DNA of 64,000 bases, taken from contig NZ_AUJQ01000008.1 of the NCBI RefSeq assembly GCF_000424305.1, positions 124,001 through 188,000 on the forward strand. The letters are read 5' to 3'. A program made the translations under genes and the position numbers. This document shows, piece by piece, positions 1 to 64,000 of the stretch (the first letter of the stretch is position 1; every line of letters begins with the position of its first letter). The notes under the pieces are model-generated. The model searched no databases. It was not told the DNA's origin and saw only the letters and a program-made list of their open reading frames with translations. The stretch comes from Pseudobutyrivibrio ruminis AD2017 (lineage in GTDB: Bacteria; Bacillota; Clostridia; Lachnospirales; Lachnospiraceae).

Positions 1-405
1 AACCTTAAGCTTATCAAGTGTAATAGCCTTTTCTCCATAGGTTTCATTGAAGCTTGATATCAAATCATTAGTGTATTTTTTGAATTCTGACTTTGAATAT
101 GTGTCTGATTCAAAATCTGTGACCTCTTCAAAGACAACTTTGCCTGTATCTGTAAATGTAAGCTTTGATGTATCGGATGCCTTACCTGAATTTAGAGCTA
201 ATCCTATAAGCTTAACAATAATAAATATAAGCAACAATAAAAATGCAAGCACGCAAGCGCCAAAGATAATACGATTGCGCATTACTTCTCTTTGTCTCTT
301 TCTTCTTCTGGCTTCCTGCAATTCTCTGGAAGCTACTCCCTGTCTAGGACGTGCTCCGCCTGCTCTTGAGCGCATACCTGGTGTCCTTGACCTATTGTTT
401 GTCAT
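1..405 (-). CDS. Membrane-anchored protein, 3' part cut off by window edge
   Basis: The first 135 codons of a gene whose ATG (403-405) overlaps the recO stop codon as ATGA, so the two are translationally coupled. The product starts with an Arg/Gly-rich, strongly basic segment (residues 1-45), then has one hydrophobic segment (about 46-71), then a polar, probably extracytoplasmic region rich in Asp, Thr and Lys. That predicts a single-pass protein with a cytoplasmic basic N-terminus. The C-terminal domain lies beyond the window, so I do not assign a function. Its place directly after recO suggests it belongs to the era-recO transcript. Confidence 0.7.
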   Translation of the reverse strand, partial: MTNNRSRTPGMRSRAGGARPRQGVASRELQEARRRKRQREVMRNRIIFGACVLAFLLLLIFIIVKLIGLALNSGKASDTSKLTFTDTGKVVFEEVTDFESDTYSKSEFKKYTNDLISSFNETYGEKAITLDKLKV

Positions 406-1127
406 AAAAATTCCTCGCTCTTATATTTGTGCGACCTATAGTTTAATCTATAAGCGTCCAAAATTCTAGTCAATTCTTCCTCAGTTTTTCCATTCAACAC
501 AAAAGTATACAACTTTTCAATGCTCGAGGAAACAATAAATTGCATTGTATAAAGAGTTGATGTGGAAATATCCACTCCAGCTTCCATTTCGGCGCAAGTT
601 TTGCACAGTGTTCCATGAAGCTTAGTGGAGAATGCTGTAAGGCCTTCCTTTTTTCCACAACACATACAACTAAAAACATTTGGGTACTCTCCATCTATAA
701 CCCATGTTTTTAAATCGTATATATTTTTAAGAAGTCTATGAGAAAACTTTCCTGATTCCAATGCTTTTAAGCTTTGATATAAAAGAGCAAGCCTAAGCTT
801 TTCATCTCCACCTTCTACTGATAGAAAGCTTGCCACCTCTAAAAAATAAGAACCAAGCACTACCTTATCATAATCCATAACCAAATCTCTAAAATAATTA
901 GAAATATTAGCTTTACTAAGATGATAAGAGTTTCTTCCTTCAAAGGCATCAAATACACCAAAGCAAAATGGTGAACAGGCAGCAACAAGTGGATTGTTAG
1001 GACGTCTTGCTCCCTTTGCAAAGGCTGTAACTTTCCCTGCTTCCTTTGTAAGAATAACTAATCTTCTATCAAATTCACCTACATCTGAGGCTGAAAGCAC
1101 AAGCCCTGTCAAGGTAACTAGTCCCAT
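402..1127 (-). CDS. recO: DNA repair protein RecO
   Basis: RecO helps load RecA at gaps by displacing SSB together with RecR (RecFOR pathway). The 241-residue protein has the family layout: an N-terminal OB-fold of about 80 residues (start MGLVTLTGLVLSASDVGEFD), a helical middle, and a C4 zinc site from Cys154/Cys157 (CMCCGKKE) and Cys175/Cys178 (CKTC). Length is normal. It begins directly after the era stop codon and its own stop overlaps the next ATG, so era, recO and the downstream membrane protein form one tightly packed operon. The era-recO pairing is common in Firmicutes. Confidence 0.95.
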   Translation of the reverse strand: MGLVTLTGLVLSASDVGEFDRRLVILTKEAGKVTAFAKGARRPNNPLVAACSPFCFGVFDAFEGRNSYHLSKANISNYFRDLVMDYDKVVLGSYFLEVASFLSVEGGDEKLRLALLYQSLKALESGKFSHRLLKNIYDLKTWVIDGEYPNVFSCMCCGKKEGLTAFSTKLHGTLCKTCAEMEAGVDISTSTLYTMQFIVSSSIEKLYTFVLNGKTEEELTRILDAYRLNYRSHKYKSEEFL

Positions 1128-2042
1128 CTAGCTTAAATCCTCTTTCTTATAACCAAAATTCTTTAGTTCGAAATCGCTGTCTCTCCAATCCTTCTTAACC
1201 TTAACAAACAGCTTAAGGTTAACTTTTGCCTCTAAAAGCTTTTCTATTTCATAACGGGAGTTAGTGCCGATTTTCTTAATCATGGCACCACCCTTTCCTA
1301 TAATAATACCCTTGTGAGAATTCTTTTCACAGATGATTGTTGCTTCGATATCCCACATTGGCTTCTTACCTGGACGTTCCTTCATGCTATCAATAAGGAT
1401 TGCAATGCCATGTGGTACTTCATCATTAAGAGCATGTAAAGACTTCTCACGGATGATTTCTGCTGTTATCTCTCTAAGAGTCTGATTTGTAACAGTTTCC
1501 TCATCATAGAAAGCTGGGCCCTCTGGAAGATAATTGAAAATAGTATCAAGCAAATCATCACAGCCTTCACCATGAAGCGCAGATACTGGAACAACCTCAG
1601 CAAAATCACAAAGATCCTTAAAGGCTGAAATAGTTTCTCCTACCTTGGCCCCATCTGCCATATCTATCTTGTTGATAACTAAGATAACAGGAGCATCAAC
1701 TGTGCCAAGTAATTCAGCTATCTTCTTATCGCCAGCTCCAACCTTTGTGTCTGGTTCGATAAGCCAAAGGATTAAATCCACATCATTGATAGTACCCTTG
1801 GCGGCTGTCATCATGTATTCTCCAAGCTTATTCTTGGCCTGATGCATACCAGGTGTATCAAGGAAAACGATTTGGCCCTTGTCGCTATCTGTGTATACAG
1901 TCTGTATTCTGTTTCTTGTTGTTTGTGGCTTGTTACTGGTAATAGCAATCTTCTGACCAATGATGTGGTTCATGAGGGTGCTCTTACCTACGTTTGGGCG
2001 ACCAACTATAGTAACGAAACCTGATTTAAAATTATCACTCAT
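1128..2042 (-). CDS. era: GTPase Era
   Basis: Essential ribosome-assembly GTPase that binds the 3' end of 16S rRNA. The 304-residue protein shows the P-loop GRPNVGKST (residues 14-22), the switch region with DTPG (about 62-65), the NKID specificity motif (about 124), and a C-terminal KH domain with the GKGGAMIKKIG core that contacts rRNA. The normal family length is about 300. It is followed without a gap by recO. Upstream, between its start and the next gene, lies a palindromic repeat (2064-2144). Confidence 0.97.
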   Translation of the reverse strand: MSDNFKSGFVTIVGRPNVGKSTLMNHIIGQKIAITSNKPQTTRNRIQTVYTDSDKGQIVFLDTPGMHQAKNKLGEYMMTAAKGTINDVDLILWLIEPDTKVGAGDKKIAELLGTVDAPVILVINKIDMADGAKVGETISAFKDLCDFAEVVPVSALHGEGCDDLLDTIFNYLPEGPAFYDEETVTNQTLREITAEIIREKSLHALNDEVPHGIAILIDSMKERPGKKPMWDIEATIICEKNSHKGIIIGKGGAMIKKIGTNSRYEIEKLLEAKVNLKLFVKVKKDWRDSDFELKNFGYKKEDLS

Positions 2043-2063
2043 TCCTCTAATTCCTCTACTCCG

Positions 2064-2144
2064 CCTGTTACGATAACAAGCATTATATTTCTACGCTCGA
2101 CTATATGTCTCGCTTTAGAAATATAATAGCTTGTTATCTACAGG
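2064..2144. repeat. Palindromic intergenic repeat, copy 1 of 2
   Basis: An inverted repeat of about 28 bp per arm: CCTGTTAC plus GATAACAAGC-ATTATATTTCTA on the left (2064-2093) and its complement on the right (2116-2144). The right arm has one extra base opposite the GC/AT junction. The loop is 22 bp. A second copy with the same core and the same one-base bulge sits at 19170-19230 in the pur region. It lies upstream of era, so the era transcript leader would carry the hairpin. There is no coding potential. Confidence 0.8.
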
Positions 2145-2161
2145 CTCATATAAACATTACA

Positions 2162-5071
2162 TTAATATAAACTCTCTATATTATTAAATATTTCCTTATT
2201 CGCCTCAATTACAGATTCATTACCTACGACGCATACATATCCCTGCTCCATAGCAGCATCCACAGACGCAGCTAGTGCACGTATATCCTCTACTGTAGCA
2301 TCTAACACTTCGTCTCTGGTGCGCTGTAAATCTTCGTAGGTTATTCCGCTAAGGTAACTGCTAAGGCCTCTCAATCCTCGCTGGGATGGAGTAAGCGGTG
2401 TGTCCATGCCACTGATAGTTCCTATGATGTATTTTGTCATATCCCTGTCATCTACATCAAAGTTTCTAAGGTAATCTCCTGTGTGCTCAAATACTTTTAA
2501 TGTTTCAACAAGATTAGGGTCACGATAAGATACAAATACCATATCACCCTGTCGGCTGGAATTCATGTTACAACCATAGGCACCACCCTGAACTCTAACC
2601 TTAATCCAGAAGTAATCGTAGCCTAATATAGTATTTAATAATTTGTATGCGCCATTATATTTAAATCCAGCTTTAACAAAATCTCCAGCCATGGCAACAT
2701 ATTGTATCTGTGATGCATCCTTTAAAGCTTCCTTAACAGGATGAACTTCGAAGCTATCCTCTCCTTCGAACGAAAGCTTCTCCTGTGTAAGAAGTGGCTT
2801 GATTTCTTTAACAAGACTTCTTGACTGTTCAAGGACATCAGCCTTTCCAGTGGATGAAATAAGAAGTCTATCCTTGGCAAAAATAATCTTGCACGTATTA
2901 TTAAGTTTAGATATAACTTCTTCTTTTCTATTATCGAAGTTTTCTTCTAAATCTACTAAGAAGCGATAGAACCTAACTCCGTTAGCACAATCAGATATAT
3001 TGGCCTTCTTAGAGAAGCCACATCTTGCTCTTGTGGCTGCCACCTGATTGCCTTTTGTATTAAGAACATATTCCATATGAGACTTTTCAGCTGTGATTAA
3101 TTCTTTAAGTCTCTTGGTATCTGAAAACTTGGTGTTGCAAATCATTTCCATGACCAAATCCTTAGCCTGTTCAGCCTCGTCGTAAATGAACTTAGAACGG
3201 ACCTCAAAGGTAATCTTGTATTTGTCATGGTCTCCAAATACTTCATGAATTGCAGTATTTGTGCTGATTCCACCAGTGTGAAGATACATTTCGTTAGTAA
3301 AGTCAGTGTATGTATATTTTTCTGTATCAAGCAATCCGATGAATCGTTCTAGCAGTGATACATATGGTATTTCTGAAAGTGGTAAATCAGAAATATCAAA
3401 TACCATATTGAAATAATGTATTCCGTTAGTACGAACCTTATGATGAAGGATTGTTGTTCCGTCCTCCTCATAAACTGCTAAATCTAACGGTCTGGCCTCT
3501 CTTGTAAGGTCGAATCTGCTGAGCATAGGAATCTTTGCCAAATCCTCCTTTGAGCTAGGAGTCTGCTGGTATTCCTTTAAGAATGCTGTATGCTCGACAA
3601 TAGCATTTATCTCCTCTTCAGAAAGAGACGCCTTCTTAGCTGCAAGCTTTTCTTTTAATGCTGCATCATCTGCGGCTGTAAGTCCCTGCTTAGGTCTAAG
3701 AGTAACTATTGATTTGTGTTTGTTAGAAATTAGATATTTATCTGCGATTTCATCAAACAAGCCATTATTAACTTTTGATTTAATTACGTCTAATACTTCT
3801 ACACTGTGTAAATGTAGGAATGGTTGATTTCTATCGTATAACCAGCTGTCAAGAAGCTGAAGACCTATAATCAATCCCTTTGGTGCGCTACCAAAATCCA
3901 GCTCTCTTGCTCTAAACTGCTCACCGTTAATAGCTGCAAATAATGTCTTTTTATCGATTCCCTTAGCAACTACATCTTTAAGGGTGTTCTCAATAGTGTT
4001 AACGAATTTGTCCTTATCCTCTTCGTTAGCGCCCCTTGCTACAATTGAAAAATACATCTGTCTTTGAGACGATTCGAAAGAACAATCAACATCTTCTGCA
4101 ATATTAGCATCTATGAGTGCTTTGTAAAGTGGTGCACCTGGTGCAGATACCAATGCGTAATTTAAAATATCAAATGCCCTGTACATGTTAGGATCCAGTA
4201 CATCGCCTATACATACGTTATAAGAAAGATATGCATTGTTGGCTGTGTCCTGATCTGCGCCGATTGGGTAATCGATTGTTATCTCTACTGGCTTATCGAA
4301 GGCTTTCTGCATGTTAATCTCAGAATCTACCTCAAGATAATCGTAGTGGCGAAGATATTTGCTATCTAAATACTCTAAAATCTCATCTATATCCACATCT
4401 CCGTATACGTAGATGTAGGAGTTGCTAGGATGATAGTATTTGCTGTGGAATGCAAGGAAATCCTCGTATGTAAGTGTTGGGATTACCTTTGGATCTCCAC
4501 CTGATTCGATAGCATATGTTGTGTCAGGGAACAACGAATTAAGTATCTGACGGTTAAGCACATCATCAGGAGATGAATATGCCCCCTTCATTTCGTTGTA
4601 AACAACACCATTTATAGTTAAATCAGAATCTGGGGTTTCCATTTCATAATGCCAACCCTCCTGCTCAAAAATCTCACGATATTTGTAAATGTTTGGATGG
4701 AAAACGGCATCCATATAAACATCGATAAGATTCATGTAATCTGCATCATTAGTGCTTGCAATTGGATATACTGTTTTGTCAGAATATGTTATTGCATTCA
4801 AAAATGTGTTAAGGCTGCCCTTTACAAGCTCTACAAAAGGGTCCTTAACAGGATATTTATCAGAGCCGCAAAGAACTGTGTGTTCAACAATATGAGCCAC
4901 ACCAGTGGAATCCTTTGGTGGTGTTCTAAAGCCTATGTAAAACACCTTGTTGTTATCATCATTTGAAATGAAGCAAATACGTGCTTTTGTTTTCTTATGT
5001 TCGAATATAAAACCTAGAGAATCAAGTCCTTCAAGCTTCTCTTCTTTAAGTAATTCGTATGACTTATTCAA
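2162..5071 (-). CDS. M16C zinc metallopeptidase (presequence protease-like, insulinase family)
   Basis: A 969-residue peptidase of the PreP/Cym1 subgroup of family M16, which degrades oligopeptides inside a closed clamshell chamber. The inverted zinc motif HxxEH is at residues 60-64 (HIVEHTVLCGS), followed by the family's KDPF segment, and the protein has the expected full length of four M16 lobes, with the M16C-associated region in the middle. No signal peptide is visible, so it probably acts in the cytoplasm. The start codon is TTG at 5069-5071, preceded by an AAAGG ribosome site. It follows the MscS gene by 18 bp and may share its transcript. Confidence 0.9.
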   Translation of the reverse strand: MNKSYELLKEEKLEGLDSLGFIFEHKKTKARICFISNDDNNKVFYIGFRTPPKDSTGVAHIVEHTVLCGSDKYPVKDPFVELVKGSLNTFLNAITYSDKTVYPIASTNDADYMNLIDVYMDAVFHPNIYKYREIFEQEGWHYEMETPDSDLTINGVVYNEMKGAYSSPDDVLNRQILNSLFPDTTYAIESGGDPKVIPTLTYEDFLAFHSKYYHPSNSYIYVYGDVDIDEILEYLDSKYLRHYDYLEVDSEINMQKAFDKPVEITIDYPIGADQDTANNAYLSYNVCIGDVLDPNMYRAFDILNYALVSAPGAPLYKALIDANIAEDVDCSFESSQRQMYFSIVARGANEEDKDKFVNTIENTLKDVVAKGIDKKTLFAAINGEQFRARELDFGSAPKGLIIGLQLLDSWLYDRNQPFLHLHSVEVLDVIKSKVNNGLFDEIADKYLISNKHKSIVTLRPKQGLTAADDAALKEKLAAKKASLSEEEINAIVEHTAFLKEYQQTPSSKEDLAKIPMLSRFDLTREARPLDLAVYEEDGTTILHHKVRTNGIHYFNMVFDISDLPLSEIPYVSLLERFIGLLDTEKYTYTDFTNEMYLHTGGISTNTAIHEVFGDHDKYKITFEVRSKFIYDEAEQAKDLVMEMICNTKFSDTKRLKELITAEKSHMEYVLNTKGNQVAATRARCGFSKKANISDCANGVRFYRFLVDLEENFDNRKEEVISKLNNTCKIIFAKDRLLISSTGKADVLEQSRSLVKEIKPLLTQEKLSFEGEDSFEVHPVKEALKDASQIQYVAMAGDFVKAGFKYNGAYKLLNTILGYDYFWIKVRVQGGAYGCNMNSSRQGDMVFVSYRDPNLVETLKVFEHTGDYLRNFDVDDRDMTKYIIGTISGMDTPLTPSQRGLRGLSSYLSGITYEDLQRTRDEVLDATVEDIRALAASVDAAMEQGYVCVVGNESVIEANKEIFNNIESLY

Positions 5072-5089
5072 TGTATTGCCTTTCTAGTG

Positions 5090-5962
5090 TTATTTTTCTT
5101 TTATATGTACATCTAGCTGATTAAAGCATATTTCAATGCCTGATTTATCAAATCTAGTCTTTATCTCTTCTAATGTGTTCCATTTTTCCTGCCAGAAATA
5201 TTCAATGTCGATTGGGAATCTGAGGCCAATCATAACCGCACTGTCTGCAAGCTCTGAAACAAATACCTGTACAGGTGTATCGTTCACTCTGTGGGGACAG
5301 TTTTCTGCTATATATTTTAAAATCTCTTTAGCTTTTTTAATGTCGCTGTCATAACTGATACCAACTGTCTCGTTAAACACACGATATTTCTGTGCTGTAC
5401 AGTTAGTAAGGGATGTTGCTGAAAGTGTACCGTTTGGAATCTGGACCAATCGACCATCTACCATTTTAAGAGTGGTGTAGATGATGTTGATTTTATCAAC
5501 TGTACCCTCCTGACCTGTGGCATGCTCTATGATGTAATCTCCTACCCTGAATGGGTGCATTAAAAGGATTAATACTCCACCTGCGAAGTTAGATAACGCG
5601 CCCTGTAAAGCAAGACCAATAGTAACACCAAGACCTGCAACTGCTGCTGATATAGATGCTGTAGTAACACCAAACAAGCCTAAAATTATAGTTATAAGAA
5701 TAATATAGCAAAACCATCTGATAACAGATTCAAGGAAGGTTTCAACGCCTGTATCGAAATCATGCCTGTCCATAGCTTTGTGGAACAGCTTAATAATTCC
5801 TTTTATTATCTTAGAACCTACGAAAAAAACTATTAATGCCAGAACTACGCTCCAGCCAAAACTCCAAAACTTTGGGATTAGTTTTTCAAGCTGTTGTTGG
5901 AAAACACCCTTTTGAATATCATCGACTAATTCTTCTGCTGTAACTGTTTCCATGGTTTCCAT
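5090..5962 (-). CDS. mscS: Small-conductance mechanosensitive channel (MscS family)
   Basis: A tension-gated channel that releases solutes on osmotic downshock. The protein is 290 residues, close to E. coli MscS (286). There are three hydrophobic segments in residues 40-150; the third is the pore helix with the Gly/Ala-rich pattern GLGVTIGLALQGALSNFAGG, followed by the HPFRVGDYI turn that starts the cytoplasmic beta domain. The C-terminal alpha/beta cage follows. A GGGAGGA ribosome site lies 8 bases before the chosen ATG. It is separated from the upstream amino-acid operon by a terminator at 6019-6047. Confidence 0.93.
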   Translation of the reverse strand: METMETVTAEELVDDIQKGVFQQQLEKLIPKFWSFGWSVVLALIVFFVGSKIIKGIIKLFHKAMDRHDFDTGVETFLESVIRWFCYIILITIILGLFGVTTASISAAVAGLGVTIGLALQGALSNFAGGVLILLMHPFRVGDYIIEHATGQEGTVDKINIIYTTLKMVDGRLVQIPNGTLSATSLTNCTAQKYRVFNETVGISYDSDIKKAKEILKYIAENCPHRVNDTPVQVFVSELADSAVMIGLRFPIDIEYFWQEKWNTLEEIKTRFDKSGIEICFNQLDVHIKEK

Positions 5963-6018
5963 ACCGACAGTCCTCCCATTTTTACAATCTTAACCATTAT
6001 AGCACATAATTAATTATG

Positions 6019-6047
6019 AAAAAAGACGGTGGATTCCCACCGTCTTT
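6019..6047 (-). terminator. Intrinsic terminator after serA
   Basis: Perfect 11-bp stem AAAGACGGTGG/CCACCGTCTTT with a 4-base loop. On the minus strand it is followed by a run of six T. It ends the leuB-ilvD-ilvB-serC-serA transcript. Confidence 0.9.
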
Positions 6048-6060
6048 AAGGCTTTTTATG

Positions 6061-7224
6061 CTATTTTACAACTCTGATTTTGATTACTCCGTCAACCTGC
6101 TCAATCTCTGAAATAACCTGGTCAGAAAGCTTGCTTCCTAAATCAAGAAGTGTGTATGCGAAATCACCACGGCTCTTGTTGGTCATGTCATCTACGTTTA
6201 CATTTTCCTTGCTAAGGATAGATGTAAATGCAGCAATCATACCTGCTTTATTTTTGTGAAGGATGGCTACACGGCTTTCAGCTTTGCAAATACCCATATC
6301 ACAATCTGGGTAATTAACTGAATGAGTAATATTTCCGTTTTCCATGTAATCCATGATTTCCTTAACGGCCATTACTGCACAGTTATCTTCTGCCTCCTCA
6401 GTAGATGCACCAAGATGTGGTGTGCAGATAACACCTGGCTTACCTGCAACTGTAGGATTTGCAAAATCTGTAACATAACGACGAATCTTGCCGGAATCAA
6501 TACCATTTAATACAGCCTGTTCATCTACAAGAAGGTCTCTTGCAAAATTAAGAATTACAACATCCTTCTTCATCATCTGAACAGCTTCTTTATTTATCAT
6601 TCCCTTTGTTGTATCTGTAAGTGGAACGTGAACTGTAATGAAATCACATTCCTTATAAATATCTTCCACATTTGTAACATGCTTTACATTACGTGAAAGA
6701 TTCCATGCTGCATTAACTGAGATGTATGGATCGAAGCCAAGTACCTCCATGCCAAGACGTGTAGCATCATTTGCCACCTTAACACCAATTGCACCAAGGC
6801 CGATTACGCCCAGTTTTTTGCCCGCAATTTCTGTTCCAGCAAAAGCTTTCTTAGCCTTCTCTGCTGTCTTTCCGATGTTCTCATCATCCTTGTTTTGATT
6901 AACCCATTCAATACCACCTACGATGTCACGGCTTGCAAGAAGCATTCCAGCAAAAACTAATTCCTTAACACCGTTTGCGTTGGCACCTGGTGTATTGAAT
7001 ACAACAATTCCCTCCTCTGCACATTTTACAAGAGGAATATTGTTAACGCCTGCGCCTGCTCGGGCAATACACTTAAGATTGCTACCAAACTCCAAATCAT
7101 GCATTGCTGCTGAACGAACTAGGCATGCATCTGCGTCGCTAATATTTTCAACCTTTTTATAGTCTGTAGAAAAATTTATAAGGCCCTTATCTGAAATCGG
7201 ATTCAAACAATTGTATGTATACAT
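6061..7224 (-). CDS. serA: D-3-phosphoglycerate dehydrogenase
   Basis: Catalyses the first step of serine synthesis, oxidising 3-phosphoglycerate with NAD+. The 387-residue protein has the D-isomer 2-hydroxyacid dehydrogenase fold: a Rossmann motif KLGVIGLGAIGVKVAND near residue 140, the catalytic Arg and Glu regions, and the HLGAST catalytic His motif near residue 270. A C-terminal ACT-type domain (about 315-387) suggests feedback by serine. It is a short-form enzyme, without the extra intervening domain of long forms. The ATG overlaps the serC stop as TAATG, so the pair is translationally coupled; it is the last gene of the operon. Confidence 0.95.
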   Translation of the reverse strand: MYTYNCLNPISDKGLINFSTDYKKVENISDADACLVRSAAMHDLEFGSNLKCIARAGAGVNNIPLVKCAEEGIVVFNTPGANANGVKELVFAGMLLASRDIVGGIEWVNQNKDDENIGKTAEKAKKAFAGTEIAGKKLGVIGLGAIGVKVANDATRLGMEVLGFDPYISVNAAWNLSRNVKHVTNVEDIYKECDFITVHVPLTDTTKGMINKEAVQMMKKDVVILNFARDLLVDEQAVLNGIDSGKIRRYVTDFANPTVAGKPGVICTPHLGASTEEAEDNCAVMAVKEIMDYMENGNITHSVNYPDCDMGICKAESRVAILHKNKAGMIAAFTSILSKENVNVDDMTNKSRGDFAYTLLDLGSKLSDQVISEIEQVDGVIKIRVVK

Positions 7225-8306
7225 TAGGCATTCTCCTCCTCAAACTTACGCATAAACTCAACTAACTTTTCTACGCCCTCGATTGGCATTGCATTGTAGA
7301 TAGATGCACGCATACCACCTACAGTTCTATGGCCTTTAAGATTTACAAAGCCTGCTGCTGTAGCTTCCTTTACAAACTTAGCATCTAGCTCTTCGTTACC
7401 TGTAACAAATGGAACGTTCATTAAAGAACGATCTTCCTTTCTAACAGTACCCTTGAAAAGCTTTGATGAATCAAGATAATCATAAAGAATCTTAGCCTTC
7501 TTTTCGTTAAGCTCCTTCATTGCTGTAAGGCCGCCATTCTTAAGCAACCATTTAAATACCTTGCCGCAGATGTAAATATCGTAGCATGGTGGTGTGTTAT
7601 ATAAGCTGTCATTATCAGCCTGAGTCTTATACTTAAGCATTGTAGGTGTTCCTGGAAGAACATCATCACGGATTAAATCCTCGCGGATGATTACGATAAC
7701 CATACCTGCTGGTCCTACGTTCTTCTGTACGCCGCCATAGATGATTCCATATTTTGTAACATCAACTGGTTCTGACAAGAAGCATGAACTAACGTCAGCT
7801 ACCAAATCTTTGCCCTTTGTATTTGGGAGAGTTTTAAATTTAGTTCCGTAGATTGTGTTATTCTCACAGATATACACATAATCCATATCATCAGTAATTG
7901 GTAGGTCGGAACAATCAGGAATGTAGCTGAATGTTTTATCAGCTGAGGATGCAAGCTCTACAGCCTCGCCATACATCTTTGCTTCTGCAAATGCTTTCTT
8001 TGCCCACTGTCCAGTGATGATATAACCAGCCTTCTTATTTTTCATAAGATTCATAGGGATTGCAGCAAACTGCTGGCTTGCGCCACCCTGAAGGAATAAT
8101 ACCTTGTAGTTATCAGGGATGTTCATAAGCTTTCTGATATCAGCCTCTGCCTCTTTGATGATTTCATCGAATACCTTGCTTCGGTGACTCATTTCCATTA
8201 CAGACATTCCACATCCTCTGTAATCAAGCATTTCCTCTGCTGCTTCCTTTAATACCTCTTCAGGTAAAACTGCTGGTCCTGCACTAAAATTGTAAACTCT
8301 GCTCAT
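7224..8306 (-). CDS. serC: Phosphoserine aminotransferase
   Basis: PLP enzyme converting 3-phosphohydroxypyruvate and glutamate to phosphoserine (serine pathway, step two). The 360-residue length is typical. It starts with the family hallmark NFSAGPAVLPEEVL; the PLP-binding Lys is in GGVQKNVGPAG near residue 198; RTVGGMRASIYNA at the C-terminus is also conserved. It lies between ilvB (24-bp gap) and serA (overlap), which ties serine and branched-chain amino-acid synthesis to one transcript. The third serine enzyme, serB, is not in the window. Confidence 0.96.
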   Translation of the reverse strand: MSRVYNFSAGPAVLPEEVLKEAAEEMLDYRGCGMSVMEMSHRSKVFDEIIKEAEADIRKLMNIPDNYKVLFLQGGASQQFAAIPMNLMKNKKAGYIITGQWAKKAFAEAKMYGEAVELASSADKTFSYIPDCSDLPITDDMDYVYICENNTIYGTKFKTLPNTKGKDLVADVSSCFLSEPVDVTKYGIIYGGVQKNVGPAGMVIVIIREDLIRDDVLPGTPTMLKYKTQADNDSLYNTPPCYDIYICGKVFKWLLKNGGLTAMKELNEKKAKILYDYLDSSKLFKGTVRKEDRSLMNVPFVTGNEELDAKFVKEATAAGFVNLKGHRTVGGMRASIYNAMPIEGVEKLVEFMRKFEEENA

Positions 8307-8330
8307 TACTCTTTTCTCCTTTGTCTAAGG

Positions 8331-9998
8331 TTATTTTTCTTTGAAAAATTCGTTAATAGGTGCTCCCGGTGCTACCATTGGCAATACCATGTCATCTGAA
8401 TCGATGATACAGTCAATGAGCACTGGGCTCTCGGAGGACAGCGCCTCCTTAAGTGCCGATTTGAATTCTTCCTGAGTTGAAACTCTAATTCCCTTAGCCC
8501 CCATAGCCTCTGCAAGCTTAACGTAATCTACGCCATCATTCAAAACTGTTGCAGAATAGCGTTTTTCATAAAAGATGGTCTGCCACTGACGAACCATTCC
8601 AAGAACGTGGTTATTGATAACAATTTCCACGATTGGAAGATTTTCTCTAACGGCTGTTGCCACCTCATTCATATTCATTCTAAAGCAACCATCACCAGCA
8701 AAATTGATAACCTTCTTTCCTGGGTTACCTGTTGCAGCACCAATAGCAGCACCAAGTCCATAACCCATAGTTCCAAGGCCACCAGATGTAAGAAGCTGAT
8801 GTGGCTTTTTGAATTTATAATACTGTGCTGCCCACATCTGATTTTGTCCAACCTCTGTGGCAACGATAGCATCTCCCTTAGTCTGACGATATGTTTCCTC
8901 TACAACGAACTGACCTGAAAGTCCATTTTCTGGAACTGTAAGTGGATTATCCTTTGAAAGCTTTTTAACATGCTCAACCCACTTATCATGCTTTTGCTGA
9001 TCAAGCTCCTTGTTGATTCGAGATAAGATCTCTTTAATATCGCCAATAACAGCGTGTTCAGCCAAAATATTCTTGTTAATTTCAGCTGGATCAACATCAA
9101 ACTGAAGTATCTTTGCATTGCTGGCAAACTTATCTGGATTGCCAAGAACTCTGTCCGAAAATCTTGTTCCGATGGCAATCAACAAATCGCATTCTGAAAC
9201 GCTAAGATTTGAAGCCTTGCAGCCGTGCATTCCAAGCATTCCTGTGTATCTTTCATCTGTACCATTGAATGCGCCTTTACCCATAAGGGTATCGCAAACA
9301 GGTGCATCCACAAGCTCAACGAACTTCTTTAATTCCTTTGAAGCGTTTGCAAGCACTGCACCACCACCAACAAATATCACTGGCTTCTTAGCCTTCTTGA
9401 TCATATCCTTTGCAGTAGCAAGTGCCTCTGCTGTAATGCTCTTTTTAACTCTGCCAACAGGGATTGGCTTCATTGGCATATATTCGTATTTGTTAGAAGG
9501 TGCTGTCACATCCTTTGGCACATCAATAAGAACTGGCCCAGGACGTCCTGACTGGGCAATAGTAAATGCTCTGCGGATTGTCTCAGCCAAATCCTTAATA
9601 TCCTTTACGATGAAGTTGTGCTTTGTGATAGGCATAGTGATTCCAGTGATATCGATTTCCTGGAATGAATCCTTTCCTAACAAAGGCACTGCAACGTTAC
9701 AAGTGATTGCAACGATTGGAACAGAATCCATGTGTGCAGTAGCAATACCTGTTACCAGGTTTGTTGCTCCAGGGCCGCTAGTTGCAAGGCAAACGCCTAC
9801 CTTACCTGTTGAACGTGCATAACCATCTGCAGCATGGGCTGCGCCCTGCTCGTGGCTGGTAAGCACATGATGAATCTCCTGATGTTTATATAGCTCATCA
9901 TACAGATTAAGGATTGCACCTCCTGGGTAGCCAAAGACTGTATCTACGCCCTGCTCCTTTAAACATTCTATAATTATTTCTGAACCGTTTAATAACAT
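8331..9998 (-). CDS. ilvB: Acetolactate synthase, large (catalytic) subunit
   Basis: ThDP-dependent enzyme making 2-acetolactate (valine/leucine) and 2-aceto-2-hydroxybutyrate (isoleucine). The 555 residues hold the three family domains. The catalytic Glu is in the N-terminal SHEQGAAHAADGYA region (about residue 48), and the ThDP/Mg2+ motif GDGCFRMNMNEVAT is in the C-terminal domain. The start is MLLNGSEIIIECL. The usual regulatory partner ilvN is not adjacent; ilvC and leuACD are also absent, so the pathway is split in this genome. It follows ilvD by 18 bp. Confidence 0.95.
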   Translation of the reverse strand: MLLNGSEIIIECLKEQGVDTVFGYPGGAILNLYDELYKHQEIHHVLTSHEQGAAHAADGYARSTGKVGVCLATSGPGATNLVTGIATAHMDSVPIVAITCNVAVPLLGKDSFQEIDITGITMPITKHNFIVKDIKDLAETIRRAFTIAQSGRPGPVLIDVPKDVTAPSNKYEYMPMKPIPVGRVKKSITAEALATAKDMIKKAKKPVIFVGGGAVLANASKELKKFVELVDAPVCDTLMGKGAFNGTDERYTGMLGMHGCKASNLSVSECDLLIAIGTRFSDRVLGNPDKFASNAKILQFDVDPAEINKNILAEHAVIGDIKEILSRINKELDQQKHDKWVEHVKKLSKDNPLTVPENGLSGQFVVEETYRQTKGDAIVATEVGQNQMWAAQYYKFKKPHQLLTSGGLGTMGYGLGAAIGAATGNPGKKVINFAGDGCFRMNMNEVATAVRENLPIVEIVINNHVLGMVRQWQTIFYEKRYSATVLNDGVDYVKLAEAMGAKGIRVSTQEEFKSALKEALSSESPVLIDCIIDSDDMVLPMVAPGAPINEFFKEK

Positions 9999-10016
9999 AT
10001 ATAATCTCCTAGTCCT

Positions 10017-11687
10017 CTATAATTCTGGTGTGCGAAGGATTGCTCCGCGGTTGCCGCTAGTAACCTGTGCCGCGTATCTTCTTAGGTAGCCTGTTGTAAC
10101 CTTAGGCTCGCGTGGTTGCCATTTTGCTTTGCGGGCAGCTAGCTCTTCGTCACTTACCTTTAGTGTCATGGTGTAGTTAGGAATGTCGATGGCGATAATA
10201 TCGCCTTCTTCTACAAGGGCGATTGGTCCGCCTACGGCTGCTTCTGGGGAAACATGTCCGATGGAAGCTCCACGGCTGGCTCCTGAGAATCGTCCATCTG
10301 TAATAAGGGCAACTGATGAGCCAAGTCCCATACCAGCGATTGCTGATGTAGGGTTAAGCATCTCTCTCATACCAGGGCCACCCTTTGGGCCTTCGTAGCG
10401 GATGACTACAACATCTCCTTCTACTATCTTGCCACCCTTGATGGCTGCGATAGCATCTTCCTCTGAGTCAAATACTCTGGCTGGACCTTCGTGTACAAGC
10501 ATCTCCGGCACTACTGCGCTTCGTTTTACAACGGAGCCGTCTGGTGCAAGATTTCCCTTTAGGACTGCAAGTCCACCAGTCTTTGTATATGGATTGTCCA
10601 CAGGTCTGATAACCTCTGGATTTCTATTTACTGCATTTTTTATATTTTCTCCAACAGTCTTTCCTGTAACCGTCATACAGTCTGTGTTAAGTAATCCGAT
10701 GTCTGCAAGCTCCTTCATAACAGCCCATACACCGCCTGCCTCGTTAAGGTCTTCCATGTATGTAGGACCTGCTGGTGCAAGGTGACAAAGGTTTGGAGTC
10801 TTTTCAGAAATAGGATTTGCAAATTCGATATCGAAATCAAATCCGATTTCATGAGCGATAGCTGGCAAATGAAGCATTGAGTTTGTGGAGCATCCAAGTG
10901 CCATATCTACTGTAAGGGCGTTAAGGATTGCATCCTTTGTCATAATCTGACGTGCTGTGATGCCCTTGTTATACATATCCATAACAGCGTAACCAGCGTG
11001 CTTCGCAAGACGGATTCTTTCTGAGTAAACTGCTGGGATTGTACCATTTCCTCTAAGCCCCATTCCAAGTGCCTCTGTAAGGCAGTTCATGGAATTGGCT
11101 GTGTACATACCCGAGCAGCTTCCGCAGGTAGGGCAAACATTTTCAACATAATTTTCAACATCCTCTTCTGTCATTGTGCCAGCGGCGTAAGCACCAACTG
11201 CCTCAAACATAGAAGAAAGCGAACGCTTCTGACCACCTACATGGCCTGCAAGCATTGGGCCGCCTGATACAAAAACTGTAGGAAGATCCAAGCGAGCTGC
11301 TGCCATCAAAAGTCCTGGCACATTTTTATCACAGTTTGGAACCATAACAAGTGCATCAAACTGATGTGCAAGTGCCATACACTCTGTTGAATCTGCAATT
11401 AAATCTCTAGTTACAAGGGAATATTTCATTCCGATGTGTCCCATTGCAATACCGTCACATACGGCGATTGCTGGGAAAACTACTGGAACACCGCCTGCTT
11501 CGGCTACGCCTAGCTTTACGGCATCCACAATCTTATCAATATTCATATGGCCTGGTACGATTTCGTTGTACGAAGATACGATACCAACCATTGGCTTTTT
11601 CATTTCTTCTGGAGTAAATCCCAGTGCATTAAACAAACTTCTCGCTGGCGCCTGCTGCATGCCAGCTCTAGCATTGTCACTTCTCAT
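10017..11687 (-). CDS. ilvD: Dihydroxy-acid dehydratase
   Basis: Iron-sulfur enzyme that dehydrates 2,3-dihydroxy acids to the 2-keto acids of valine and isoleucine. I place the start at [10 protein letters not shown] (ATG 11685-11687) because an AAGGAG site lies about 8 bases upstream; this gives 556 residues, the family norm, and an upstream in-frame Met would add 11 residues encoded in a repeat element. Cluster-ligand cysteines are in PNCDKNVPG and [18 protein letters not shown]. The gene sits between leuB and ilvB in the same operon. Confidence 0.96.
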
Positions 11688-11705
11688 TTGTTGACTCCTT
11701 TCTCT

Positions 11706-11762
11706 AAGGCTCCCCCTCATCAGTCACCTGCGGTGACAGCTTCCCCCAGAGGGGGAAGCCTT
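11706..11762. repeat. Short GC-rich palindromic element between leuB and ilvD
   Basis: A 57-bp element far richer in GC than its surroundings. It contains two nested hairpins, GTCACC/GGTGAC (11723-11737) and GCTTCCCCC/GGGGGAAGC (11739-11759), and an alternative long-range pairing of its ends (AAGGCTCCCCCTC with the complementary right end). It lies in the gap between leuB and ilvD, inside the operon. I recall very similar short elements being dispersed in Clostridiales genomes, but cannot confirm that here. Confidence 0.75.
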
Positions 11763-11763
11763 T

Positions 11764-12855
11764 TTATAATCTTTCTGCAATCAATGTTCCCATATCCACA
11801 GTTCCAACTTGCTTCACGTTTGAACCGTCGCGGGGCATGATGTCGATGGTGCGGTAGCCATCCTTAAGCACCTGCTTTACTGCGGCTTCGATGGCATCGG
11901 CTTCAGCGTCAAGGTCGAAGCTGTAGCGAAGCATCATGGCTGCGGATAGGATTGTGGCTATCGGATTGGCGATGCCCTTTCCTGCAATGTCAGGAGCGCT
12001 GCCGCCTGATGGCTCGTAAAGTCCAAACTTTGTATCATTCAGTGACGCAGATGATAGCATTCCGATGGAACCGGTAACCATGGATGCTTCATCGCTTAAA
12101 ATATCTCCGAACATGTTCTCTGTAAGGATTACATCGAACTGTCCTGGGTCTTTAACTAACTGCATTGCACAGTTATCTACAAGCATGTGTTCATAGGTAA
12201 CTTCTGGATAATCTGCTGCTACCTCCTCAACAATCTTTCTCCAAAGACGTGAGCTATCAAGAACATTGGCCTTGTCAACAGATGTAACCTTCTTGCGTCG
12301 CTTCATTGCAATATCAAATCCACGCTTTGCAATTCGTCTGATTTCTGTTTCCGAATATGTAAGGGAATCTCTGGCAACAAGCTGACCATTTTCTTCCTTA
12401 GTGGAACGCTCTCCAAAATATAGACCACCAGTGAGCTCTCGCATGATCATCATGTCGAAGCCCTCTCCAATAATATCGTCCCTAAGTGGGCACGCTTCTT
12501 TTAATTCTTCATATAAATATGCTGGTCTAAGGTTTGCGAAAAGATTGAGGCTCTTTCTAAGCTTAAGTAAGCCTGCCTCTGGGCGCTTATCTGCTGGTAG
12601 CTTGTACCAAGGACTGGTAGATGTGTTGCCACCAATGGAACCCATTAAAACTGCGTCGCTTGCTTTGGCCGCAGCGATTGCCTCATCAGTAAGAGGCTCA
12701 CCTGTTGCGTCAATTGAGCAGCCACCCATAAGAATCTGTGTATAGTTAAACTGATGACCGAACTTAGCGCCGATGGCATCAAGTACCTTAACTGCCTCGG
12801 TAACTATCTCTGGTCCGATTCCGTCTCCTTTGATTACGCCAATGTTATAAGTCAT
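11764..12855 (-). CDS. leuB: 3-isopropylmalate dehydrogenase
   Basis: NAD-dependent oxidative decarboxylation of 3-isopropylmalate in leucine synthesis. The 363-residue protein has the isocitrate/isopropylmalate dehydrogenase pattern: GDGIGPEIV at the N-terminus, the substrate-binding MRELTGGLYFGER segment, and the metal-binding NMFGDILSDEASM. It is the first gene of the operon leuB-ilvD-ilvB-serC-serA. Other leucine genes (leuA, leuC, leuD) are not present. A promoter with a 17-bp spacer lies just upstream and includes a palindromic motif shared with the divergent birA leader. Confidence 0.96.
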   Translation of the reverse strand: MTYNIGVIKGDGIGPEIVTEAVKVLDAIGAKFGHQFNYTQILMGGCSIDATGEPLTDEAIAAAKASDAVLMGSIGGNTSTSPWYKLPADKRPEAGLLKLRKSLNLFANLRPAYLYEELKEACPLRDDIIGEGFDMMIMRELTGGLYFGERSTKEENGQLVARDSLTYSETEIRRIAKRGFDIAMKRRKKVTSVDKANVLDSSRLWRKIVEEVAADYPEVTYEHMLVDNCAMQLVKDPGQFDVILTENMFGDILSDEASMVTGSIGMLSSASLNDTKFGLYEPSGGSAPDIAGKGIANPIATILSAAMMLRYSFDLDAEADAIEAAVKQVLKDGYRTIDIMPRDGSNVKQVGTVDMGTLIAERL

Positions 12856-12891
12856 GATTATTCCTTCCCTTATATAAAAACCATTTTAAAT

Positions 12892-12920
12892 AGTTTATCG
12901 CACTAAAGTGTGAAATTCAA
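12892..12920 (-). promoter_or_regulatory. Predicted promoter of the leuB-serA operon with operator-like motif
   Basis: On the minus strand: -35 TTGAAT (12915-12920), 17-bp spacer, -10 TAAACT (12892-12897), 36 bp before the leuB ATG. The spacer contains the imperfect palindrome CACACTTTAGTG (12901-12912), whose sequence recurs near birA at 13003-13017. That location is what a repressor site would need. The regulator is unknown. Confidence 0.55.
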
Positions 12921-12945
12921 GAAATACCACATCTTTTTAATAACT

Positions 12946-12975
12946 TTGACAAAATAGCATAAATACTTCTAATAT
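12946..12975 (+). promoter_or_regulatory. Predicted promoter of birA
   Basis: -35 TTGACA (12946-12951), 18-bp spacer and -10 TAATAT (12970-12975). Transcription would start near 12982, leaving a leader of about 70 bases before the birA ATG. Confidence 0.6.
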
Positions 12976-13002
12976 ATACATGGAGAGTTTAGTGAACTTT
13001 AC

Positions 13003-13017
13003 CACTTTAAAGTGTGA
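13003..13017 (+). promoter_or_regulatory. Operator-like palindrome in the birA leader
   Basis: Perfect 12-bp palindrome CACTTTAAAGTG followed by TGA. Its context (TCACACTTTA..GTG read on the minus strand) matches the motif in the leuB promoter spacer, 102 bp away. It lies just downstream of the birA -10, as a roadblock-type repressor site would. Confidence 0.45.
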
Positions 13018-13052
13018 CATTTCCCACTATTTTCACAAATCAGGAGACATCA

Positions 13053-13835
13053 ATGAGTTCAAAGGATAAAGTCTTAGAATTATTAGAGAATAACAAAACA
13101 GCTTATATCTCAGGGGAAGCTATTGCCTCCCAGCTTGGCCTTTCAAGAAATGCCATTTGGAAAGCCATAAATGAGCTTCGCAAAGCTGGATATAAAATAG
13201 AGGCAGTTAACAATAAAGGCTACATGCTTGGAGAAGATAACGATATTATTTCTGCCCAGGGCATTGCTTCTTATTTTTCATCTTCTAGCGATGGAAATGA
13301 ATTAATACATAAATTTCGTATATACGATACAGTTGATTCAACCAACAAGCTTGCAAAGGAAATGGCTATCGCCGGGGCTGAGCATGGCACTCTTATTGTA
13401 GCCAATACTCAAGGCACTGGCAGGGGACGCAAGGATCATAGCTTTTTCTCTCCTAAAGGAGGCATCTATATGAGCATCATATTATCCCCTGAAAAGCTTG
13501 ATAGTCTTAATCCAGACGATATTACCTTACAGGTTGGAAGCGCTGTTTGCCAATCTATCGAAAAGCTTTGTAGCGTCAAGCCTGTTATCAAGCCTATCAA
13601 CGACCTATTCGTAGACGGCAAAAAAATCTGCGGTATTCTTACTGAAGCTGGCACGGAATTTGATTCTGGTCTGGTTCAATGGATTGTTGTAGGTATCGGA
13701 ATTAACTTTGATTCTGATTTGTCTGCATTTCCTAAAGAGCTTCAAGATATTGTAGGCTCCCTGTTTAAGCCAGGGATGGCAAGCGTTTCAAAGAATCAGC
13801 TGATTGCTGAAATATATAATAGAATAGTTAAATAA
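13053..13835 (+). CDS. birA: Biotin-protein ligase / biotin operon repressor
   Basis: Attaches biotin to carboxylase carrier proteins and, with its N-terminal DNA-binding domain, can repress biotin genes. The start at MSSKDKVLEL is chosen because an AGGAG site (13042-13046) sits directly before it; an earlier in-frame ATG at 13014 lacks one. The 260 residues hold a winged helix (1-60, with LSRNAIWKAINELRKAGY) and a catalytic domain with the biotinyl-AMP loop GTGRGRKDHSFFSP and KPINDLFVDGKKICG. The last two differ slightly from the usual GRGRRG and KWPNDL. It is divergent from leuB and ended by a terminator. Confidence 0.92.
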   Translation: MSSKDKVLELLENNKTAYISGEAIASQLGLSRNAIWKAINELRKAGYKIEAVNNKGYMLGEDNDIISAQGIASYFSSSSDGNELIHKFRIYDTVDSTNKLAKEMAIAGAEHGTLIVANTQGTGRGRKDHSFFSPKGGIYMSIILSPEKLDSLNPDDITLQVGSAVCQSIEKLCSVKPVIKPINDLFVDGKKICGILTEAGTEFDSGLVQWIVVGIGINFDSDLSAFPKELQDIVGSLFKPGMASVSKNQLIAEIYNRIVK

Positions 13836-13840
13836 AATCA

Positions 13841-13868
13841 GGCCACAGCTTCCGCTGCGGCCCTTTTA
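13841..13868 (+). terminator. Terminator after birA
   Basis: 9-bp stem GGCCACAGC/GCTGCGGCC with one mismatch and a TTCC loop, followed by CTTTT and AT-rich sequence. It lies between the convergent birA and the HerA-like gene. Confidence 0.8.
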
Positions 13869-13887
13869 ATTTTTCTGCCAAAATCTT

Positions 13888-15465
13888 TTATTTAATCAAT
13901 GTATTTAATAATCCTCTGAGTAGCTGGGCGCCTGTGTTGCCGCCTAGTGTCTGACCAAACTTGCCACCTAGCTGCTTGCCCACCTTCTTGCCTACCTCTC
14001 GGCCAACAGTTCCTGCAACGGTAGTTCCTACAGATTTTGCTGCTCGTCTTCTGCGATTGGCTTCCCTTTCTGCTTCCTTTGCAGCTGCTTTTTCAGCGGC
14101 GGCCTGTTCCTTTGCGGCAGCCTTTGCAGCTTCAGCATCAGCCTTGGCTTTAGCCTCTGCTTCTGCCTTTTCGACTCCCATTCTAGCTAACAATTCAAAG
14201 GCGGATTCAGCATCATAGCCATTAGCATATTTAGAATATAGAAGGCTTGCTTTGATTGCGGCATCTCTTTCTGAATCTGAGATTCCACCCATCTGTGACT
14301 GTGGTGGCAAAATATCTACCTGCTCCACCACAGCTGGTGTGCCATCCTCCTGAAGAAAGGATACCACTGCCTCGCCTGTTCCAAGTGCTTCTATTACATC
14401 AGCTGTTTTGAAGGCAGGATTCTCACGGAAGGAATCTGCTGCTGCCTTAACAGCCTTCTGGTCTGATGGTGTGTACGCATGAAGGGCATGCTGCACCTTA
14501 TTTCCAAGCTGTGCCAAAACTCCATCAGGAATATCCCTAGGATTTTGTGTTACAAAATATACACCGATTCCCTTCGAGCGAATCAGCTTAACTACCTGCT
14601 CTATCTTTTCCAAAAGTGGCTTTGGAGTATCCTTGAAAAGCAGATGGGCCTCGTCAAAGAAGAATACCATCTTTGGCTTGTCCAAATCTCCCACCTCTGG
14701 CATAGTTTCGAAAAGTTCTGAAAGCATCCAAAGCAGGAAGGTGGAATAAAGTGTGCCATTGTTGATAAGGCTTTGGCTGTCTAGTATGTGAATCATGCCT
14801 CGCCCCTGTTCGCCTACTGTGAACCAGTCGCGGATATCTATTGCAGGCTCACCAAAGAACTGGTCTCCACCTGCCATTTCAAGTGCCACTACTGCACGCT
14901 GGATAACGCCGATGCTTTGCTTGTTAAGAGTGCCGTAGTCAGCCTCGAATTCTTTATTGTTATCAGCCACGTAATTTAGCATGGCCTTTAAATCCTTCGT
15001 GTCTATCAGGGCAAGATTGCTTTCGTCGGCAATCTTAAAAATAATTGAAAGGATGCTGCTTTGATTTTCGTTCAAATCAAGTATTCTTGAAAGCAGCAAT
15101 GGCCCCATTTCTGTGATGGTAGTGCGGATTTGGATACCATTTTTTCCAAAAACATCCCACAGGGTAACTGGATATTTGTGATATTCAAAGCCCTGTGTGG
15201 CCAAACCGAATTTTGCGATGCGCTTTTGCATATCCTCGCTGTCCTTGCCAGGATTAATCATACCGGCAATATCGCCCTTAACATCAGCCAGGAAAACTGG
15301 TACCCCCATATCTGAAAAGCTCTCTGCCATAACCTTAAGCGTGATGGTCTTTCCTGTTCCTGTGGCGCCAGCAATAAGCCCGTGTCTGTTGGCCATCTTA
15401 GGCAAAACATAAACTGGCTCCCCTGTTTTTGTATTCGCTATCCAAAGCTTACCATCTCTAATCAT
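13888..15465 (-). CDS. HerA-like ATPase (YjgR/DUF853 family)
   Basis: The 525-residue ATPase resembles E. coli YjgR, a HerA/FtsK-superfamily protein of uncertain role. Walker A GATGTGKT lies near residue 34, a Walker B-like hydrophobic stretch ending FFFDEAHLLF is near residue 265, and a conserved Q-containing motif (YFVTQNPRDIPDGVL) follows. The C-terminal 110 residues are a long Ala/Glu/Lys-rich charged helix ending in a Gly-rich tail. The start is taken as ATG 15463-15465, six bases after GGAGG; a GTG two codons upstream overlaps that site. Family membership is clear; the cellular job is not established. Confidence 0.88.
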   Translation of the reverse strand: MIRDGKLWIANTKTGEPVYVLPKMANRHGLIAGATGTGKTITLKVMAESFSDMGVPVFLADVKGDIAGMINPGKDSEDMQKRIAKFGLATQGFEYHKYPVTLWDVFGKNGIQIRTTITEMGPLLLSRILDLNENQSSILSIIFKIADESNLALIDTKDLKAMLNYVADNNKEFEADYGTLNKQSIGVIQRAVVALEMAGGDQFFGEPAIDIRDWFTVGEQGRGMIHILDSQSLINNGTLYSTFLLWMLSELFETMPEVGDLDKPKMVFFFDEAHLLFKDTPKPLLEKIEQVVKLIRSKGIGVYFVTQNPRDIPDGVLAQLGNKVQHALHAYTPSDQKAVKAAADSFRENPAFKTADVIEALGTGEAVVSFLQEDGTPAVVEQVDILPPQSQMGGISDSERDAAIKASLLYSKYANGYDAESAFELLARMGVEKAEAEAKAKADAEAAKAAAKEQAAAEKAAAKEAEREANRRRRAAKSVGTTVAGTVGREVGKKVGKQLGGKFGQTLGGNTGAQLLRGLLNTLIK

Positions 15466-15492
15466 AATCACCCTCCAAAAAATAATCCCCTA

Positions 15493-16188
15493 CTATATTT
15501 CTTCAACATAACTAACAAAATCCAGATTGTTCAGCTCATTCATCAGAGACTGATGTGAATGGTTTTCACCATAATCCAGTTCCAACATAAGAGCTGTGTC
15601 GCTTCCCGAAAGAGTCTTATCCTTTGTCTTGTTCATGCTGTAGATTGAATAACCAAGTTCGGAAAGCTTTTTCCTCAGCTTCTTTACACCGTTGTTCTCC
15701 TCAACTTCTATGTAAAGGCTAACGTATCTGCTGTTTTCTTCAACCTGCTGACTTACGTGAACAAGAACGATATTTGCAATCAATACAAGAGCAAAGCATA
15801 CTAATCCCACTGACAAATAGCCTGCCCCAAAAGCCATTCCCATGCAGGACGCAACCCAAAGAGATGCGGCTGTTGTAAGACCTTTAATCTGATTTCTTCC
15901 AGTTAAAATAATGGTGCCCGCCCCAAGGAAACCAATACCACTTACAACTCCGGCTGGAATGCGGCTAACATCTGCTTCCATGTTAGGAAGTATGGCAAGA
16001 TATAGGTTAAGAACCGTGGCTACAGCGGAACCAAGACTAACCAACGCAAAGGTACGAATACCAGCACTATGGCGCCTTAATACACGCTCCCATCCTATCA
16101 AGCTACCGCACAAGGTAGCCAAAACAAGACGTATTGCCACTGCCCCATCGTTCATTCCCTGCAAATAATCTATTACCGTATTTACCAT
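15493..16188 (-). CDS. MgtC/SapB family membrane protein
   Basis: The protein has 231 residues. The first 150 are hydrophobic (four to five membrane segments) and carry the family signature GSLIGWERVLRRHSAGIRT plus the Gly-rich GVVSGIGFLGAGTII. The C-terminal 80 residues form a soluble ACT-like domain. MgtC proteins are linked to Mg2+ limitation and regulation of membrane ATPases in other bacteria; the role here is inferred only. The start is ATG 16186-16188, since a GTG two codons earlier lies against the GGGGG ribosome site. It follows the small ABC ATPase by 16 bp. Confidence 0.88.
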   Translation of the reverse strand: MVNTVIDYLQGMNDGAVAIRLVLATLCGSLIGWERVLRRHSAGIRTFALVSLGSAVATVLNLYLAILPNMEADVSRIPAGVVSGIGFLGAGTIILTGRNQIKGLTTAASLWVASCMGMAFGAGYLSVGLVCFALVLIANIVLVHVSQQVEENSRYVSLYIEVEENNGVKKLRKKLSELGYSIYSMNKTKDKTLSGSDTALMLELDYGENHSHQSLMNELNNLDFVSYVEEI

Positions 16189-16204
16189 AAACACCCCCGT
16201 AGCA

Positions 16205-16786
16205 TTATGACAATCTTATCTTTTTAGCGAAATCCAATCCGTCCTCTGTTCTTTGAGCTATCAGAAGAGGTCTGTTGCCTTTTATCTGCATAATGTAATC
16301 CAGGCATTTTGCTCTGAGCTCTTCATCCATTCCTTCAAATGGCTCGTCCAAAACTATGAAATCAGCAGGAACAAAGAATGCTCTGGTAAGCTCCACCAAA
16401 CGTCTTTCAACAGATGTCAGCTCACCAACAGGAATCTCCAATCTGTCCTCTGGAAGGAATCGTGAAAGCTCCTCTGCTGCTCTTCCCTTGCTGGCCCATC
16501 TGTGTGCCTTTTTAACATTCCAGGTAGCGCTTTTCTTAAGATTAAGCTGACCATCCTGGGAAACGTAGGCGCTGTGAAGTGTAGGATATTTGTAATCTCC
16601 CATTCGTGCCACGCTTCCTTCGTCAGGATTTTCTAATCCCATGAAAATCTTTAGAGCGGTGGTTTTGCCTGAACCTTCGTCCCCAACGAAGGCGTAGCAT
16701 CTGCCATCTTCTATTTCCACCTTTAAGTTATCAAGAACCTTTTTGCCGTTGTATGATTTAGTTATGTCATCTAGTATGATTGTCAT
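16205..16786 (-). CDS. Small, degenerate ABC-type ATPase
   Basis: A 193-residue ABC nucleotide-binding domain, shorter than the usual 220-250. Walker A is GDEGSGKTT (about residue 36), the Q-loop is VSQDGQ, and Walker B is FIVLDEPFEGMDEE. The signature motif is not LSGGQ but reads VGELTSVERRL, and the residue in the H-loop position appears to be Gln (LLIAQRT) instead of His. No permease is adjacent. It may be a regulatory or impaired ATPase or may pair with a distant membrane protein. It lies between hypA and the MgtC-like gene, 27 and 16 bp apart, so probably in the same operon. Confidence 0.8.
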   Translation of the reverse strand: MTIILDDITKSYNGKKVLDNLKVEIEDGRCYAFVGDEGSGKTTALKIFMGLENPDEGSVARMGDYKYPTLHSAYVSQDGQLNLKKSATWNVKKAHRWASKGRAAEELSRFLPEDRLEIPVGELTSVERRLVELTRAFFVPADFIVLDEPFEGMDEELRAKCLDYIMQIKGNRPLLIAQRTEDGLDFAKKIRLS

Positions 16787-16813
16787 TTTGTAAAAACCTT
16801 CTATTTCTAATAA

Positions 16814-17155
16814 TTATCTAGCCTCAATATTTTCTACAATAAAATCTGTGCATCGATTAAGCTTTAGATTATCGCTTCCACATTTTGGACAACTTCCTTT
16901 AAATTCATGTCTGGTAAATGTAGCACCACAATCCTTGCAAAGCACTGTGGATTCCTTTACCTTAGCATCTACCTTTACCCCGTCAAGTGGTGTCCCCTCG
17001 CTCATTACCTGTAAATATTCCTCGATAATCTCTGGTACATAATCACACTGGTCACCAATAAGTAAATGAATCTTCTCCACCTTCTCTACATCATTGGCCT
17101 CAGCCTGCTTTTTTACCAAGTTAAAAACATATTCTGTTACTGCTAATTCGTGCAT
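16814..17155 (-). CDS. hypA: Nickel metallochaperone HypA
   Basis: Delivers Ni2+ for [NiFe]-hydrogenase (or urease) maturation. The 113-residue protein has the expected N-terminal nickel site MHE (Met1-His2-Glu3) and a zinc site of two CxxC pairs, CKDCGATF and CPKCGSDN. The length is standard. The partner genes hypB-F and any hydrogenase are not in the window, so this is an isolated copy placed between purD (13-bp gap) and the small ABC ATPase. Its presence suggests a NiFe enzyme, such as an Ech-type hydrogenase, elsewhere in the genome. Confidence 0.93.
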   Translation of the reverse strand: MHELAVTEYVFNLVKKQAEANDVEKVEKIHLLIGDQCDYVPEIIEEYLQVMSEGTPLDGVKVDAKVKESTVLCKDCGATFTRHEFKGSCPKCGSDNLKLNRCTDFIVENIEAR

Positions 17156-17168
17156 ATCTTCCTCGTTG

Positions 17169-18440
17169 CTAGTTATTTAATATCGCATTTGCGATATCAT
17201 GTCTCATATATTTATTTTCAAAATCAATCCATTCGGTAGCTTCATAAGCCTTTGCACGGGCCTCTACTAATGTATCGCCAAGTGCTGTAATGCCAAGCAC
17301 ACGTCCTCCGTTTGTGACAATCTCGCCCTTATCGTTAAAGGCAGTGCCAGCATGGAAGCAGAAATAATCCTTGTTGTTGAACTTGTCAAAGCCTGTAATA
17401 GGAAATCCCTTCTTGTAAGAAACTGGATAACCATCTGAAGCAAGTACTACGCAAACTGCTGCTTCATCAGAAAACTGAAGGTCGATTTCATCGAGCTTAC
17501 CATCAATGCAAGCTTCCATTACATCGATTATATCATTTTTTAGTCTAGGTAACACTACCTGAGCTTCCGGATCTCCAAATCTTGCATTATACTCAAGAAC
17601 CTTTGGGCCATCCTCTGTAAGCATCAGACCAAAGAAGATAACGCCCTTGAACTCTCTTCCCTCAGCCTTCATAGCATCTACTGTAGGCTGGAAAATATTC
17701 TTCTGGCAGAATTCCTCTACCTCTTTTGTGAAGAATGGAGATGGCGAGAAGTTGCCCATACCACCTGTGTTAAGGCCAGTATCCCCATCGCCTGCGCGCT
17801 TATGATCCTGAGCAGATGACATAATCTTTACTGTGTTTCCATCTACAAATGAAAGTACAGAAACCTCACGGCCTGTCATGAACTCTTCGATAACCATTGT
17901 GTTGCCGGCATTTCCAAACTTCTTATCCTGCATGATTTCTGCAACACCTGCTACTGCTTCTTCATGGTTCTCACAGATAAGCACGCCCTTGCCAAGTGCA
18001 AGTCCATCAGCCTTCAATACGATTGGATATTTTGCTGTCTCAAGATACTTTAAGGCAGCCTCTGGGTCTGTGAAATTCTCATAGCTCGCTGTTGGGATAT
18101 TGTATTTCTTCATTAAATCCTTTGAGAATGCTTTTGAACCCTCAAGGATAGCTGCATTCTTTCTAGGGCCAAAGCATCTAAGGCCAGCCTTTTCAAATTC
18201 ATCAACCACGCCCCCTACAAGTGGGTCATCCATGCCGATGATTGTAAGGTCAATCTCCTTTTCCTTGGCAAAGCTTACCAGCTTATCAAATTCCATTGCC
18301 TTAATATCTACGCATTCCGCAAGCTCCGCAATACCTGCATTTCCTGGTGCGCAGTAAATCTTGTCTACTCTCTGGCTTCTTGAAACCGCAAGCGCAATTG
18401 CATGCTCACGTCCGCCGCTACCTACTATTAAAACTTTCAT
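17169..18440 (-). CDS. purD: Phosphoribosylamine-glycine ligase (GARS)
   Basis: ATP-grasp enzyme joining phosphoribosylamine and glycine, step two of purine synthesis. The 423 residues are a typical length. The N-terminus MKVLIVGSGGREHAIALAV, the ATP-grasp core (VLKADGLALGKGV) and the metal-binding EYNARFGDPEAQVVLPR are all present. It is the last pur gene of the local cluster purE-purM-purN-purD, and hypA follows after 13 bp. Between purD and purN lies a solo copy of the inverted repeat that forms the 45-kb array. Confidence 0.97.
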   Translation of the reverse strand: MKVLIVGSGGREHAIALAVSRSQRVDKIYCAPGNAGIAELAECVDIKAMEFDKLVSFAKEKEIDLTIIGMDDPLVGGVVDEFEKAGLRCFGPRKNAAILEGSKAFSKDLMKKYNIPTASYENFTDPEAALKYLETAKYPIVLKADGLALGKGVLICENHEEAVAGVAEIMQDKKFGNAGNTMVIEEFMTGREVSVLSFVDGNTVKIMSSAQDHKRAGDGDTGLNTGGMGNFSPSPFFTKEVEEFCQKNIFQPTVDAMKAEGREFKGVIFFGLMLTEDGPKVLEYNARFGDPEAQVVLPRLKNDIIDVMEACIDGKLDEIDLQFSDEAAVCVVLASDGYPVSYKKGFPITGFDKFNNKDYFCFHAGTAFNDKGEIVTNGGRVLGITALGDTLVEARAKAYEATEWIDFENKYMRHDIANAILNN

Positions 18441-18464
18441 GTATTCTCCTCCAATATTTGCTCC

Positions 18465-18504
18465 TTTACCACTAGATTTCGCTTTTGCTGGTTTCCAGTG
18501 GTAA
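18465..18504. repeat. Solo TTTACCACTAG/C(C)AGTGGTAA inverted repeat
   Basis: TTTACCACTAG (18465-18475) and CCAGTGGTAA (18495-18504) are inverted copies with one mismatch, separated by 19 bp. Arm sequence and overall size (40 bp) match the units of the tandem array at 45023-45287 (41 bp arm to arm). It lies in the 69-bp purD-purN gap and would form a hairpin in the transcript. Confidence 0.7.
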
Positions 18505-18509
18505 TTTGA

Positions 18510-19136
18510 TTAGTTTTCTGAGATGTGGGCTATGCCGTCGACCACGGATACTTTGCCAGAGGCGATGAGGTCGATGGCTTTAGGCATGATAATCCACTCG
18601 GCCTGCTCCATTACGCGGCGTTGGAGGATTTCAGGGGTATCGCCTTCTAAAACCTCGACGGCCTTCTGCAAGATGATTGGGCCAGTGTCGGTGCCTTCAT
18701 CCACGAAGTGGCATGTGGCGCCGGTGACTTTTACACCACGTTCCAGCACTCCCTCATGAACCTTAAGTCCATAGTAGCCTGTGCCACAGAAGCTTGGAAT
18801 AAGGGATGGATGGATATTGATGATTTTGTTTCTATATTTACGAATCATCTCTGGTGGGATAACCACTAAAAATCCTGCCAGTACAACCAAGTCCACATTA
18901 TAGGAATCAAGCTTCTCCAAAAATGCCTTGTTGAATTCATCGCGGGATGCATAATCCTTTGGGCTGATGCACACGCCTTCGATTCCGGCTTTTGCTGCAC
19001 GCTCTAGGGCGTAGGCATTTTTATTATTTGAGATTACAACTGCAATCTCAGTATTGTGAATCTCACCTGATTCAATTTTATCAATAATTGCCTGGAGGTT
19101 TGTGCCACCACCAGACACGCAAACTGCAATCTTCAT
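18510..19136 (-). CDS. purN: Phosphoribosylglycinamide formyltransferase (GART)
   Basis: Transfers the formyl group of 10-formyl-THF to GAR, step three of purine synthesis. The protein has 208 residues. The N-terminal SGGGTNLQAIID binds the phosphate, and the catalytic Asn-His-Asp triad is visible as INIHPSLIPSFCG (Asn and His) and DEGTDTGPI (Asp). Its neighbours purM (upstream) and purD (downstream) carry the flanking steps. The 125-bp purM-purN gap contains copy 2 of a palindromic repeat. Confidence 0.97.
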   Translation of the reverse strand: MKIAVCVSGGGTNLQAIIDKIESGEIHNTEIAVVISNNKNAYALERAAKAGIEGVCISPKDYASRDEFNKAFLEKLDSYNVDLVVLAGFLVVIPPEMIRKYRNKIINIHPSLIPSFCGTGYYGLKVHEGVLERGVKVTGATCHFVDEGTDTGPIILQKAVEVLEGDTPEILQRRVMEQAEWIIMPKAIDLIASGKVSVVDGIAHISEN

Positions 19137-19169
19137 CTATTCTCCTAACTACGGTGCCTTCTTACGCTC

Positions 19170-19230
19170 ACAATCATTATATTTCTCCGGTCATCTAACA
19201 TGATTCCCTTGAGAAATATAATAGATTGTT
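19170..19230. repeat. Palindromic intergenic repeat, copy 2 of 2
   Basis: The left arm ACAATC-ATTATATTTCTC (19170-19187) pairs with the right arm GAGAAATATAATAGATTGT (19211-19229). As in copy 1 (2064-2144), the right arm carries one extra base at the same place in the stem, and both share the core ATTATATTTCT/AGAAATATAAT. The loop sequences differ. It lies between purN and purM. Confidence 0.8.
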
Positions 19231-19261
19231 AGCTAGAAGTCACCTCACTTATGATTAAACG

Positions 19262-20287
19262 TTATACGAGGTCTACGCCCTTTTCACCGTCGACGATTTT
19301 ACCAACTACGTATGGTGTGTCGCCTGCAGAACGCATAGCTTCCATTGTCTTATCAACATCTGCTGGGTCAACTGCAACAATCATGCCAAGACCCATGTTG
19401 TAGGTGTTGTACATCATCTGCTCTGATACGTTACCCTTAGCAGCCATAAGCTTGAAGATTGCAGGAACTTCGTAAGAATTCTTCTCTACAACGGCGCGCT
19501 TTCCTTCTGGAAGCATACGTGGAATATTCTCATAGAAGCCACCGCCTGTAATGTGTGAGCAAGCCTTTACGCGAACGCCTGCGTCCTTCACAGCCTTGAG
19601 AGCCTTAACGTAAATACGTGTTGGAGCGATAAGTGCTTCGCCAAGTGTGCAACCTAATTCATCATAATATGTGTCAAGACTTTCCTTTGTCATATCGAAA
19701 ATCTTTCTTACAAGAGAGAAACCATTTGAATGAACACCAGTAGATGCCATACCGATAAGTACATCACCATCCTTAAGATTCTCGCCTGTGATGATATCCT
19801 TCTTATCTACGATACCTACTGCAAAGCCTGCAAGGTCGTACTCTTCCTCTGGCATAAGACCTGGGTGTTCTGCTGTCTCGCCACCTACAAGGGCACAGCC
19901 TGACTGCTTACAGCCCTCTGCAACACCGCTAACGATTGTAGCAATCTTCTCAGGAATATTCTTACCGCATGCAATATAATCTAGGAAGAACAGAGGCTCA
20001 CCGCCTGCGCATGCAACGTCATTTACGCACATTGCAACTGCATCGATACCGATTGTATCGTGCTTATCCATAAGAAATGCAAGCTTAACCTTTGTACCGC
20101 AGCCGTCTGTACCAGACAAAAGAACTGGCTCGTCCATGTTCTTAATAGCACTCAAATCGAATGCACCTGAAAAACCGCCAAGACCTCCAAGTACCTCTGG
20201 GCGCATTGTGCCCTTCACAAACTTCTTCATGAGTTCCACTGACTCATATCCTGCCTCAATATCCACTCCTGAACTCTTGTAATCCAT
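19262..20287 (-). CDS. purM: Phosphoribosylformylglycinamidine cyclo-ligase (AIR synthase)
   Basis: Closes the imidazole ring in step five of purine synthesis, using ATP. The 341 residues match the family. Recognisable blocks are the glycine-rich FSGAFDLS, the GTDGCGTKVKLA segment, the GETAEHPGLM motif and HITGGGFYENIPRML. A GGAGAG ribosome site precedes the ATG. The gene lies 224 bp after purE with a terminator and a GC-rich repeat between them, so it may depend on read-through or on its own promoter. Confidence 0.97.
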   Translation of the reverse strand: MDYKSSGVDIEAGYESVELMKKFVKGTMRPEVLGGLGGFSGAFDLSAIKNMDEPVLLSGTDGCGTKVKLAFLMDKHDTIGIDAVAMCVNDVACAGGEPLFFLDYIACGKNIPEKIATIVSGVAEGCKQSGCALVGGETAEHPGLMPEEEYDLAGFAVGIVDKKDIITGENLKDGDVLIGMASTGVHSNGFSLVRKIFDMTKESLDTYYDELGCTLGEALIAPTRIYVKALKAVKDAGVRVKACSHITGGGFYENIPRMLPEGKRAVVEKNSYEVPAIFKLMAAKGNVSEQMMYNTYNMGLGMIVAVDPADVDKTMEAMRSAGDTPYVVGKIVDGEKGVDLV

Positions 20288-20318
20288 GTTTCTCTCCTTT
20301 TTACATTACTTATATTCC

Positions 20319-20454
20319 GCTGACACATCCTAGTTTTTCATGCTCCCGGAGGCCACCTCCCATTGTGGTCAAGGGAACCTCCCCTAAAGGGGCACCCCTC
20401 CTTAACCACATGGGGCCCTCCTCCTCGCGCTCGCCTACGTTTACGAGTGTCAGC
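20319..20454. repeat. GC-rich palindromic element, copy A
   Basis: Bounded by inverted ends GCTGACAC (20319-20326) and GTGTCAGC (20447-20454). The interior is strongly GC-rich and contains internal hairpins such as CCCCTAAAGGGG. It aligns along its length with copy B (21045-21177), sharing blocks like GCTCCCG, CTCCCAT, ACCTCCC, CATGGGGCCCTC and CGCG. It fills most of the 225-bp purE-purM gap; the rest holds the purM leader and a terminator. Confidence 0.8.
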
Positions 20455-20475
20455 TCATTAAAAATTTATAAATAA

Positions 20476-20504
20476 AAGGAAACCCTTTTTTTAAGAGTTT
20501 CCTT
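20476..20504 (-). terminator. Terminator after purE
   Basis: 8-bp perfect stem AAGGAAAC/GTTTCCTT with an AT-rich loop, followed on the minus strand by TTATTTAT. It begins 8 bp past the purE stop. Confidence 0.65.
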
Positions 20505-20512
20505 CTACGTAT

Positions 20513-21019
20513 CTAAGATAAGAAGGCCTGGTAGCCTTCGCTTTGTAATTTTGCGTCCTTTGATTCTACAGACTCCTTCTGCTCTACGATGAAATCGTGG
20601 AGTTTGCCTGCTAGGGTTGAATCTGTCATGGCAAGCATTTTAACTGCAAGGATGCCTGCGTTTGCGCCTCCGTTGATTGCTACTGTAGCTACAGGAACTC
20701 CTGTTGGCATCTGAACGATTGAATAGAGGGAATCCACTCCACCTAAATCGCTAGTCTTCATAGGGATGCCGATAACTGGGCCTTCGAAGATGGCTGCGCA
20801 CATGCCTGGAAGATGTGCTGCTTTGCCTGCACCTGCGATGATGCACTGCACACCACGGTCCTTTGCAGTCTTTGCGTACTCCACAAAGATGTCTGGTTCG
20901 CGGTGAGCTGAGATTATACGCATCTCGTAATCCACTCCAAACTTCTCGAGAATCTCCACAGCCTTCGCCATTACAGGCATGTCGCTGTCGCTTCCCATTA
21001 CAATACTTACTTTTGCCAT
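20513..21019 (-). CDS. purE: N5-carboxyaminoimidazole ribonucleotide mutase
   Basis: Class I PurE, which converts N5-CAIR to CAIR; it normally works with PurK, absent here. I start at MAKVSIVMGSDSDMPVM (ATG 21017-21019) because GGAGGA lies just upstream. A longer reading to 21136 would only translate repeat B. The 168 residues are the normal length. The substrate loop GSDSD (about residues 9-13), the catalytic-His segment ISAHREPD and the GAGKAAHLPGM block are present. The leader consists of repeats B and C. Confidence 0.96.
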   Translation of the reverse strand: MAKVSIVMGSDSDMPVMAKAVEILEKFGVDYEMRIISAHREPDIFVEYAKTAKDRGVQCIIAGAGKAAHLPGMCAAIFEGPVIGIPMKTSDLGGVDSLYSIVQMPTGVPVATVAINGGANAGILAVKMLAMTDSTLAGKLHDFIVEQKESVESKDAKLQSEGYQAFLS

Positions 21020-21044
21020 AACATATCCTCCTAGTCTATATCCC

Positions 21045-21177
21045 GCCCAGGGACGTAGTCTTTCAAAGCTCCCGCAAGCCATCTCCCATACTGCGCTAGG
21101 CAACCTCCCGCTTCGCGGTTCCTTCCTAGCTTGCATGGGGCCCTCTTGCTCGCGCCGTCCACGTCTACGACCTGGGC
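21045..21177. repeat. GC-rich palindromic element, copy B (purE leader)
   Basis: Ends GCCCAGG (21045-21051) and CCTGGGC (21171-21177) are perfect inverted repeats; a GACGTAG/CTACG pair lies just inside. Interior blocks match copy A in the same order and orientation. It starts 26 bp before the purE ATG. Together with copy C it accounts for nearly all of the 344 bp between purE and the aminopeptidase gene; I see no purine riboswitch there. Confidence 0.8.
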
Positions 21178-21203
21178 TATTTACAGTTTGTCTATACGCT
21201 TAA

Positions 21204-21360
21204 GCCTTTCAGGCGACCATTACACATCCTTGGTAAGCGCGAGTAGGGAGGCACCATACCGAGCGAGGGAGGACCTACGCCGGCGGGAGGACCCTCGCGA
21301 AAGTATGGAGGGTGCCCTACGGGAGCTTTGATAGTCTTGGCTATGGTCGCCCTAACAGGC
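21204..21360. repeat. GC-rich palindromic element, copy C (inverted)
   Basis: Ends GCCTttcAGGCGACCAT (21204-21220) and ATGGTCGCC..AGGC (21343-21360) are inverted. The interior aligns with the reverse complement of copy B (GCGCGAG, GGGAGG, AGTATGG, GGGAGCTTTGA), so B and C lie head to head 26 bp apart. C ends 3 bp before the aminopeptidase stop codon and may act as its 3' structure. Confidence 0.75.
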
Positions 21361-21363
21361 GGA

Positions 21364-23418
21364 CTACATCTCGTCGAGAACCTTATTCAGCTCCTCGGTG
21401 CCAGGGATTACGAAGCGGCCCTGGCGAATGACATCGAGAGTGCGTCCATCCGCTGTGTGGACTGTGATGTCACCTAGCTCGTAATAAGGTATTGTTATAT
21501 CTGTGTGGCAATTGAAATATGCCTTTGAAATATCTTCATTTCTAAGGAGTGAGCAAGAATTGTCGCGGGCGATGCATTCCTTGCCGTCTGGGTTGTACAT
21601 TGGTACATCCTCTGCGTGGGAATAGCAGGTATCACCTACTGCGAAGTGAGGGCCTGTCTTTTCAGCGATAAGGATTGGAAGCTTGTCGGCAATGCCGTAC
21701 TTCTGTCCCATGACAAATGCTCTTGTGTTTGTTCCGATAGCGAACTCTCCCATTGGAAGGGTGTCATGCTTGAACAATACGTTATCATAAATGTATTTCT
21801 TGTTTTCTTCTTCTGAATCAAAATTGCTACATGTATATGAAACAATCTTGCCTTCCTCAAACTTAAGCTCAAGGTTACGGTAACCAAGCTCGTTAAGGTA
21901 AACCTGTGTAACGTGAAGCACACCGTTTGTGCCTTCAAGCTCAGGAGATGTGAACACCTCACCAACAGGGATGTTTACATCAGCTACGCAGTTTTCGAAG
22001 TTAGTCTGTTTTGCTGGATTATCAAGATGATGAAGCTTTACAGTGATGTCTGTGTGATTGTCGCCACGTCCTGTGATGTGAACAGTTTCACCCTGATCAA
22101 GTACATCAATGATGTGCTGCTGGATGTTCTTGTAAAGCTCGTAATCCATTGTATTTACTGCAACTGTTTCGTTGAAGATTTCGTTAAAGTCCTTGCCGAT
22201 TTCTGGTATCGGATATGCGATAATTGTGAAGCTGCGCTCCTCGCCATGGATGTATTCGTTTGTAATCTGTCCATTCTGGCTGGCAAAATAAACGTTAAGC
22301 TCGTTCTGCTTATCGCTGTATTTTGCATTTGCATCGTGGTTAACTGGCTCGAATGGCTTTTCACCAAAGGTTTCAATAACAGCTGGGCCACCAAATACTG
22401 CTGCAAGCTCCTTGTTCTTTTCGAAAGTATTCTTAAGAACCTCAAGCATTCTGTCTGCCATACCCTTGTCCCAGTAATATGCTCTGTCATCCTTGTGGTC
22501 GTATTCGCACTGCTTGTTTGGAACTGATGAATAAAGGTTACGTGAAGTAGTTCCACCAAATCTAACTGTAGACGCAAGGCCAGCCTCGTCGAAAAGACGG
22601 ATAGCTTCGCGAGTCATAAGCTCGAAACCAACTGGTGCATGAACACCAACAGTATCCTTAATAGTGATATCCTTGCCTGTAACCTCAAAGCCCTTGATGT
22701 ATCCTTCTACATAGGTGCGTGCCATGGCAACAACATCCTCGTGAGGAAGGCTACGTAAATGAGCTGCAATCTTTCTTTCGTTTGGTCCGATGTACATACC
22801 ATATTTGTACATGTATCTGTCATTAGACAAATCATCCTTCATGATGATGTTTCTATAATAATCGTAGTCTGCATCAATCATGCTGATAATGCTCTCAGAC
22901 ATAAATAGCTGAGAGTAATCATGCTTTGCAGAATACATAGCATCAAGGATGCTTTCCTTGCGATATTTGTCCTCTTCCTCCATCTGGCACTCGCCATAAA
23001 TCTGAAGGAATAATTCTGCGTAGATAGTAAACTTATCAAGACGACCTGCGAAGGCTGCCTCGATGATGTTTGTCATCTCGTAGAAAATAGCTGAAAGTGG
23101 GCCACCTAATTCCTGACCAAGCTCTGCCACTGCGTATGTAGGACAAAGGAAGCTATTTGGGTAAGTATCCTCACCATAAATAGCAAATACTGCATCATTG
23201 TCATTTTCACATTCTGTGATAGTACGGTCTGCAAGTGTACCATCAGCTGCCTTATTCATAATAGGAAGAACTGTCATGAAAAAGTGTGCTACCTGATTGA
23301 AATAAGCCTGAAGCTTTTCAGGTAAATCATGGTCTTCCTTTATAGTAGAGATGCGCTCTGTTACAAGCTCAAAGCGCTCTACGATATCATCTGTTTTTTG
23401 ATAAAATGTTTTGCTCAT
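21364..23418 (-). CDS. M29-type aminopeptidase with long N-terminal extension
   Basis: The C-terminal 400 residues match thermophilic-type aminopeptidases of family M29: NIPVGEVFTSPE (metal-ligand Glu), GEFAIGTN (second Glu), GPHFAVGDTCYS (His) and NCHTDITI (His/Asp). These proteins are usually 370-415 residues. This one has 684, with about 280 extra N-terminal residues, mostly helical in appearance, that I do not recognise. The start MSKTFYQKTD (ATG 23416-23418) follows an AGAGG site 2 bp after the upstream gene. A cytosolic peptidase is predicted. It is the third gene of the pyrE transcript. Confidence 0.87.
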   Translation of the reverse strand: MSKTFYQKTDDIVERFELVTERISTIKEDHDLPEKLQAYFNQVAHFFMTVLPIMNKAADGTLADRTITECENDNDAVFAIYGEDTYPNSFLCPTYAVAELGQELGGPLSAIFYEMTNIIEAAFAGRLDKFTIYAELFLQIYGECQMEEEDKYRKESILDAMYSAKHDYSQLFMSESIISMIDADYDYYRNIIMKDDLSNDRYMYKYGMYIGPNERKIAAHLRSLPHEDVVAMARTYVEGYIKGFEVTGKDITIKDTVGVHAPVGFELMTREAIRLFDEAGLASTVRFGGTTSRNLYSSVPNKQCEYDHKDDRAYYWDKGMADRMLEVLKNTFEKNKELAAVFGGPAVIETFGEKPFEPVNHDANAKYSDKQNELNVYFASQNGQITNEYIHGEERSFTIIAYPIPEIGKDFNEIFNETVAVNTMDYELYKNIQQHIIDVLDQGETVHITGRGDNHTDITVKLHHLDNPAKQTNFENCVADVNIPVGEVFTSPELEGTNGVLHVTQVYLNELGYRNLELKFEEGKIVSYTCSNFDSEEENKKYIYDNVLFKHDTLPMGEFAIGTNTRAFVMGQKYGIADKLPILIAEKTGPHFAVGDTCYSHAEDVPMYNPDGKECIARDNSCSLLRNEDISKAYFNCHTDITIPYYELGDITVHTADGRTLDVIRQGRFVIPGTEELNKVLDEM

Positions 23419-23420
23419 AA

Positions 23421-23762
23421 TTAACCTCTTACAAGGCCAACAACAAGTGTGGCCATCCAAACTATCATAACAACGCTGCTGATAACCAGACAGGTTGCTC
23501 TGTATTTTAACTCTGTTTTCGTTTTCATCTGACCGATGTTGTAAATCAGCGCACAAAGTGCTACTAAAAAGCCTATTGTACCAAGACCTCCTAACCACTT
23601 TGGTGTCTCACCTGAAAGGCAAACAGAACCAACCATAATGGCAACATATAAAACTAATGTGCCCAGTGAAACGCCTGCTGCATACATAGCCTCAACTGGA
23701 AGTGCCTTCAGCTGATTTCCATAAGAGCTGCGTCTATGAAAACGTCCTCTACCTATACTCAT
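23421..23762 (-). CDS. Small multi-pass membrane protein (DUF6142-like)
   Basis: 113 residues: a basic N-terminus (MSIGRGRFHRRSS), then three or four hydrophobic segments (about 26-47, 56-76, 88-110). The start overlaps the pyrE stop as TAATG, and the aminopeptidase begins 2 bp after its stop, so the three genes are co-translated. I believe similar proteins are annotated as DUF6142 in Lachnospiraceae; no function is known to me. Confidence 0.75.
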   Translation of the reverse strand: MSIGRGRFHRRSSYGNQLKALPVEAMYAAGVSLGTLVLYVAIMVGSVCLSGETPKWLGGLGTIGFLVALCALIYNIGQMKTKTELKYRATCLVISSVVMIVWMATLVVGLVRG

Positions 23763-24448
23763 TATTTAACTCCGTATTCCTCATAATATGCATCAATACG
23801 TGACTTCATTTCGTCGTCGATAACGACACGTCCCTGACACTGTCTGTTCCAAAGATGTTCTACTACCTCGTCCATTGAAACGATGGCAGCTGTCTTAAAG
23901 CCGTATGTTTCAGCTACTTCATCAAGTGCTGTCTTGCTTCTGTCCCCTGAAAGGCCGAACTCCTGACGATTAAGAGAAACCATAAGACCAACGATTGTAA
24001 CATCACCCTGAGCGCGAACGATTGGAACTGTTTCTTCCATACTCTTACCAGATGTTGTAACATCCTCAATCATAACTACTCTGTCGCCATCTTTAATCTT
24101 GTAACCTAAGATGCCGCCCTTATCAGCGCCGTGGTCCTTTTCTTCCTTACGATTGCTGCAGTACTTAACTTCCTTGCCATACAATCTGTAGAATGCCTCA
24201 GCTGTGATAACTGCAAGTGGAATACCCTTGTAAGCTGGTCCAAAGAGGACATCGAAATCCTCTCCATAAGCATCGTGAATAGCCTTTGCATAATACTCGC
24301 CAAGGCGCATAAGCTGGCTACCTGTAACATATGCTCCTGCATTCATAAAAAAAGGAGACTTACGCCCTGACTTCAATGTAAAATCACCGAACTTTAGGAC
24401 GTCTGCCTCCACCATAAACTCTATAAATTCTGACTTGTAGCTTTCCAT
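23762..24448 (-). CDS. pyrE: Orotate phosphoribosyltransferase
   Basis: Converts orotate and PRPP to OMP in pyrimidine synthesis. The 228 residues are within the family range. The PRPP-binding motif is VVMIEDVTTSGKSMEE near residue 130, and the flexible catalytic loop is SNRKEEKDHG; LKSGRKSPFFMNAG at the N-terminus is typical. A good promoter lies upstream. No other pyr gene is nearby. Confidence 0.96.
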   Translation of the reverse strand: MESYKSEFIEFMVEADVLKFGDFTLKSGRKSPFFMNAGAYVTGSQLMRLGEYYAKAIHDAYGEDFDVLFGPAYKGIPLAVITAEAFYRLYGKEVKYCSNRKEEKDHGADKGGILGYKIKDGDRVVMIEDVTTSGKSMEETVPIVRAQGDVTIVGLMVSLNRQEFGLSGDRSKTALDEVAETYGFKTAAIVSMDEVVEHLWNRQCQGRVVIDDEMKSRIDAYYEEYGVK

Positions 24449-24496
24449 AAACGATTCTCCTTCGTTACAAACAGATTAATTTTCAAAACCTTTCCG

Positions 24497-24525
24497 ATTG
24501 TAACATAAGAAGGAATGCTTTTCAA
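24497..24525 (-). promoter_or_regulatory. Predicted pyrE promoter
   Basis: On the minus strand: -35 TTGAAA (24520-24525), 17-bp spacer, -10 TACAAT (24497-24502), about 50 bp before the pyrE ATG. No PyrR-type attenuator hairpin is evident in the short leader. Confidence 0.65.
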
Positions 24526-24600
24526 TGCTAAAGCGATACATTACTCATCAAAAAGCTATCTTCCAGCTGACAGCTTTCTGTTAGCACTGTCTAACTCTAT

Positions 24601-25734
24601 TTACTTTTTCGAATACAACCATGCCGCCACTGCCGAAACGCAAGGCACTGTGCCGATGATTCCGATGGAACCTGCGATAGCCCTAATCATTTCAATAGCA
24701 ACAAAATCTGTATTTACCAACTGGATGAATGAAACACCATAGGAATATATAAGCACCATCATGTTAAGTGCCCCACCAACATAAGCAAGCACCAGTGTGT
24801 TTGCCATGGTTCCCATTGCATCGCGGCCGATGTTCATTCCTGCTGCAAAAAGCTCCTTAAAGCCAAGCTTAGAATTAGCCTCGTGAACCTCTCCTATTGC
24901 AGATGATATGGACATGGCAATATCCATTACTGCACCGATGGCTGCTATAAGGATGCTACTTATAAACAATCCTCTAAGCTGAATTGGATAGCTTGATTTA
25001 ACAAGAAGAAGTGCCTCTGCCTCATCCATCTGGAATGTGGTGACGCCGCCTAGGTGTGCTGCCAAGGCTCCAAGAGATGCTGCAATAAGTACCCCAGCAA
25101 GACTTCCAAGTGCTGCTGCAATAGTCTTCTTTTGAATACCTCCGATTAGCAAATAGCACACTGCCGATGTAACAAACACGATTGCTATGGTAAGTGGTAT
25201 TGGCGCTACTCCCTTAAGTGTAAGAGGAAGAAGTACAAACACAATCACAAGCACTGTATACACAAGACCTAAAAACGCCTTCAAGCCCTGCTTGCCACCA
25301 AGAGCAATAAGCACTATCGCAAATACGATAACAAGACCAATCATAAGTGGTACTCTGTCGTAATTATAAATGCTTACTGTATACTCATGGTTTCCTGTAG
25401 TATCGATTCGTACGCTTACCCTGTCACCCTTTGACACGTCCACATTGTAAAGTGCACTGTAGTAATTGGTAACGTGGCACACATCACCCTTGTAGCGACC
25501 TGTCAATAGCTCTACCTCAAGGTCAGTTTCTCCTTTTTTAACATTTTCTGTTTCTTCGTCAACTGCCGTATTATCCTCTAAAACAGAAAGAACTCTAGCG
25601 GTTTCGAATTCAACGCCAGAGTCCTCTGTAATAGTGTATGTAGGCTTGTCAGCATTAGCGTAAATAATTACGCCAATGCTTAAACCTACAAATAATACGA
25701 CTGATACAATTTTAATAATCAGTTCGTTTTTCAT
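24601..25734 (-). CDS. YibE/F family membrane protein
   Basis: 377 residues. An N-terminal membrane segment (about 8-26) is followed by an extracytoplasmic beta-rich domain (27-125; contains LTGRYKGDVCHVTNYYSALY) and then seven or so membrane helices with the YibE/F pattern (IFFSSILIAAIGAVMDIAMS-like GAVMDIAMSISSAIGEV). The family is of unproven function, often thought to be a transporter. Its ATG lies 3 bp after the stop of the giant surface protein with only a weak ribosome site, so translation is probably coupled to it. Confidence 0.85.
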   Translation of the reverse strand: MKNELIIKIVSVVLFVGLSIGVIIYANADKPTYTITEDSGVEFETARVLSVLEDNTAVDEETENVKKGETDLEVELLTGRYKGDVCHVTNYYSALYNVDVSKGDRVSVRIDTTGNHEYTVSIYNYDRVPLMIGLVIVFAIVLIALGGKQGLKAFLGLVYTVLVIVFVLLPLTLKGVAPIPLTIAIVFVTSAVCYLLIGGIQKKTIAAALGSLAGVLIAASLGALAAHLGGVTTFQMDEAEALLLVKSSYPIQLRGLFISSILIAAIGAVMDIAMSISSAIGEVHEANSKLGFKELFAAGMNIGRDAMGTMANTLVLAYVGGALNMMVLIYSYGVSFIQLVNTDFVAIEMIRAIAGSIGIIGTVPCVSAVAAWLYSKK

Positions 25735-25737
25735 TTC

Positions 25738-28700
25738 TTACTTTCTAAGCAACTTTGCTAGTAGTCCAAGCTTTCCTGCAATTGCTGCCCCAACTCCTGC
25801 AATGATTATAACAGATGCTGCTGCAACTGGCACTACTGGAAATGCTGTTTTATCCTTACCTGCTTCTGGAACCTGATCTTCATCGATAGTTTCAGATGGC
25901 TGTGAATCTACAGTAGCTTCTTCATCATCTGCTGGTTCTTCTGTCTCATCCTCTACTACTTCTTCTGTAGTAGCATCATCAACATTATCATTACCAAGGA
26001 TTGCATCTCTTACTGTTCTGAATCTGTTAACTGCATTTCTTACTACACGGCCAACTGGTGTGTTAGCGATTGGAGCGATTACTGCGTCAACTGCCTTATC
26101 AATAACCTTATTAATGCTTCTAACTACAGCTGCTGCAGGGTTGCTGCCGTGACCACCATTTCCACCGTTACCACCTGGAGCAACTGATGGAGCTGCCTTG
26201 ATAAGCTTAATGTCATCGCAGTTTCTTACTCTGAATACTGGTACTGAAACATCAGAATCTCCTTCTGGATGCTTGTAAAGAACACCTGCTGCAGAAACTG
26301 TAGCGCCAACCTTTACAAAATCAGTAAGAGTGTTCTTACCAGTTGTAGCTGATTTGATATAACCATCGATAAAGATAGCTGCCTCAACGCCTGTATCATC
26401 CATGAGCCAGAACTCTTCGATAGCACCGTCAGCACCGATTGCAACTCTTGTTACCTTACCTTCTGTTTCAAGTAATGAACCACCAAGGTTATCGTAATCC
26501 ATTGCAGTCTTTGTATCTACCTTCTTAGGTGCCCAGATATATGGGTCATCCTTAAGAATCTTGTATGAAATAACCTTTAATTCCTTATCTCCCTGATACT
26601 GTGATACATAACCAACGATACGCATCTTTGTACCGATTGCAAGACCTGGTGTTGCATATGGGAAGATATCAATACCAGCTGTCTCATCCTGAAGATAAAT
26701 TGTATCGAAGAATGTTGTGTTTTCGTTGTCTGTACCAGATGTTACATAGCCTTCTACAGCAAACACATCATTCATCTCACCAGCTCTTGCTTCAGCGATT
26801 GTTGATACTGGAAGCTCAACCTGTGAACCATCTAAAATGTTGTTTACGATTGTGTGGTTTACATAAGGAAGAGAATCGTTGTTGTCCATCTCTGCCTTTA
26901 CTTCGAAGTCTGAAAGGAATACACCACCGGCTACGATAATCTGTCCGCCTGCTTTTGTCTTCTGACGAGCGAGGAATGTAACGTTGCCTTCGTTGTCATT
27001 TTTCTTTCCCTTTACTCCGTTTTCAAGAGCGCCTTCGATTGCTTTACCATTGTCATCCTTGCAATCTACAGAATATGTTGTGTCATATCCCTTTACAAGC
27101 CATTCTGCTGCATCTACAACATCGTTTGCTTTTGCATTTGAAATATCAACTGAGCAGCCTGAGTACTGGCTGTACTTCTGGCCTTCTCTAAAGCCTGCAA
27201 GAAGCTCTGAATCAAGATTTACATTTGTAGGATACATTCTGTAAACCTGACCACCATTGTTCTTGTCATCGCAAACCTCATCAGAACCCATGCGGATTGT
27301 AGCACCGATTGCTGAAAGAAGCTTGTTCTGTTCTGTACCTGTCTGACCCTCTGCTGTATCTGAGTAATCAGCCAAACCGCAAACTGCAACTGAACCACCG
27401 TTTGCAACGTAGTTCTTAACAGTATCGATAAACTCATCTTCGAAATGGCTTACCTTGTAATCACCTGCATTAGCTGTTCCTGTCTTCTTAGCTGGTGCTG
27501 AAACAACAAGAAGCTTAGCATTCTTAAGTGTATCAGCTGTAATCTTATCCTTTACAACTGTTGCACGAATATTCTTTGCTGCGCAAAGCTTAATAAACGC
27601 ATTTACGTTTCCACCGTAGTAACCTGTTACATAATCATTTCCATGTGTACCATCGATAATGATATCTGCAATCATAGATGGAAGTGCGTAGCTTACCTGA
27701 AGCTTATCTGTGTAAACCTTTGGCACACCGTTAAGTGTTGCTCTAACTGTAATTTCATAAGTTACCTGACCTGCTTCATTGTAAACAAAATCAGTCTTGA
27801 ATGTTGCTGTGTCATTTGCAGGAACTGAAGCAACCCCAGCTTCCTCGCCTGTAAGTGATGCAACCTGTGTTTCTTTACCATCAACATCCTTAAGTACAAC
27901 GTCGATGAAGTCAATATCAAGAGCGCTTGTCTCGTTGTTGTATAAATCAACATTTACGTCAAGGCTTTCTCCCTTAACTGGAAGAACTGTGTTTGTGTAT
28001 GTCTTGTTGATACCACAAGCTTCAACCTCACCTACCCATACAGGAGCTGTAACTGCGATATCGCCGTCATCCTCTGTAATCTTTAAGTAGTAGTATGAGT
28101 AATTTGAAGGTACCTCAAATTTAACAGTTGTATCATTTGTTGATACGTTCTGCATTGCGATTGACTGACCACCGTTTACGATGACTTCAACTCTGCCAAT
28201 CTTTGAATCTGTAGGATCCTTGATATCTGCCTTAAGCTCAACTGTATCACCTACTGCATCCTTCTCAAGGATTGTACCCATGATGTAATTATCAAGTGTG
28301 TAATAAATTGAAAGATCGTTATCCTCTGTTGCGTAGATACGATAGTTTCTCATTGCATCATAGATAGCATTTTCGTTGTTAACATCAGCAAGCATTACTG
28401 TACGTGCTGTGTTGGCATCGCCCCACTTACCCTTGTGGTTATCCTGGTTGTTTGTAGGAGCTACGTGCCATCCCTTATCAAGCGCACGTGTGTAATACTC
28501 GTATGATGGGAAGTAACCTGAAGAACCGATTGTTCCTTCACCATTACCAACCTCAATCATTGTGATAAGGTTATCGTTCTCTTCTGAGTAATATGCGAAA
28601 TCACTGAAATCACCGAAGGTTGTACCTGGGTGGTTGAACTGGCTGATTGAATCAGGAACAGTTCTAAGTGCTGCATAGTAGTTCTGAAGAGCTGTTGAAT

Positions 28701-31700
28701 ATGTTGAGAACTCTGTCTGTGTACGGCTCTGGAAACCTGGTGTGTTGAATGTATTCATATGACCAAGTCCGTTTGACCATGTCATTTCGTAACCGTAAGC
28801 ACATGTGAATTTGTCTGTTGAATACTTCTTTACAAGATTGTGAGCGTATGTCCACTCGTCATCTGCTGATTTATCAACATTCTCAGTAATCTTTGATTCC
28901 TTCTCGTTATCAATTGAGTTACTGTGGTCTGTAATAACGATGTAATCTAAGTTATCTACTTTTGTTGCATGCTTTAAGGCATCCTCAAGTGAACCAGCAC
29001 CATCGGAAATGTTTGTATGAGCATGAACCTGTCCGAAGTAGATGTTGTATTTGTCATTAAGTCTCTTTGTAAACTTAATTGTCGATACTGCGCTATCCTT
29101 GTAGCCTTCTTTTGTAGCCTTTACCTGAAGCTGGCATGGAAGAGACTCAAGCTCAAATGAACCTGTGTATGTGATCCAGTCATCATGCTCTTCTTCATTT
29201 TCCTCTTTAGCTTCTTCCTCTGAAGTCGCAGTAGTCTTTGCATCAGCTGCTGCAATCTCTTCTGCAGTCATGTATCTGTAGAGGATTGTTGCATCTTCTG
29301 TCTTTGTCTTAAGTGATACCTTCTGGTTTTCGATAACGGCACCACCGTTTGGTGCAGCCTTTACTGACTGAACCTGAGCCTGAGTATACATGTAGCTAAC
29401 TGTGATACTCTTTTCCATACCCTCTTTTGTAGCGTATGCCTGAATTGTTGCAGGAAGCTCAGTGATTGTAAGCTTTTCGTTTTCATCATACTTAGCAAAT
29501 TCGCCACCGTTTACTGAATAGTAAATGTCAGCGCCTTCTGTAAGTGATGAAAGATCAATCTTCTGTCCAATAGCAACTTCTGAGCTACCTGGATTTGCAA
29601 CTACAAATCTTGCTCTAGTAGGGTCAACAACTGGGGTTCCTGATAATACAACACTATCCATACGGATAACGCCGCCCTTAGATGGCTCCTTATCACCCTT
29701 AGCATTTAAATTGCCTGGAACAAATCTGATATAAAGCTTCTCAGCATTTGCTGCTGCATTTGGAACATTAAATTTGAAATCTATATAATATGTAGGAGCA
29801 TAAGATGTCTTTGCAATACCGTCTGCAATATCGCCAGAACCATTTACCTCATACTGCTCCATGATTTCTTTGCCTTTTTCATCCTGCTTACCAGATTTCT
29901 TGTATGCAGAATATTTGTATGAGTATGTACCTGTCTTAAAGTTTTTGAAGTTCTCGCCATCTGTTGAGTACTGTAACTGGAATGAACCAGCTGCTGTATT
30001 TGAGGCTCTCATTCTAAAACCAAGTTCAAGGTTGCCATATCCTGATGTTGAAAGTGCAAGCTGCATATAATCAGTATTAGCATTTGCAACACCAGTTGAT
30101 CCCATATAATAGCTTGTTGAGCCTGTTGTTGTGCTCTTTGCAGATGTCCATGGCTGTGTCTCTACGCCGCCAACAACTGAAGTAAACTTAGCTGTTTTAT
30201 CAAGCATATCGTTTGTAGTGTATTTATCACCATAGATTCCTGTAGAGCATTCTTCAAACTCGTTGTAATGAGCATTACCTGCCCACTGTGCAACAAAAAG
30301 TCTTTCGTCCTCGTACTCAAGCTTAACTGTCTTTTCCCCTTCTGCTAAAGCGAAGAAGTTAAATACGTAAGCTGGATCTTCCTTGAAGCCATAAGCCTTG
30401 AAATCACCACCGTAGTATTCGAAAGCCTGAACGCTAGAGCCAACCTTTACAGATGTGCTCTTAAGATAGAAGTTACCGGCATTCTTGTCATCTGCTGATG
30501 CAAGAGTCCATGTGCTTTCATCTGTTGCTTTATCTGCAAGAATAAGATTGATTGTTGTCTTTTTCTTGCCGTCCTTTTCTGTTTCTACCTTTTCGATTGT
30601 AAGATACTTACCATCTTCTGTTTTGAAAAGATAGTTTCCGTTTTCGTCGATTGAAACTGTAAGGACAACAGCCTCTGTACCCTTGATATCGATTGTGGCA
30701 TCTTCAGCTGGCTTAAGGTCAATTCCCTGAAGACCACCCTTTTCAGCAACTGATGTCATAACCTTGCCTGAGCCTGGATGATATGCAACTACCTGGTCGC
30801 CATCATAAAGCTCTCTTGTAAGAAGCTTTCCTACAGTGTTTTTAGGATCTGGTGTAGGCTCTTCCTTAACATGAAGCTCAGGAACTGTGTATGCATTAAG
30901 CTTGAATGCATCGATTTTATCTGTTCCTGCAATATAGCTGTATGTTGTAAATGTTTTGTAGAACTCGATGTACTGTGGCTTATCGATGTTCTTCTTTGCA
31001 TCATGATAGATAGCCTTTGTGTTCTTAATCAATAAGCTTCCATCTTCCTGTGTCTCTACTGACCATGTGCTGTAATCTGTCTTTTCAGTTGTAAAAGAAA
31101 GAGCACTGCCTGTAGCTGCAGTTGTTAGATAATGCTTTGTTAATACATTTCCAACAAAAATATTTGATGTGATGTAATACTCACCATCTGCATCAGCCTT
31201 CTCTAATGAAAGCTTTGCGATAGGTGCTTCAGCCTCTGCGTATGTAAGGTGCTTATTATCATCAAGCTCTGCCTTGATAGCTTCAAGCTTTGTATTGCCC
31301 TTCTTATCAGCAGCTGTAGCTGTTGTTGATAAGATGTTTGCATCATTAAATGCAAGAACAAATTCTTGATTTGCATCAAGCTTTGTTACATCTGTAATCT
31401 TGCTTCCTGCTGCAAGTGTGTAAGTAAAGGAAACGATTTCACTCTTCTTATCATCCTTTGTAGCATAAGCGTAGATTGTAGTGTCCTTTGTGATTACAAC
31501 TTCTTCCTTATATGGAGAATAGTTATCCTCGCTACCGTTTACGTTGTAATAAATCTTTGCATCTTCATCAGCGCATGTAAGTGCTACCTTAGCGCCGAAT
31601 TCAACTTCACTTTTAGTCTCAATAGAAGCTGTAGGTGCTGCAACCTTTGCATCGCCTGCGTTTTTGGTTGTAAGCTTGTAGAAAGCTGTAGACTGGTTAG

Positions 31701-32544
31701 CAATATTCTTAGGGAAATCTCCAGTCTTTGTTAAACCATAGCCTCTGAAATCCTGCTTGTTGTATACCCCTAAATAACGAGTAGTTCCTTTAGAGTCCTC
31801 AGCTGATAGATATCCATTATCAGCTAATTCCCATCTGGCGCCTACTTCATTCTTTGGCATACCATTAACTCTGATACCATTGTTTGTCGCTGTAGTGTAG
31901 AGATAGTTAGAACCAGAAGCAAATGTGTAGTATGTCTTTGTTACTGTCTCTTCCTTCTTCTCGTCCTCTTCTTCTTTCTCTTCTTCTAAAGCATCTTCTT
32001 TTAATTCCTCTGAAGCTTCCTTCTTATCTAAAGAAGGCTCTTCTGTTGCTTCTTCCACAACAGTCTTTGAAGAATCCTCTTCAACTACTAAAGTTTCTTC
32101 AGATGATTTTTCTGAAGTTACTTCTTCAGTTTTGTCCTCTGAATCAGAAAGATTCTTTTCTACTAAAGAATCCTCTTCAACTTCAGCATTGTTTTCTGCA
32201 TTAGCAACAACAGTTTCTTCTACTGTTTTCTTGCTAACGTTCCAAGCATAATCGCTGTCTTTACCATCAGAAATGGTAAGCTCGCTACCGCTAACTGTTG
32301 CAGATACCGCAACAGGTGCAGCTTTAGTTGATGATACGCTTGGCATTACATAGGTTTCGCCATCTGATGTTGTGACTGCAATGGCAATAGAGTCATTAGA
32401 AGTGATTTCGTTTAGACTTACTTTAGTCCATACATGATTGGATTCTTCTGCAAGTGATACAAATGACATATCAGAATATGCAGTAGTTGCAACCATGAAA
32501 AAAGCCAGAACCAAAGAAAGCCCTCTTCGAGCCAATTTTTTCAT
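25738..32544 (-). CDS. Giant surface protein with PHP (CehA/McbA-like) phosphoesterase domain
   Basis: The 2268-residue secreted protein starts at MKKLARRGLSLVLAFF (ATG 32542-32544, GGAGGAG site upstream). Order: signal peptide (1-35); Glu/Asp-rich low-complexity region (about 100-215); chitobiase-C-terminal-like beta modules (near 300, 985 and 1065); a PHP-type metallo-phosphoesterase domain (about 1165-1480) with FGQVHAHTNISDG and YIVITDHSN metal motifs; an Ig-like region; a glutamine-amidotransferase-like fold (about 1630-1850); an OB-like module (about 1930-2100); an acidic linker; and a C-terminal membrane helix (about 2240-2262) ending KLLRK. It probably hydrolyses phosphoesters outside the cell; the substrate is unknown. 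No LPXTG motif is seen. Confidence 0.85.
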   Translation of the reverse strand: MKKLARRGLSLVLAFFMVATTAYSDMSFVSLAEESNHVWTKVSLNEITSNDSIAIAVTTSDGETYVMPSVSSTKAAPVAVSATVSGSELTISDGKDSDYAWNVSKKTVEETVVANAENNAEVEEDSLVEKNLSDSEDKTEEVTSEKSSEETLVVEEDSSKTVVEEATEEPSLDKKEASEELKEDALEEEKEEEDEKKEETVTKTYYTFASGSNYLYTTATNNGIRVNGMPKNEVGARWELADNGYLSAEDSKGTTRYLGVYNKQDFRGYGLTKTGDFPKNIANQSTAFYKLTTKNAGDAKVAAPTASIETKSEVEFGAKVALTCADEDAKIYYNVNGSEDNYSPYKEEVVITKDTTIYAYATKDDKKSEIVSFTYTLAAGSKITDVTKLDANQEFVLAFNDANILSTTATAADKKGNTKLEAIKAELDDNKHLTYAEAEAPIAKLSLEKADADGEYYITSNIFVGNVLTKHYLTTAATGSALSFTTEKTDYSTWSVETQEDGSLLIKNTKAIYHDAKKNIDKPQYIEFYKTFTTYSYIAGTDKIDAFKLNAYTVPELHVKEEPTPDPKNTVGKLLTRELYDGDQVVAYHPGSGKVMTSVAEKGGLQGIDLKPAEDATIDIKGTEAVVLTVSIDENGNYLFKTEDGKYLTIEKVETEKDGKKKTTINLILADKATDESTWTLASADDKNAGNFYLKSTSVKVGSSVQAFEYYGGDFKAYGFKEDPAYVFNFFALAEGEKTVKLEYEDERLFVAQWAGNAHYNEFEECSTGIYGDKYTTNDMLDKTAKFTSVVGGVETQPWTSAKSTTTGSTSYYMGSTGVANANTDYMQLALSTSGYGNLELGFRMRASNTAAGSFQLQYSTDGENFKNFKTGTYSYKYSAYKKSGKQDEKGKEIMEQYEVNGSGDIADGIAKTSYAPTYYIDFKFNVPNAAANAEKLYIRFVPGNLNAKGDKEPSKGGVIRMDSVVLSGTPVVDPTRARFVVANPGSSEVAIGQKIDLSSLTEGADIYYSVNGGEFAKYDENEKLTITELPATIQAYATKEGMEKSITVSYMYTQAQVQSVKAAPNGGAVIENQKVSLKTKTEDATILYRYMTAEEIAAADAKTTATSEEEAKEENEEEHDDWITYTGSFELESLPCQLQVKATKEGYKDSAVSTIKFTKRLNDKYNIYFGQVHAHTNISDGAGSLEDALKHATKVDNLDYIVITDHSNSIDNEKESKITENVDKSADDEWTYAHNLVKKYSTDKFTCAYGYEMTWSNGLGHMNTFNTPGFQSRTQTEFSTYSTALQNYYAALRTVPDSISQFNHPGTTFGDFSDFAYYSEENDNLITMIEVGNGEGTIGSSGYFPSYEYYTRALDKGWHVAPTNNQDNHKGKWGDANTARTVMLADVNNENAIYDAMRNYRIYATEDNDLSIYYTLDNYIMGTILEKDAVGDTVELKADIKDPTDSKIGRVEVIVNGGQSIAMQNVSTNDTTVKFEVPSNYSYYYLKITEDDGDIAVTAPVWVGEVEACGINKTYTNTVLPVKGESLDVNVDLYNNETSALDIDFIDVVLKDVDGKETQVASLTGEEAGVASVPANDTATFKTDFVYNEAGQVTYEITVRATLNGVPKVYTDKLQVSYALPSMIADIIIDGTHGNDYVTGYYGGNVNAFIKLCAAKNIRATVVKDKITADTLKNAKLLVVSAPAKKTGTANAGDYKVSHFEDEFIDTVKNYVANGGSVAVCGLADYSDTAEGQTGTEQNKLLSAIGATIRMGSDEVCDDKNNGGQVYRMYPTNVNLDSELLAGFREGQKYSQYSGCSVDISNAKANDVVDAAEWLVKGYDTTYSVDCKDDNGKAIEGALENGVKGKKNDNEGNVTFLARQKTKAGGQIIVAGGVFLSDFEVKAEMDNNDSLPYVNHTIVNNILDGSQVELPVSTIAEARAGEMNDVFAVEGYVTSGTDNENTTFFDTIYLQDETAGIDIFPYATPGLAIGTKMRIVGYVSQYQGDKELKVISYKILKDDPYIWAPKKVDTKTAMDYDNLGGSLLETEGKVTRVAIGADGAIEEFWLMDDTGVEAAIFIDGYIKSATTGKNTLTDFVKVGATVSAAGVLYKHPEGDSDVSVPVFRVRNCDDIKLIKAAPSVAPGGNGGNGGHGSNPAAAVVRSINKVIDKAVDAVIAPIANTPVGRVVRNAVNRFRTVRDAILGNDNVDDATTEEVVEDETEEPADDEEATVDSQPSETIDEDQVPEAGKDKTAFPVVPVAAASVIIIAGVGAAIAGKLGLLAKLLRK

Positions 32545-32567
32545 TCCTATACTCTCCTCCTTAATTA

Positions 32568-32590
32568 TTTTTGACAAAACGCGTCAAAAA
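32568..32590. promoter_or_regulatory. Inverted repeat in the surface-protein leader
   Basis: TTTTTGAC (32568-32575) and GTCAAAAA (32583-32590) are perfect 8-bp inverted arms around a 7-bp centre. It lies between the predicted promoter and the ribosome site of the giant gene, so it could be an operator or an RNA hairpin. In the remaining 300 bp up to nth I see only AT-rich sequence and the promoter. Confidence 0.45.
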
Positions 32591-32613
32591 AAGCGACCCC
32601 ACCTAATCATCCC

Positions 32614-32642
32614 TATATAGCCCCAAATGATCGGTATGTAAA
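32614..32642 (-). promoter_or_regulatory. Predicted promoter of the surface protein-yibE/F operon
   Basis: On the minus strand: -35 TTTACA (32637-32642), 17-bp spacer, -10 TATATA (32614-32619), 70 bp before the chosen start. Confidence 0.5.
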
Positions 32643-32845
32643 TCGCCTTCCCTAAATCGTTATGTCATGTAATGGTAGAGTATCATTTCTAAATAGTCTT
32701 TTCAATATAAAATTCACACTCTAATCACATTTTCATCACATTGTACAAAAAATTAAAAATCTTCTGTGCTTTTTACTAATTGATACTATTATTCTAAAGT
32801 CTTCCCCTTATACTGTTATCTGTGAATCTGTGTTATTATATTCTC

Positions 32846-33481
32846 ATGAGAAAAAAAGAATTAGCACTTATAGTAATTGAAAGATTAAAAAAAGAATATC
32901 CTTACAGTGATTGCACATTAGATTATGACGATGCATGGAAACTGCTGGTAAGTGTCAGGCTCGCAGCCCAGTGTACCGATGCCAGGGTTAATGAAATCGT
33001 TCCACATCTATATGAAAAATTTCCAACAATATCAGCCATTGCAGACGCTGATGTAAATGAAGTGGAAGAAATCGTGCGCCCATGCGGCCTGGGCAAATCA
33101 AAAGCCAGAGATATCGTGGCATGCATGAAGATGCTCAGGGATGTCTATGATTGTAAGGTTCCTGATACCATGGAGGAATTACTAGCTCTTCCTGGAGTTG
33201 GTCGCAAATCCGCTAACCTTATTTTAGGTGACGTTTTTGGCAAGCCTGCCATCGTAACTGACACCCATGCCATCAGACTTTCCAACAGAATTGGCCTTGT
33301 AGACAATATAAAAGAGCCATCCAAGGTTGAGATGGCTCTTCGAAAAATAATACCGCCTGAGGAAGGCAACAACCTTTGCCACAGATTGGTTGACCACGGT
33401 CGTGCCGTTTGTACTGCCCGCACCGCACCTTACTGTGACAAATGCTGCCTTTCAGATGTATGTAAGAGAAATGGAGTTTAG
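32846..33481 (+). CDS. nth: Endonuclease III
   Basis: Base-excision-repair glycosylase/AP lyase for oxidised pyrimidines. 211 residues from MRKKELALIV. The helix-hairpin-helix LPGVGRKSANLI carries the catalytic Lys region, TDTHAIRLSNRIG holds the catalytic Asp, and the C-terminal [4Fe-4S] loop has the spaced cysteines in CTARTAPYCDKCCLSDVC. No clear Shine-Dalgarno precedes the ATG. It is convergent with the arabinanase gene: the two stop codons are only 3 bp apart and no terminator separates them. Confidence 0.95.
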   Translation: MRKKELALIVIERLKKEYPYSDCTLDYDDAWKLLVSVRLAAQCTDARVNEIVPHLYEKFPTISAIADADVNEVEEIVRPCGLGKSKARDIVACMKMLRDVYDCKVPDTMEELLALPGVGRKSANLILGDVFGKPAIVTDTHAIRLSNRIGLVDNIKEPSKVEMALRKIIPPEEGNNLCHRLVDHGRAVCTARTAPYCDKCCLSDVCKRNGV

Positions 33482-33484
33482 TTA

Positions 33485-36400
33485 TTAAGCTTTCTTGCGA
33501 TATACAACTACGCCTGCTATCGCAGCTGCTAAAGCAATGATAATTACTACTACTGCAATTGGGTTGACACCATTTGATTCAACCGCTGTTTCTTCTACAG
33601 CCTCAGGAGTCTCTTCCTCTGCAATTGTCTTTTCTGTAGTTTCTGTAGCTTCTGTTGTATCTGCAGGTTCCTCTACTTCTTCTGATTCTGTAGTATCCTC
33701 TACTACTTCCTCATCCTCTGTAGTTTTCTCAGTAGTATCCTGCTTAGCTGTCTTAGTAGTCTTTGTGCTCTTCTTTGTAGTAGTACTTGCAACCTTTCCT
33801 GTTGTTGGAACTGCTGCATCTGCTATTACCTGTGTCTGAGCAACAGCTGCTGGTGCAACTGTCTGTGAACTACTGCTGCTTGAGCTGGAATTGGATGCAG
33901 ATGGCTGTGTAGATGGTGCGCTAGGTGTTGAAGGCTGTGATGGAGTGCTTGGCTGTGATGGCTGACTTGGCTCAGCTGGTTTATCAGGGGTTTCTGGAGT
34001 TGCAGGTTCTTCATCCTGCTTTAACTCTTCAGCTGATGGTCTGTTTGTTGTAAACAATGCTGTTGCAACAACATCCTTTCCATCTGCCAATCCATCGTTT
34101 ACTCTAACAACAATTCCATTATTGAAAATGTCATGCTCTGCTGCACTTACCTGCATAGGAGCAAATGCTGATTTGATTGATTCAAATAATGATGTAACAA
34201 TGTTTTCAATTTCTTCTACAACAGGCACATCTTCAATCTCAGTCTGAACTTCATCAGCATCAGTTGTCTTATCAGCAGACTCTTCAATATTCTCATCTGT
34301 TGTTTTCTCCTCAGCTTCCTCAGTTTCTTCTGTTAAATCCTCTTCAGTTAATTCTTCTTCAGTTAATTCTTCTTCTGTTAATTCTTCTTCAGAATCTTCA
34401 ACTAACTCTTCTTCAACATAAAGCATGTCATTTGGAACATTTACTGAATACCAGCCGTTACCAATGTGAGCCATCTTCTTACCAGGATATTCGCCAAGCA
34501 AATCCTGCTGCTTTTCATCTACCGCATATGCGAATGTATCACCTGGGAATTCTGTGTTATCAAGCTTAACATATACCCTTGTCTGGCCTTCTACTTCTGG
34601 CTCTTCCTCATCGATTGCCTTATTAACTACCTCAGGATTTTCTGGTTCTTCTGGTTCTTCTGGTTCTTCTGGCTCATCCTTATCTTCCTTCAAGGTGCTT
34701 TCGTAGATATTCTTTATCTCGCTACCTGTAAGAGCAGTATCGTATATACGAACATCATCAAACATTGCATTTCTAACATCTTCATCTGTCCAAATATCTC
34801 CTGCGCCTACCATTACATGGTTAGCATTTTGGATTGCTGCACCTTGTCCAGAGAAGCAATTTGAAATATCTTTTTTATCGTATACTATCTCATTTCCATT
34901 CAGATATACCTTAATTCCATTTGGAGCTACTGTGTAAGTTACAAGCTGCCATTTGTTTGTAAGGTCACTGTAAGATAAGCCTGGAACTGCATCTGAATAA
35001 TCATTTGCATTAATTCTTCCAATCAGGTTTGCTCCAATTCTAGTCATTGGATATGTTCCTGTAGATGCTCCATCTGCCAGCCAATCTGCTTCAAACAATG
35101 CACTGTGTTCCCATGTAGATGAATCAATATTTACCCACATACTTACAGTGTATCCAGCTTTATCCACATTGGAAAATACATCGCTTGGTAGTGATAAATA
35201 GTTTACCTGCTTGTTGCCAGCTTCATTTTCAAGCTTAAGCACCTGTCCTCTTTCTTCATCAGTAACCACCTTAGCATCACCCTTAAGTGTTGCAGCGCTA
35301 TCTTTTGTAGATGCTGATGTAGCACTGACAGCATCTCCATCAACACTATCAAAATCGTAGCCTACGATTACCTTTGGAGCATCGTATACAAGCACCTTAA
35401 ATGAAGCATCTGTGCTGTAACTATTTACTGTAACTTTGCCTGTAAGAGTAACCTCTGTATCTGATGAAGGAGTGCCTACCTTACCATCAGCTGAAAGTAC
35501 AGCCTGATTATCTGATGACCATTCAATCTTAGCCTTGCCAAGTTCAGTAGGAAGCTGAATATTCTCACGTGTAGATTCAGGAATAATATCCTTAAGCTGC
35601 TCAATCACCTTGCCTGCAGCTGTTTCATCTGTTTCCTCGTATTTGCTTCCCCAGATTGCAAGGTTGTTATTTCCATTTGCAGTAAATGTCATGGTCTTTT
35701 CACCATTGTCATTTGTCTGCTCGAAGAATACGCCCTTGTAGGTTGCGTTATCTGCGTTGATTGTTACGTATGTGTAATCACGGTCTGTTGCATCTGCCAT
35801 TGACCATGTACCTGTTACATCACCTGTAACTGTACCGTCTGCATTCAGCTCAACAGACTGAGTAGAAATCATGCTACCGTCCTTTTCTGCATTGCCATGA
35901 TTTACATACTCGTATGTACCAACAACATCATCCATTGTGTACTTTTGAATCTGCTCATTTCTGTTTTCGTAAACAGCTGTTACAAGCCAGTCATCCTCAT
36001 TTAAGAACTGCTGATGTACTCTTACCTCATGTCCCTCTCCTCTTGAAGAATCTAAGAATCTCTGATGATAGATGAGATAATATTTTCCATCATCTGTAAT
36101 GAGTGCTGAATTGTGACCTGCTGCACGATAACCTGGCTGTCCGTAGAACTGATAGTTACCAATCAGCTTTGTACCATACTGATAGCAGTTCTTTCCACTG
36201 CCTGCTGCATTCTTTCCAGATGCATCCTCGTATGGTCCCATTGGATTCTTAGAACGGAATAATCTCATGTTATATCCGCCTGTTGTTGTAAGGCCACCAT
36301 AGGTTTCATACATGTAATAGTAACCTGTGTTTTTGTCATATTCGATGTATGGACCTTCACCTGACTGATGATTTCCACCAGCGATGTGTGTTCCAAAATA

Positions 36401-37264
36401 TCTATCAACAAAATTTCCACTTGTCTCATCTACGCCATCCTTACCAGGGTAGATTGCCTCACCAGTCTTCTGATCAATTTCAAGAATGAAAAGACCACCT
36501 GACCATGAGCCGTAAACCATGTAAAGGTGCTCGCCTGTTGCATCATAGAAAAGTGTTGGGTCAATTGCGTTTGGAGCGTAATTATTATTCCAGCTACCAT
36601 TTTCATTGAAGCACTTCCATGTGCTTACATCACCATCAATCTTTCCTTCTTCAATAAGCTTGTTGAATGGAAGGTAGTCATTTGTGTATGTAGTATCTCT
36701 AGTGCTGTTACCGTCATAATTAACCTTGCCAGTGTTGGTAAATCCAGAATATACTACTGTTCCGCCGTATGTGTAACCACCATCTGCTCTGTCACTTACC
36801 ATATAGCCGATGCATGAACGACGCCATGTTGATGATGCACTATAGTAGAGCATGTATGCACCCTTGTGACCATCTGCCCACACATAGTTTGGATTGTAGA
36901 TTACATCTGGAGCCCATACTGCGTAGCCTCCCTTGCAATCTCCGTCGTCATAGCCTGCCCACTTGAAGGACTCGGCTAAATTCTTCTTTACGTCTCCGTA
37001 GATAGGGTTGTTTGCTACACTTTGGTAATCTGTAGAAACCTGTGTCCAGTTCACTAAATCTGATGATTTAGCTGTTGCAATGTGAGACCCAAAAACATAG
37101 TACTCATCATTGTACTCAAAAATCGATGGATCATGAACCATTACTCTGCTAATACTTTCTGCGGCTTGTGCATCAAGTGTTCCAAGGCTTGAAATTGGAA
37201 GTGCAGGAACGGCCATTAATGTTGCCAAAGACAATGCTAAGGCTTTTTTTGAAATTTTCTTCAT
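33485..37264 (-). CDS. Secreted, membrane-anchored GH43 endo-alpha-1,5-L-arabinanase
   Basis: 1259 residues. Signal peptide to about residue 35 (ends AQA). The GH43 beta-propeller follows, with catalytic Asp45 in VHDPSIF, the pKa-tuning Asp in NAIDPTLFYD and the acid Glu in HQSGEGPYIEYD. Next come the C-terminal domain typical of extracellular arabinanases of the BsArb43B type, a bacterial Ig-like module, a LamG-like concanavalin module (about 645-870), acidic EEP and EELTE repeats, a Ser/Pro/Gln/Thr linker, and a C-terminal membrane helix ending YRKKA. It probably cuts arabinan in plant pectin at the cell surface. GGGGGA precedes the ATG. Confidence 0.92.
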   Translation of the reverse strand: MKKISKKALALSLATLMAVPALPISSLGTLDAQAAESISRVMVHDPSIFEYNDEYYVFGSHIATAKSSDLVNWTQVSTDYQSVANNPIYGDVKKNLAESFKWAGYDDGDCKGGYAVWAPDVIYNPNYVWADGHKGAYMLYYSASSTWRRSCIGYMVSDRADGGYTYGGTVVYSGFTNTGKVNYDGNSTRDTTYTNDYLPFNKLIEEGKIDGDVSTWKCFNENGSWNNNYAPNAIDPTLFYDATGEHLYMVYGSWSGGLFILEIDQKTGEAIYPGKDGVDETSGNFVDRYFGTHIAGGNHQSGEGPYIEYDKNTGYYYMYETYGGLTTTGGYNMRLFRSKNPMGPYEDASGKNAAGSGKNCYQYGTKLIGNYQFYGQPGYRAAGHNSALITDDGKYYLIYHQRFLDSSRGEGHEVRVHQQFLNEDDWLVTAVYENRNEQIQKYTMDDVVGTYEYVNHGNAEKDGSMISTQSVELNADGTVTGDVTGTWSMADATDRDYTYVTINADNATYKGVFFEQTNDNGEKTMTFTANGNNNLAIWGSKYEETDETAAGKVIEQLKDIIPESTRENIQLPTELGKAKIEWSSDNQAVLSADGKVGTPSSDTEVTLTGKVTVNSYSTDASFKVLVYDAPKVIVGYDFDSVDGDAVSATSASTKDSAATLKGDAKVVTDEERGQVLKLENEAGNKQVNYLSLPSDVFSNVDKAGYTVSMWVNIDSSTWEHSALFEADWLADGASTGTYPMTRIGANLIGRINANDYSDAVPGLSYSDLTNKWQLVTYTVAPNGIKVYLNGNEIVYDKKDISNCFSGQGAAIQNANHVMVGAGDIWTDEDVRNAMFDDVRIYDTALTGSEIKNIYESTLKEDKDEPEEPEEPEEPENPEVVNKAIDEEEPEVEGQTRVYVKLDNTEFPGDTFAYAVDEKQQDLLGEYPGKKMAHIGNGWYSVNVPNDMLYVEEELVEDSEEELTEEELTEEELTEEDLTEETEEAEEKTTDENIEESADKTTDADEVQTEIEDVPVVEEIENIVTSLFESIKSAFAPMQVSAAEHDIFNNGIVVRVNDGLADGKDVVATALFTTNRPSAEELKQDEEPATPETPDKPAEPSQPSQPSTPSQPSTPSAPSTQPSASNSSSSSSSSQTVAPAAVAQTQVIADAAVPTTGKVASTTTKKSTKTTKTAKQDTTEKTTEDEEVVEDTTESEEVEEPADTTEATETTEKTIAEEETPEAVEETAVESNGVNPIAVVVIIIALAAAIAGVVVYRKKA
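34331..34390. repeat. 15-bp tandem repeat inside the arabinanase gene
   Basis: Four units of (A/T)GTTAATTCTTCTTC (34331, 34346, 34361, 34376; the first is degenerate) encode repeated Glu-Glu-Leu-Thr-Glu in the acidic linker. The unit is a multiple of three, so copy-number changes would alter linker length without a frameshift. Confidence 0.85.
34641..34676. repeat. 9-bp tandem repeat inside the arabinanase gene
   Basis: Three exact units of TCTGGTTCT plus a fourth degenerate one encode the EPE/EPEE repeat that links the LamG-like module to the rest of the protein. It is in frame and prone to slippage. Confidence 0.85.
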
Positions 37265-37343
37265 TTGTTCCCCCTTTGAAACTCCTTTCTCTTATGTTTA
37301 GAGAATCCTAAATTACTTTAGAATCTTCACTCTTCATTAAAGA

Positions 37344-37372
37344 TTTATACATCATTTATAATAGTCTTTCAA
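37344..37372 (-). promoter_or_regulatory. Predicted promoter of the arabinanase gene
   Basis: On the minus strand: -35 TTGAAA (37367-37372), 17-bp spacer, -10 TATAAA (37344-37349), 80 bp before the ATG. The leader holds a small hairpin, GATTCTAAA/TTTAGGATTC, around 37301-37326 that could stabilise the mRNA or bind a regulator. Confidence 0.65.
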
Positions 37373-37490
37373 TACATGTTGTGGATTTTAACGAATTTAA
37401 ATTAGATTTTTGTAAAATAGTTTAGTATTTTCTGTTAGATTTTTGTCTATATTTCCATATTGATTTGTGAAAATAGATAATAATGAATGC

Positions 37491-37525
37491 AAAAAGTCCT
37501 ATGCAAGTATTACCTGCATAGGACT
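37491..37525 (-). terminator. Terminator after the MacB-like permease
   Basis: Perfect 11-bp stem AGTCCTATGCA/TGCATAGGACT with a 9-base loop, followed on the minus strand by a T-run (TTTTTG). Confidence 0.92.
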
Positions 37526-37547
37526 ATAGGTTTAGATATTTATTATT

Positions 37548-38837
37548 TTATTCGTAGCGCAATGCATCGATTGGGTTAAGCTTAGCAGCCTTATTAGCTG
37601 GGTAGTATCCGAAGAAGATACCAATTGCCATAGAAAATCCTACCGCAATAATGATACTCTGAATAGATACTGCAGCTTCATATCCCATCAGCTTAACAGC
37701 TACTGTACCAAGAACAATTCCAAGTACGATTCCTATAATTCCACCTATCAGACAGATTACAACTGATTCAGTAATAAACTGTAATCGGATGGAACCATTT
37801 GTAGCACCAAGTGCTTTTCTTGTACCGATTTCCTTTGTACGTTCTGTAATGGATACCAGCATGATATTCATAACGCCAATACCACCTACCACAAGTGATA
37901 TACCTGCAATAACTGACAGTGCCAGCTGAATAGCACCAATCATAGTGTTCATCTGATTCATCATGGATGTCATTGAAACAACCATTACCTCGTAGGCATC
38001 ATTTCTTGAGTAGTAATTGATGTTAAAGTAATCTCGTACCTTTGTAGCAAACTCATCATTATTCGTATTTACGGATGTTACCAATGTGAAATAGTAATCA
38101 CCCTTATTCTGATTATGATTAGCTACCCTCGCTGTTTCGTAAGGAATGATAAGCTCTGTTGTAGGATTGTCGGAAACACCGAATGAGAATTGTTCCTGCA
38201 CATATTCGTACACACCTACAATGTAGTAGCTGTAATATATTCCTCCAACGTTAACCTCTATCTCTTGGCCTAAGGCCTTGTTGGCATCGCCATCATAGAT
38301 TCGCTCCACCAGCTTATCTGTGACGATACAAACCTTTTTAGCCTGTTCATAATCACGATTCAAAAATCCTCGACCAGCAAGAATCTTTTTATCCTTAAAT
38401 TCGAAGTTGTCTTTGTTGTAACCGATTATTTGAACGTTGGCACTTTTGCTTCCTTCTGTAACCTTGCCCTTATCGCCAACATTTTCAAATTTAAGGACAT
38501 ATTTAATATCATCTGGAAACTCTGCCTTAAAGGCTTCAAGCATATCCTCTGTAATCAAATCATTGTCTGTCATTTCACGGACATAGCCTGAACCGTAATT
38601 CTCACCTGAATCAGATGTTTTGTTATCGCGGGATTTTTGCATGACACCCATCTCAAGGTTGTTTGCTCCCAAATCCTGCATGGTACTGTTGACGATTGAC
38701 GTAATGGAATTACCAACTGTCATAATGGCAATAACCGATGCGATACCGATAATGATACCAAGCATGGTAAGCAAGGAACGCATTATGTTAGCCTTCAGAC
38801 CTGCCAAAGCAACCAGGACGTTTTCTGTAAATAACAT
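37548..38837 (-). CDS. MacB-type ABC transporter permease
   Basis: 429 residues with the MacB/FtsX layout: one N-terminal membrane helix (about 18-42) preceded by NVLVALAGLKANIMRSLLT, a large extracytoplasmic domain (about 45-285), and three C-terminal helices (VVGGIGVMNIMLVS, then TERTKEIGTRKALGA and two more). Family members use ATP-driven shape changes to drive export with a membrane-fusion partner. The ATPase gene ends 1 bp upstream and the adaptor gene precedes that, so the three form one tripartite-type efflux or peptide-export system. The substrate is unknown. Confidence 0.92.
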   Translation of the reverse strand: MLFTENVLVALAGLKANIMRSLLTMLGIIIGIASVIAIMTVGNSITSIVNSTMQDLGANNLEMGVMQKSRDNKTSDSGENYGSGYVREMTDNDLITEDMLEAFKAEFPDDIKYVLKFENVGDKGKVTEGSKSANVQIIGYNKDNFEFKDKKILAGRGFLNRDYEQAKKVCIVTDKLVERIYDGDANKALGQEIEVNVGGIYYSYYIVGVYEYVQEQFSFGVSDNPTTELIIPYETARVANHNQNKGDYYFTLVTSVNTNNDEFATKVRDYFNINYYSRNDAYEVMVVSMTSMMNQMNTMIGAIQLALSVIAGISLVVGGIGVMNIMLVSITERTKEIGTRKALGATNGSIRLQFITESVVICLIGGIIGIVLGIVLGTVAVKLMGYEAAVSIQSIIIAVGFSMAIGIFFGYYPANKAAKLNPIDALRYE

Positions 38838-39569
38838 TTACTCCACCTCCTTTGTTGCCTTATTCCAATTACCAGCTGCTTCACCGATGATGTTACCATC
38901 CTTCAGGGTGATGATTCGCTCTGTCTCCTGAGAAAGCTCTGGAGAGTGGGTAATCAGGACGATTGTCTTGCCTTGCTCCTCGTGAAGCCTATGGAAAATA
39001 TCCATAATCATTCTACCAGTTGCAGAATCAAGAGCACCTGTAGGCTCATCAGCCAGAATGATTGCAGGGTCGTTAGCCATAGCTCTTGCAATAGCAACAC
39101 GCTGCTTCTGACCACCCGAAAGCTCGTCTGGATTGTGATGCATTCTATCAGTCATATCTACTTCCTCAAGAAGCATCTTTGCACGTTCCATACGCTCCGC
39201 TCTTCCCATTCCTGCATACATCATAGGAAGCTCAACATTCTTAAGAGCGTTAGTTCTTGCTATCAAATTATATGTCTGAAATACGAAGCCAATCTTTTTA
39301 TTTCGCAAAGCCGATAGCTCGTGGTCCTTCGCTTTTTCAATATCGATTCCATCCAGGGTGTACTCTCCTGCTGTAGGTCTGTCCAAGGCGCCGATAATAT
39401 TCATCAATGTGGATTTACCGGAACCAGACTGACCGACAATGGAAACAAACTCGCCTTTTTTAACTGTGAAGTTCAATCCATGCAAAACTTCAAATTCGTT
39501 TGGCGTACCAATAAAAAAGCTTTTATGAATATTGCGAAGGTCAAGCATAATATTATCTTCCAATTTCAT
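38838..39569 (-). CDS. MacB/LolD-type ABC ATPase
   Basis: 243 residues. Walker A GQSGSGKST, Q-loop FVFQTYNL, signature LSGGQKQR, Walker B IILADEPTGALDS and H-loop LITHS are all intact. It energises the adjacent MacB-like permease. The start is uncertain: the first ATG (39567-39569) is only about 3 bases after GGAGG, and a second, in-frame ATG seven codons later (MLDLRNIHKSF) has a weaker site but resembles the family N-terminus better. It follows the adaptor gene by 8 bp. Confidence 0.94.
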   Translation of the reverse strand: MKLEDNIMLDLRNIHKSFFIGTPNEFEVLHGLNFTVKKGEFVSIVGQSGSGKSTLMNIIGALDRPTAGEYTLDGIDIEKAKDHELSALRNKKIGFVFQTYNLIARTNALKNVELPMMYAGMGRAERMERAKMLLEEVDMTDRMHHNPDELSGGQKQRVAIARAMANDPAIILADEPTGALDSATGRMIMDIFHRLHEEQGKTIVLITHSPELSQETERIITLKDGNIIGEAAGNWNKATKEVE

Positions 39570-39577
39570 ATCCTCCG

Positions 39578-40987
39578 CTATTCTTCTGTTGAAATCTCCA
39601 TGTAATCCATAATATCTGTACTTGGAGCATCCTCTACAATTGCCTCTACTGTCATGCCTTCCTTAAGGCCTTCGCCCTTGATTTCTACATAGTAGTCACT
39701 CTCAAGACCCTTAGTAACATAGATATTTTTCTTAGTTCCATCCTTCTTGATTACAGCTACAAAATCTTTTCCGTTTTCATCCTGCTGCACACAATCATAA
39801 GGAACTGCAAGAACATTATCCACAGAATCAAGGATAACGCTTGCCTTTGCTGTCATTCCAACACGAAGTCTATCATCAGTTTCATCTAACTTGATTTTAA
39901 TTTTGTATGTAGCGGCACCAGATGCTGTACTTGTTGTTGGAACTGCTGCCTGAGGTTCTGCACCTGCTACAGATGCTTCTGAAGCTACAGAAACAAATGT
40001 TACCTGTCCTTTGAATTCCTCATCACCAGTTGCTTCAAACTTAATGTTTGCTGGTAAGTCCTTTTGGATATTTGCTACATCATACTCATTTACTGTAGCT
40101 GTTACTACAAACTCGCTTGTATCTGCTATCGTAAATACGGTATTACCCTGAGTGTAGTTGTTACCCTCTTCTACGTTCATTGTAATAATGTAACCAGAAA
40201 TAGGAGCTGATACATGGGTCTTTTCCATGCTCTCATATACATCTTCTTTTGCATCTACCTGTGTGTATGATTGAGCATAGTTTTGCTTGAGCTGAGCAAT
40301 TTCAATCTGATTCTGATATGTTTGAATCTGAAGATTAATTGTATCGACCTCATCTCTTGTCGCTTCATACTTTTCGATGGTTACAGATTCTGCTCTGCCT
40401 GCAGCAATTGCAGATTGCTCATCCCATCTTTTCTTAACATCATCTGTACGATACTTTTCATATTCATTAAAAGCATCCTTCAAATCATCATAGATATATT
40501 TGTTATCCTCGAGATACTTTTGCTTCTTTTCTATCTGATCCTGAGCATCTTTAATCTTCTGCTGTAAGTCAGCAATATCTATTTCTGATTGCTTGTTTTC
40601 TATATTATGCTGGGCATTAAGCTCTGCAATCTTTCTATTGTAATCATCCCCATCGAATTCAACTACAATATCTCCTGCATTTACATAATCGCCTTCTTTA
40701 TAGTTAACCTTAGAAACCTTAACACCAGTGATTCCACCGCCACCAATTGTAGATGTAACTGTTGCTTTGTTATTAGCATTAAGTGTTCCAGTTACTGCAA
40801 CTGACTGCTGCAAATCCATTCTTTTGATTTCTGATGTAGCAGGCTGGTTAGCAGCTTCTTCCATTGCCTTCTGAGCAGCCTTTGCATTATGCCAAACCAG
40901 GCCAACGATTACTGCAATAATAGCTAAAACAATAATCAGCTTGAGGTGCTTTTTAAAGAAACCACCAATCTTTTTTAGAACCTTCAC
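39578..40987 (-). CDS. HlyD/MacA-type membrane-fusion adaptor
   Basis: 469 residues: an N-terminal membrane anchor (about 15-33), a barrel-sandwich (lipoyl-like) half, a long coiled-coil hairpin (about 120-245; rich in Gln/Glu/Lys), the second lipoyl half (HVSAPISGYIITMNVEEGN), a beta-barrel, and a C-terminal membrane-proximal domain. It begins at GTG (40985-40987) after AAGGAGG. It is the first gene of the efflux operon. A Gram-positive MacA-like adaptor usually pairs with permease plus ATPase, as here. Confidence 0.92.
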   Translation of the reverse strand: MKVLKKIGGFFKKHLKLIIVLAIIAVIVGLVWHNAKAAQKAMEEAANQPATSEIKRMDLQQSVAVTGTLNANNKATVTSTIGGGGITGVKVSKVNYKEGDYVNAGDIVVEFDGDDYNRKIAELNAQHNIENKQSEIDIADLQQKIKDAQDQIEKKQKYLEDNKYIYDDLKDAFNEYEKYRTDDVKKRWDEQSAIAAGRAESVTIEKYEATRDEVDTINLQIQTYQNQIEIAQLKQNYAQSYTQVDAKEDVYESMEKTHVSAPISGYIITMNVEEGNNYTQGNTVFTIADTSEFVVTATVNEYDVANIQKDLPANIKFEATGDEEFKGQVTFVSVASEASVAGAEPQAAVPTTSTASGAATYKIKIKLDETDDRLRVGMTAKASVILDSVDNVLAVPYDCVQQDENGKDFVAVIKKDGTKKNIYVTKGLESDYYVEIKGEGLKEGMTVEAIVEDAPSTDIMDYMEISTEE

Positions 40988-41115
40988 TTTTCATCCTCCT
41001 TGATACGCGCAAAACGTTTTTATTCACATTTGCTAATCAGTGTATATTTAATACAAATCAAAGTAAATAGATGTCATAAATATTTTATATAATTTTTAGA
41101 ATTACTTACATATCT

Positions 41116-41871
41116 TTAAACTGATAATTTGTTATCCATAACCCACGCAGTGATTACGTACATAATAACTGTAAATCCAATGTAGTAAATGAGGTTATAT
41201 ACCATTCTGCCAGTTGTGAATCCAATCATATCTGCTGAAGTAAAGCAGTCCATTACGAAATTATGAAGCTTCTCGATAAAACCTGTAATAACTAAATACA
41301 TTATGAAGCTGATGATACCACTGCCCTTTTTACCATTAAGCACGCTGGCAGAAATAGTAACAGCAAAAAATCCTGTCACAATATTGAATATCCAAACGGC
41401 AATCATATCGAAACTAATCATAATAAATCTGTATGTATCTATTGAATAGTGTTCACCTAATATTTCATTTATAAAAGCAATCGCCTGTTCTATCTCTCCA
41501 CTATATGCTGTAAGAATTGTAATATCGATGAGGGCTAATACCATATAAAATACACCAGTGAGCAAAATAGATCCGGCATTTTCAATAAGCTTTGCACCAA
41601 GAATCGTGTAACTATTGTGTGGTGTCATAAATAGCATATAGCTTTGCTTTGTTGTTATGTCCTTGTGTAATCTAAATATTCCATAGACACCTATGATAAA
41701 AAGTGCGCCAAATGTTGTAAGCATTAAAAATCCTATACCAGTACCGAGCATATCTTCATTCTTAGAAAATGTGCCTGCCAAAAACAACACTTCAAATATG
41801 GCTGTAAATACTAAAATGATTGCTTTTATCATCCAAGTTTTTCTGAACTCGTATTTAATAAGATTTCCCAT
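41116..41871 (-). CDS. ABC-2-type transporter permease
   Basis: 251 residues with six hydrophobic segments (about 16-36, 47-67, 97-121, 150-177, 186-206, 222-246), and the N-terminal amphipathic start NLIKYEFRKTW common in ABC-2 permeases. Its start overlaps the end of the ATPase gene, and both follow a GntR regulator. Such GntR-ATPase-permease sets resemble the Bacillus ytr/bcr systems, which respond to cell-wall antibiotics or act on lipids; the substrate is not evident. Confidence 0.85.
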   Translation of the reverse strand: MGNLIKYEFRKTWMIKAIILVFTAIFEVLFLAGTFSKNEDMLGTGIGFLMLTTFGALFIIGVYGIFRLHKDITTKQSYMLFMTPHNSYTILGAKLIENAGSILLTGVFYMVLALIDITILTAYSGEIEQAIAFINEILGEHYSIDTYRFIMISFDMIAVWIFNIVTGFFAVTISASVLNGKKGSGIISFIMYLVITGFIEKLHNFVMDCFTSADMIGFTTGRMVYNLIYYIGFTVIMYVITAWVMDNKLSV

Positions 41872-42581
41872 TACTGAATTCCTCCCATATCTACATCTGA
41901 AAATACCTGACGGTATTTATCTGCAAGCGAAATATTATCTTCTGTTCTAAGGGCTTCAACGTCATAAATTCCTGCAAACTTTGAATTCTTAATGAAGATT
42001 GCCTTATCAACAACTGATTCTAATTCCTCTACCAAATGACTGGAAATCAAAAGAGTTTTTCCTTCATCTGCTGACATAAGAATCATGTTCATGACAGAAT
42101 CTCTTGCTAATAAATCAATACCGTTAAGTGGTTCATCAAGCATATATACCTTGGCATCTCTTGCCATTGTAGCTGCCACCTTAAGCTTTGCCATCATGCC
42201 TGATGAAAGTGATTTAACCTTCAGCTTCTTCTCCAAATCCATCTTCTCAATTAGATAATCATATTTGTCCATCGAGAAATCCTTAAAGAAATCTGCGTAA
42301 TATTTTCCAACATCACCAACTGTCATCCAATCGTAAAAATATGGCTCAGTTGACATGTATGCTATATCGTTTTTGGTTTCGATTGAAATTGGCTGGCCCA
42401 TATATCTAATCTGGCCAGAGGTAGGCTTTATAAGGCCTGCTGCCATTTTCATCCATGTGGTTTTACCACTTCCGTTTGGTCCAAGCATTGCATATATATG
42501 CCCTGGCTCAAGCTGCATAGTGATTCCATCCACAGCTGTTTTGCCAACAAATTTTTTGGTTACTTCAATACTTTCTAGCAT
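41871..42581 (-). CDS. ABC transporter ATPase (YtrB-like)
   Basis: 236 residues. Walker A GPNGSGKTT, Q-loop AYMSTEPYFY, a divergent signature SLSSGMMAKLKVA in place of LSGGQ, Walker B VYMLDEPLNGID and H-loop LLISSHLVEELE. Sequences of this kind group with the short ABC-2 exporters paired with GntR regulators. It overlaps the permease and starts 2 bp after the regulator. Confidence 0.93.
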   Translation of the reverse strand: MLESIEVTKKFVGKTAVDGITMQLEPGHIYAMLGPNGSGKTTWMKMAAGLIKPTSGQIRYMGQPISIETKNDIAYMSTEPYFYDWMTVGDVGKYYADFFKDFSMDKYDYLIEKMDLEKKLKVKSLSSGMMAKLKVAATMARDAKVYMLDEPLNGIDLLARDSVMNMILMSADEGKTLLISSHLVEELESVVDKAIFIKNSKFAGIYDVEALRTEDNISLADKYRQVFSDVDMGGIQ

Positions 42582-42583
42582 AG

Positions 42584-42937
42584 TTATTCCTCCCTTTGCT
42601 TTAGAAGCTCGATTGCTTCATCAATAGATATCCCTAATTCGCTAATCGATTTTAAAAATACATCTAAGGCTTCCTCTGCCATTTCTTTTTTCAACATCGC
42701 AATAACTCCTTCATCCTCTGTTACAAATGTGCCCATGCCTCGTTTGGTATAGCACACCCCTTCACGCTCCAGCTCCTGATACACCCTGGCGGCGGTATTG
42801 GGATTGATTGTATATGTTACTGCCAGCTCTCGACTGGATGGTAGCTTTTGCCCGCATTTTATCCGCTCGTTAATGATGTCTGTTTTGATAGAATCAATAA
42901 CTTGCAGATAAATAGGTATTTTTGAATCGTATTGCAT
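42584..42937 (-). CDS. GntR-family (YtrA-type) transcriptional regulator
   Basis: 117 residues from MQYDSKIPIYLQVIDSIK (ATG 42935-42937, GGAGGAG upstream). An N-terminal winged helix-turn-helix (LPSSRELAVTYTINPNTAARVYQELEREG) is followed by only about 45 further residues, typical of the YtrA subfamily, which lacks a large effector domain and represses adjacent ABC genes. A perfect palindrome covers its own promoter, so autorepression of the three-gene operon is likely. Confidence 0.93.
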   Translation of the reverse strand: MQYDSKIPIYLQVIDSIKTDIINERIKCGQKLPSSRELAVTYTINPNTAARVYQELEREGVCYTKRGMGTFVTEDEGVIAMLKKEMAEEALDVFLKSISELGISIDEAIELLKQREE

Positions 42938-42964
42938 ATCCACACTCCTCCTATTCGTTTGTAC

Positions 42965-43008
42965 TAGTGTACTATCTGTATAGTACACTATGACATTAGG
43001 TTCGTCAA
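42965..43008 (-). promoter_or_regulatory. Promoter and perfect palindromic operator of the GntR-ABC operon
   Basis: On the minus strand: -35 TTGACG (43003-43008), 17-bp spacer, -10 TACTAT (42980-42985). Over the -10 and downstream lies the perfect inverted repeat TAGTGTACTAT-CTGT-ATAGTACACTA (42965-42990). YtrA-type regulators are known to bind GTACTA/TAGTAC-like palindromes, which these arms contain. Confidence 0.8.
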
Positions 43009-43014
43009 TATTTT

Positions 43015-43044
43015 TTTACACATTTTTTTATAAAGAAGTATTAT
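43015..43044 (+). promoter_or_regulatory. Predicted promoter of the P1 peptidase gene
   Basis: -35 TTTACA (43015-43020), 18-bp spacer, -10 TATTAT (43039-43044). The leader of about 85 bases includes a short GCGAAGCTCGC hairpin. Confidence 0.5.
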
Positions 43045-43134
43045 AATTAAACTCAGGTTTAGCGAAGCTCGCTGATTATGCTTAGTTGGCTGGGTGGGCA
43101 AAATCGATACTTTTAATGAATTGGGAGATATCAA

Positions 43135-44082
43135 ATGTATAAACTTTTAAAAGAAATTCCTATTACAGATATTGGAAATGTAAAAATTGGCCAGGTAGAA
43201 AATGCTTATGCTGGCACAGGTGTTACTGTTATTATCGCACCTGACAGTGCACCATGTGGTTTAGATATTAGAGGTGGCGGTCCTGCCAGTAGAGAATCAG
43301 GTCTTATGGACCCACTTGCTGCCGCAGAGGTAATTCACGCTGTTGTTTTAGGTGGAGGTTCAGCATTTGGTTTGGATGCAGCTGGTGGTGTTATGAAATA
43401 TTTAGCTGAAAATGGCATAGGTTTTCCTGTTGGAGATGTGGTTGTTCCACTTGTTTGCCAATCAGATATTTTTGATTTAGGCTATGGCAGAAATGATGTA
43501 TACCCTGATAAGGAAATGGGTTACGAGGCTGCTTCTTTAGCTTTTGAAGGCGATGCTGGTAATTTCGAATCAGGCTCCTTTGGTGCTGGCTGCGGCGCCA
43601 CAGTTGGAAAGCTTCTTGGCCCTGATAGATGTACAAAATCTGGCATCGCAAGCTTTGCTGTAGCTTTAGGTGAATTAAAGGTGGGCGCCATCGTCTGTAC
43701 TAACGCTGTTGGTGATGTTTATGATTATGTAGACAACAAACGTATCGCTGGCGTGTTATCTGCTGACGGTTCTACCCTTAACGATGTTTCCTGCGAAGAC
43801 CTTATGTACGACATGGTGGCAAATCCACCTACAGGCGTTACCACTAACACTACTATCGGTATCGTATTTACGAATGCAAAGTTCAACAAGACTCAGCTCT
43901 GCAAGCTTGCCGGCATGACACATGACGCTTACGCCCGCTGCATCCGCCCAGTCCACACATCCATGGACGGTGACAGCATCTACGCCATGTCCTTAGGTTC
44001 AGTGGAAGCTTCTTTGGATGTTGTTGGCACATTGGCAAACCAGGTAATGTGCGAAGCTATCAAGCGAAGTGTTTCAGTGTAA
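43135..44082 (+). CDS. P1 (S58, DmpA-like) aminopeptidase
   Basis: 315 residues of the L-aminopeptidase/D-esterase family, which matures by self-cleavage before a Thr/Ser nucleophile. The expected site lies in TGVTTNTTIGIVFTNA (near residue 240), and the N-terminal VGQVENAYAGTGVTVI and Gly-rich GGGSAFGLDAAGGVM are typical. A cytosolic N-terminal nucleophile peptidase is predicted; the substrate is unknown. It is a single gene with its own promoter and a strong terminator. A GGGAG site precedes the ATG. Confidence 0.92.
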   Translation: MYKLLKEIPITDIGNVKIGQVENAYAGTGVTVIIAPDSAPCGLDIRGGGPASRESGLMDPLAAAEVIHAVVLGGGSAFGLDAAGGVMKYLAENGIGFPVGDVVVPLVCQSDIFDLGYGRNDVYPDKEMGYEAASLAFEGDAGNFESGSFGAGCGATVGKLLGPDRCTKSGIASFAVALGELKVGAIVCTNAVGDVYDYVDNKRIAGVLSADGSTLNDVSCEDLMYDMVANPPTGVTTNTTIGIVFTNAKFNKTQLCKLAGMTHDAYARCIRPVHTSMDGDSIYAMSLGSVEASLDVVGTLANQVMCEAIKRSVSV

Positions 44083-44104
44083 TTTATGTGATTCATGTGA
44101 TTCA

Positions 44105-44149
44105 GGGGTTAAATTGTAGGCTTGGGTGCTACAGTTTAACCCCTTTTTT
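44105..44149 (+). terminator. Terminator after the P1 peptidase gene
   Basis: 15-bp stem GGGGTTAAATTGTAG/CTACAGTTTAACCCC (one mismatch), followed by six T. Confidence 0.93.
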
Positions 44150-44169
44150 ATGGCCAGCTTCAATTTCAT

Positions 44170-44991
44170 TTATAAATAGTCATTTATTATTGCTGTTATA
44201 GCTTTCACACTTAACCCATCCGCCCCCGTTTCAAAGGTGTAAAGCAAATTCTTCCCATACTCATACCCAAGCTCTCTATATTTCTCAATCTTTCTTATTG
44301 CTGCTGTGGCATACTCTGGCTTGTCCATCATCCCAAAATGCTCGTAGAAATACGTCTTTCTAGTAGCCAGGTTGAGCAAAGCAAAATCCGGATGCAGCCC
44401 CTTTATATTTAACTCACAGCTCGGCTCATACACATATGGCACCTTCTCCTTCGCCAGCTTATCCGCAATTATCTTCTCCGACTTAGACCTAACATGCTCC
44501 CCATTATCCGTATAATACGGCGTCTCCACCGGATACCTCTCCTTAAACGCATTTCCCTCCTCCCCCGCGAAGGCCCCCTTCCAGTCATATATATATCTAG
44601 CATCGTCTTTGTATTTGCTGTCTACTAAAGCTTTTCTTGTGTCCGACAAACTGTTAAATAACGCTTTCCCGTCATACGCAGGATAGCTCTGTATCGCAAT
44701 TTCTAAGGCTGCAATTTGTTCATCTAGCATTTTCAATATTTGAAAATCAAAATCTCTTTGGGCTAATCTTCTAGCTATGCCTATATCTTCTTTCTTTATA
44801 AAGTTTCGCTGAACTTTTCCTCTTCCCCCGCCTTCCAGCATCTTGCACTTATAAAATTGCATGTACTTTCCTTTGTTCTTCTTAACTTCTAAGAAATAGC
44901 CATCATCATTTGGGTACAGCTTCTCCAATAATGCCTTTTCATGTTTAAGTTTTGCCAACTCCTTGTTCATAATGTCTTTAAAATCAATCAA
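44170..44991 (-). CDS. Unrecognised protein with PD-(D/E)XK nuclease-like C-terminus
   Basis: 273 residues from a TTG start (44989-44991) with AAGGAGG seven bases before. The first 110 residues are Lys/Glu-rich and look like a coiled coil with a basic patch (GGGRGKVQRNF). The C-terminal half contains HVRSKSEKIIADKL, a PDF motif (GLHPDFALLN) and a following YFYEHFGMMDKPEY strand, the spacing of a PD-(D/E)XK-type nuclease fold with Glu/Asp/Glu, although the usual lysine is not apparent. I do not know its function. It lies next to the tandem repeat array; no terminator is evident downstream. Confidence 0.75.
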   Translation of the reverse strand: MIDFKDIMNKELAKLKHEKALLEKLYPNDDGYFLEVKKNKGKYMQFYKCKMLEGGGRGKVQRNFIKKEDIGIARRLAQRDFDFQILKMLDEQIAALEIAIQSYPAYDGKALFNSLSDTRKALVDSKYKDDARYIYDWKGAFAGEEGNAFKERYPVETPYYTDNGEHVRSKSEKIIADKLAKEKVPYVYEPSCELNIKGLHPDFALLNLATRKTYFYEHFGMMDKPEYATAAIRKIEKYRELGYEYGKNLLYTFETGADGLSVKAITAIINDYL

Positions 44992-45022
44992 TCTTTTGCC
45001 TCCTTAATCAACAAATCTCTGC

Positions 45023-45287
45023 ATTACCACTAGTAGCGCACTAATACGCATCCGCTAGTGGTACAAATTTCGACTTTTACCACTAGCACAATCAGATATA
45101 GCATTTACTAGTGGTACACTTTCCTAGCTTTACCACTAGCGATTAACTAATAACCGTTTACTAGTGGTAATGCTCCTGTTTTTTACCACTACCAACTACG
45201 TAAATAGCATTTGCTAGTGGTAATCACCAAATTCCTTACCTCTACCGCCTCCCCAAATAGCCCGAGCTAGTGGTAAAGGCCCTACGC
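45023..45287. repeat. Tandem array of five 53-bp inverted-repeat units
   Basis: Units begin at 45023, 45076, 45129, 45182 and 45235, exactly 53 bp apart. Each has a left arm TTTACCACTAG (first unit ATTACC; fifth degenerate), an interior of about 20 bp that ends near AATAGCATTT in several units, a right arm CTAGTGGTA(A), and a spacer of 12-13 bp. Arms are inverted copies of each other and are far more conserved than interior or spacer. Fifty-three bp is close to five helical turns. A solo unit lies at 18465-18504. The array is in the 583-bp gap between the nuclease-like gene and tRNA-Leu. Confidence 0.9.
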
Positions 45288-45311
45288 AGGTTCAAGTCCT
45301 GTCACCCGCAT
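45286..45311 (+). repeat. Inverted 26-bp copy of the tRNA-Leu 3' end
   Basis: This plus-strand segment is identical over 26 bp to the T-arm, acceptor 3' strand and first flanking base of tRNA-Leu (45574-45599, minus strand). A 7-bp CTAGTGG match continues upstream within the last array unit, but the rest of a tRNA is missing, so it is a fragment. The two copies face each other about 290 bp apart. Attachment sites often copy tRNA 3' ends, but direct orientation would be expected for excision. Confidence 0.85.
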
Positions 45312-45364
45312 ACAGAAAAATGTCAGCTCCTTTCCCTATAAATATTCCTCTGTTCCCCTGCCAT

Positions 45365-45533
45365 CGCTAAAAAAGCGTAGCAAAATAAACCTTATCAGCT
45401 TAGTTGCACTCTAAGTGATACGGTACGTCCAACTTACCATGAAAAATGCTATCGAATTGATAGCTATAAGAATGTTTAGCCTAACTAGAAAAGTGTAGGC
45501 AAATTATAAAAAGATTTCCCCGGTCTTTTATAA
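45365..45533. other. Hairpin-rich non-coding block
   Basis: Five successive inverted repeats: CGCT/AGCG (45365-45377), TATCA-CTTAG/CTAAG-TGATA (45393-45420), GCTATC/GATAGC (45448-45464), GCCTA/TAGGC (45479-45500) and TTATAAAAAGA/TCTTTTATAA (45504-45533). There is no reading frame of note. It lies between the tRNA fragment and the tRNA-Leu terminator. It may be a structured RNA or the remains of a mobile element. Confidence 0.45.
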
Positions 45534-45541
45534 CTATAAAC

Positions 45542-45571
45542 AAAAAAACTCACATACGTAACGTATGTGAG
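45542..45571 (-). terminator. Terminator after tRNA-Leu
   Basis: Perfect 11-bp stem CTCACATACGT/ACGTATGTGAG, with seven T following on the minus strand. Confidence 0.93.
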
Positions 45572-45574
45572 TAA

Positions 45575-45654
45575 TGCGGGTGACAGGACTTGAACCTGCA
45601 CGGTCGCCCACTAGAACCTAAATCTAGCGCGTCTGCCAATTCCGCCACACCCGC
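45575..45654 (-). tRNA. tRNA-Leu (anticodon TAG)
   Basis: 80-nt tRNA: acceptor GCGGGTG/CACCCGC with discriminator A, D-arm region GCGGAATTGGCAGACGC, anticodon stem CTAGA/TCTAG with loop TTTAGGT (anticodon TAG, reads CUA and likely other CUN codons), an 11-nt variable arm and the T-arm GCAGG-TTCAAGT-CCTGT. CCA is not encoded. It has its own promoter and a terminator. Confidence 0.96.
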
Positions 45655-45714
45655 GTAAAATCAAGGTTTCGATTAAAAAATCTACCGCCTCGAGTCGGCT
45701 CATCGACCTCAAAT

Positions 45715-45743
45715 AATATATCATAATCCCCATTTAAAAGCAA
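45715..45743 (-). promoter_or_regulatory. Predicted tRNA-Leu promoter
   Basis: On the minus strand: -35 TTGCTT (45738-45743), 17-bp spacer, -10 TATATT (45715-45720), immediately downstream of the ATP synthase terminator. Confidence 0.55.
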
Positions 45744-45773
45744 CAAAAAACTGCCAAAAACTTGGCAGTTTTT
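45744..45773 (-). terminator. Terminator of the ATP synthase operon
   Basis: Stem AAAAACTGCCAA/TTGGCAGTTTTT, followed on the minus strand by a T-run; it starts 7 bp past the atpC stop. Confidence 0.92.
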
Positions 45774-45780
45774 CTATTAA

Positions 45781-46194
45781 TTATTTATGCTGACTCGCAC
45801 CTTTAAGTCGAGCCATAGCGCGGGCCATATTAGCAATTGACATCTGGTGTTCGATATAGCTTTGCTTCTGCTGTAATGCATCCTGAGCACGCTCTAAAGC
45901 TTCCTGAGCTCTGAACGTATCGATGTCTTCTGGCTTCTCGCAAGAATATGCAAGAATCTTGACACCGCCGTCAGGATATACTGAAAGCAAGCCATCCGAA
46001 ATGATTGCATGCTGCCAGGTCCCATCTTCAAGCTTGAAGCGAATCTCACCGATGTCTACCACACCAGTCATCTTTTCGTGATGATTCATGATAGCTATTT
46101 CACCATCATCTGCTGGGTAGATAAGCATTTCGCTTGGTCCATCGTAAAAGACTCCGTCGCAAGCTACTATTTTAAGATTAAATAATGATGCCAT
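45781..46194 (-). CDS. atpC: ATP synthase F1 epsilon subunit
   Basis: 137 residues: an N-terminal beta-sandwich (FNLKIVACDGVFYDGPSEMLIYPADDGEIAI) and a C-terminal pair of helices (about 88-135; QEALERAQDALQQKQSY). The subunit couples rotation of gamma and c and can inhibit hydrolysis. It starts 3 bp after atpD; it is the last gene of the operon. Confidence 0.96.
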   Translation of the reverse strand: MASLFNLKIVACDGVFYDGPSEMLIYPADDGEIAIMNHHEKMTGVVDIGEIRFKLEDGTWQHAIISDGLLSVYPDGGVKILAYSCEKPEDIDTFRAQEALERAQDALQQKQSYIEHQMSIANMARAMARLKGASQHK

Positions 46195-46197
46195 AAG

Positions 46198-47604
<1,407 letters not shown>

Positions 47605-47641
47605 TCACCTCTCATTTCCAAGCAACGGTGCTCGAAAATAA

Positions 47642-48667
47642 TTATTTGTTCTGTAATTTCTTTTTTTCTTTCTTTTTCTTAAGTGCCTTGGCACCACCGA
47701 TTACCTCGGTAATTTCCTGTGTAATCTGGGCCTGACGCACTCTGTTGTATTCTATAGATAGATCATGAAGAATTGCCTCCGCATTATCAGTTGCAGATTG
47801 CATCGCCATCATTCTGGCGTTTTCCTCACTGGCTGAACATTCTACTAAAGCTCCATAGCAGAAGGCTGTAAAATGATTTTGTACAAGCTTCTCTAAGACA
47901 ACTGAAACAGAAGGATAAAATGGAATGAAAGTATCTCCTTGTGATATAGCTTCCATTTCGTAGCTGTTGATGGAGTGAACGTGTTTTATACCTTCCTTCA
48001 TCTCTCGAGATGCTTTACTTACGCCCTCGGAATCAGCTGCGATTTCTTCCGCCTGTTCCTTGATGAACTTGTGTGTCTTAAGTGGAAGTAGACGCTCTAC
48101 ACATACCTCCTCAGTGATTGAGTTAAGCATCTTTGTGTAGACCACATCTATCCTGTCAAGCTCACCCTTGTTGTACAAATCAATCATGTATGCTGCCATT
48201 ACTCTAGCACGGTGCATAGATGGATTGTTTGATGAAAATCTGAAATTCTCGTCAACATTGTATCCACCGTTCATGAAGAATGAACGTCCAACCTCACCAA
48301 CAACAAACAGTGTACATTCATCTCCCTCAGCTATACCTTTTACACGATCAACCGCAAGCTTAATGGCATTGTGATTGTAGGCACCTGCCATTCCTTTATC
48401 GCCTGTGAAGACGATGATTCCATGCTTTTTCACGGTCTCATGATCATCTTCTACTCGGTTATCAAAATAGATATGTCTGATATCTGGAAAATGAGCCAGG
48501 CATTCTGCTAGTCCAATCTGAGTACCCTTGAAAAATGGCTCAGTCTCTTCTAGCTTCTTTCTTGCCTTTCTCAGCTTCATTGAAGACATCATGTACATGG
48601 CTCTAGTAATCTTCATGGTATCCTGAATACTATTTATTCTATTTTGGATTTCCTTTGTACTAGCCAT
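47642..48667 (-). CDS. atpG: ATP synthase F1 gamma subunit
   Basis: Central rotor shaft. The N-terminal helix MASTKEIQNRINSIQDTMKI and the C-terminal helix SATDNAEAILHDLSIEYNRV (then QITQEI) are recognisable. At 341 residues it is about 50 longer than typical (285-295). The excess is in the middle (around residues 200-250, with EEIAADSEGVSKASREMKEG) and a Lys-rich tail (KKKKEKKK). It starts 3 bp after the stop of the delta-alpha gene. Confidence 0.95.
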   Translation of the reverse strand: MASTKEIQNRINSIQDTMKITRAMYMMSSMKLRKARKKLEETEPFFKGTQIGLAECLAHFPDIRHIYFDNRVEDDHETVKKHGIIVFTGDKGMAGAYNHNAIKLAVDRVKGIAEGDECTLFVVGEVGRSFFMNGGYNVDENFRFSSNNPSMHRARVMAAYMIDLYNKGELDRIDVVYTKMLNSITEEVCVERLLPLKTHKFIKEQAEEIAADSEGVSKASREMKEGIKHVHSINSYEMEAISQGDTFIPFYPSVSVVLEKLVQNHFTAFCYGALVECSASEENARMMAMQSATDNAEAILHDLSIEYNRVRQAQITQEITEVIGGAKALKKKKEKKKLQNK

Positions 48668-48670
48668 AGA

Positions 48671-50686
48671 TTACTCCTGATTCTTCTTAAATTCAGTAGC
48701 AGCATCAATGATTGCAGCCTTTGTACCATCTGACAAATCCTTTGTAGATTCCAGCTGGCTGATGATATCTGAGTGCTCTGTCTTGAAGTAATTCAGCATA
48801 TCTGTTCTGAACTTTCTGATATCCGAAAGTGCTACATCACTGAAGACGTGTGCATTAGCAGATACCAAAATGATTACCTGCTCTGCCATTGAGAATGGAC
48901 GTGAAAGTGGCTGCTTCAAAAGCTCCATAAGAGCACGTCCATGAGCAAGCTGCTTCTTAGTTGCATCATCAAGATCTGATGAGAACTGAGTGAACACTTC
49001 CATTTCACGATACTGAGCAAGATCAATACGAACAGAACCTGCTGCCTTCTTCATAGCCTTTGTCTGAGCGGCACCACCTACACGGGAAACTGAAAGACCT
49101 ACGTTTACCGCTGGACGCTGACCAGCATTGAAAAGCTCTGTCTCAAGGAATATCTGACCATCTGTGATGGAAATAACATTTGTAGGAATGTAAGCTGATA
49201 AGTCACCAGCCTGTGTTTCGATGATAGGAAGAGCTGTAATTGAACCGCCTCCTGCTTCATCTGTAATTCGTGCGCTTCGCTCTAACAATCTTGAGTGTAA
49301 GTAGAATACATCACCAGGATATGCCTCACGTCCTGGAGAACGCTCAAGAAGAAGTGAAATAGCACGGTATGCAACGGCATGCTTTGACAAATCATCATAA
49401 ACGATAAGTACATCCTTGCCTGAATACATGAAGAATTCTGCAAGGGCTGTACCAGCATATGGTGCGATGTACTGCAATGATGCTGAATCTGATGCAGTAG
49501 CATTTACGATGATTGTGTAATCCATAGCACCGTTTTCTTTTAATGTATTTACAAGTTTTGCAACGGTAGATGCCTTCTGACCGATTGCAACGTAAACACA
49601 GATTACATCCTTGCCCTTCTGATTGATGATTGTATCAGTTGCAATTGATGTCTTACCTGTCTGTCTATCACCGATGATAAGCTCACGCTGACCACGTCCG
49701 ATTGGGAACATAGAATCAATTGAAAGAAGACCTGTTTCCATTGGCTGGCTAACTGATTTTCTATCAACGATGCTTGGTGCTGGACATTCGATTGGTCTGT
49801 ATCCATCAGCTTCGATTTCTCCAGCTCCATCAAGAGGAGAACCAAGTGCATCAACGATACGTCCAAGGAAGCCGTTACCTACTGGGATACCAGCCATCTT
49901 GCCTGTACGAACAACACGTGTACCCTCTTTAATCTCTGTGTCACGGCCGAATAGGATAACACCGATTTCATCACGACGAACATCCTGAACCATACCTTTG
50001 ACACCACAATCAAAGATAACGATTTCACCATAGAAGGCATGATCGATACCATCGATATTGGCGATACCATCACCAACCCATGTTACGACACCAACTTCGT
50101 TATCCTTAATCTCTAGCTCAAATTCATCAACGCTAGCCTTCAAAATTGAAATGATGCTTTCATCAACTGCTGAAATACCAACTGCTGCGTCGATTTTTGT
50201 AGCTAACTGCTTGATACGGCCCTGTTCACTCCAGTCGTACTCTTTTGTTCCAACTGAAAGAATGAATCCACTCTTGATAGATGGATCACTTACAAGATCG
50301 ATACCGATATCAGCGTTGCCTGTTTCCTTAACAAGGAATTTCTTAATTCCAGCAAGCTGCTCGTCTGATGGGGCTGTAACGTATCTAAGCTTTGCCTTTT
50401 CAACAACCTCTGATTTAGTAGCCTGGCTTTCCTCAAAGGCCTGTTTAATTTCATTAAATAAATCAAAATCTCCGTTTGAACATAGAAGCTTCAAGAAGTT
50501 TCTAATCTCATGTGGGAAGATACTATCTACAATGATACACTTTTTTGAAAGCTCAACTGTAGGATTACGTAACTCTTCGCCAACTGCAGGCACAGCTTCA
50601 AGAATAGAAGCGGCAGACTGCAAAAAAACTTCTGCATTAGCTACACTATGCAAACTATGTGCATATTCTAATGTTTTCTCTGTCAC
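48671..50686 (-). CDS. atpHA: Fused ATP synthase delta-alpha subunit
   Basis: 671 residues in one frame. Residues 1-165 resemble the F1 delta (OSCP) subunit: LEYAHSLHSVANAE start and SGFILSVGTKEYDWS end. From about residue 178 the sequence is a complete alpha subunit: ISILKASVDEFE, VGDGIANIDGI, P-loop GDRQTGKTS (about 335), the PAVNVGLSVSRVGGAAQ signature. The junction AAVGISAVDES has no stop and no in-frame ATG; only a TTG at residue 182 could restart. Translation starts at GTG (50684-50686) after AGGTGAG. F1 needs three alpha and one delta, so the fusion raises a stoichiometry question. Confidence 0.93.
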   Translation of the reverse strand: MTEKTLEYAHSLHSVANAEVFLQSAASILEAVPAVGEELRNPTVELSKKCIIVDSIFPHEIRNFLKLLCSNGDFDLFNEIKQAFEESQATKSEVVEKAKLRYVTAPSDEQLAGIKKFLVKETGNADIGIDLVSDPSIKSGFILSVGTKEYDWSEQGRIKQLATKIDAAVGISAVDESIISILKASVDEFELEIKDNEVGVVTWVGDGIANIDGIDHAFYGEIVIFDCGVKGMVQDVRRDEIGVILFGRDTEIKEGTRVVRTGKMAGIPVGNGFLGRIVDALGSPLDGAGEIEADGYRPIECPAPSIVDRKSVSQPMETGLLSIDSMFPIGRGQRELIIGDRQTGKTSIATDTIINQKGKDVICVYVAIGQKASTVAKLVNTLKENGAMDYTIIVNATASDSASLQYIAPYAGTALAEFFMYSGKDVLIVYDDLSKHAVAYRAISLLLERSPGREAYPGDVFYLHSRLLERSARITDEAGGGSITALPIIETQAGDLSAYIPTNVISITDGQIFLETELFNAGQRPAVNVGLSVSRVGGAAQTKAMKKAAGSVRIDLAQYREMEVFTQFSSDLDDATKKQLAHGRALMELLKQPLSRPFSMAEQVIILVSANAHVFSDVALSDIRKFRTDMLNYFKTEHSDIISQLESTKDLSDGTKAAIIDAATEFKKNQE

Positions 50687-50688
50687 TT

Positions 50689-51171
50689 TTACTCACCTGC
50701 TTTACCGATAAACTCATCAAACAAGCTGCTATCAACTTCAGCACCTGTCTGACCACCAACAACCTTTGTAGTTGCATCAACAATAATATCTGCAATTTCT
50801 TTCTTAGCGCTGGCAATAATCTGCTCTTTCTCGCGATTTGCCTCTGTAGCTGCTGCTGTTTTAATCTCTGACGCATTAGCCTTAGCCTCAGCAACAATCT
50901 TCTGATATTGGCCATCTGCTGTTTTTCTTGCATCAGCTATAATCTGCTTCTTCTCTGTCTCAGCTTCTGCAACCTTCTGCTCATATTCTGCTGCAAGCTC
51001 ATTAGCCTCGTTTTCCTTAGCTGTAGCTTTTGCATAAACCTCATTAGCTTCTTCCTGACGCTTTGCTATGATGTTAGCAATTGGCTTAAAGAAGAAGATT
51101 CTGAAAGCTACAAACAGGATAAGAAGATTGACTACTGTCCAAAGAATACTCCAAAATGAAATATTAATCAT
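50689..51171 (-). CDS. atpF: ATP synthase Fo b subunit
   Basis: 160 residues: one N-terminal membrane helix (about 8-28; ILWTVVNLLILFVAFRIFFF) and a long charged coiled-coil stalk (Glu/Ala/Lys-rich, 35-150). It forms the peripheral stalk that holds delta and alpha. The next gene begins 2 bp after its stop, so the b and delta-alpha gene products are made together. Only one b-type gene is present. Confidence 0.95.
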   Translation of the reverse strand: MINISFWSILWTVVNLLILFVAFRIFFFKPIANIIAKRQEEANEVYAKATAKENEANELAAEYEQKVAEAETEKKQIIADARKTADGQYQKIVAEAKANASEIKTAAATEANREKEQIIASAKKEIADIIVDATTKVVGGQTGAEVDSSLFDEFIGKAGE

Positions 51172-51213
51172 ATATATTACCTATCCTTATATTTATAAAA
51201 TATAAAATACTTA

Positions 51214-51435
51214 TTACAATACGAACATTATCATAAGAGCGATAACGAAACCATAAATAGCTGTTGCTTCTGCAAGGGCACAACCTAAGATAAGGTTCTT
51301 CTGAATCTTACTCTCTGCTTCTGGCTGACGTGCAATACCTTCGCATGCCTTACCTGTTGCAATACCGATACCAATACCAGCACCAAGACCTGTTACTACT
51401 GCAATACCTGCTCCAACTGCGATTAAAGTGTTCAT
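51214..51435 (-). CDS. atpE: ATP synthase Fo c subunit
   Basis: 73 residues in a hairpin of two membrane helices with the polar loop ARQPEA. The ion-carrying Glu is in helix 2 (ALAEATAIYG). The Na+-binding pattern of known sodium c-rings needs a Gln in helix 1 and Glu-Ser in helix 2; here the equivalents are Ile (GAGIGIGIATG) and Glu-Ala, so I predict proton coupling. Confidence 0.95.
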   Translation of the reverse strand: MNTLIAVGAGIAVVTGLGAGIGIGIATGKACEGIARQPEAESKIQKNLILGCALAEATAIYGFVIALMIMFVL

Positions 51436-51515
51436 AAATTTTTCCTCCTAAGTCCGTTTGTTACGCTGACAAACTCGATAAATAATTAATAAATAAAAAA
51501 TTTCTTTTCGTATGT

Positions 51516-52202
51516 TTATTCAATAGCTTCCTTAAGATACAAAGAAGTTAAGAATACGAAAACGTACGCCTGTAACAGTCCATCGAATAAATCAAAGTAG
51601 AGACTGAATACGGCTGGAATAACTGGTGGAACTACAATCTTGAGTAATTCCATGATAACAAATGCACCAAGTACATTACCAAAAAGTCGCATGCACAATG
51701 ACAATGGACGGGTAAATACATCAAGGATGTTGAATGGTGTTACGATTGCAACTGGCTCAACGAATTTGTGTAGCCATTTCTTAACACCAAGATGATAAAT
51801 ACCAGCGGCTTCAACTAAAACAATACTCATAAGAGCAAGTGCTGCTGTAACATTTACATCCTTTGTAGGTGACTTAAAACCAAATAGACCTATTATGTTG
51901 GATAAACCAATGTATAAAAGTACTGTAACCAAATAACCAGTATAAGCTTTTCCTTCTTCACCTAAAGTGGCTCCAACAATAGCATTTAGTTTTTCGTAAA
52001 TAAGCTCTGCAAAAGCCTGCTTTTTACTGATGTTTTGTGTCTTTAGTCCCGTAGTCAAGAAAATTGCCAAGAGAATAAGCACGGCCATAATAATCCAGGT
52101 AACTACCACTGATTCCATGACCGGAATTTCAAAACCACCAATGTGTAATCGAAATACCTCTTCACAATTAAGCTCTTCTACAAGCTTTTCTGCTAAAGTC
52201 AA
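51516..52202 (-). CDS. atpB: ATP synthase Fo a subunit
   Basis: 228 residues with five to six membrane helices. The essential stator Arg is in PLSLCMRLFGNVLGAF near residue 170. It is the first gene of the operon; no atpI precedes it. The operon order atpB-E-F-HA-G-D-C is standard except for the fusion. Confidence 0.96.
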   Translation of the reverse strand: MTLAEKLVEELNCEEVFRLHIGGFEIPVMESVVVTWIIMAVLILLAIFLTTGLKTQNISKKQAFAELIYEKLNAIVGATLGEEGKAYTGYLVTVLLYIGLSNIIGLFGFKSPTKDVNVTAALALMSIVLVEAAGIYHLGVKKWLHKFVEPVAIVTPFNILDVFTRPLSLCMRLFGNVLGAFVIMELLKIVVPPVIPAVFSLYFDLFDGLLQAYVFVFLTSLYLKEAIE

Positions 52203-52343
52203 GAAAACACCTCCTATTCTTTCTTTTGATAGCCATCATTTTAAACTTTTCTCACAAAAATATAAGATACAAATTGTAGAATATGTATAAATAAATAGAC
52301 TTGACTTTTCGTTTGTCTATCTTTCAAAAACAAACTATATAAC

Positions 52344-54419
52344 TTAGTCTGTCTCATTTAAGGCTATCGAGTCGTCCTTAAAGAACAGCATTTCTTCATT
52401 AAGTTTTTGTGCAATATCCTTCAAATCATCTGCTGAATTAGCAAGATTTGAAACTGTTGCAGAAAGCTCCTGAACTGATGCGCCAGTTGTTTCTGAGCTA
52501 GCTGCATTCTCTTCCGAAATTGCAGAAAGTGAAGACATTGCATCGGATACCACATCGTTTGATGTAACACATGTAGATGCGCCACCTGCGATATCTCTGA
52601 TACCAACAACAGTGCCATCAATATCTTCAAGCATACCGTTTACAGATTCAAGAGTGCCACCAATAGCCTCCTGTTGCTCCAGGTTGCCCTGCTTAACCAG
52701 ATTTGCTGCCGCAACAGCTGCCTCTGCCTGCTTCAAAAGCTCATCCATTTCAACTCGGATGGCCTGTGCCATGCTATCAGAATCATCCGCAAGCTTTCTG
52801 ATTTCCTCCGCAACTACTGCGAAGCCCTTACCAGCCTCACCAGCACGGGCTGCCTCGATTGAAGCGTTAAGTGAAAGCAGGTTGGTCTGAGAAGCGATAC
52901 CAGAAATGCCTTCTACTCTATCGTTGATATTAGCAACGGCACTCTGTGTAGCGGAAATTGTTCTTGCAATCTCTTCAATCTTTTCTGTCATATCGCTACT
53001 AGAATCCTTAAGATCGATAAGGGATTTGCTGGATGCCTGTGAAGCTTCCTTCATCTTTCCAGCTAAGCTCTCCACATTGTCTGTAGAATGCTGAACGCCG
53101 CCAACTGCATCTGTAATCTTTCCAACATTTTCAGCAGCCTCCTGGATTTCCTCGGCCTGCTGAACAGCACCTGTTGCAATCTCCTGCACTGCATTTGCTA
53201 CAGTATCTGTTGTTGCAGCAATCTGATTTGCCATATCTGCCAAATCCTCTGATGATTTAGTAACAGTTGAGGCCGAGGTCTTGATTGCCGAAACGATACT
53301 TTCTAATTTATCAATAACTGAATTTGTACTTCTAACGATTTCACCAAATTCGTCTTTACGATTTGTGTAGCCTTCAATCTTCTTAAAACGACCATCTGCC
53401 AAAAGAGTTACTGTATTGGTAACTGCCACGATTGGTTTTGTAAAGCTTGTTGCAACATATACTGCAATAATAATACCTATTACTAACAGGATTACGCCGA
53501 TTACAACAACTGTAAGGGCCGCCTTAATTGCATGTGCCATTATTTCTTTATCCTGCTGAGATACTGCAACATAATAACCGCTTATAGGTTCCTTAGCCCA
53601 TGACATATATGTAAGATTTCCATCAAATGAAGATGTGATAAGACCGCTCGAATCAGATGATGTCATAAATTCATATCCGCTCAGATCATATTCATCCTCT
53701 GGTGTTATTTCGAACTGAGCATGAGCTACCATCATACCTTTAGTATCAGCAATAAATCCATCCGAAATATGTGCTGCCAAAAAATCATGTAATACGTTCA
53801 AGTCATAGCTTCTATGAATTGTTCCTATTATTTTAGAATGTGCCTCATTGTAAATAGGAACACATATAATCATAATTCTGTTTCCAGCACTTTTACTTAC
53901 CACTACATCAGATACAGCAGTAGTGCCAGTTGCTAATGCTTGGCTGAAATACTCTCTATCTGAAATATTTGCCAATTCTTTTCTATCCGTTCTAAGAACC
54001 TGATCACCTGATGCAAATGTAAGAATTATACTCTTATTTCCATCATTCATATATTCATTCAATCCATCCATCTGAGCAAGCATTGCCGCGTCTGGTACTG
54101 CCTGTCCTTCAGTACCATAGGTCTCAAGAAAAGCAATGGTACTAGGAGATGTTGCAAATGCCTGTAGCATTGATGCATTCTTTTCAATAATCTGTTTAAA
54201 TTCGGTTTCAACGATTGTTGTGTTTGATTTAAGCAAATCTAACGCATCCTGCTTAGCCTTACTGGTTGAGCTATTGTAACTTATTATGATTGCAATAATC
54301 AGCGGAACAGCAACTAACGCCGCAATCAAACAAATCAGCTTTGTCTTGATGCTATCTTTAGGCGCTATAGTTTTTGTCGTTTCTTGCTTAACGGAAGTCT
54401 TTTTTATCTTCTTGCCCAT
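52344..54419 (-). CDS. Methyl-accepting chemotaxis protein
   Basis: 691 residues from [12 protein letters not shown] (ATG 54417-54419, AGGAGG 6 bases upstream); an earlier in-frame Met at 54455 lacks a site. Order: cytoplasmic tail, membrane helix 1 (about 29-48), a large extracellular double-Cache-type sensor (50-300), helix 2 (about 305-330), HAMP ([20 protein letters not shown]), and a signalling coiled coil with the tip [16 protein letters not shown]. It closely resembles the partial receptor at the right edge. The ligand is unknown. Confidence 0.94.
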
Positions 54420-54543
54420 ATTCGCCTCCTTTGCACAGCGAACCAATTCTAGCATTAATTTTACAATAGGATTTCTCGAAATATGTGTGGCATCTGTTAA
54501 ATAAATGTGTTCAAATATTCATTTTTTTATGCTCCAACATATA

Positions 54544-54574
54544 AAAAAAGAGTAGCCCCAAAAGGACTACTCTT
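54544..54574 (-). terminator. Terminator after guaD
   Basis: Stem AAGAGTAG/CTACTCTT extended by a partial inner pairing, with a T-run of seven on the minus strand. Confidence 0.9.
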
Positions 54575-54578
54575 ACTA

Positions 54579-55871
54579 TTATTCTGCACTTGAATAAATC
54601 TTATTACCTTTAACGTATTTATCTGTGATAAATGCATCGGCGTCGTTGTAAACCATACGCTCGATTCTTTCTCTAACAGACATATCTCGCATTGAATACA
54701 TCTTGCTGTCATCGATAACTACAGCATCGAATTCGTATCCATCCTTAAATGTACCAACCTTGCCAAAATAGCTTCCGCCACCTAATGTAGCAAGATAGAA
54801 CATTTCCTCAAATGATAATGGCTTTACATTAGTATCTACTAAACGGTAGTACATCTTTGAAGCCTGAAGAGAAATAAGCATTGTCTTAATCATGTTCATA
54901 GATGAGCCTGCTGCCACATCTGTACCAAGACCAACATTAATACCTGCATCTATAAACTTACGTATAGGTGCAATACCTGACGTAAGGTTCATGTTTGAAT
55001 CTGCGCAATGTGCAATATATGCACCGTGCTTTTTAAGGATTCGCATTTCTTCCTCATCTGAATAAACACAGTGTGCCATGATTGTAGGAAGCTCTGCTGT
55101 ACCCATTGTATCGAATATTTCGTATGCATTTGCATAGCTGGTAGATTCAGGTACAAGCTCCTTAACCCATGCAACCTCTGACTGGTTTTCTGAAAGATGT
55201 GACTGAATTCTAAGTCCTCTTTCAGCTGACATCTTACCAAGTCCTCTCATCAAATCATCTGAGCAAGATGGAATGAATCTAGGTGTAAGGATTGGCATGG
55301 TGTTTTTGTATCTGCCCTGGATGGCCTCTAACCATTCTACCGTAGCCTTAAGAGATGCAGCTGCATCTTCCTCTTCAAGTCCGACGCCACCATTTCTATC
55401 CATGTTTACCTTACCAACGTAGGTAATCATGCCTGTCTTTTCAAGCTGATCCATAAGCTCTATGGTAGCTTCATTGTGAAGTGTGGCAAATACAACTGCA
55501 CGTGTGGTAAAGCAGCGACGTAAATCCTCTGAGAAATATTCATATGCCTTGCGAGCATAAGCTAAGTCAGAATACTTAGCCTCCTCAGGGAATGTGTATT
55601 TGCTAAGCCACTCCAAAAGTTCCTCATCCATACCGATTCCACGGAAGGTGTACTGAGGCGCATGAACATGCAAATCAGTCATTCCTGGAATGATAAGCTT
55701 ATCGCCATAATCATATACTGGTAAATCCTTGTACTTGTCTGGAAGTTGGGAAAAGGCACCCTTACAGATGCCGTCCACACAAACCACATAGCCATTGCTA
55801 TATGTAACTATACTTTTACTTCCCTCCGAGAAGGCAATGCCTCCGCGAAGGACAAAACTGTTATTACTCAT
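54579..55871 (-). CDS. guaD: Guanine deaminase
   Basis: Zinc amidohydrolase, guanine to xanthine. 430 residues. Zn ligands and catalytic residues are visible in the order DLHVHAPQYTFRG, QSHLSENQSEV (His and Glu), AHCVY (His) and GTDVAAGSS (Asp), the guanine-deaminase version of the family pattern. It would feed purine salvage or catabolism. A small protein gene lies 30 bp upstream and may be co-transcribed. A terminator follows. Confidence 0.93.
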   Translation of the reverse strand: MSNNSFVLRGGIAFSEGSKSIVTYSNGYVVCVDGICKGAFSQLPDKYKDLPVYDYGDKLIIPGMTDLHVHAPQYTFRGIGMDEELLEWLSKYTFPEEAKYSDLAYARKAYEYFSEDLRRCFTTRAVVFATLHNEATIELMDQLEKTGMITYVGKVNMDRNGGVGLEEEDAAASLKATVEWLEAIQGRYKNTMPILTPRFIPSCSDDLMRGLGKMSAERGLRIQSHLSENQSEVAWVKELVPESTSYANAYEIFDTMGTAELPTIMAHCVYSDEEEMRILKKHGAYIAHCADSNMNLTSGIAPIRKFIDAGINVGLGTDVAAGSSMNMIKTMLISLQASKMYYRLVDTNVKPLSFEEMFYLATLGGGSYFGKVGTFKDGYEFDAVVIDDSKMYSMRDMSVRERIERMVYNDADAFITDKYVKGNKIYSSAE

Positions 55872-55901
55872 AAAACCGCTAAAGCGGGTCCCTCCTATCT
55901 G

Positions 55902-56168
55902 CTAGCCTTGTAAACCTCTAGCCTGTCTATCCATATCTTCTACTACGATATCGTAGATTTCGCCAAGTGTACGGCAGTACTCAAGTACCTTCCATGGCTC
56001 GTTTGTATGATAGTGAATCTTGATAAGCTCCTCATCACCTACAGCAAGAAGGCTGTCTCCAACAAAGTGCTCTGTGATGTAATCGTTGATTGCATCCTCA
56101 TCAAGATCCTCTCCTTCAATAAGAAGCTGTGTATCATATCTAAATTCAATTGACTGCTCTGGTAACAT
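55902..56168 (-). CDS. Stand-alone FakA/DAK-type C-terminal domain protein
   Basis: 88 residues. IEFRYDTQLLIEG, then VGDSLLAVGDEELIKIHYHT and VLEYCRTLGEIYDIVVEDM match the C-terminal region of FakA/YloV-type fatty-acid kinases (DAK2-linked proteins), here without the kinase or middle domains. Its length and a normal ribosome site and start suggest an intact small gene, not a remnant. No kinase or DegV-like partner is adjacent. It precedes guaD by 30 bp. Function unknown. Confidence 0.8.
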   Translation of the reverse strand: MLPEQSIEFRYDTQLLIEGEDLDEDAINDYITEHFVGDSLLAVGDEELIKIHYHTNEPWKVLEYCRTLGEIYDIVVEDMDRQARGLQG

Positions 56169-56272
56169 TTTATTTCCCTCCTAATAATTAGTATTTATTC
56201 TCTTAAAAGCAAGTAAGATTTTATCATATATTTGCCAAAAAGTAACTATCGAAAAAAATTGTAAAAAAGTTG

Positions 56273-56301
56273 TTGACATAATGTATTTTATACTGTAATA
56301 T
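56273..56301 (+). promoter_or_regulatory. Strong tRNA-Glu promoter
   Basis: -35 TTGACA (56273-56278), 17-bp spacer, -10 TAATAT (56296-56301), 43 bp before the tRNA. Confidence 0.8.
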
Positions 56302-56344
56302 TATCTTCGTTGCTGAGGCAAACACAAAAGAAAACAGCGAATAT

Positions 56345-56416
56345 GGTTCCTTGGTCAAGCGGTTAAGACGTCGCCCTCTCACGGCGAAAACAGCGGTTCG
56401 ATTCCGCTAGGAACTG
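56345..56416 (+). tRNA. tRNA-Glu (anticodon CTC)
   Basis: 72-nt tRNA: acceptor GGTTCCT/AGGAACT (G1-T72 wobble), discriminator G, D region GTCAAGCGGTTAAGAC, anticodon stem TCGCC/GGCGA with loop CTCTCAC (CTC, reads GAG), T-arm AGCGG-TTCGATT-CCGCT. CCA is not encoded. Confidence 0.95.
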
Positions 56417-56419
56417 CTA

Positions 56420-56448
56420 AAAGCACTGCAAATCGCAGTGCTTTTTTT
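56420..56448 (+). terminator. Terminator after tRNA-Glu
   Basis: Stem AAAGCACTGC/GCAGTGCTTT with loop AAATC and a run of T. Confidence 0.93.
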
Positions 56449-56502
56449 GTACCCATTTTTAGCTTCTATCCTTATGCATTGGACTGTAGTCTTTGAGGGC
56501 AT

Positions 56503-56531
56503 AAAAAAAGCCAGCGAAAATTCGCTGGCTT
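56503..56531 (-). terminator. Terminator after aspS
   Basis: 11-bp stem AAGCCAGCGAA/TTCGCTGGCTT with a two-base centre, T-run on the minus strand. Confidence 0.92.
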
Positions 56532-56535
56532 TTAA

Positions 56536-58302
56536 TTATTTATCTTCTTTAGGCATTACGATAGCGATGTGTACTTCATCAAGCTGCTTCTGATCTACTG
56601 TTGCAGGAGCGTCCATCATAATATCCTGTGCGTTCTTATTCATAGGGAATGGAATAATCTCACGGATTGATTCCTCACCAGCAATAAGCATAACCATACG
56701 GTCTACACCAGGAGCGATACCGCCGTGTGGTGGTGCACCATAAGTAAATGCGTTGTACATAGCTGGGAATTTAGCCTTAACATCTTCCTCACCAAGACCT
56801 ACAATCTTGAATGCCTCGATCATGATTTCAGGATCGTGGTTACGGATAGCACCAGATGAAAGCTCTACACCGTTACATACTAAATCGTACTGATATGCAA
56901 GGATATCAAGTGGCTCCTTAGTCTGAAGTGCTTCCTTACCGCCCTGTGGCATTGAGAATGGGTTGTGACAGAACTCAAGCTCTCCTGACTCTTCACCGAT
57001 TTCGTACATTGGGAAATCAACGATCCAGCAGAACTCGTATGTGTCCTTCTTCATGTGACCTTCTGCTGCTGCACCAAGAAGCTTTCTGAATACACCAGCA
57101 GTCTTTTGAGCAACAAGAAGTGGACCTGCAGCAAGACCAACGAAATCACCAGGCTTAAGACCAAGCTTATCTATAACAGCAGCTTTTCGTTCCTGAAGGA
57201 ACTTAGCGATACCACCAACAAGCTCTCCGTTTTCGTCAAGCTTGAACCAGTATGTCTTCTGAGCTGTAGCAACTTCTACTTCAGCAATCATAGCATCAAT
57301 CTGCTTACGTGTAGCTGTAAGATTATCAACAACGATAGCCTTAACTACATTGCCCTCGAATGGGCCAAATCCGCAATCAGCCATAACATCTGTAGCGTCC
57401 TGAAGAACAAGGTCGATACGAAGGTCTGGCTTGTCTGAACCGTACTTATCCATAGCCTCAAGATATGGGATACGTACGAATGGAGCTGTTGAAGCGCTCT
57501 TGTATACACCGTACTTTGCAAAGATTGGTGGAAGTACGTCCTCGATAACTGCGAAGACATCTTCCTGAGATGCAAATGCCATCTCCATATCAAGCTGATA
57601 GAACTCTCCTGGAGAACGGTCAGCACGTGCATCCTCGTCACGGAAACAAGGTGCAATCTGGAAATATCTATCAAAACCAGATGCCATAAGGATCTGCTTG
57701 AACTGCTGTGGTGCCTGTGGAAGGGCGTAGAACTTACCTGGGTGATTACGAGCTGGTACAAGGTAATCACGTGCGCCTTCTGGTGAAGAGCATGTAAGGA
57801 TTGGTGTTGTGATTTCCATGAAATCATGTGCAATCATAGCTGCTCTTAATTCAGCAACGATTTTGCTTCTAAGAACGATTTTGCTCTTAACCTCTGGATT
57901 ACGAAGGTCAAGATAACGATATTTTAAACGTGTATTCTCATCAGCTTCCTTTGAACGATTTATTTCGAATGGGAGCTCGTTGTGAGTACACTTTCCAAGT
58001 ACTTCAATGCTAGTAGGAACTACCTCTATTTCACCTGTAGGAAGCTCTGTGTTCTTAGAAGAACGCTCACGAACTGTACCAGTAACTGAAATAGTAGATT
58101 CCTTATTAACAGAATCAATGACAGCCATCATTTCTTCTGTCTCAACGACTATCTGTGTAGTGCCATAGAAATCACGAAGGATAACGAAACCAAGATTCTT
58201 TGACACTTTTCTGATGTTTTCAAACCAACCAACTAATGTAACTTCTTTGCCAGCATCTGCAAGACGTAGCTCGTTACAGTTGTGTGTACGTGACTGGGTC
58301 AT
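56536..58302 (-). CDS. aspS: Aspartyl-tRNA synthetase
   Basis: 588 residues, the bacterial form with the extra GAD insertion domain. N-terminal OB-fold anticodon domain (VTLVGWFENIRKVSKNLGF), class II motif 2 region (FRDEDARADRSPGEFYQLDME), and the motif 3 Arg in GGIAPGVDRMVMLI. Asn and Glu discrimination cannot be told from this. A 28-bp hairpin (58335-58362) lies in the leader. Confidence 0.97.
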   Translation of the reverse strand: MTQSRTHNCNELRLADAGKEVTLVGWFENIRKVSKNLGFVILRDFYGTTQIVVETEEMMAVIDSVNKESTISVTGTVRERSSKNTELPTGEIEVVPTSIEVLGKCTHNELPFEINRSKEADENTRLKYRYLDLRNPEVKSKIVLRSKIVAELRAAMIAHDFMEITTPILTCSSPEGARDYLVPARNHPGKFYALPQAPQQFKQILMASGFDRYFQIAPCFRDEDARADRSPGEFYQLDMEMAFASQEDVFAVIEDVLPPIFAKYGVYKSASTAPFVRIPYLEAMDKYGSDKPDLRIDLVLQDATDVMADCGFGPFEGNVVKAIVVDNLTATRKQIDAMIAEVEVATAQKTYWFKLDENGELVGGIAKFLQERKAAVIDKLGLKPGDFVGLAAGPLLVAQKTAGVFRKLLGAAAEGHMKKDTYEFCWIVDFPMYEIGEESGELEFCHNPFSMPQGGKEALQTKEPLDILAYQYDLVCNGVELSSGAIRNHDPEIMIEAFKIVGLGEEDVKAKFPAMYNAFTYGAPPHGGIAPGVDRMVMLIAGEESIREIIPFPMNKNAQDIMMDAPATVDQKQLDEVHIAIVMPKEDK

Positions 58303-58334
58303 TTTATATCTCCTCTTCTATAATGAATAACATA

Positions 58335-58362
58335 GGGCCATTTAGCCCACGCTAAACAGCCC
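58335..58362. other. Hairpin upstream of aspS
   Basis: GGGCCATTTAGC/GCTAAACAGCCC, imperfect 12-bp arms, located between the Fur-like gene and aspS. No T-run follows on either strand, so it is not a standard terminator. I see no T-box features. Confidence 0.4.
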
Positions 58363-58379
58363 TTTAATAATACACCTTT

Positions 58380-58844
58380 TTAATATGCAAGTCTAGATAT
58401 CTTGTGAGACTTATCTAGTTTTCCAGTGGCTTTCATACCGGCCTCTAAAAGCTTTGTAAGCTCCTCTCTTCCGATGACTATTTTGGTGTCATCATCTAAG
58501 GTAACAACCACGTTTGTTTCGCAATTAGCACAGCTTCCGCCAGGACAGCCTTCATCGCAATCTGCATCCTCACATAGATTAGCACAGTTAGTGCAATCCA
58601 CCTGATACATGTTTTTGCGATTGATTACGCCGATTTCCTCTAGGGTGTTAACCATGCGGTATACTGTGGCGCTACCTATATTCTTATCCTTTTTAACAGC
58701 TTCGCGATATATTTCCTTAACGCAGGATGGGTCACTGTTAAGTATGATATCCAAAATCGTAAGACGCTGCTTTGTAATTCGACAGCCAGATTCTCGCAGC
58801 TGCTGTATGATAATATCCCTCTGTTCTGTTTCCATTACATCCAT
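58380..58844 (-). CDS. Fur-family regulator with cysteine-rich sensor region
   Basis: 154 residues. Residues 1-78 are a Fur-type winged helix (RITKQRLTILDIIL, then SATVYRMVNTLEEIGVI). Instead of the usual His-rich metal-binding dimer domain, residues 84-108 hold seven cysteines (84, 87, 91, 96, 100, 105, 108), followed by a 45-residue tail (VVTLDDDTKIVIGREELTKL). It presumably senses metal or redox state through these cysteines; the ligand is not known. It lies 77 bp upstream of aspS and 64 bp downstream of the DtxR-like gene, with a terminator before it. Confidence 0.88.
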   Translation of the reverse strand: MDVMETEQRDIIIQQLRESGCRITKQRLTILDIILNSDPSCVKEIYREAVKKDKNIGSATVYRMVNTLEEIGVINRKNMYQVDCTNCANLCEDADCDEGCPGGSCANCETNVVVTLDDDTKIVIGREELTKLLEAGMKATGKLDKSHKISRLAY

Positions 58845-58866
58845 TTCACTACCTCTGCCTACTCAG

Positions 58867-58893
58867 AAAAAAATCCCAGCCCCTAAGGGCTGG
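58867..58893 (-). terminator. Terminator after the DtxR-type gene
   Basis: 7-bp GC-rich stem CCAGCCC/GGGCTGG, T-run of seven on the minus strand. Confidence 0.9.
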
Positions 58894-58908
58894 AAATCAT
58901 AGTTAATG

Positions 58909-59289
58909 TTACTTTAAAATCTTGTCTTTAGCGTAATCTCTGACAGCCTTGAAGCTTTCCTTGCTGATTACGTGTTCAATACGACATGCATCCTCAGCTG
59001 CTATCTCCTCATCAACACCAAGCTTAACAAGAATTTCTGTAATAAGCTCGTGTCTTTCAAGAATCATTTCAGCAATTGCCTTGCCTTCATCTGTAAGATA
59101 TATGTATCCAGCATCTGTAACTGTAATGTGGTTCTTTTCCCTGAGGTTCTTCATTGCAATGCTGACTGATGACTTTTTGAAATTCAGTTCGTTGGCAATA
59201 TCAACAGAACGGACAACTGGTAATCTTTTGCTAAGAATTAAAATAGTCTCTAAATAGTTTTCTGCTGATTCGTTAACAAATGTTCTCAA
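58909..59289 (-). CDS. DtxR/MntR-type metal-dependent regulator
   Basis: 126 residues from a TTG start (59287-59289) with AGGAGG 8 bases before. N-terminal winged helix (SVDIANELNFKKSSVSIAMKNL) and the metal-binding dimerisation domain with His/Glu/Asp-rich segments (ERHELITEILVKLGV, AAEDACRIEHVIS). The SH3 domain of longer DtxR proteins is absent, as in MntR. It could control Mn or Fe uptake. A DtxR-box-like palindrome lies in its upstream region. Confidence 0.92.
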   Translation of the reverse strand: MRTFVNESAENYLETILILSKRLPVVRSVDIANELNFKKSSVSIAMKNLREKNHITVTDAGYIYLTDEGKAIAEMILERHELITEILVKLGVDEEIAAEDACRIEHVISKESFKAVRDYAKDKILK

Positions 59290-59398
59290 AACGTTTACCT
59301 CCTAATTATAAATGGATTAGAAATTTCAATTGCACACAACCCACTTATACTGAATAGGTTATCACACTTCTTACTCTTGTGCAACTGTATAAACTATA

Positions 59399-59414
59399 GT
59401 TAGTTTACCCTAAC
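59399..59414. promoter_or_regulatory. DtxR/MntR-box-like palindrome
   Basis: GTTAGTTTACCCTAAC: arms GTTAG/CTAAC around TTTACC. On the minus strand it reads GTTAGGGTAAACTAAC, close to the DtxR consensus TTAGGTTAGCCTAACCTAA. It lies 110 bp upstream of the DtxR-type gene and may also influence the divergent operon. Confidence 0.5.
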
Positions 59415-59478
59415 TGTAACCTTTTTTCAAGTATTCTAAATCAAATCTTAAACTTTTCTAAAATAACTCTATAAACTG

Positions 59479-59507
59479 TTGACGATGACGTGATTTCCGT
59501 TTAAAGT
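59479..59507 (+). promoter_or_regulatory. Predicted promoter of the zinc-ribbon/DUF5685/J-protein operon
   Basis: -35 TTGACG (59479-59484), 17-bp spacer, -10 TAAAGT (59502-59507), 38 bp before the first ATG. Confidence 0.6.
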
Positions 59508-59545
59508 GCAACTATGGTTTTTTAAAGCCGACACAGGAGGCCCAT

Positions 59546-59983
59546 ATGAACGATTTCAGATATCGCTTGGCAAAATTTTTTAATGGACGTACAGGAGTGG
59601 ATGCATTAGGACGCACATTTACATGGCTTGCGCTTATCCTTATGTTTCTTACTATGATTACCCACTCTAATATAGTTTATTTACTCGCCATGGCATGTTT
59701 AATCTATAGTATATGGCGAATGTTTTCCAAGAATTACCAAAAGCGCTACAATGAAAATGCTATCTTCTTACAAAAGACAGCTGGTATTCGTAGTAAGCTT
59801 TCAGTATTACCATTTAAGATAAAAACTTTTTTCAACAAAACAAAAGCTGAATACAACCAGCGAAAGGTATATGCTATTTTCAAATGCCCTAGCTGCAAGC
59901 AAAAGCTTCGCGCTCCTAAAGGACGTGGAAAGATTCAGGTAACCTGTAGTAGATGTCATTCAGTATTCATTAAAAAGGTGTAA
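59546..59983 (+). CDS. Membrane protein with C-terminal zinc ribbon
   Basis: 145 residues. Two hydrophobic segments (about 26-60) lie near the N-terminus; the C-terminus is a zinc ribbon with CPSCKQKLRAPKGRGKIQVT and CSRCHSVF. GGAGG precedes the ATG. The next gene starts 2 bp after its stop. I know of no function. Its position with a DUF5685 protein and a J-domain protein suggests a shared protein-quality or membrane-associated process. Confidence 0.85.
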   Translation: MNDFRYRLAKFFNGRTGVDALGRTFTWLALILMFLTMITHSNIVYLLAMACLIYSIWRMFSKNYQKRYNENAIFLQKTAGIRSKLSVLPFKIKTFFNKTKAEYNQRKVYAIFKCPSCKQKLRAPKGRGKIQVTCSRCHSVFIKKV

Positions 59984-59985
59984 TC

Positions 59986-60837
59986 TTGTTTGGATATATT
60001 AACGCTGATATAAAACAACTATCAGAAGAAGACAAAAATAAATACAGACAGTTTTACTGCGGACTATGTCATGCTCTTGGCAAGACAGCCGGCTTCAAGG
60101 GCCAGATGCTGCTTAATTACGATCTTTGTTTTTTAGCAATTCTTCTCCAAAGCCTCTATGAGCCAGAGCTTTCTGCAGACAAAACCTGGTGTGTTATCCA
60201 CCCTTTCAAGAAAAAACCTTTCTTTGAAAGCGAAGCCATCTCCTACGCAGCTGACATGGATATCATCCTGTCATACTACAGCCTGATGGATAACTACACT
60301 GATGATAACTCAAAGCTTGCCAAGGTCGCTGCAGACAGTCTTAAAAATAATTACAAGGTTATTAAGGATAAATATCCTAGACAGGTAGCCGCAATTGAAC
60401 AATATATTAAGAATCTTTCAGTGGCTGAGGCTGCTAATGAAACCAACATCGACAAGATTTCCAGCTACACAGGCGAAATGCTTGGCACTCTTATGAACTG
60501 GAAAGACGATGCCTGGGGTAAGACTCTTCACTGCATGGGATTTCACATGGGTAAATTCATTTACATTTTGGATGCCTATGATGATTTAAAAAAAGACGAA
60601 AAGCATGGAAGCTTTAATCCACTGCTATTTTTGAGAAATGAATCGCCAAAGGAATTTGAGACCTTCGTGAGAATTAACCTCACCTCTCTCATGGCAGAAT
60701 GTGCCAAGGGCTTTGAGCGATTGCCTATAGTTGAAAATGCAGATATTCTTAGAAACATCATTTATTCCGGTGTTTGGACTAAATATGAATATCTTCAAAT
60801 AAAAGATAAAAAATCCACTAACAAGGAGAAGCCTTGA
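59986..60837 (+). CDS. DUF5685 family protein
   Basis: 283 residues from a TTG start (59986-59988) preceded by [24 protein letters not shown] and [13 protein letters not shown] at the N-terminus are typical of DUF5685, a family of unknown function; the segment YNYD-like [19 protein letters not shown] and [16 protein letters not shown] are further conserved parts, with Asp/His-rich helices that recall isoprenoid-synthase-type folds, though that is only an impression. The stop overlaps the start of the J-protein. Confidence 0.85.
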
Positions 60838-61451
60838 TGATAGATCCTTACAGAGTTCTGGGCGTTGAAAGAGGCGCCTCAGACGAGGAAATCAAAAAAG
60901 CATATAGAAGCTTAAGCCGTAAATATCATCCTGATGCTAACATCAATAATCCTAACAAGGAACAGGCTGAGGAACGATTCAAAGAAATCCAGGCTGCCTA
61001 CAATCAGATTATGGATGAGCGTCAAAACGGCAGCTACTCTAACAGCTATTCTGGTGGATTTGGTTACGAAAATAACAGCTCTGGCGGCTACAACTTGCAA
61101 ATGCAGGCTGCCGCTAATTACATTAACGCAAGACAGTTTGCTCAGGCTTTAAATGTACTTCATTCCATCCCTGATAGCGGACGAAACGGACAGTGGTATT
61201 TCTTCGCTGCCGTTGCTTCACAGGGACTTGGCAATCTAAACGATGCCAGAGAATACATTTCTCGCGCTATCGCTTTAGAGCCTAGCAATTTTAGATACAG
61301 ACAATTTCAGCAAAGCATTGACTTCGGTAGTAGTTGGTATAACACCACAGGTGCAGGCTACGGCTACACCAGACCTTATTCAGGGGTTACCAGATGGTGC
61401 GTAAGTATGATAATATTAAATCTGCTTTGCAATATATGTTGTTGCTTTTAA
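60837..61451 (+). CDS. J-domain protein with TPR-like region
   Basis: 204 residues from ATG 60837 (AAGGAG 8 bases before); it overlaps the upstream TGA. A J-domain with KYHPDAN (HPD motif) occupies residues 1-68, then a Gly/Ser/Asn/Tyr-rich linker, then a TPR-like pair of helices (about 85-150; [24 protein letters not shown]), and a C-terminal hydrophobic tail ([13 protein letters not shown]) with several Cys. It likely stimulates an Hsp70 near the membrane. Confidence 0.88.
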
Positions 61452-61498
61452 GAGATTATTACTAGGTCATTCGGACCGTTCATATATTTTCTCCCTTC

Positions 61499-61535
61499 AA
61501 AGAACCCGCGGGCTTCAGCCACCCGCGGGTTCTTT
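61499..61535. terminator. Bidirectional terminator
   Basis: Perfect 14-bp stem AAAGAACCCGCGGG/CCCGCGGGTTCTTT with a 9-base loop between the convergent J-protein and DUF4349 genes. Confidence 0.93.
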
Positions 61536-61542
61536 ACTTTCC

Positions 61543-62475
61543 TTATTTATCTTGTACCTCTTTGTTTTTCTTTTCCTTTTTAATCTTTCTCTTTTTGTGA
61601 ATCCTAATTATAACTACAACTACTATTGCTACTATAATAATGTATGGCAATAAATATATTAAACCAATCACAAGATTCTGAAGGAATTCAATAAATCCTG
61701 TAAAGGAACCTGCAAATGCTTCTGCAAAACGATTCCATGCACTGTCTGCCTTTACCTCTGAATAGGTAACAACTTCACTGATATCTACTGAAACTGTGCT
61801 GTAGTCTATCTTGTCATCATAGGTCTTTTTCTGTGCTGTGTAGCTTTCAATCTGATATTGAACATCATTTATTCTGTCTTCTATTTCAAGAAGGTCTGTT
61901 ACGTTATCAGCTTCTGCTTCCAGCTCCTGAAGACGCTCAAGCTTTGTATTTAAGCTCTTTAATCTGGCCTGAACATCAACATAGCTTGATGTGATATCCT
62001 CAACATTTTCACTTTTAGATGTAAGGGAGCCTACATCTCCAACGCTGGACATAAAGTCCTGATACTTGTCTGCTGGAATTCTGGCTTGCATGTTGGCACT
62101 GCGGCCGCCGTATTCTACGCTTCCGTAGGTAGAATTGCTTTCAAGATAACCACCATTTGCGGATACAAGCTCTTTTACTCTGGCAACATCTTCGTCGAAC
62201 TTCTTGGTTTCTAAGCTAATGTTTGAGTTATACACAAGCTTTCTTGAGGTATCATAGCCAGATAAATCTACATCTTCCCCCTCTGCGCCCTCATCTGCAG
62301 TCATTTCGGTATCCACGTCGTAATCCTCTACTGCCGTCTCCTCAAAGCCAACAGCATCTTTTGCCATGAATGAATTAGATGCCTGCTTTAAAGAGCCTAC
62401 ACTAGAGCTGCCACCACAGGCTGTGGCAAAAGCCATGGTGCATACTGCGATTAACACTAATAATCTTTTTTTCAT
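61543..62475 (-). CDS. DUF4349 lipoprotein
   Basis: 310 residues. Lipoprotein signal MKKRLLVLIAVCTMAFATAC with the lipobox Cys at residue 20. The DUF4349 region follows (about 75-250; KLVYNSNISLETKKFDED, then a coiled coil TKLERLQELEAEADNVTDLL), then a C-terminal membrane helix (about 270-292) and a Lys-rich cytoplasmic tail. It is thus anchored at both ends of the extracellular domain. Role unknown. Confidence 0.9.
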   Translation of the reverse strand: MKKRLLVLIAVCTMAFATACGGSSSVGSLKQASNSFMAKDAVGFEETAVEDYDVDTEMTADEGAEGEDVDLSGYDTSRKLVYNSNISLETKKFDEDVARVKELVSANGGYLESNSTYGSVEYGGRSANMQARIPADKYQDFMSSVGDVGSLTSKSENVEDITSSYVDVQARLKSLNTKLERLQELEAEADNVTDLLEIEDRINDVQYQIESYTAQKKTYDDKIDYSTVSVDISEVVTYSEVKADSAWNRFAEAFAGSFTGFIEFLQNLVIGLIYLLPYIIIVAIVVVVIIRIHKKRKIKKEKKNKEVQDK

Positions 62476-62508
62476 AATAAAGCCTCACCTTCCTTACTAG
62501 TCAAAAAT

Positions 62509-63342
62509 CTATCTTAATATTTCATCAATAGTAGATACTGTACTAAAACTACCTGAGTGATTAGAAATAATTTCCTTCATAATTGGCAGTTCGAAATAAC
62601 TGATGTAGCAAATCAAGGTATTGTTCTCCCCTGCTATGGCACCTCTGGAATCCATGATTGTGCAGGTCTTGTTGAGCCTCTTTTTAATGTCATCGATAAT
62701 GTTATCAGGGTCCTGGGTGATAATGGTAACCTGCTTAATGGCTTCGAAATGGTCTGTGTAATGATCGATAACAGTGGTAGCCACCACATAAACCAAAAGA
62801 CTAAGCAATGCCGCTGTCATATCTATCGTGAAAAACACCGTGAAATAAACCAATGCATTGAATGCAAGCAAAACGGGCGTCATGCTGTAATTTCGACCTG
62901 TTTTATCAGATAGGCGCTTAACAACTATGTTGGCTAATATCTCAGAACCATCTATGCATCCACCATTTCGAAGGATAAGGGATAGGCCTGCCCCAAGGAT
63001 TGCCCCGCCAAAAGCAACTGCAAGGAAATGCTCGGTGTTAAGCTCGAAGGGAATCTCCTCGAAAAAATGGATTCCCAAAGTGTAGGTCAAAGAACCTAAT
63101 GTAGCTTTGATAGTGAAGCTTTTTCCAAGCACTACGTGTCCTGCAATTATAAAAGGTATAAACACTAAAAATACAAGAGGCGCCAGTGAAAGCCCAGTAA
63201 GCTTACTGATAATGATGGCAACCCCTGCTGTTCCATAATCAATGGCGTCATTTGGCAATATAATCAGTGCGACTGAAAAACTGGCCATTATGGCTCCAAC
63301 TATAATAAATATGTACTGTAAAATCCCTTGAGTTTTCTTCAT
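62509..63342 (-). CDS. YitT family membrane protein (DUF2179)
   Basis: 277 residues with five or six membrane helices (11-195), a GGxxDGSE-like block (RNGGCIDGSEILANIVV), and a C-terminal cytosolic DUF2179 domain (about 200-277; KRLNKTCTIMDSRGAIAGEN). Widespread in Firmicutes; the transported or sensed molecule is not known. It precedes the DUF4349 gene by 33 bp. Confidence 0.92.
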   Translation of the reverse strand: MKKTQGILQYIFIIVGAIMASFSVALIILPNDAIDYGTAGVAIIISKLTGLSLAPLVFLVFIPFIIAGHVVLGKSFTIKATLGSLTYTLGIHFFEEIPFELNTEHFLAVAFGGAILGAGLSLILRNGGCIDGSEILANIVVKRLSDKTGRNYSMTPVLLAFNALVYFTVFFTIDMTAALLSLLVYVVATTVIDHYTDHFEAIKQVTIITQDPDNIIDDIKKRLNKTCTIMDSRGAIAGENNTLICYISYFELPIMKEIISNHSGSFSTVSTIDEILR

Positions 63343-63494
63343 ATATACCTTTCTACTGTAAATGTTCTGTAAAATCGATTCTTATAAAAATTATAACTAA
63401 CAATTTTTCCCATATCAACAGATGTGTCTCACACTTATTGAAAAATATTCGCTAATTCAAGGGCTGAAACCGAAGTGTACTAATACAATCGAAC

Positions 63495-63524
63495 AAAAAA
63501 GCCCGGTAAATTTCTTTACCGGGC
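63495..63524 (-). terminator. Terminator after the right-edge chemotaxis gene
   Basis: Stem GCCCGGTAAA/TTTACCGGGC with a 4-base loop, T-run on the minus strand. Confidence 0.92.
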
Positions 63525-63540
63525 CAAGTGAATTCTTTAT

Positions 63541-64000
63541 TTATTTGAAGAACTGAATTTCTTCATGGAGGCTTACAGCAATTTCCTTAAGGTTTGCTGC
63601 AGCTTCAGCAAGTGTGCTAACTGTAGCAGAAAGCTCTTCAACTGATGCTCCTGTAGTCTCTGATGCAGCTGCATTTTCCTCTGAAATAGCTGAAAGTGAA
63701 TGCATAGCATTTGATACTGATGAATTAGAATCTACGCAAGTATCTGCTTCCTTGGAAATCTTTGCTACCGCTTGAACAGTAGTCTCGATATCTGCAAGCA
63801 TTCCCTGTACAGATTCAAATGTAGAAGCAATTGCCTTTTGCTGTTCTACATTTCCTTCCATTACAAGAGTTGCGGCCTTTACCGCCTGCTCTGCTTCCTG
63901 AAGTAAAGCATCCATCTCTGTACGGATTTCAGAAGCAAGAGTATCTGAATCATCTGCCAGCTGTCTGATTTCCTCAGCAACAACTGCGAAGCCCTTGCCC
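63541..64000 (-). CDS. Methyl-accepting chemotaxis protein, C-terminal part (cut by window edge)
   Basis: The last 153 codons of a receptor. It enters the window inside the signalling tip ([19 protein letters not shown]) and continues through the adaptation coiled coil to ETTGASVEELSATVSTL and LHEEIQFFK. It is closely related to the receptor at 52344-54419, with the same domain end, so the two are paralogues. Sensor and start are outside the window. Confidence 0.93.
   Translation of the reverse strand, partial: GKGFAVVAEEIRQLADDSDTLASEIRTEMDALLQEAEQAVKAATLVMEGNVEQQKAIASTFESVQGMLADIETTVQAVAKISKEADTCVDSNSSVSNAMHSLSAISEENAAASETTGASVEELSATVSTLAEAAANLKEIAVSLHEEIQFFK

Follow-up and report, generated by a model that had tools for sequence, protein, structure and literature searches.

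The intergenic region between a tRNA-Leu gene and a 273-aa reading frame in Pseudobutyrivibrio ruminis AD2017 carries five inverted-repeat units at a constant distance from one another, within the 64,000-nucleotide stretch of DNA analyzed here (the window). The original prediction treated this array as a candidate undescribed element, which raises the question of whether it is a local peculiarity or one instance of a wider system, and which protein, if any, might use it. We searched the window, its genome and related genomes for similar units and for genes associated with them.

The five-unit array and its surroundings

The features of the locus are the following (window positions).
45024..45275, no strand assigned: array of five inverted-repeat units, each unit 40 bp, start-to-start distance 53 bp
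45024-45063, 45077-45116, 45130-45169, 45183-45222 and 45236-45275: the units of the array, from the repeat search
44170..44991, minus strand: 273-aa partner gene, predicted helix, three-stranded sheet and long helix, followed by a predicted PD-(D/E)XK-type domain
44998..45005, minus strand: Shine-Dalgarno-like AAGGAGGC, preceding the TTG start at 44991
45286..45311, plus strand: 26-nt inverted copy of the tRNA-Leu 3' end, abutting the array
45575..45654, minus strand: tRNA-Leu (TAG), the syntenic anchor of the locus

The repeat search returned spacings of 53, 53, 53 and 53 bp, which bears out the exact periodicity described originally, with unit starts from 45024 onward, one base after those first given. 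In a five-unit scan of the intergenic region, period 53 yielded 19 identical columns, whereas 300 shuffles never gave more than 5; the array was missing from the TRF output. All five units keep the right arm, CTAGTGGTA. Units 1-3 have TTACCACTAG as their left arm, unit 4 has TTACCACTAC and unit 5 has TTACCTCTAC, and these left-arm changes make unit 5 the most worn of the array. The leading third T of the arm as first given is absent from some units. Unit centres are TATT- or TATA-like. The last arm of the array lies 32 bp from the TTG start of the 273-aa gene, and a promoter scan around the array found one weak site, on the other strand, with a score below the shuffled mean.

The 26-nt tRNA-Leu piece has similar counterparts in loci L033, L035, L036, L037 and L039 and is absent from L034, L038, L007 and L012; since only some orthologous loci contain it, it probably lies outside the system. 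A tRNA attachment-site remnant was rejected as an explanation, because the piece is inverted and restricted to these orthologues. Between tRNA-Leu and the array there is a hairpin, GCTATCA-n-TCGATAGC, with a T-run (window 45448-45464, minus strand), whose form is kept in the orthologous loci read and in genome G021, which lacks the gene at this site. In genome G014 (L227), an integrase-like reading frame adjoins tRNA-Leu by reading of the sequence, so the tRNA is probably also an integration site. Here and below, the gene names purN, purD, acetyltransferase, folC, comEC-like and integrase are readings of translations, unlike those of the S58 peptidase, the GntR regulator and the tRNAs.

Sequence, predicted fold and distribution of the adjoining protein family

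No Pfam family scores above cut-off for the 273-aa protein, and NCBIfam and PHROGs give no match. Among 28 aligned family members, weak Pfam matches are scattered, each to a single member, and Pfam detected neither a Y1 transposase nor a ParB domain in the window protein or these members. Two parts stand out in the 273-aa protein, a three-stranded sheet at about residues 32-64 and a PD-(D/E)XK-type domain at about residues 160-273. An AlphaFold model of residues 140-273 (pLDDT 91.0, pTM 0.83) orders its helices (H) and strands (E) as H31-42 E47-49 H54-57 E64-67 E74-80 H86-101 E110-114, and this predicted arrangement contains the alpha-beta-beta-beta-alpha-beta core of the PD-(D/E)XK superfamily. 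The best PDB match of the C-terminal domain in Foldseek was Sulfolobus Hjc (probability 0.94, E 0.022, TM 0.37), with DrdV, MunI, XisH and FAN1 below it, restriction-type folds among them, and nothing at E <= 0.001. The N-terminus is modelled as a helix, three strands and a long helix, with residues 11-50 and 61-100 scoring 80-91 and residues 51-60 scoring 63. The full-length model is poor (pLDDT 61.7), and a PDB search with it returned nothing useful.

Residues E172, D202, E217 and H218 are invariant in 28/28 aligned members, so that the acidic active-site residues of the superfamily (E, D, E) are conserved. The lysine of the (D/E)XK motif is absent from the family, where the motif reads E-H-x-G. 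Other proteins of the superfamily are known to carry variants of this lysine, so we claim the fold and not catalysis. A PD-DEXK model of PADLOC matches 20 of the 28 members (best E 4.8e-7), and the PADLOC model PDC-S68 matches the C-terminal domain in all 28, with E 1.5e-23 for the window protein. T7 endonuclease I was matched weakly by one profile (E 0.011), a match that a domain-only profile did not reproduce.

The family is multicopy and widely distributed. The window genome contains nine of its genes and other genomes up to 11; it is present in 28 of 29 genus genomes (window genome included) and in 32 of 61 genomes of the relatives set, and the eight named relatives comprise seven Pseudobutyrivibrio and one uncultured Lachnospiraceae. 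Across sampled genomes of the same taxonomic family, the 28-member profile finds matches at E <= 1e-10 in 64 of 200, which belong to 63 of 199 genera; in a few of these only the C-terminal domain or a fragment is matched. At the order level, 37 of 246 genomes match at E <= 1e-30, 16 of them in a second family, f8. No upstream array was found in the eight f8 loci scanned (L267, L271, L273, L276-L279 and L281), two others (L272 and L280) being too short for the scan. Phage records gave three matches, one covering 82% at 28.8%, plasmids gave two partial ones, and eight viral contigs match the family in its C-terminal part only. A phage or plasmid origin was rejected on account of these few matches and the restriction of the viral contigs to the C-terminal part.

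Arrays upstream of family genes

A periodic array precedes the gene in 73 of 158 distinct regions, or 84 of 174 before identical loci were merged, some genes having been fetched twice. The threshold was at least 13 identical columns in four units, which we relied on because 12 columns equals the highest shuffled value. The 174 loci are those with enough unmasked sequence (3 more were masked out); they are best matches, mostly from one genus, and not a random sample. In 66 of the 73 arrays, the conserved columns contain inverted 7-mers matching at 6 or 7 positions (41 at 7), compared with a shuffled mean best of 4.4; the remaining seven lack clear inverted arms by this automatic test. At the threshold used, 85 of the 158 distinct loci have no array. 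Eight of the nine paralogues in the window genome were examined: three pass the period scan (L004, L042 and L043), three show repeated inverted motifs by eye or in an inverted-repeat scan (L041, L044 and L046), and two have no array (L045 and L047). The gene thus does not always need one.

At a lower threshold of 12 columns, 69 of 135 loci are periodic upstream and 19 downstream. The downstream cases include second arrays in L043, L072, L080, L086, L111, L112 and L138; in other downstream stretches the period is, for example, 30-48 or 87-92, and these may have nothing to do with the arrays. Taken together, an upstream array is a general, though not constant, feature of the family.

Helical quantisation of unit periods

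A period close to five helical turns had been put forward as meaningful for the window array, and the family as a whole upholds this view. The periods of the 73 distinct arrays fall at 51-54 bp (54 arrays), 56 (1), 61-64 (7), 73-75 (10) and 84 (1), and thus at 5, 6, 7 and 8 turns of 10.5 bp. For 36 proteins under 50% identical, with one array each, the Rayleigh test gave R = 0.866 (p about 2e-12); p was about 4e-5 with periods of 50-55 excluded (n = 15) and about 7e-4 under the strictest clustering (single linkage, nine clusters with an array). These period tests use no hand-chosen arm strings. In 42 hand-specified arrays, the 250 spacings between units are 51 (12), 52 (135), 53 (85), 54 (16) and 104 bp (2), and none lies at 47-50 or 55-58, a range that the filter let through.

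Exceptions to whole turns are one array at 56 bp, one at 61 and one 50-bp step in L181; the lower threshold adds arrays at 71 and 90 bp. A 42-bp (4-turn) step occurs in one solo array and in its copy. The distance between half-sites within a unit differs between families of arrays, so it is the unit period that is phase-locked and not every arm.

Arm specificity and the protein tree

Arm words differ from paralogue to paralogue and include TTACCACTAG, TACTATCT, TTACAGTG, TGCTATAA, GACACG, GTGTATGGG, GTGCGTGC and more. In the protein tree, which we used as a leaf order, 14 TACCACT proteins stand together, as do 12 proteins of the TACTATCT/TACTACCT locus, among which L127 has other arms. The GACACG/GCACG proteins are likewise grouped, and so are the TTACAGTG proteins. 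Arm similarity correlates with the identity of sheet residues 29-66 at r = 0.60, a value reached by 0 of 2000 permutations, and with that of the nuclease domain at 0.52, the long helix at 0.42, the linker at 0.42 and the N-terminal coil at 0.04. For 508 distant pairs, the correlations are 0.19 for the sheet, 0.06 for the nuclease domain and -0.14 for the coil. The sheet, where the correlation is strongest, is therefore likely to be the arm reader, a correlation being no proof.

Gene and arms also occur together. All 14 genus genomes that have the tRNA-Leu-locus gene contain TACCACT units, a count that takes in the gene's own array, compared with 1 of the 15 without the gene (p = 2e-7). The exception is G021, from which gene and array are both absent at the tRNA-Leu site; this genome keeps TACCACTG arrays at four other sites without the tRNA-Leu-locus gene. 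Since the family often has upstream arrays whose arms track the protein tree, the adjoining 273-aa gene is an obvious candidate partner of the window array, contrary to the earlier statement that no protein in the window was known to use it.

Constraint, strand symmetry and unit interiors

Pairing between arms was counted on the gene strand of the 42 arrays, giving 2299 Watson-Crick pairs, 65 G-U, 63 A-C and 136 other. Selection on RNA should favour G-U over A-C, and the two are about equally frequent, so what is preserved is not pairing in RNA; the symmetry of the arms is shown at the level of DNA. In 11 orthologous array pairs, differences amount to 16/1039 positions in arms, 106/1174 in interiors and 43/633 in spacers (Fisher p about 1e-15), and arms thus diverge about six times more slowly than interiors. 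Flanks differ at 337/2465 positions, a figure swollen by two pairs with poorly matching flanks. A twelfth pair, L035/L036 (arms 2/234, interiors 47/273, spacers 33/156), was not added to the total, since a register shift in the alignment of its 13-unit arrays is possible. Arm strings for the 42 arrays, the 11 pairs, the solo loci and the mosaics were chosen by hand, an ascertainment that favours arms somewhat.

The contrast first noted between conserved arms and diverged interiors is thus real, but the view of the interiors as mere drift is not supported: most arrays have a central A-tract. Interiors are purine-rich on the gene strand in 42/42 arrays, with 72-82% A at the centre; the window array is one of four among the 42 in which A does not exceed T. 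Of the tandem solo loci, 13 of 13 have an A-tract whose polarity matches transcription (they represent about 10 independent sites, and the directions of their flanks were entered by hand), and the two unit types of one mosaic array have opposite polarity on one strand. Replication-strand composition as the sole cause of this polarity was rejected on these two grounds.

Dispersed, solo and mosaic arrays

The exact arm pair of the window array, TACCACTAG n17-25 CTAGTGGTA, occurs in three units of the window genome, all inside this array, and near forms make up a six-unit TACCACTG array on another contig and a single unit at a third site. TACCACTG is found in 14 of the 29 genus genomes and TACTATCT pairs in 12 (three with a single match), the latter numbering 30 units at eleven places in the window genome, two of which flank the gene. 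Reversed-pattern controls gave no match in the 29 genus genomes. Further copies beyond the window, for which the original prediction had proposed a search, are thus present as dispersed arrays and units in genome and genus, and numbers of matching units vary widely among genus genomes.

At twenty fetched loci, multi-unit arrays are intergenic and lie between tandem, divergent and convergent genes; the exceptions are overlaps with short or doubtful reading frames and with 29 bp of one reading-frame start. A single unit within a reading frame in L194 is probably a chance match. In 53 of 1800 locus searches (3%), scrambled arms still produced at least three units in register, perhaps because the scramble came close to a true arm. 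In the window genome, seven of the nine solo arrays checked contain exactly six main-type units. Solo arrays between convergent genes do not fit a promoter operator, and such an operator as the only role was rejected from L178, L186/L189 and the single-unit L182, all located between convergent genes.

Unit types can change within a site. At one intergenic site in four close species, TACCACT and TACTATCT-type units occur as 1+6, 4+1, 6+1 and 0+6, so that types are swapped among species while the adjacent 561 bp are 97-99% identical. A survey of this site in 20 genomes found the array absent from 15 more distant ones, and one contig ends there. A 12-unit array in G018 combines four TACCACTG units with eight TACTAT/CC units, all in one 52-bp register apart from a first step of 51; identity of interior plus spacer is 0.14-0.43 across the join, compared with up to 1.00 among the later units. 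The step at a type change is 52 bp in L346 and G025 and 64 bp in G000 and G018. L346 itself (1766-2388) is a twelve-unit mosaic of two arm families in a 52-bp register, with opposite A-tract polarity.

Duplication and retention are both seen. Two 274-bp array copies in the window genome, 238 kb apart, are 96% identical, with no target-site duplication visible by eye, and L043 has arrays on both sides of its gene that are 87% identical over 329 bp. Many arrays are retained at orthologous sites. The purN-purD region contains arrays in five species (L029, L193, L338, L343 and L344), G021 included, and in L193 and L344 the contig ends there. TACCACT-type arrays precede an acetyltransferase-like gene in L051 and L059, and L060 has the same kind of array.

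A proposed cooperative binding platform and its rivals

The linkage of array and gene, the match of arms to protein clades, the whole-turn periods, the DNA-level symmetry, the conservation of arms, the dispersal and the mosaics lead us to propose, with a probability of about 0.6, that the arrays are cooperative DNA-binding platforms of their cognate nuclease-fold proteins, probably autoregulatory at the gene itself. Two inverted half-sites flanking an AT-rich centre would make each unit a dyad, and each half-site would be read by the N-terminal beta-sheet of the cognate protein. Spacing of units by whole turns would place the bound molecules on one face of the DNA, touching each other. At the gene's own array, the outcome would most likely be cooperative autorepression or dosage control, and at dispersed arrays without a gene, more nucleoprotein blocks would be assembled by the same proteins. 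Nicking or resolution of DNA inside the units is a probable activity of the PD-(D/E)XK domain and would account for array expansion, contraction and in-register mosaics; the resolvase-like fold and the turnover of arrays suggest that the protein may also cut or resolve units. We infer binding, cooperativity, autoregulation and cleavage from these patterns, autoregulation from the position of the array only.

The strongest competitor, in our view unlikely, is a selfish system in the manner of REPtrons, with a nuclease that mobilises or expands its own units and dispersed arrays that are non-autonomous and serve no host function. Such a system would account for arrays without a gene, the near-identical 274-bp copies far apart in one genome, the arrays on both sides of some genes (as in L043), the replacement of unit types at a site whose adjacent 561 bp hardly differ, and the joint absence of gene and array from the tRNA-Leu site of G021, and the Hjc-like fold and weak T7 endonuclease I resemblance would suit it. 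Mobility alone, however, predicts neither whole-turn periods nor placement in front of the gene, the 274-bp copies have no target-site duplication visible by eye, and many arrays stay at orthologous sites. REPs may be selfish copies that exist for TnpA_REP, according to extracts of PMC8266576, and the dispersed arrays could be likewise; the platform view and the selfish-copy view are compatible. It is rather improbable that the arrays are chromosome-structuring or segregation-like sites, which would organise or insulate the chromosome much as sopC-type repeats organise a partition complex. Tandem inverted-repeat units found between gene pairs of every orientation (tandem, divergent and convergent), and heterotypic arrays that stay in register, are in keeping with this idea, as is the F-plasmid centromere, which consists of twelve 43-bp tandem repeats with inverted motifs (extracts of PMC6238139); the protein nevertheless has no ParB-type domain by Pfam, and unit numbers differ widely between genus genomes. 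Neither a ParA-type ATPase gene nor a cognate methyltransferase gene, as in type II restriction-modification, was recognised on reading the ORF list for 40-50 kb, of which three proteins were profile-searched.

We consider it quite improbable that the arrays hold or tune an anti-phage nuclease that shares its catalytic domain with candidate defence proteins. The PDC-S68 match in all 28 members speaks for such a device, yet these models are about 1200 aa long and only their last 120 or so residues are similar, no defence neighbours were recognised in the ORF list around the window gene, and the tRNA-Leu copy, with its conserved synteny, does not resemble a defence island. A CRISPR array was rejected, because conservation is confined to the 9-11-bp arms and in many arrays entire units are duplicates that have drifted; no cas gene was recognised in the ORF list of the window gene's flanks. 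An RNA-level element, in which each unit is a hairpin acting within a long 5' leader, gains something from the closeness of the array to the start codon, where it may be transcribed, and from the purine-rich interiors on the gene strand, but is very improbable given 65 G-U against 63 A-C arm mismatches, periods that RNA would not predict, and the finding that no Rfam family except tRNA reaches its gathering score in window 44900-45800. Diverging interiors and a variable number of units are what a functionless local satellite would show; arms about six-fold more conserved than interiors and an architecture shared by unrelated arm families across genera leave this reading scarcely credible. As a satellite of a single locus, it was rejected by the dispersal, the arm conservation and the recurrence of the same architecture with other arms.

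Relation to known systems

Known systems share single aspects of this arrangement. In REPtrons, TnpA_REP/RAYT proteins and their cognate REP palindromes co-evolve, with many copies in the genome (extracts of PMC8266576); a dedicated nuclease-like protein, family-specific palindromic repeats and dispersed cognate palindromes are likewise found here. In contrast, the REPtron protein is an HuH (Y1) transposase, whereas the family has a predicted PD-(D/E)XK fold and no Y1 domain was found in it by Pfam, and REPs are processed as single-stranded hairpins, whereas arrays here usually comprise 4-14 tandem units at whole helical turns, often before the gene. The sopC/parS-ParB (SopB) system of the F plasmid resembles the arrays in its fixed-period tandem repeats, inverted motifs and DNA-binding protein (extracts of PMC6238139), but has a 43-bp period, a ParB family protein with a ParA partner and the role of a plasmid centromere, whereas here no ParB domain was found and there are many loci with many specificities.

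PDC-S68 of PADLOC has a C-terminal PD-(D/E)XK-type domain homologous to that of the family, in models of about 1200 aa with another N-terminal part. The junction resolvases Hjc and T7 endonuclease I share the PD-(D/E)XK core; the family differs in an extra N-terminal sheet and helix and in lacking the motif lysine, and we know of no sequence-specific array for these resolvases. Cooperative operators and plasmid iterons also place repeated, helically phased sites close to the gene for the protein that binds them. They involve different proteins, however, and are not one gene family with a separate arm for each paralogue and dispersed mosaic arrays.

No published description of such arrays was found in the open-licence literature, subscription papers and preprints being outside this scope, which agrees with the initial view of an undescribed element. 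The window array is one example of this widespread bacterial arrangement. Even odds seem right to us for the wider proposition that this is a new kind of chromosomal nucleoprotein platform, in which a PD-(D/E)XK-fold multigene family of the Lachnospiraceae would use paralogue-specific, fast-changing half-sites in whole-turn arrays, both at its own genes and scattered, to form heterotypic filaments with a common phase.

The analysis links a large, unannotated family of proteins to a large class of intergenic DNA and supplies dozens of natural protein/half-site pairs with diverged specificity. The helical quantisation is a rare sign, visible in sequence alone, of contact between proteins along DNA. 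If binding is true, many naturally distinct binders and phased arrays would be on offer, and one could test what benefit a bacterium draws from having some ten nuclease-fold genes with a separate set of sites for each.
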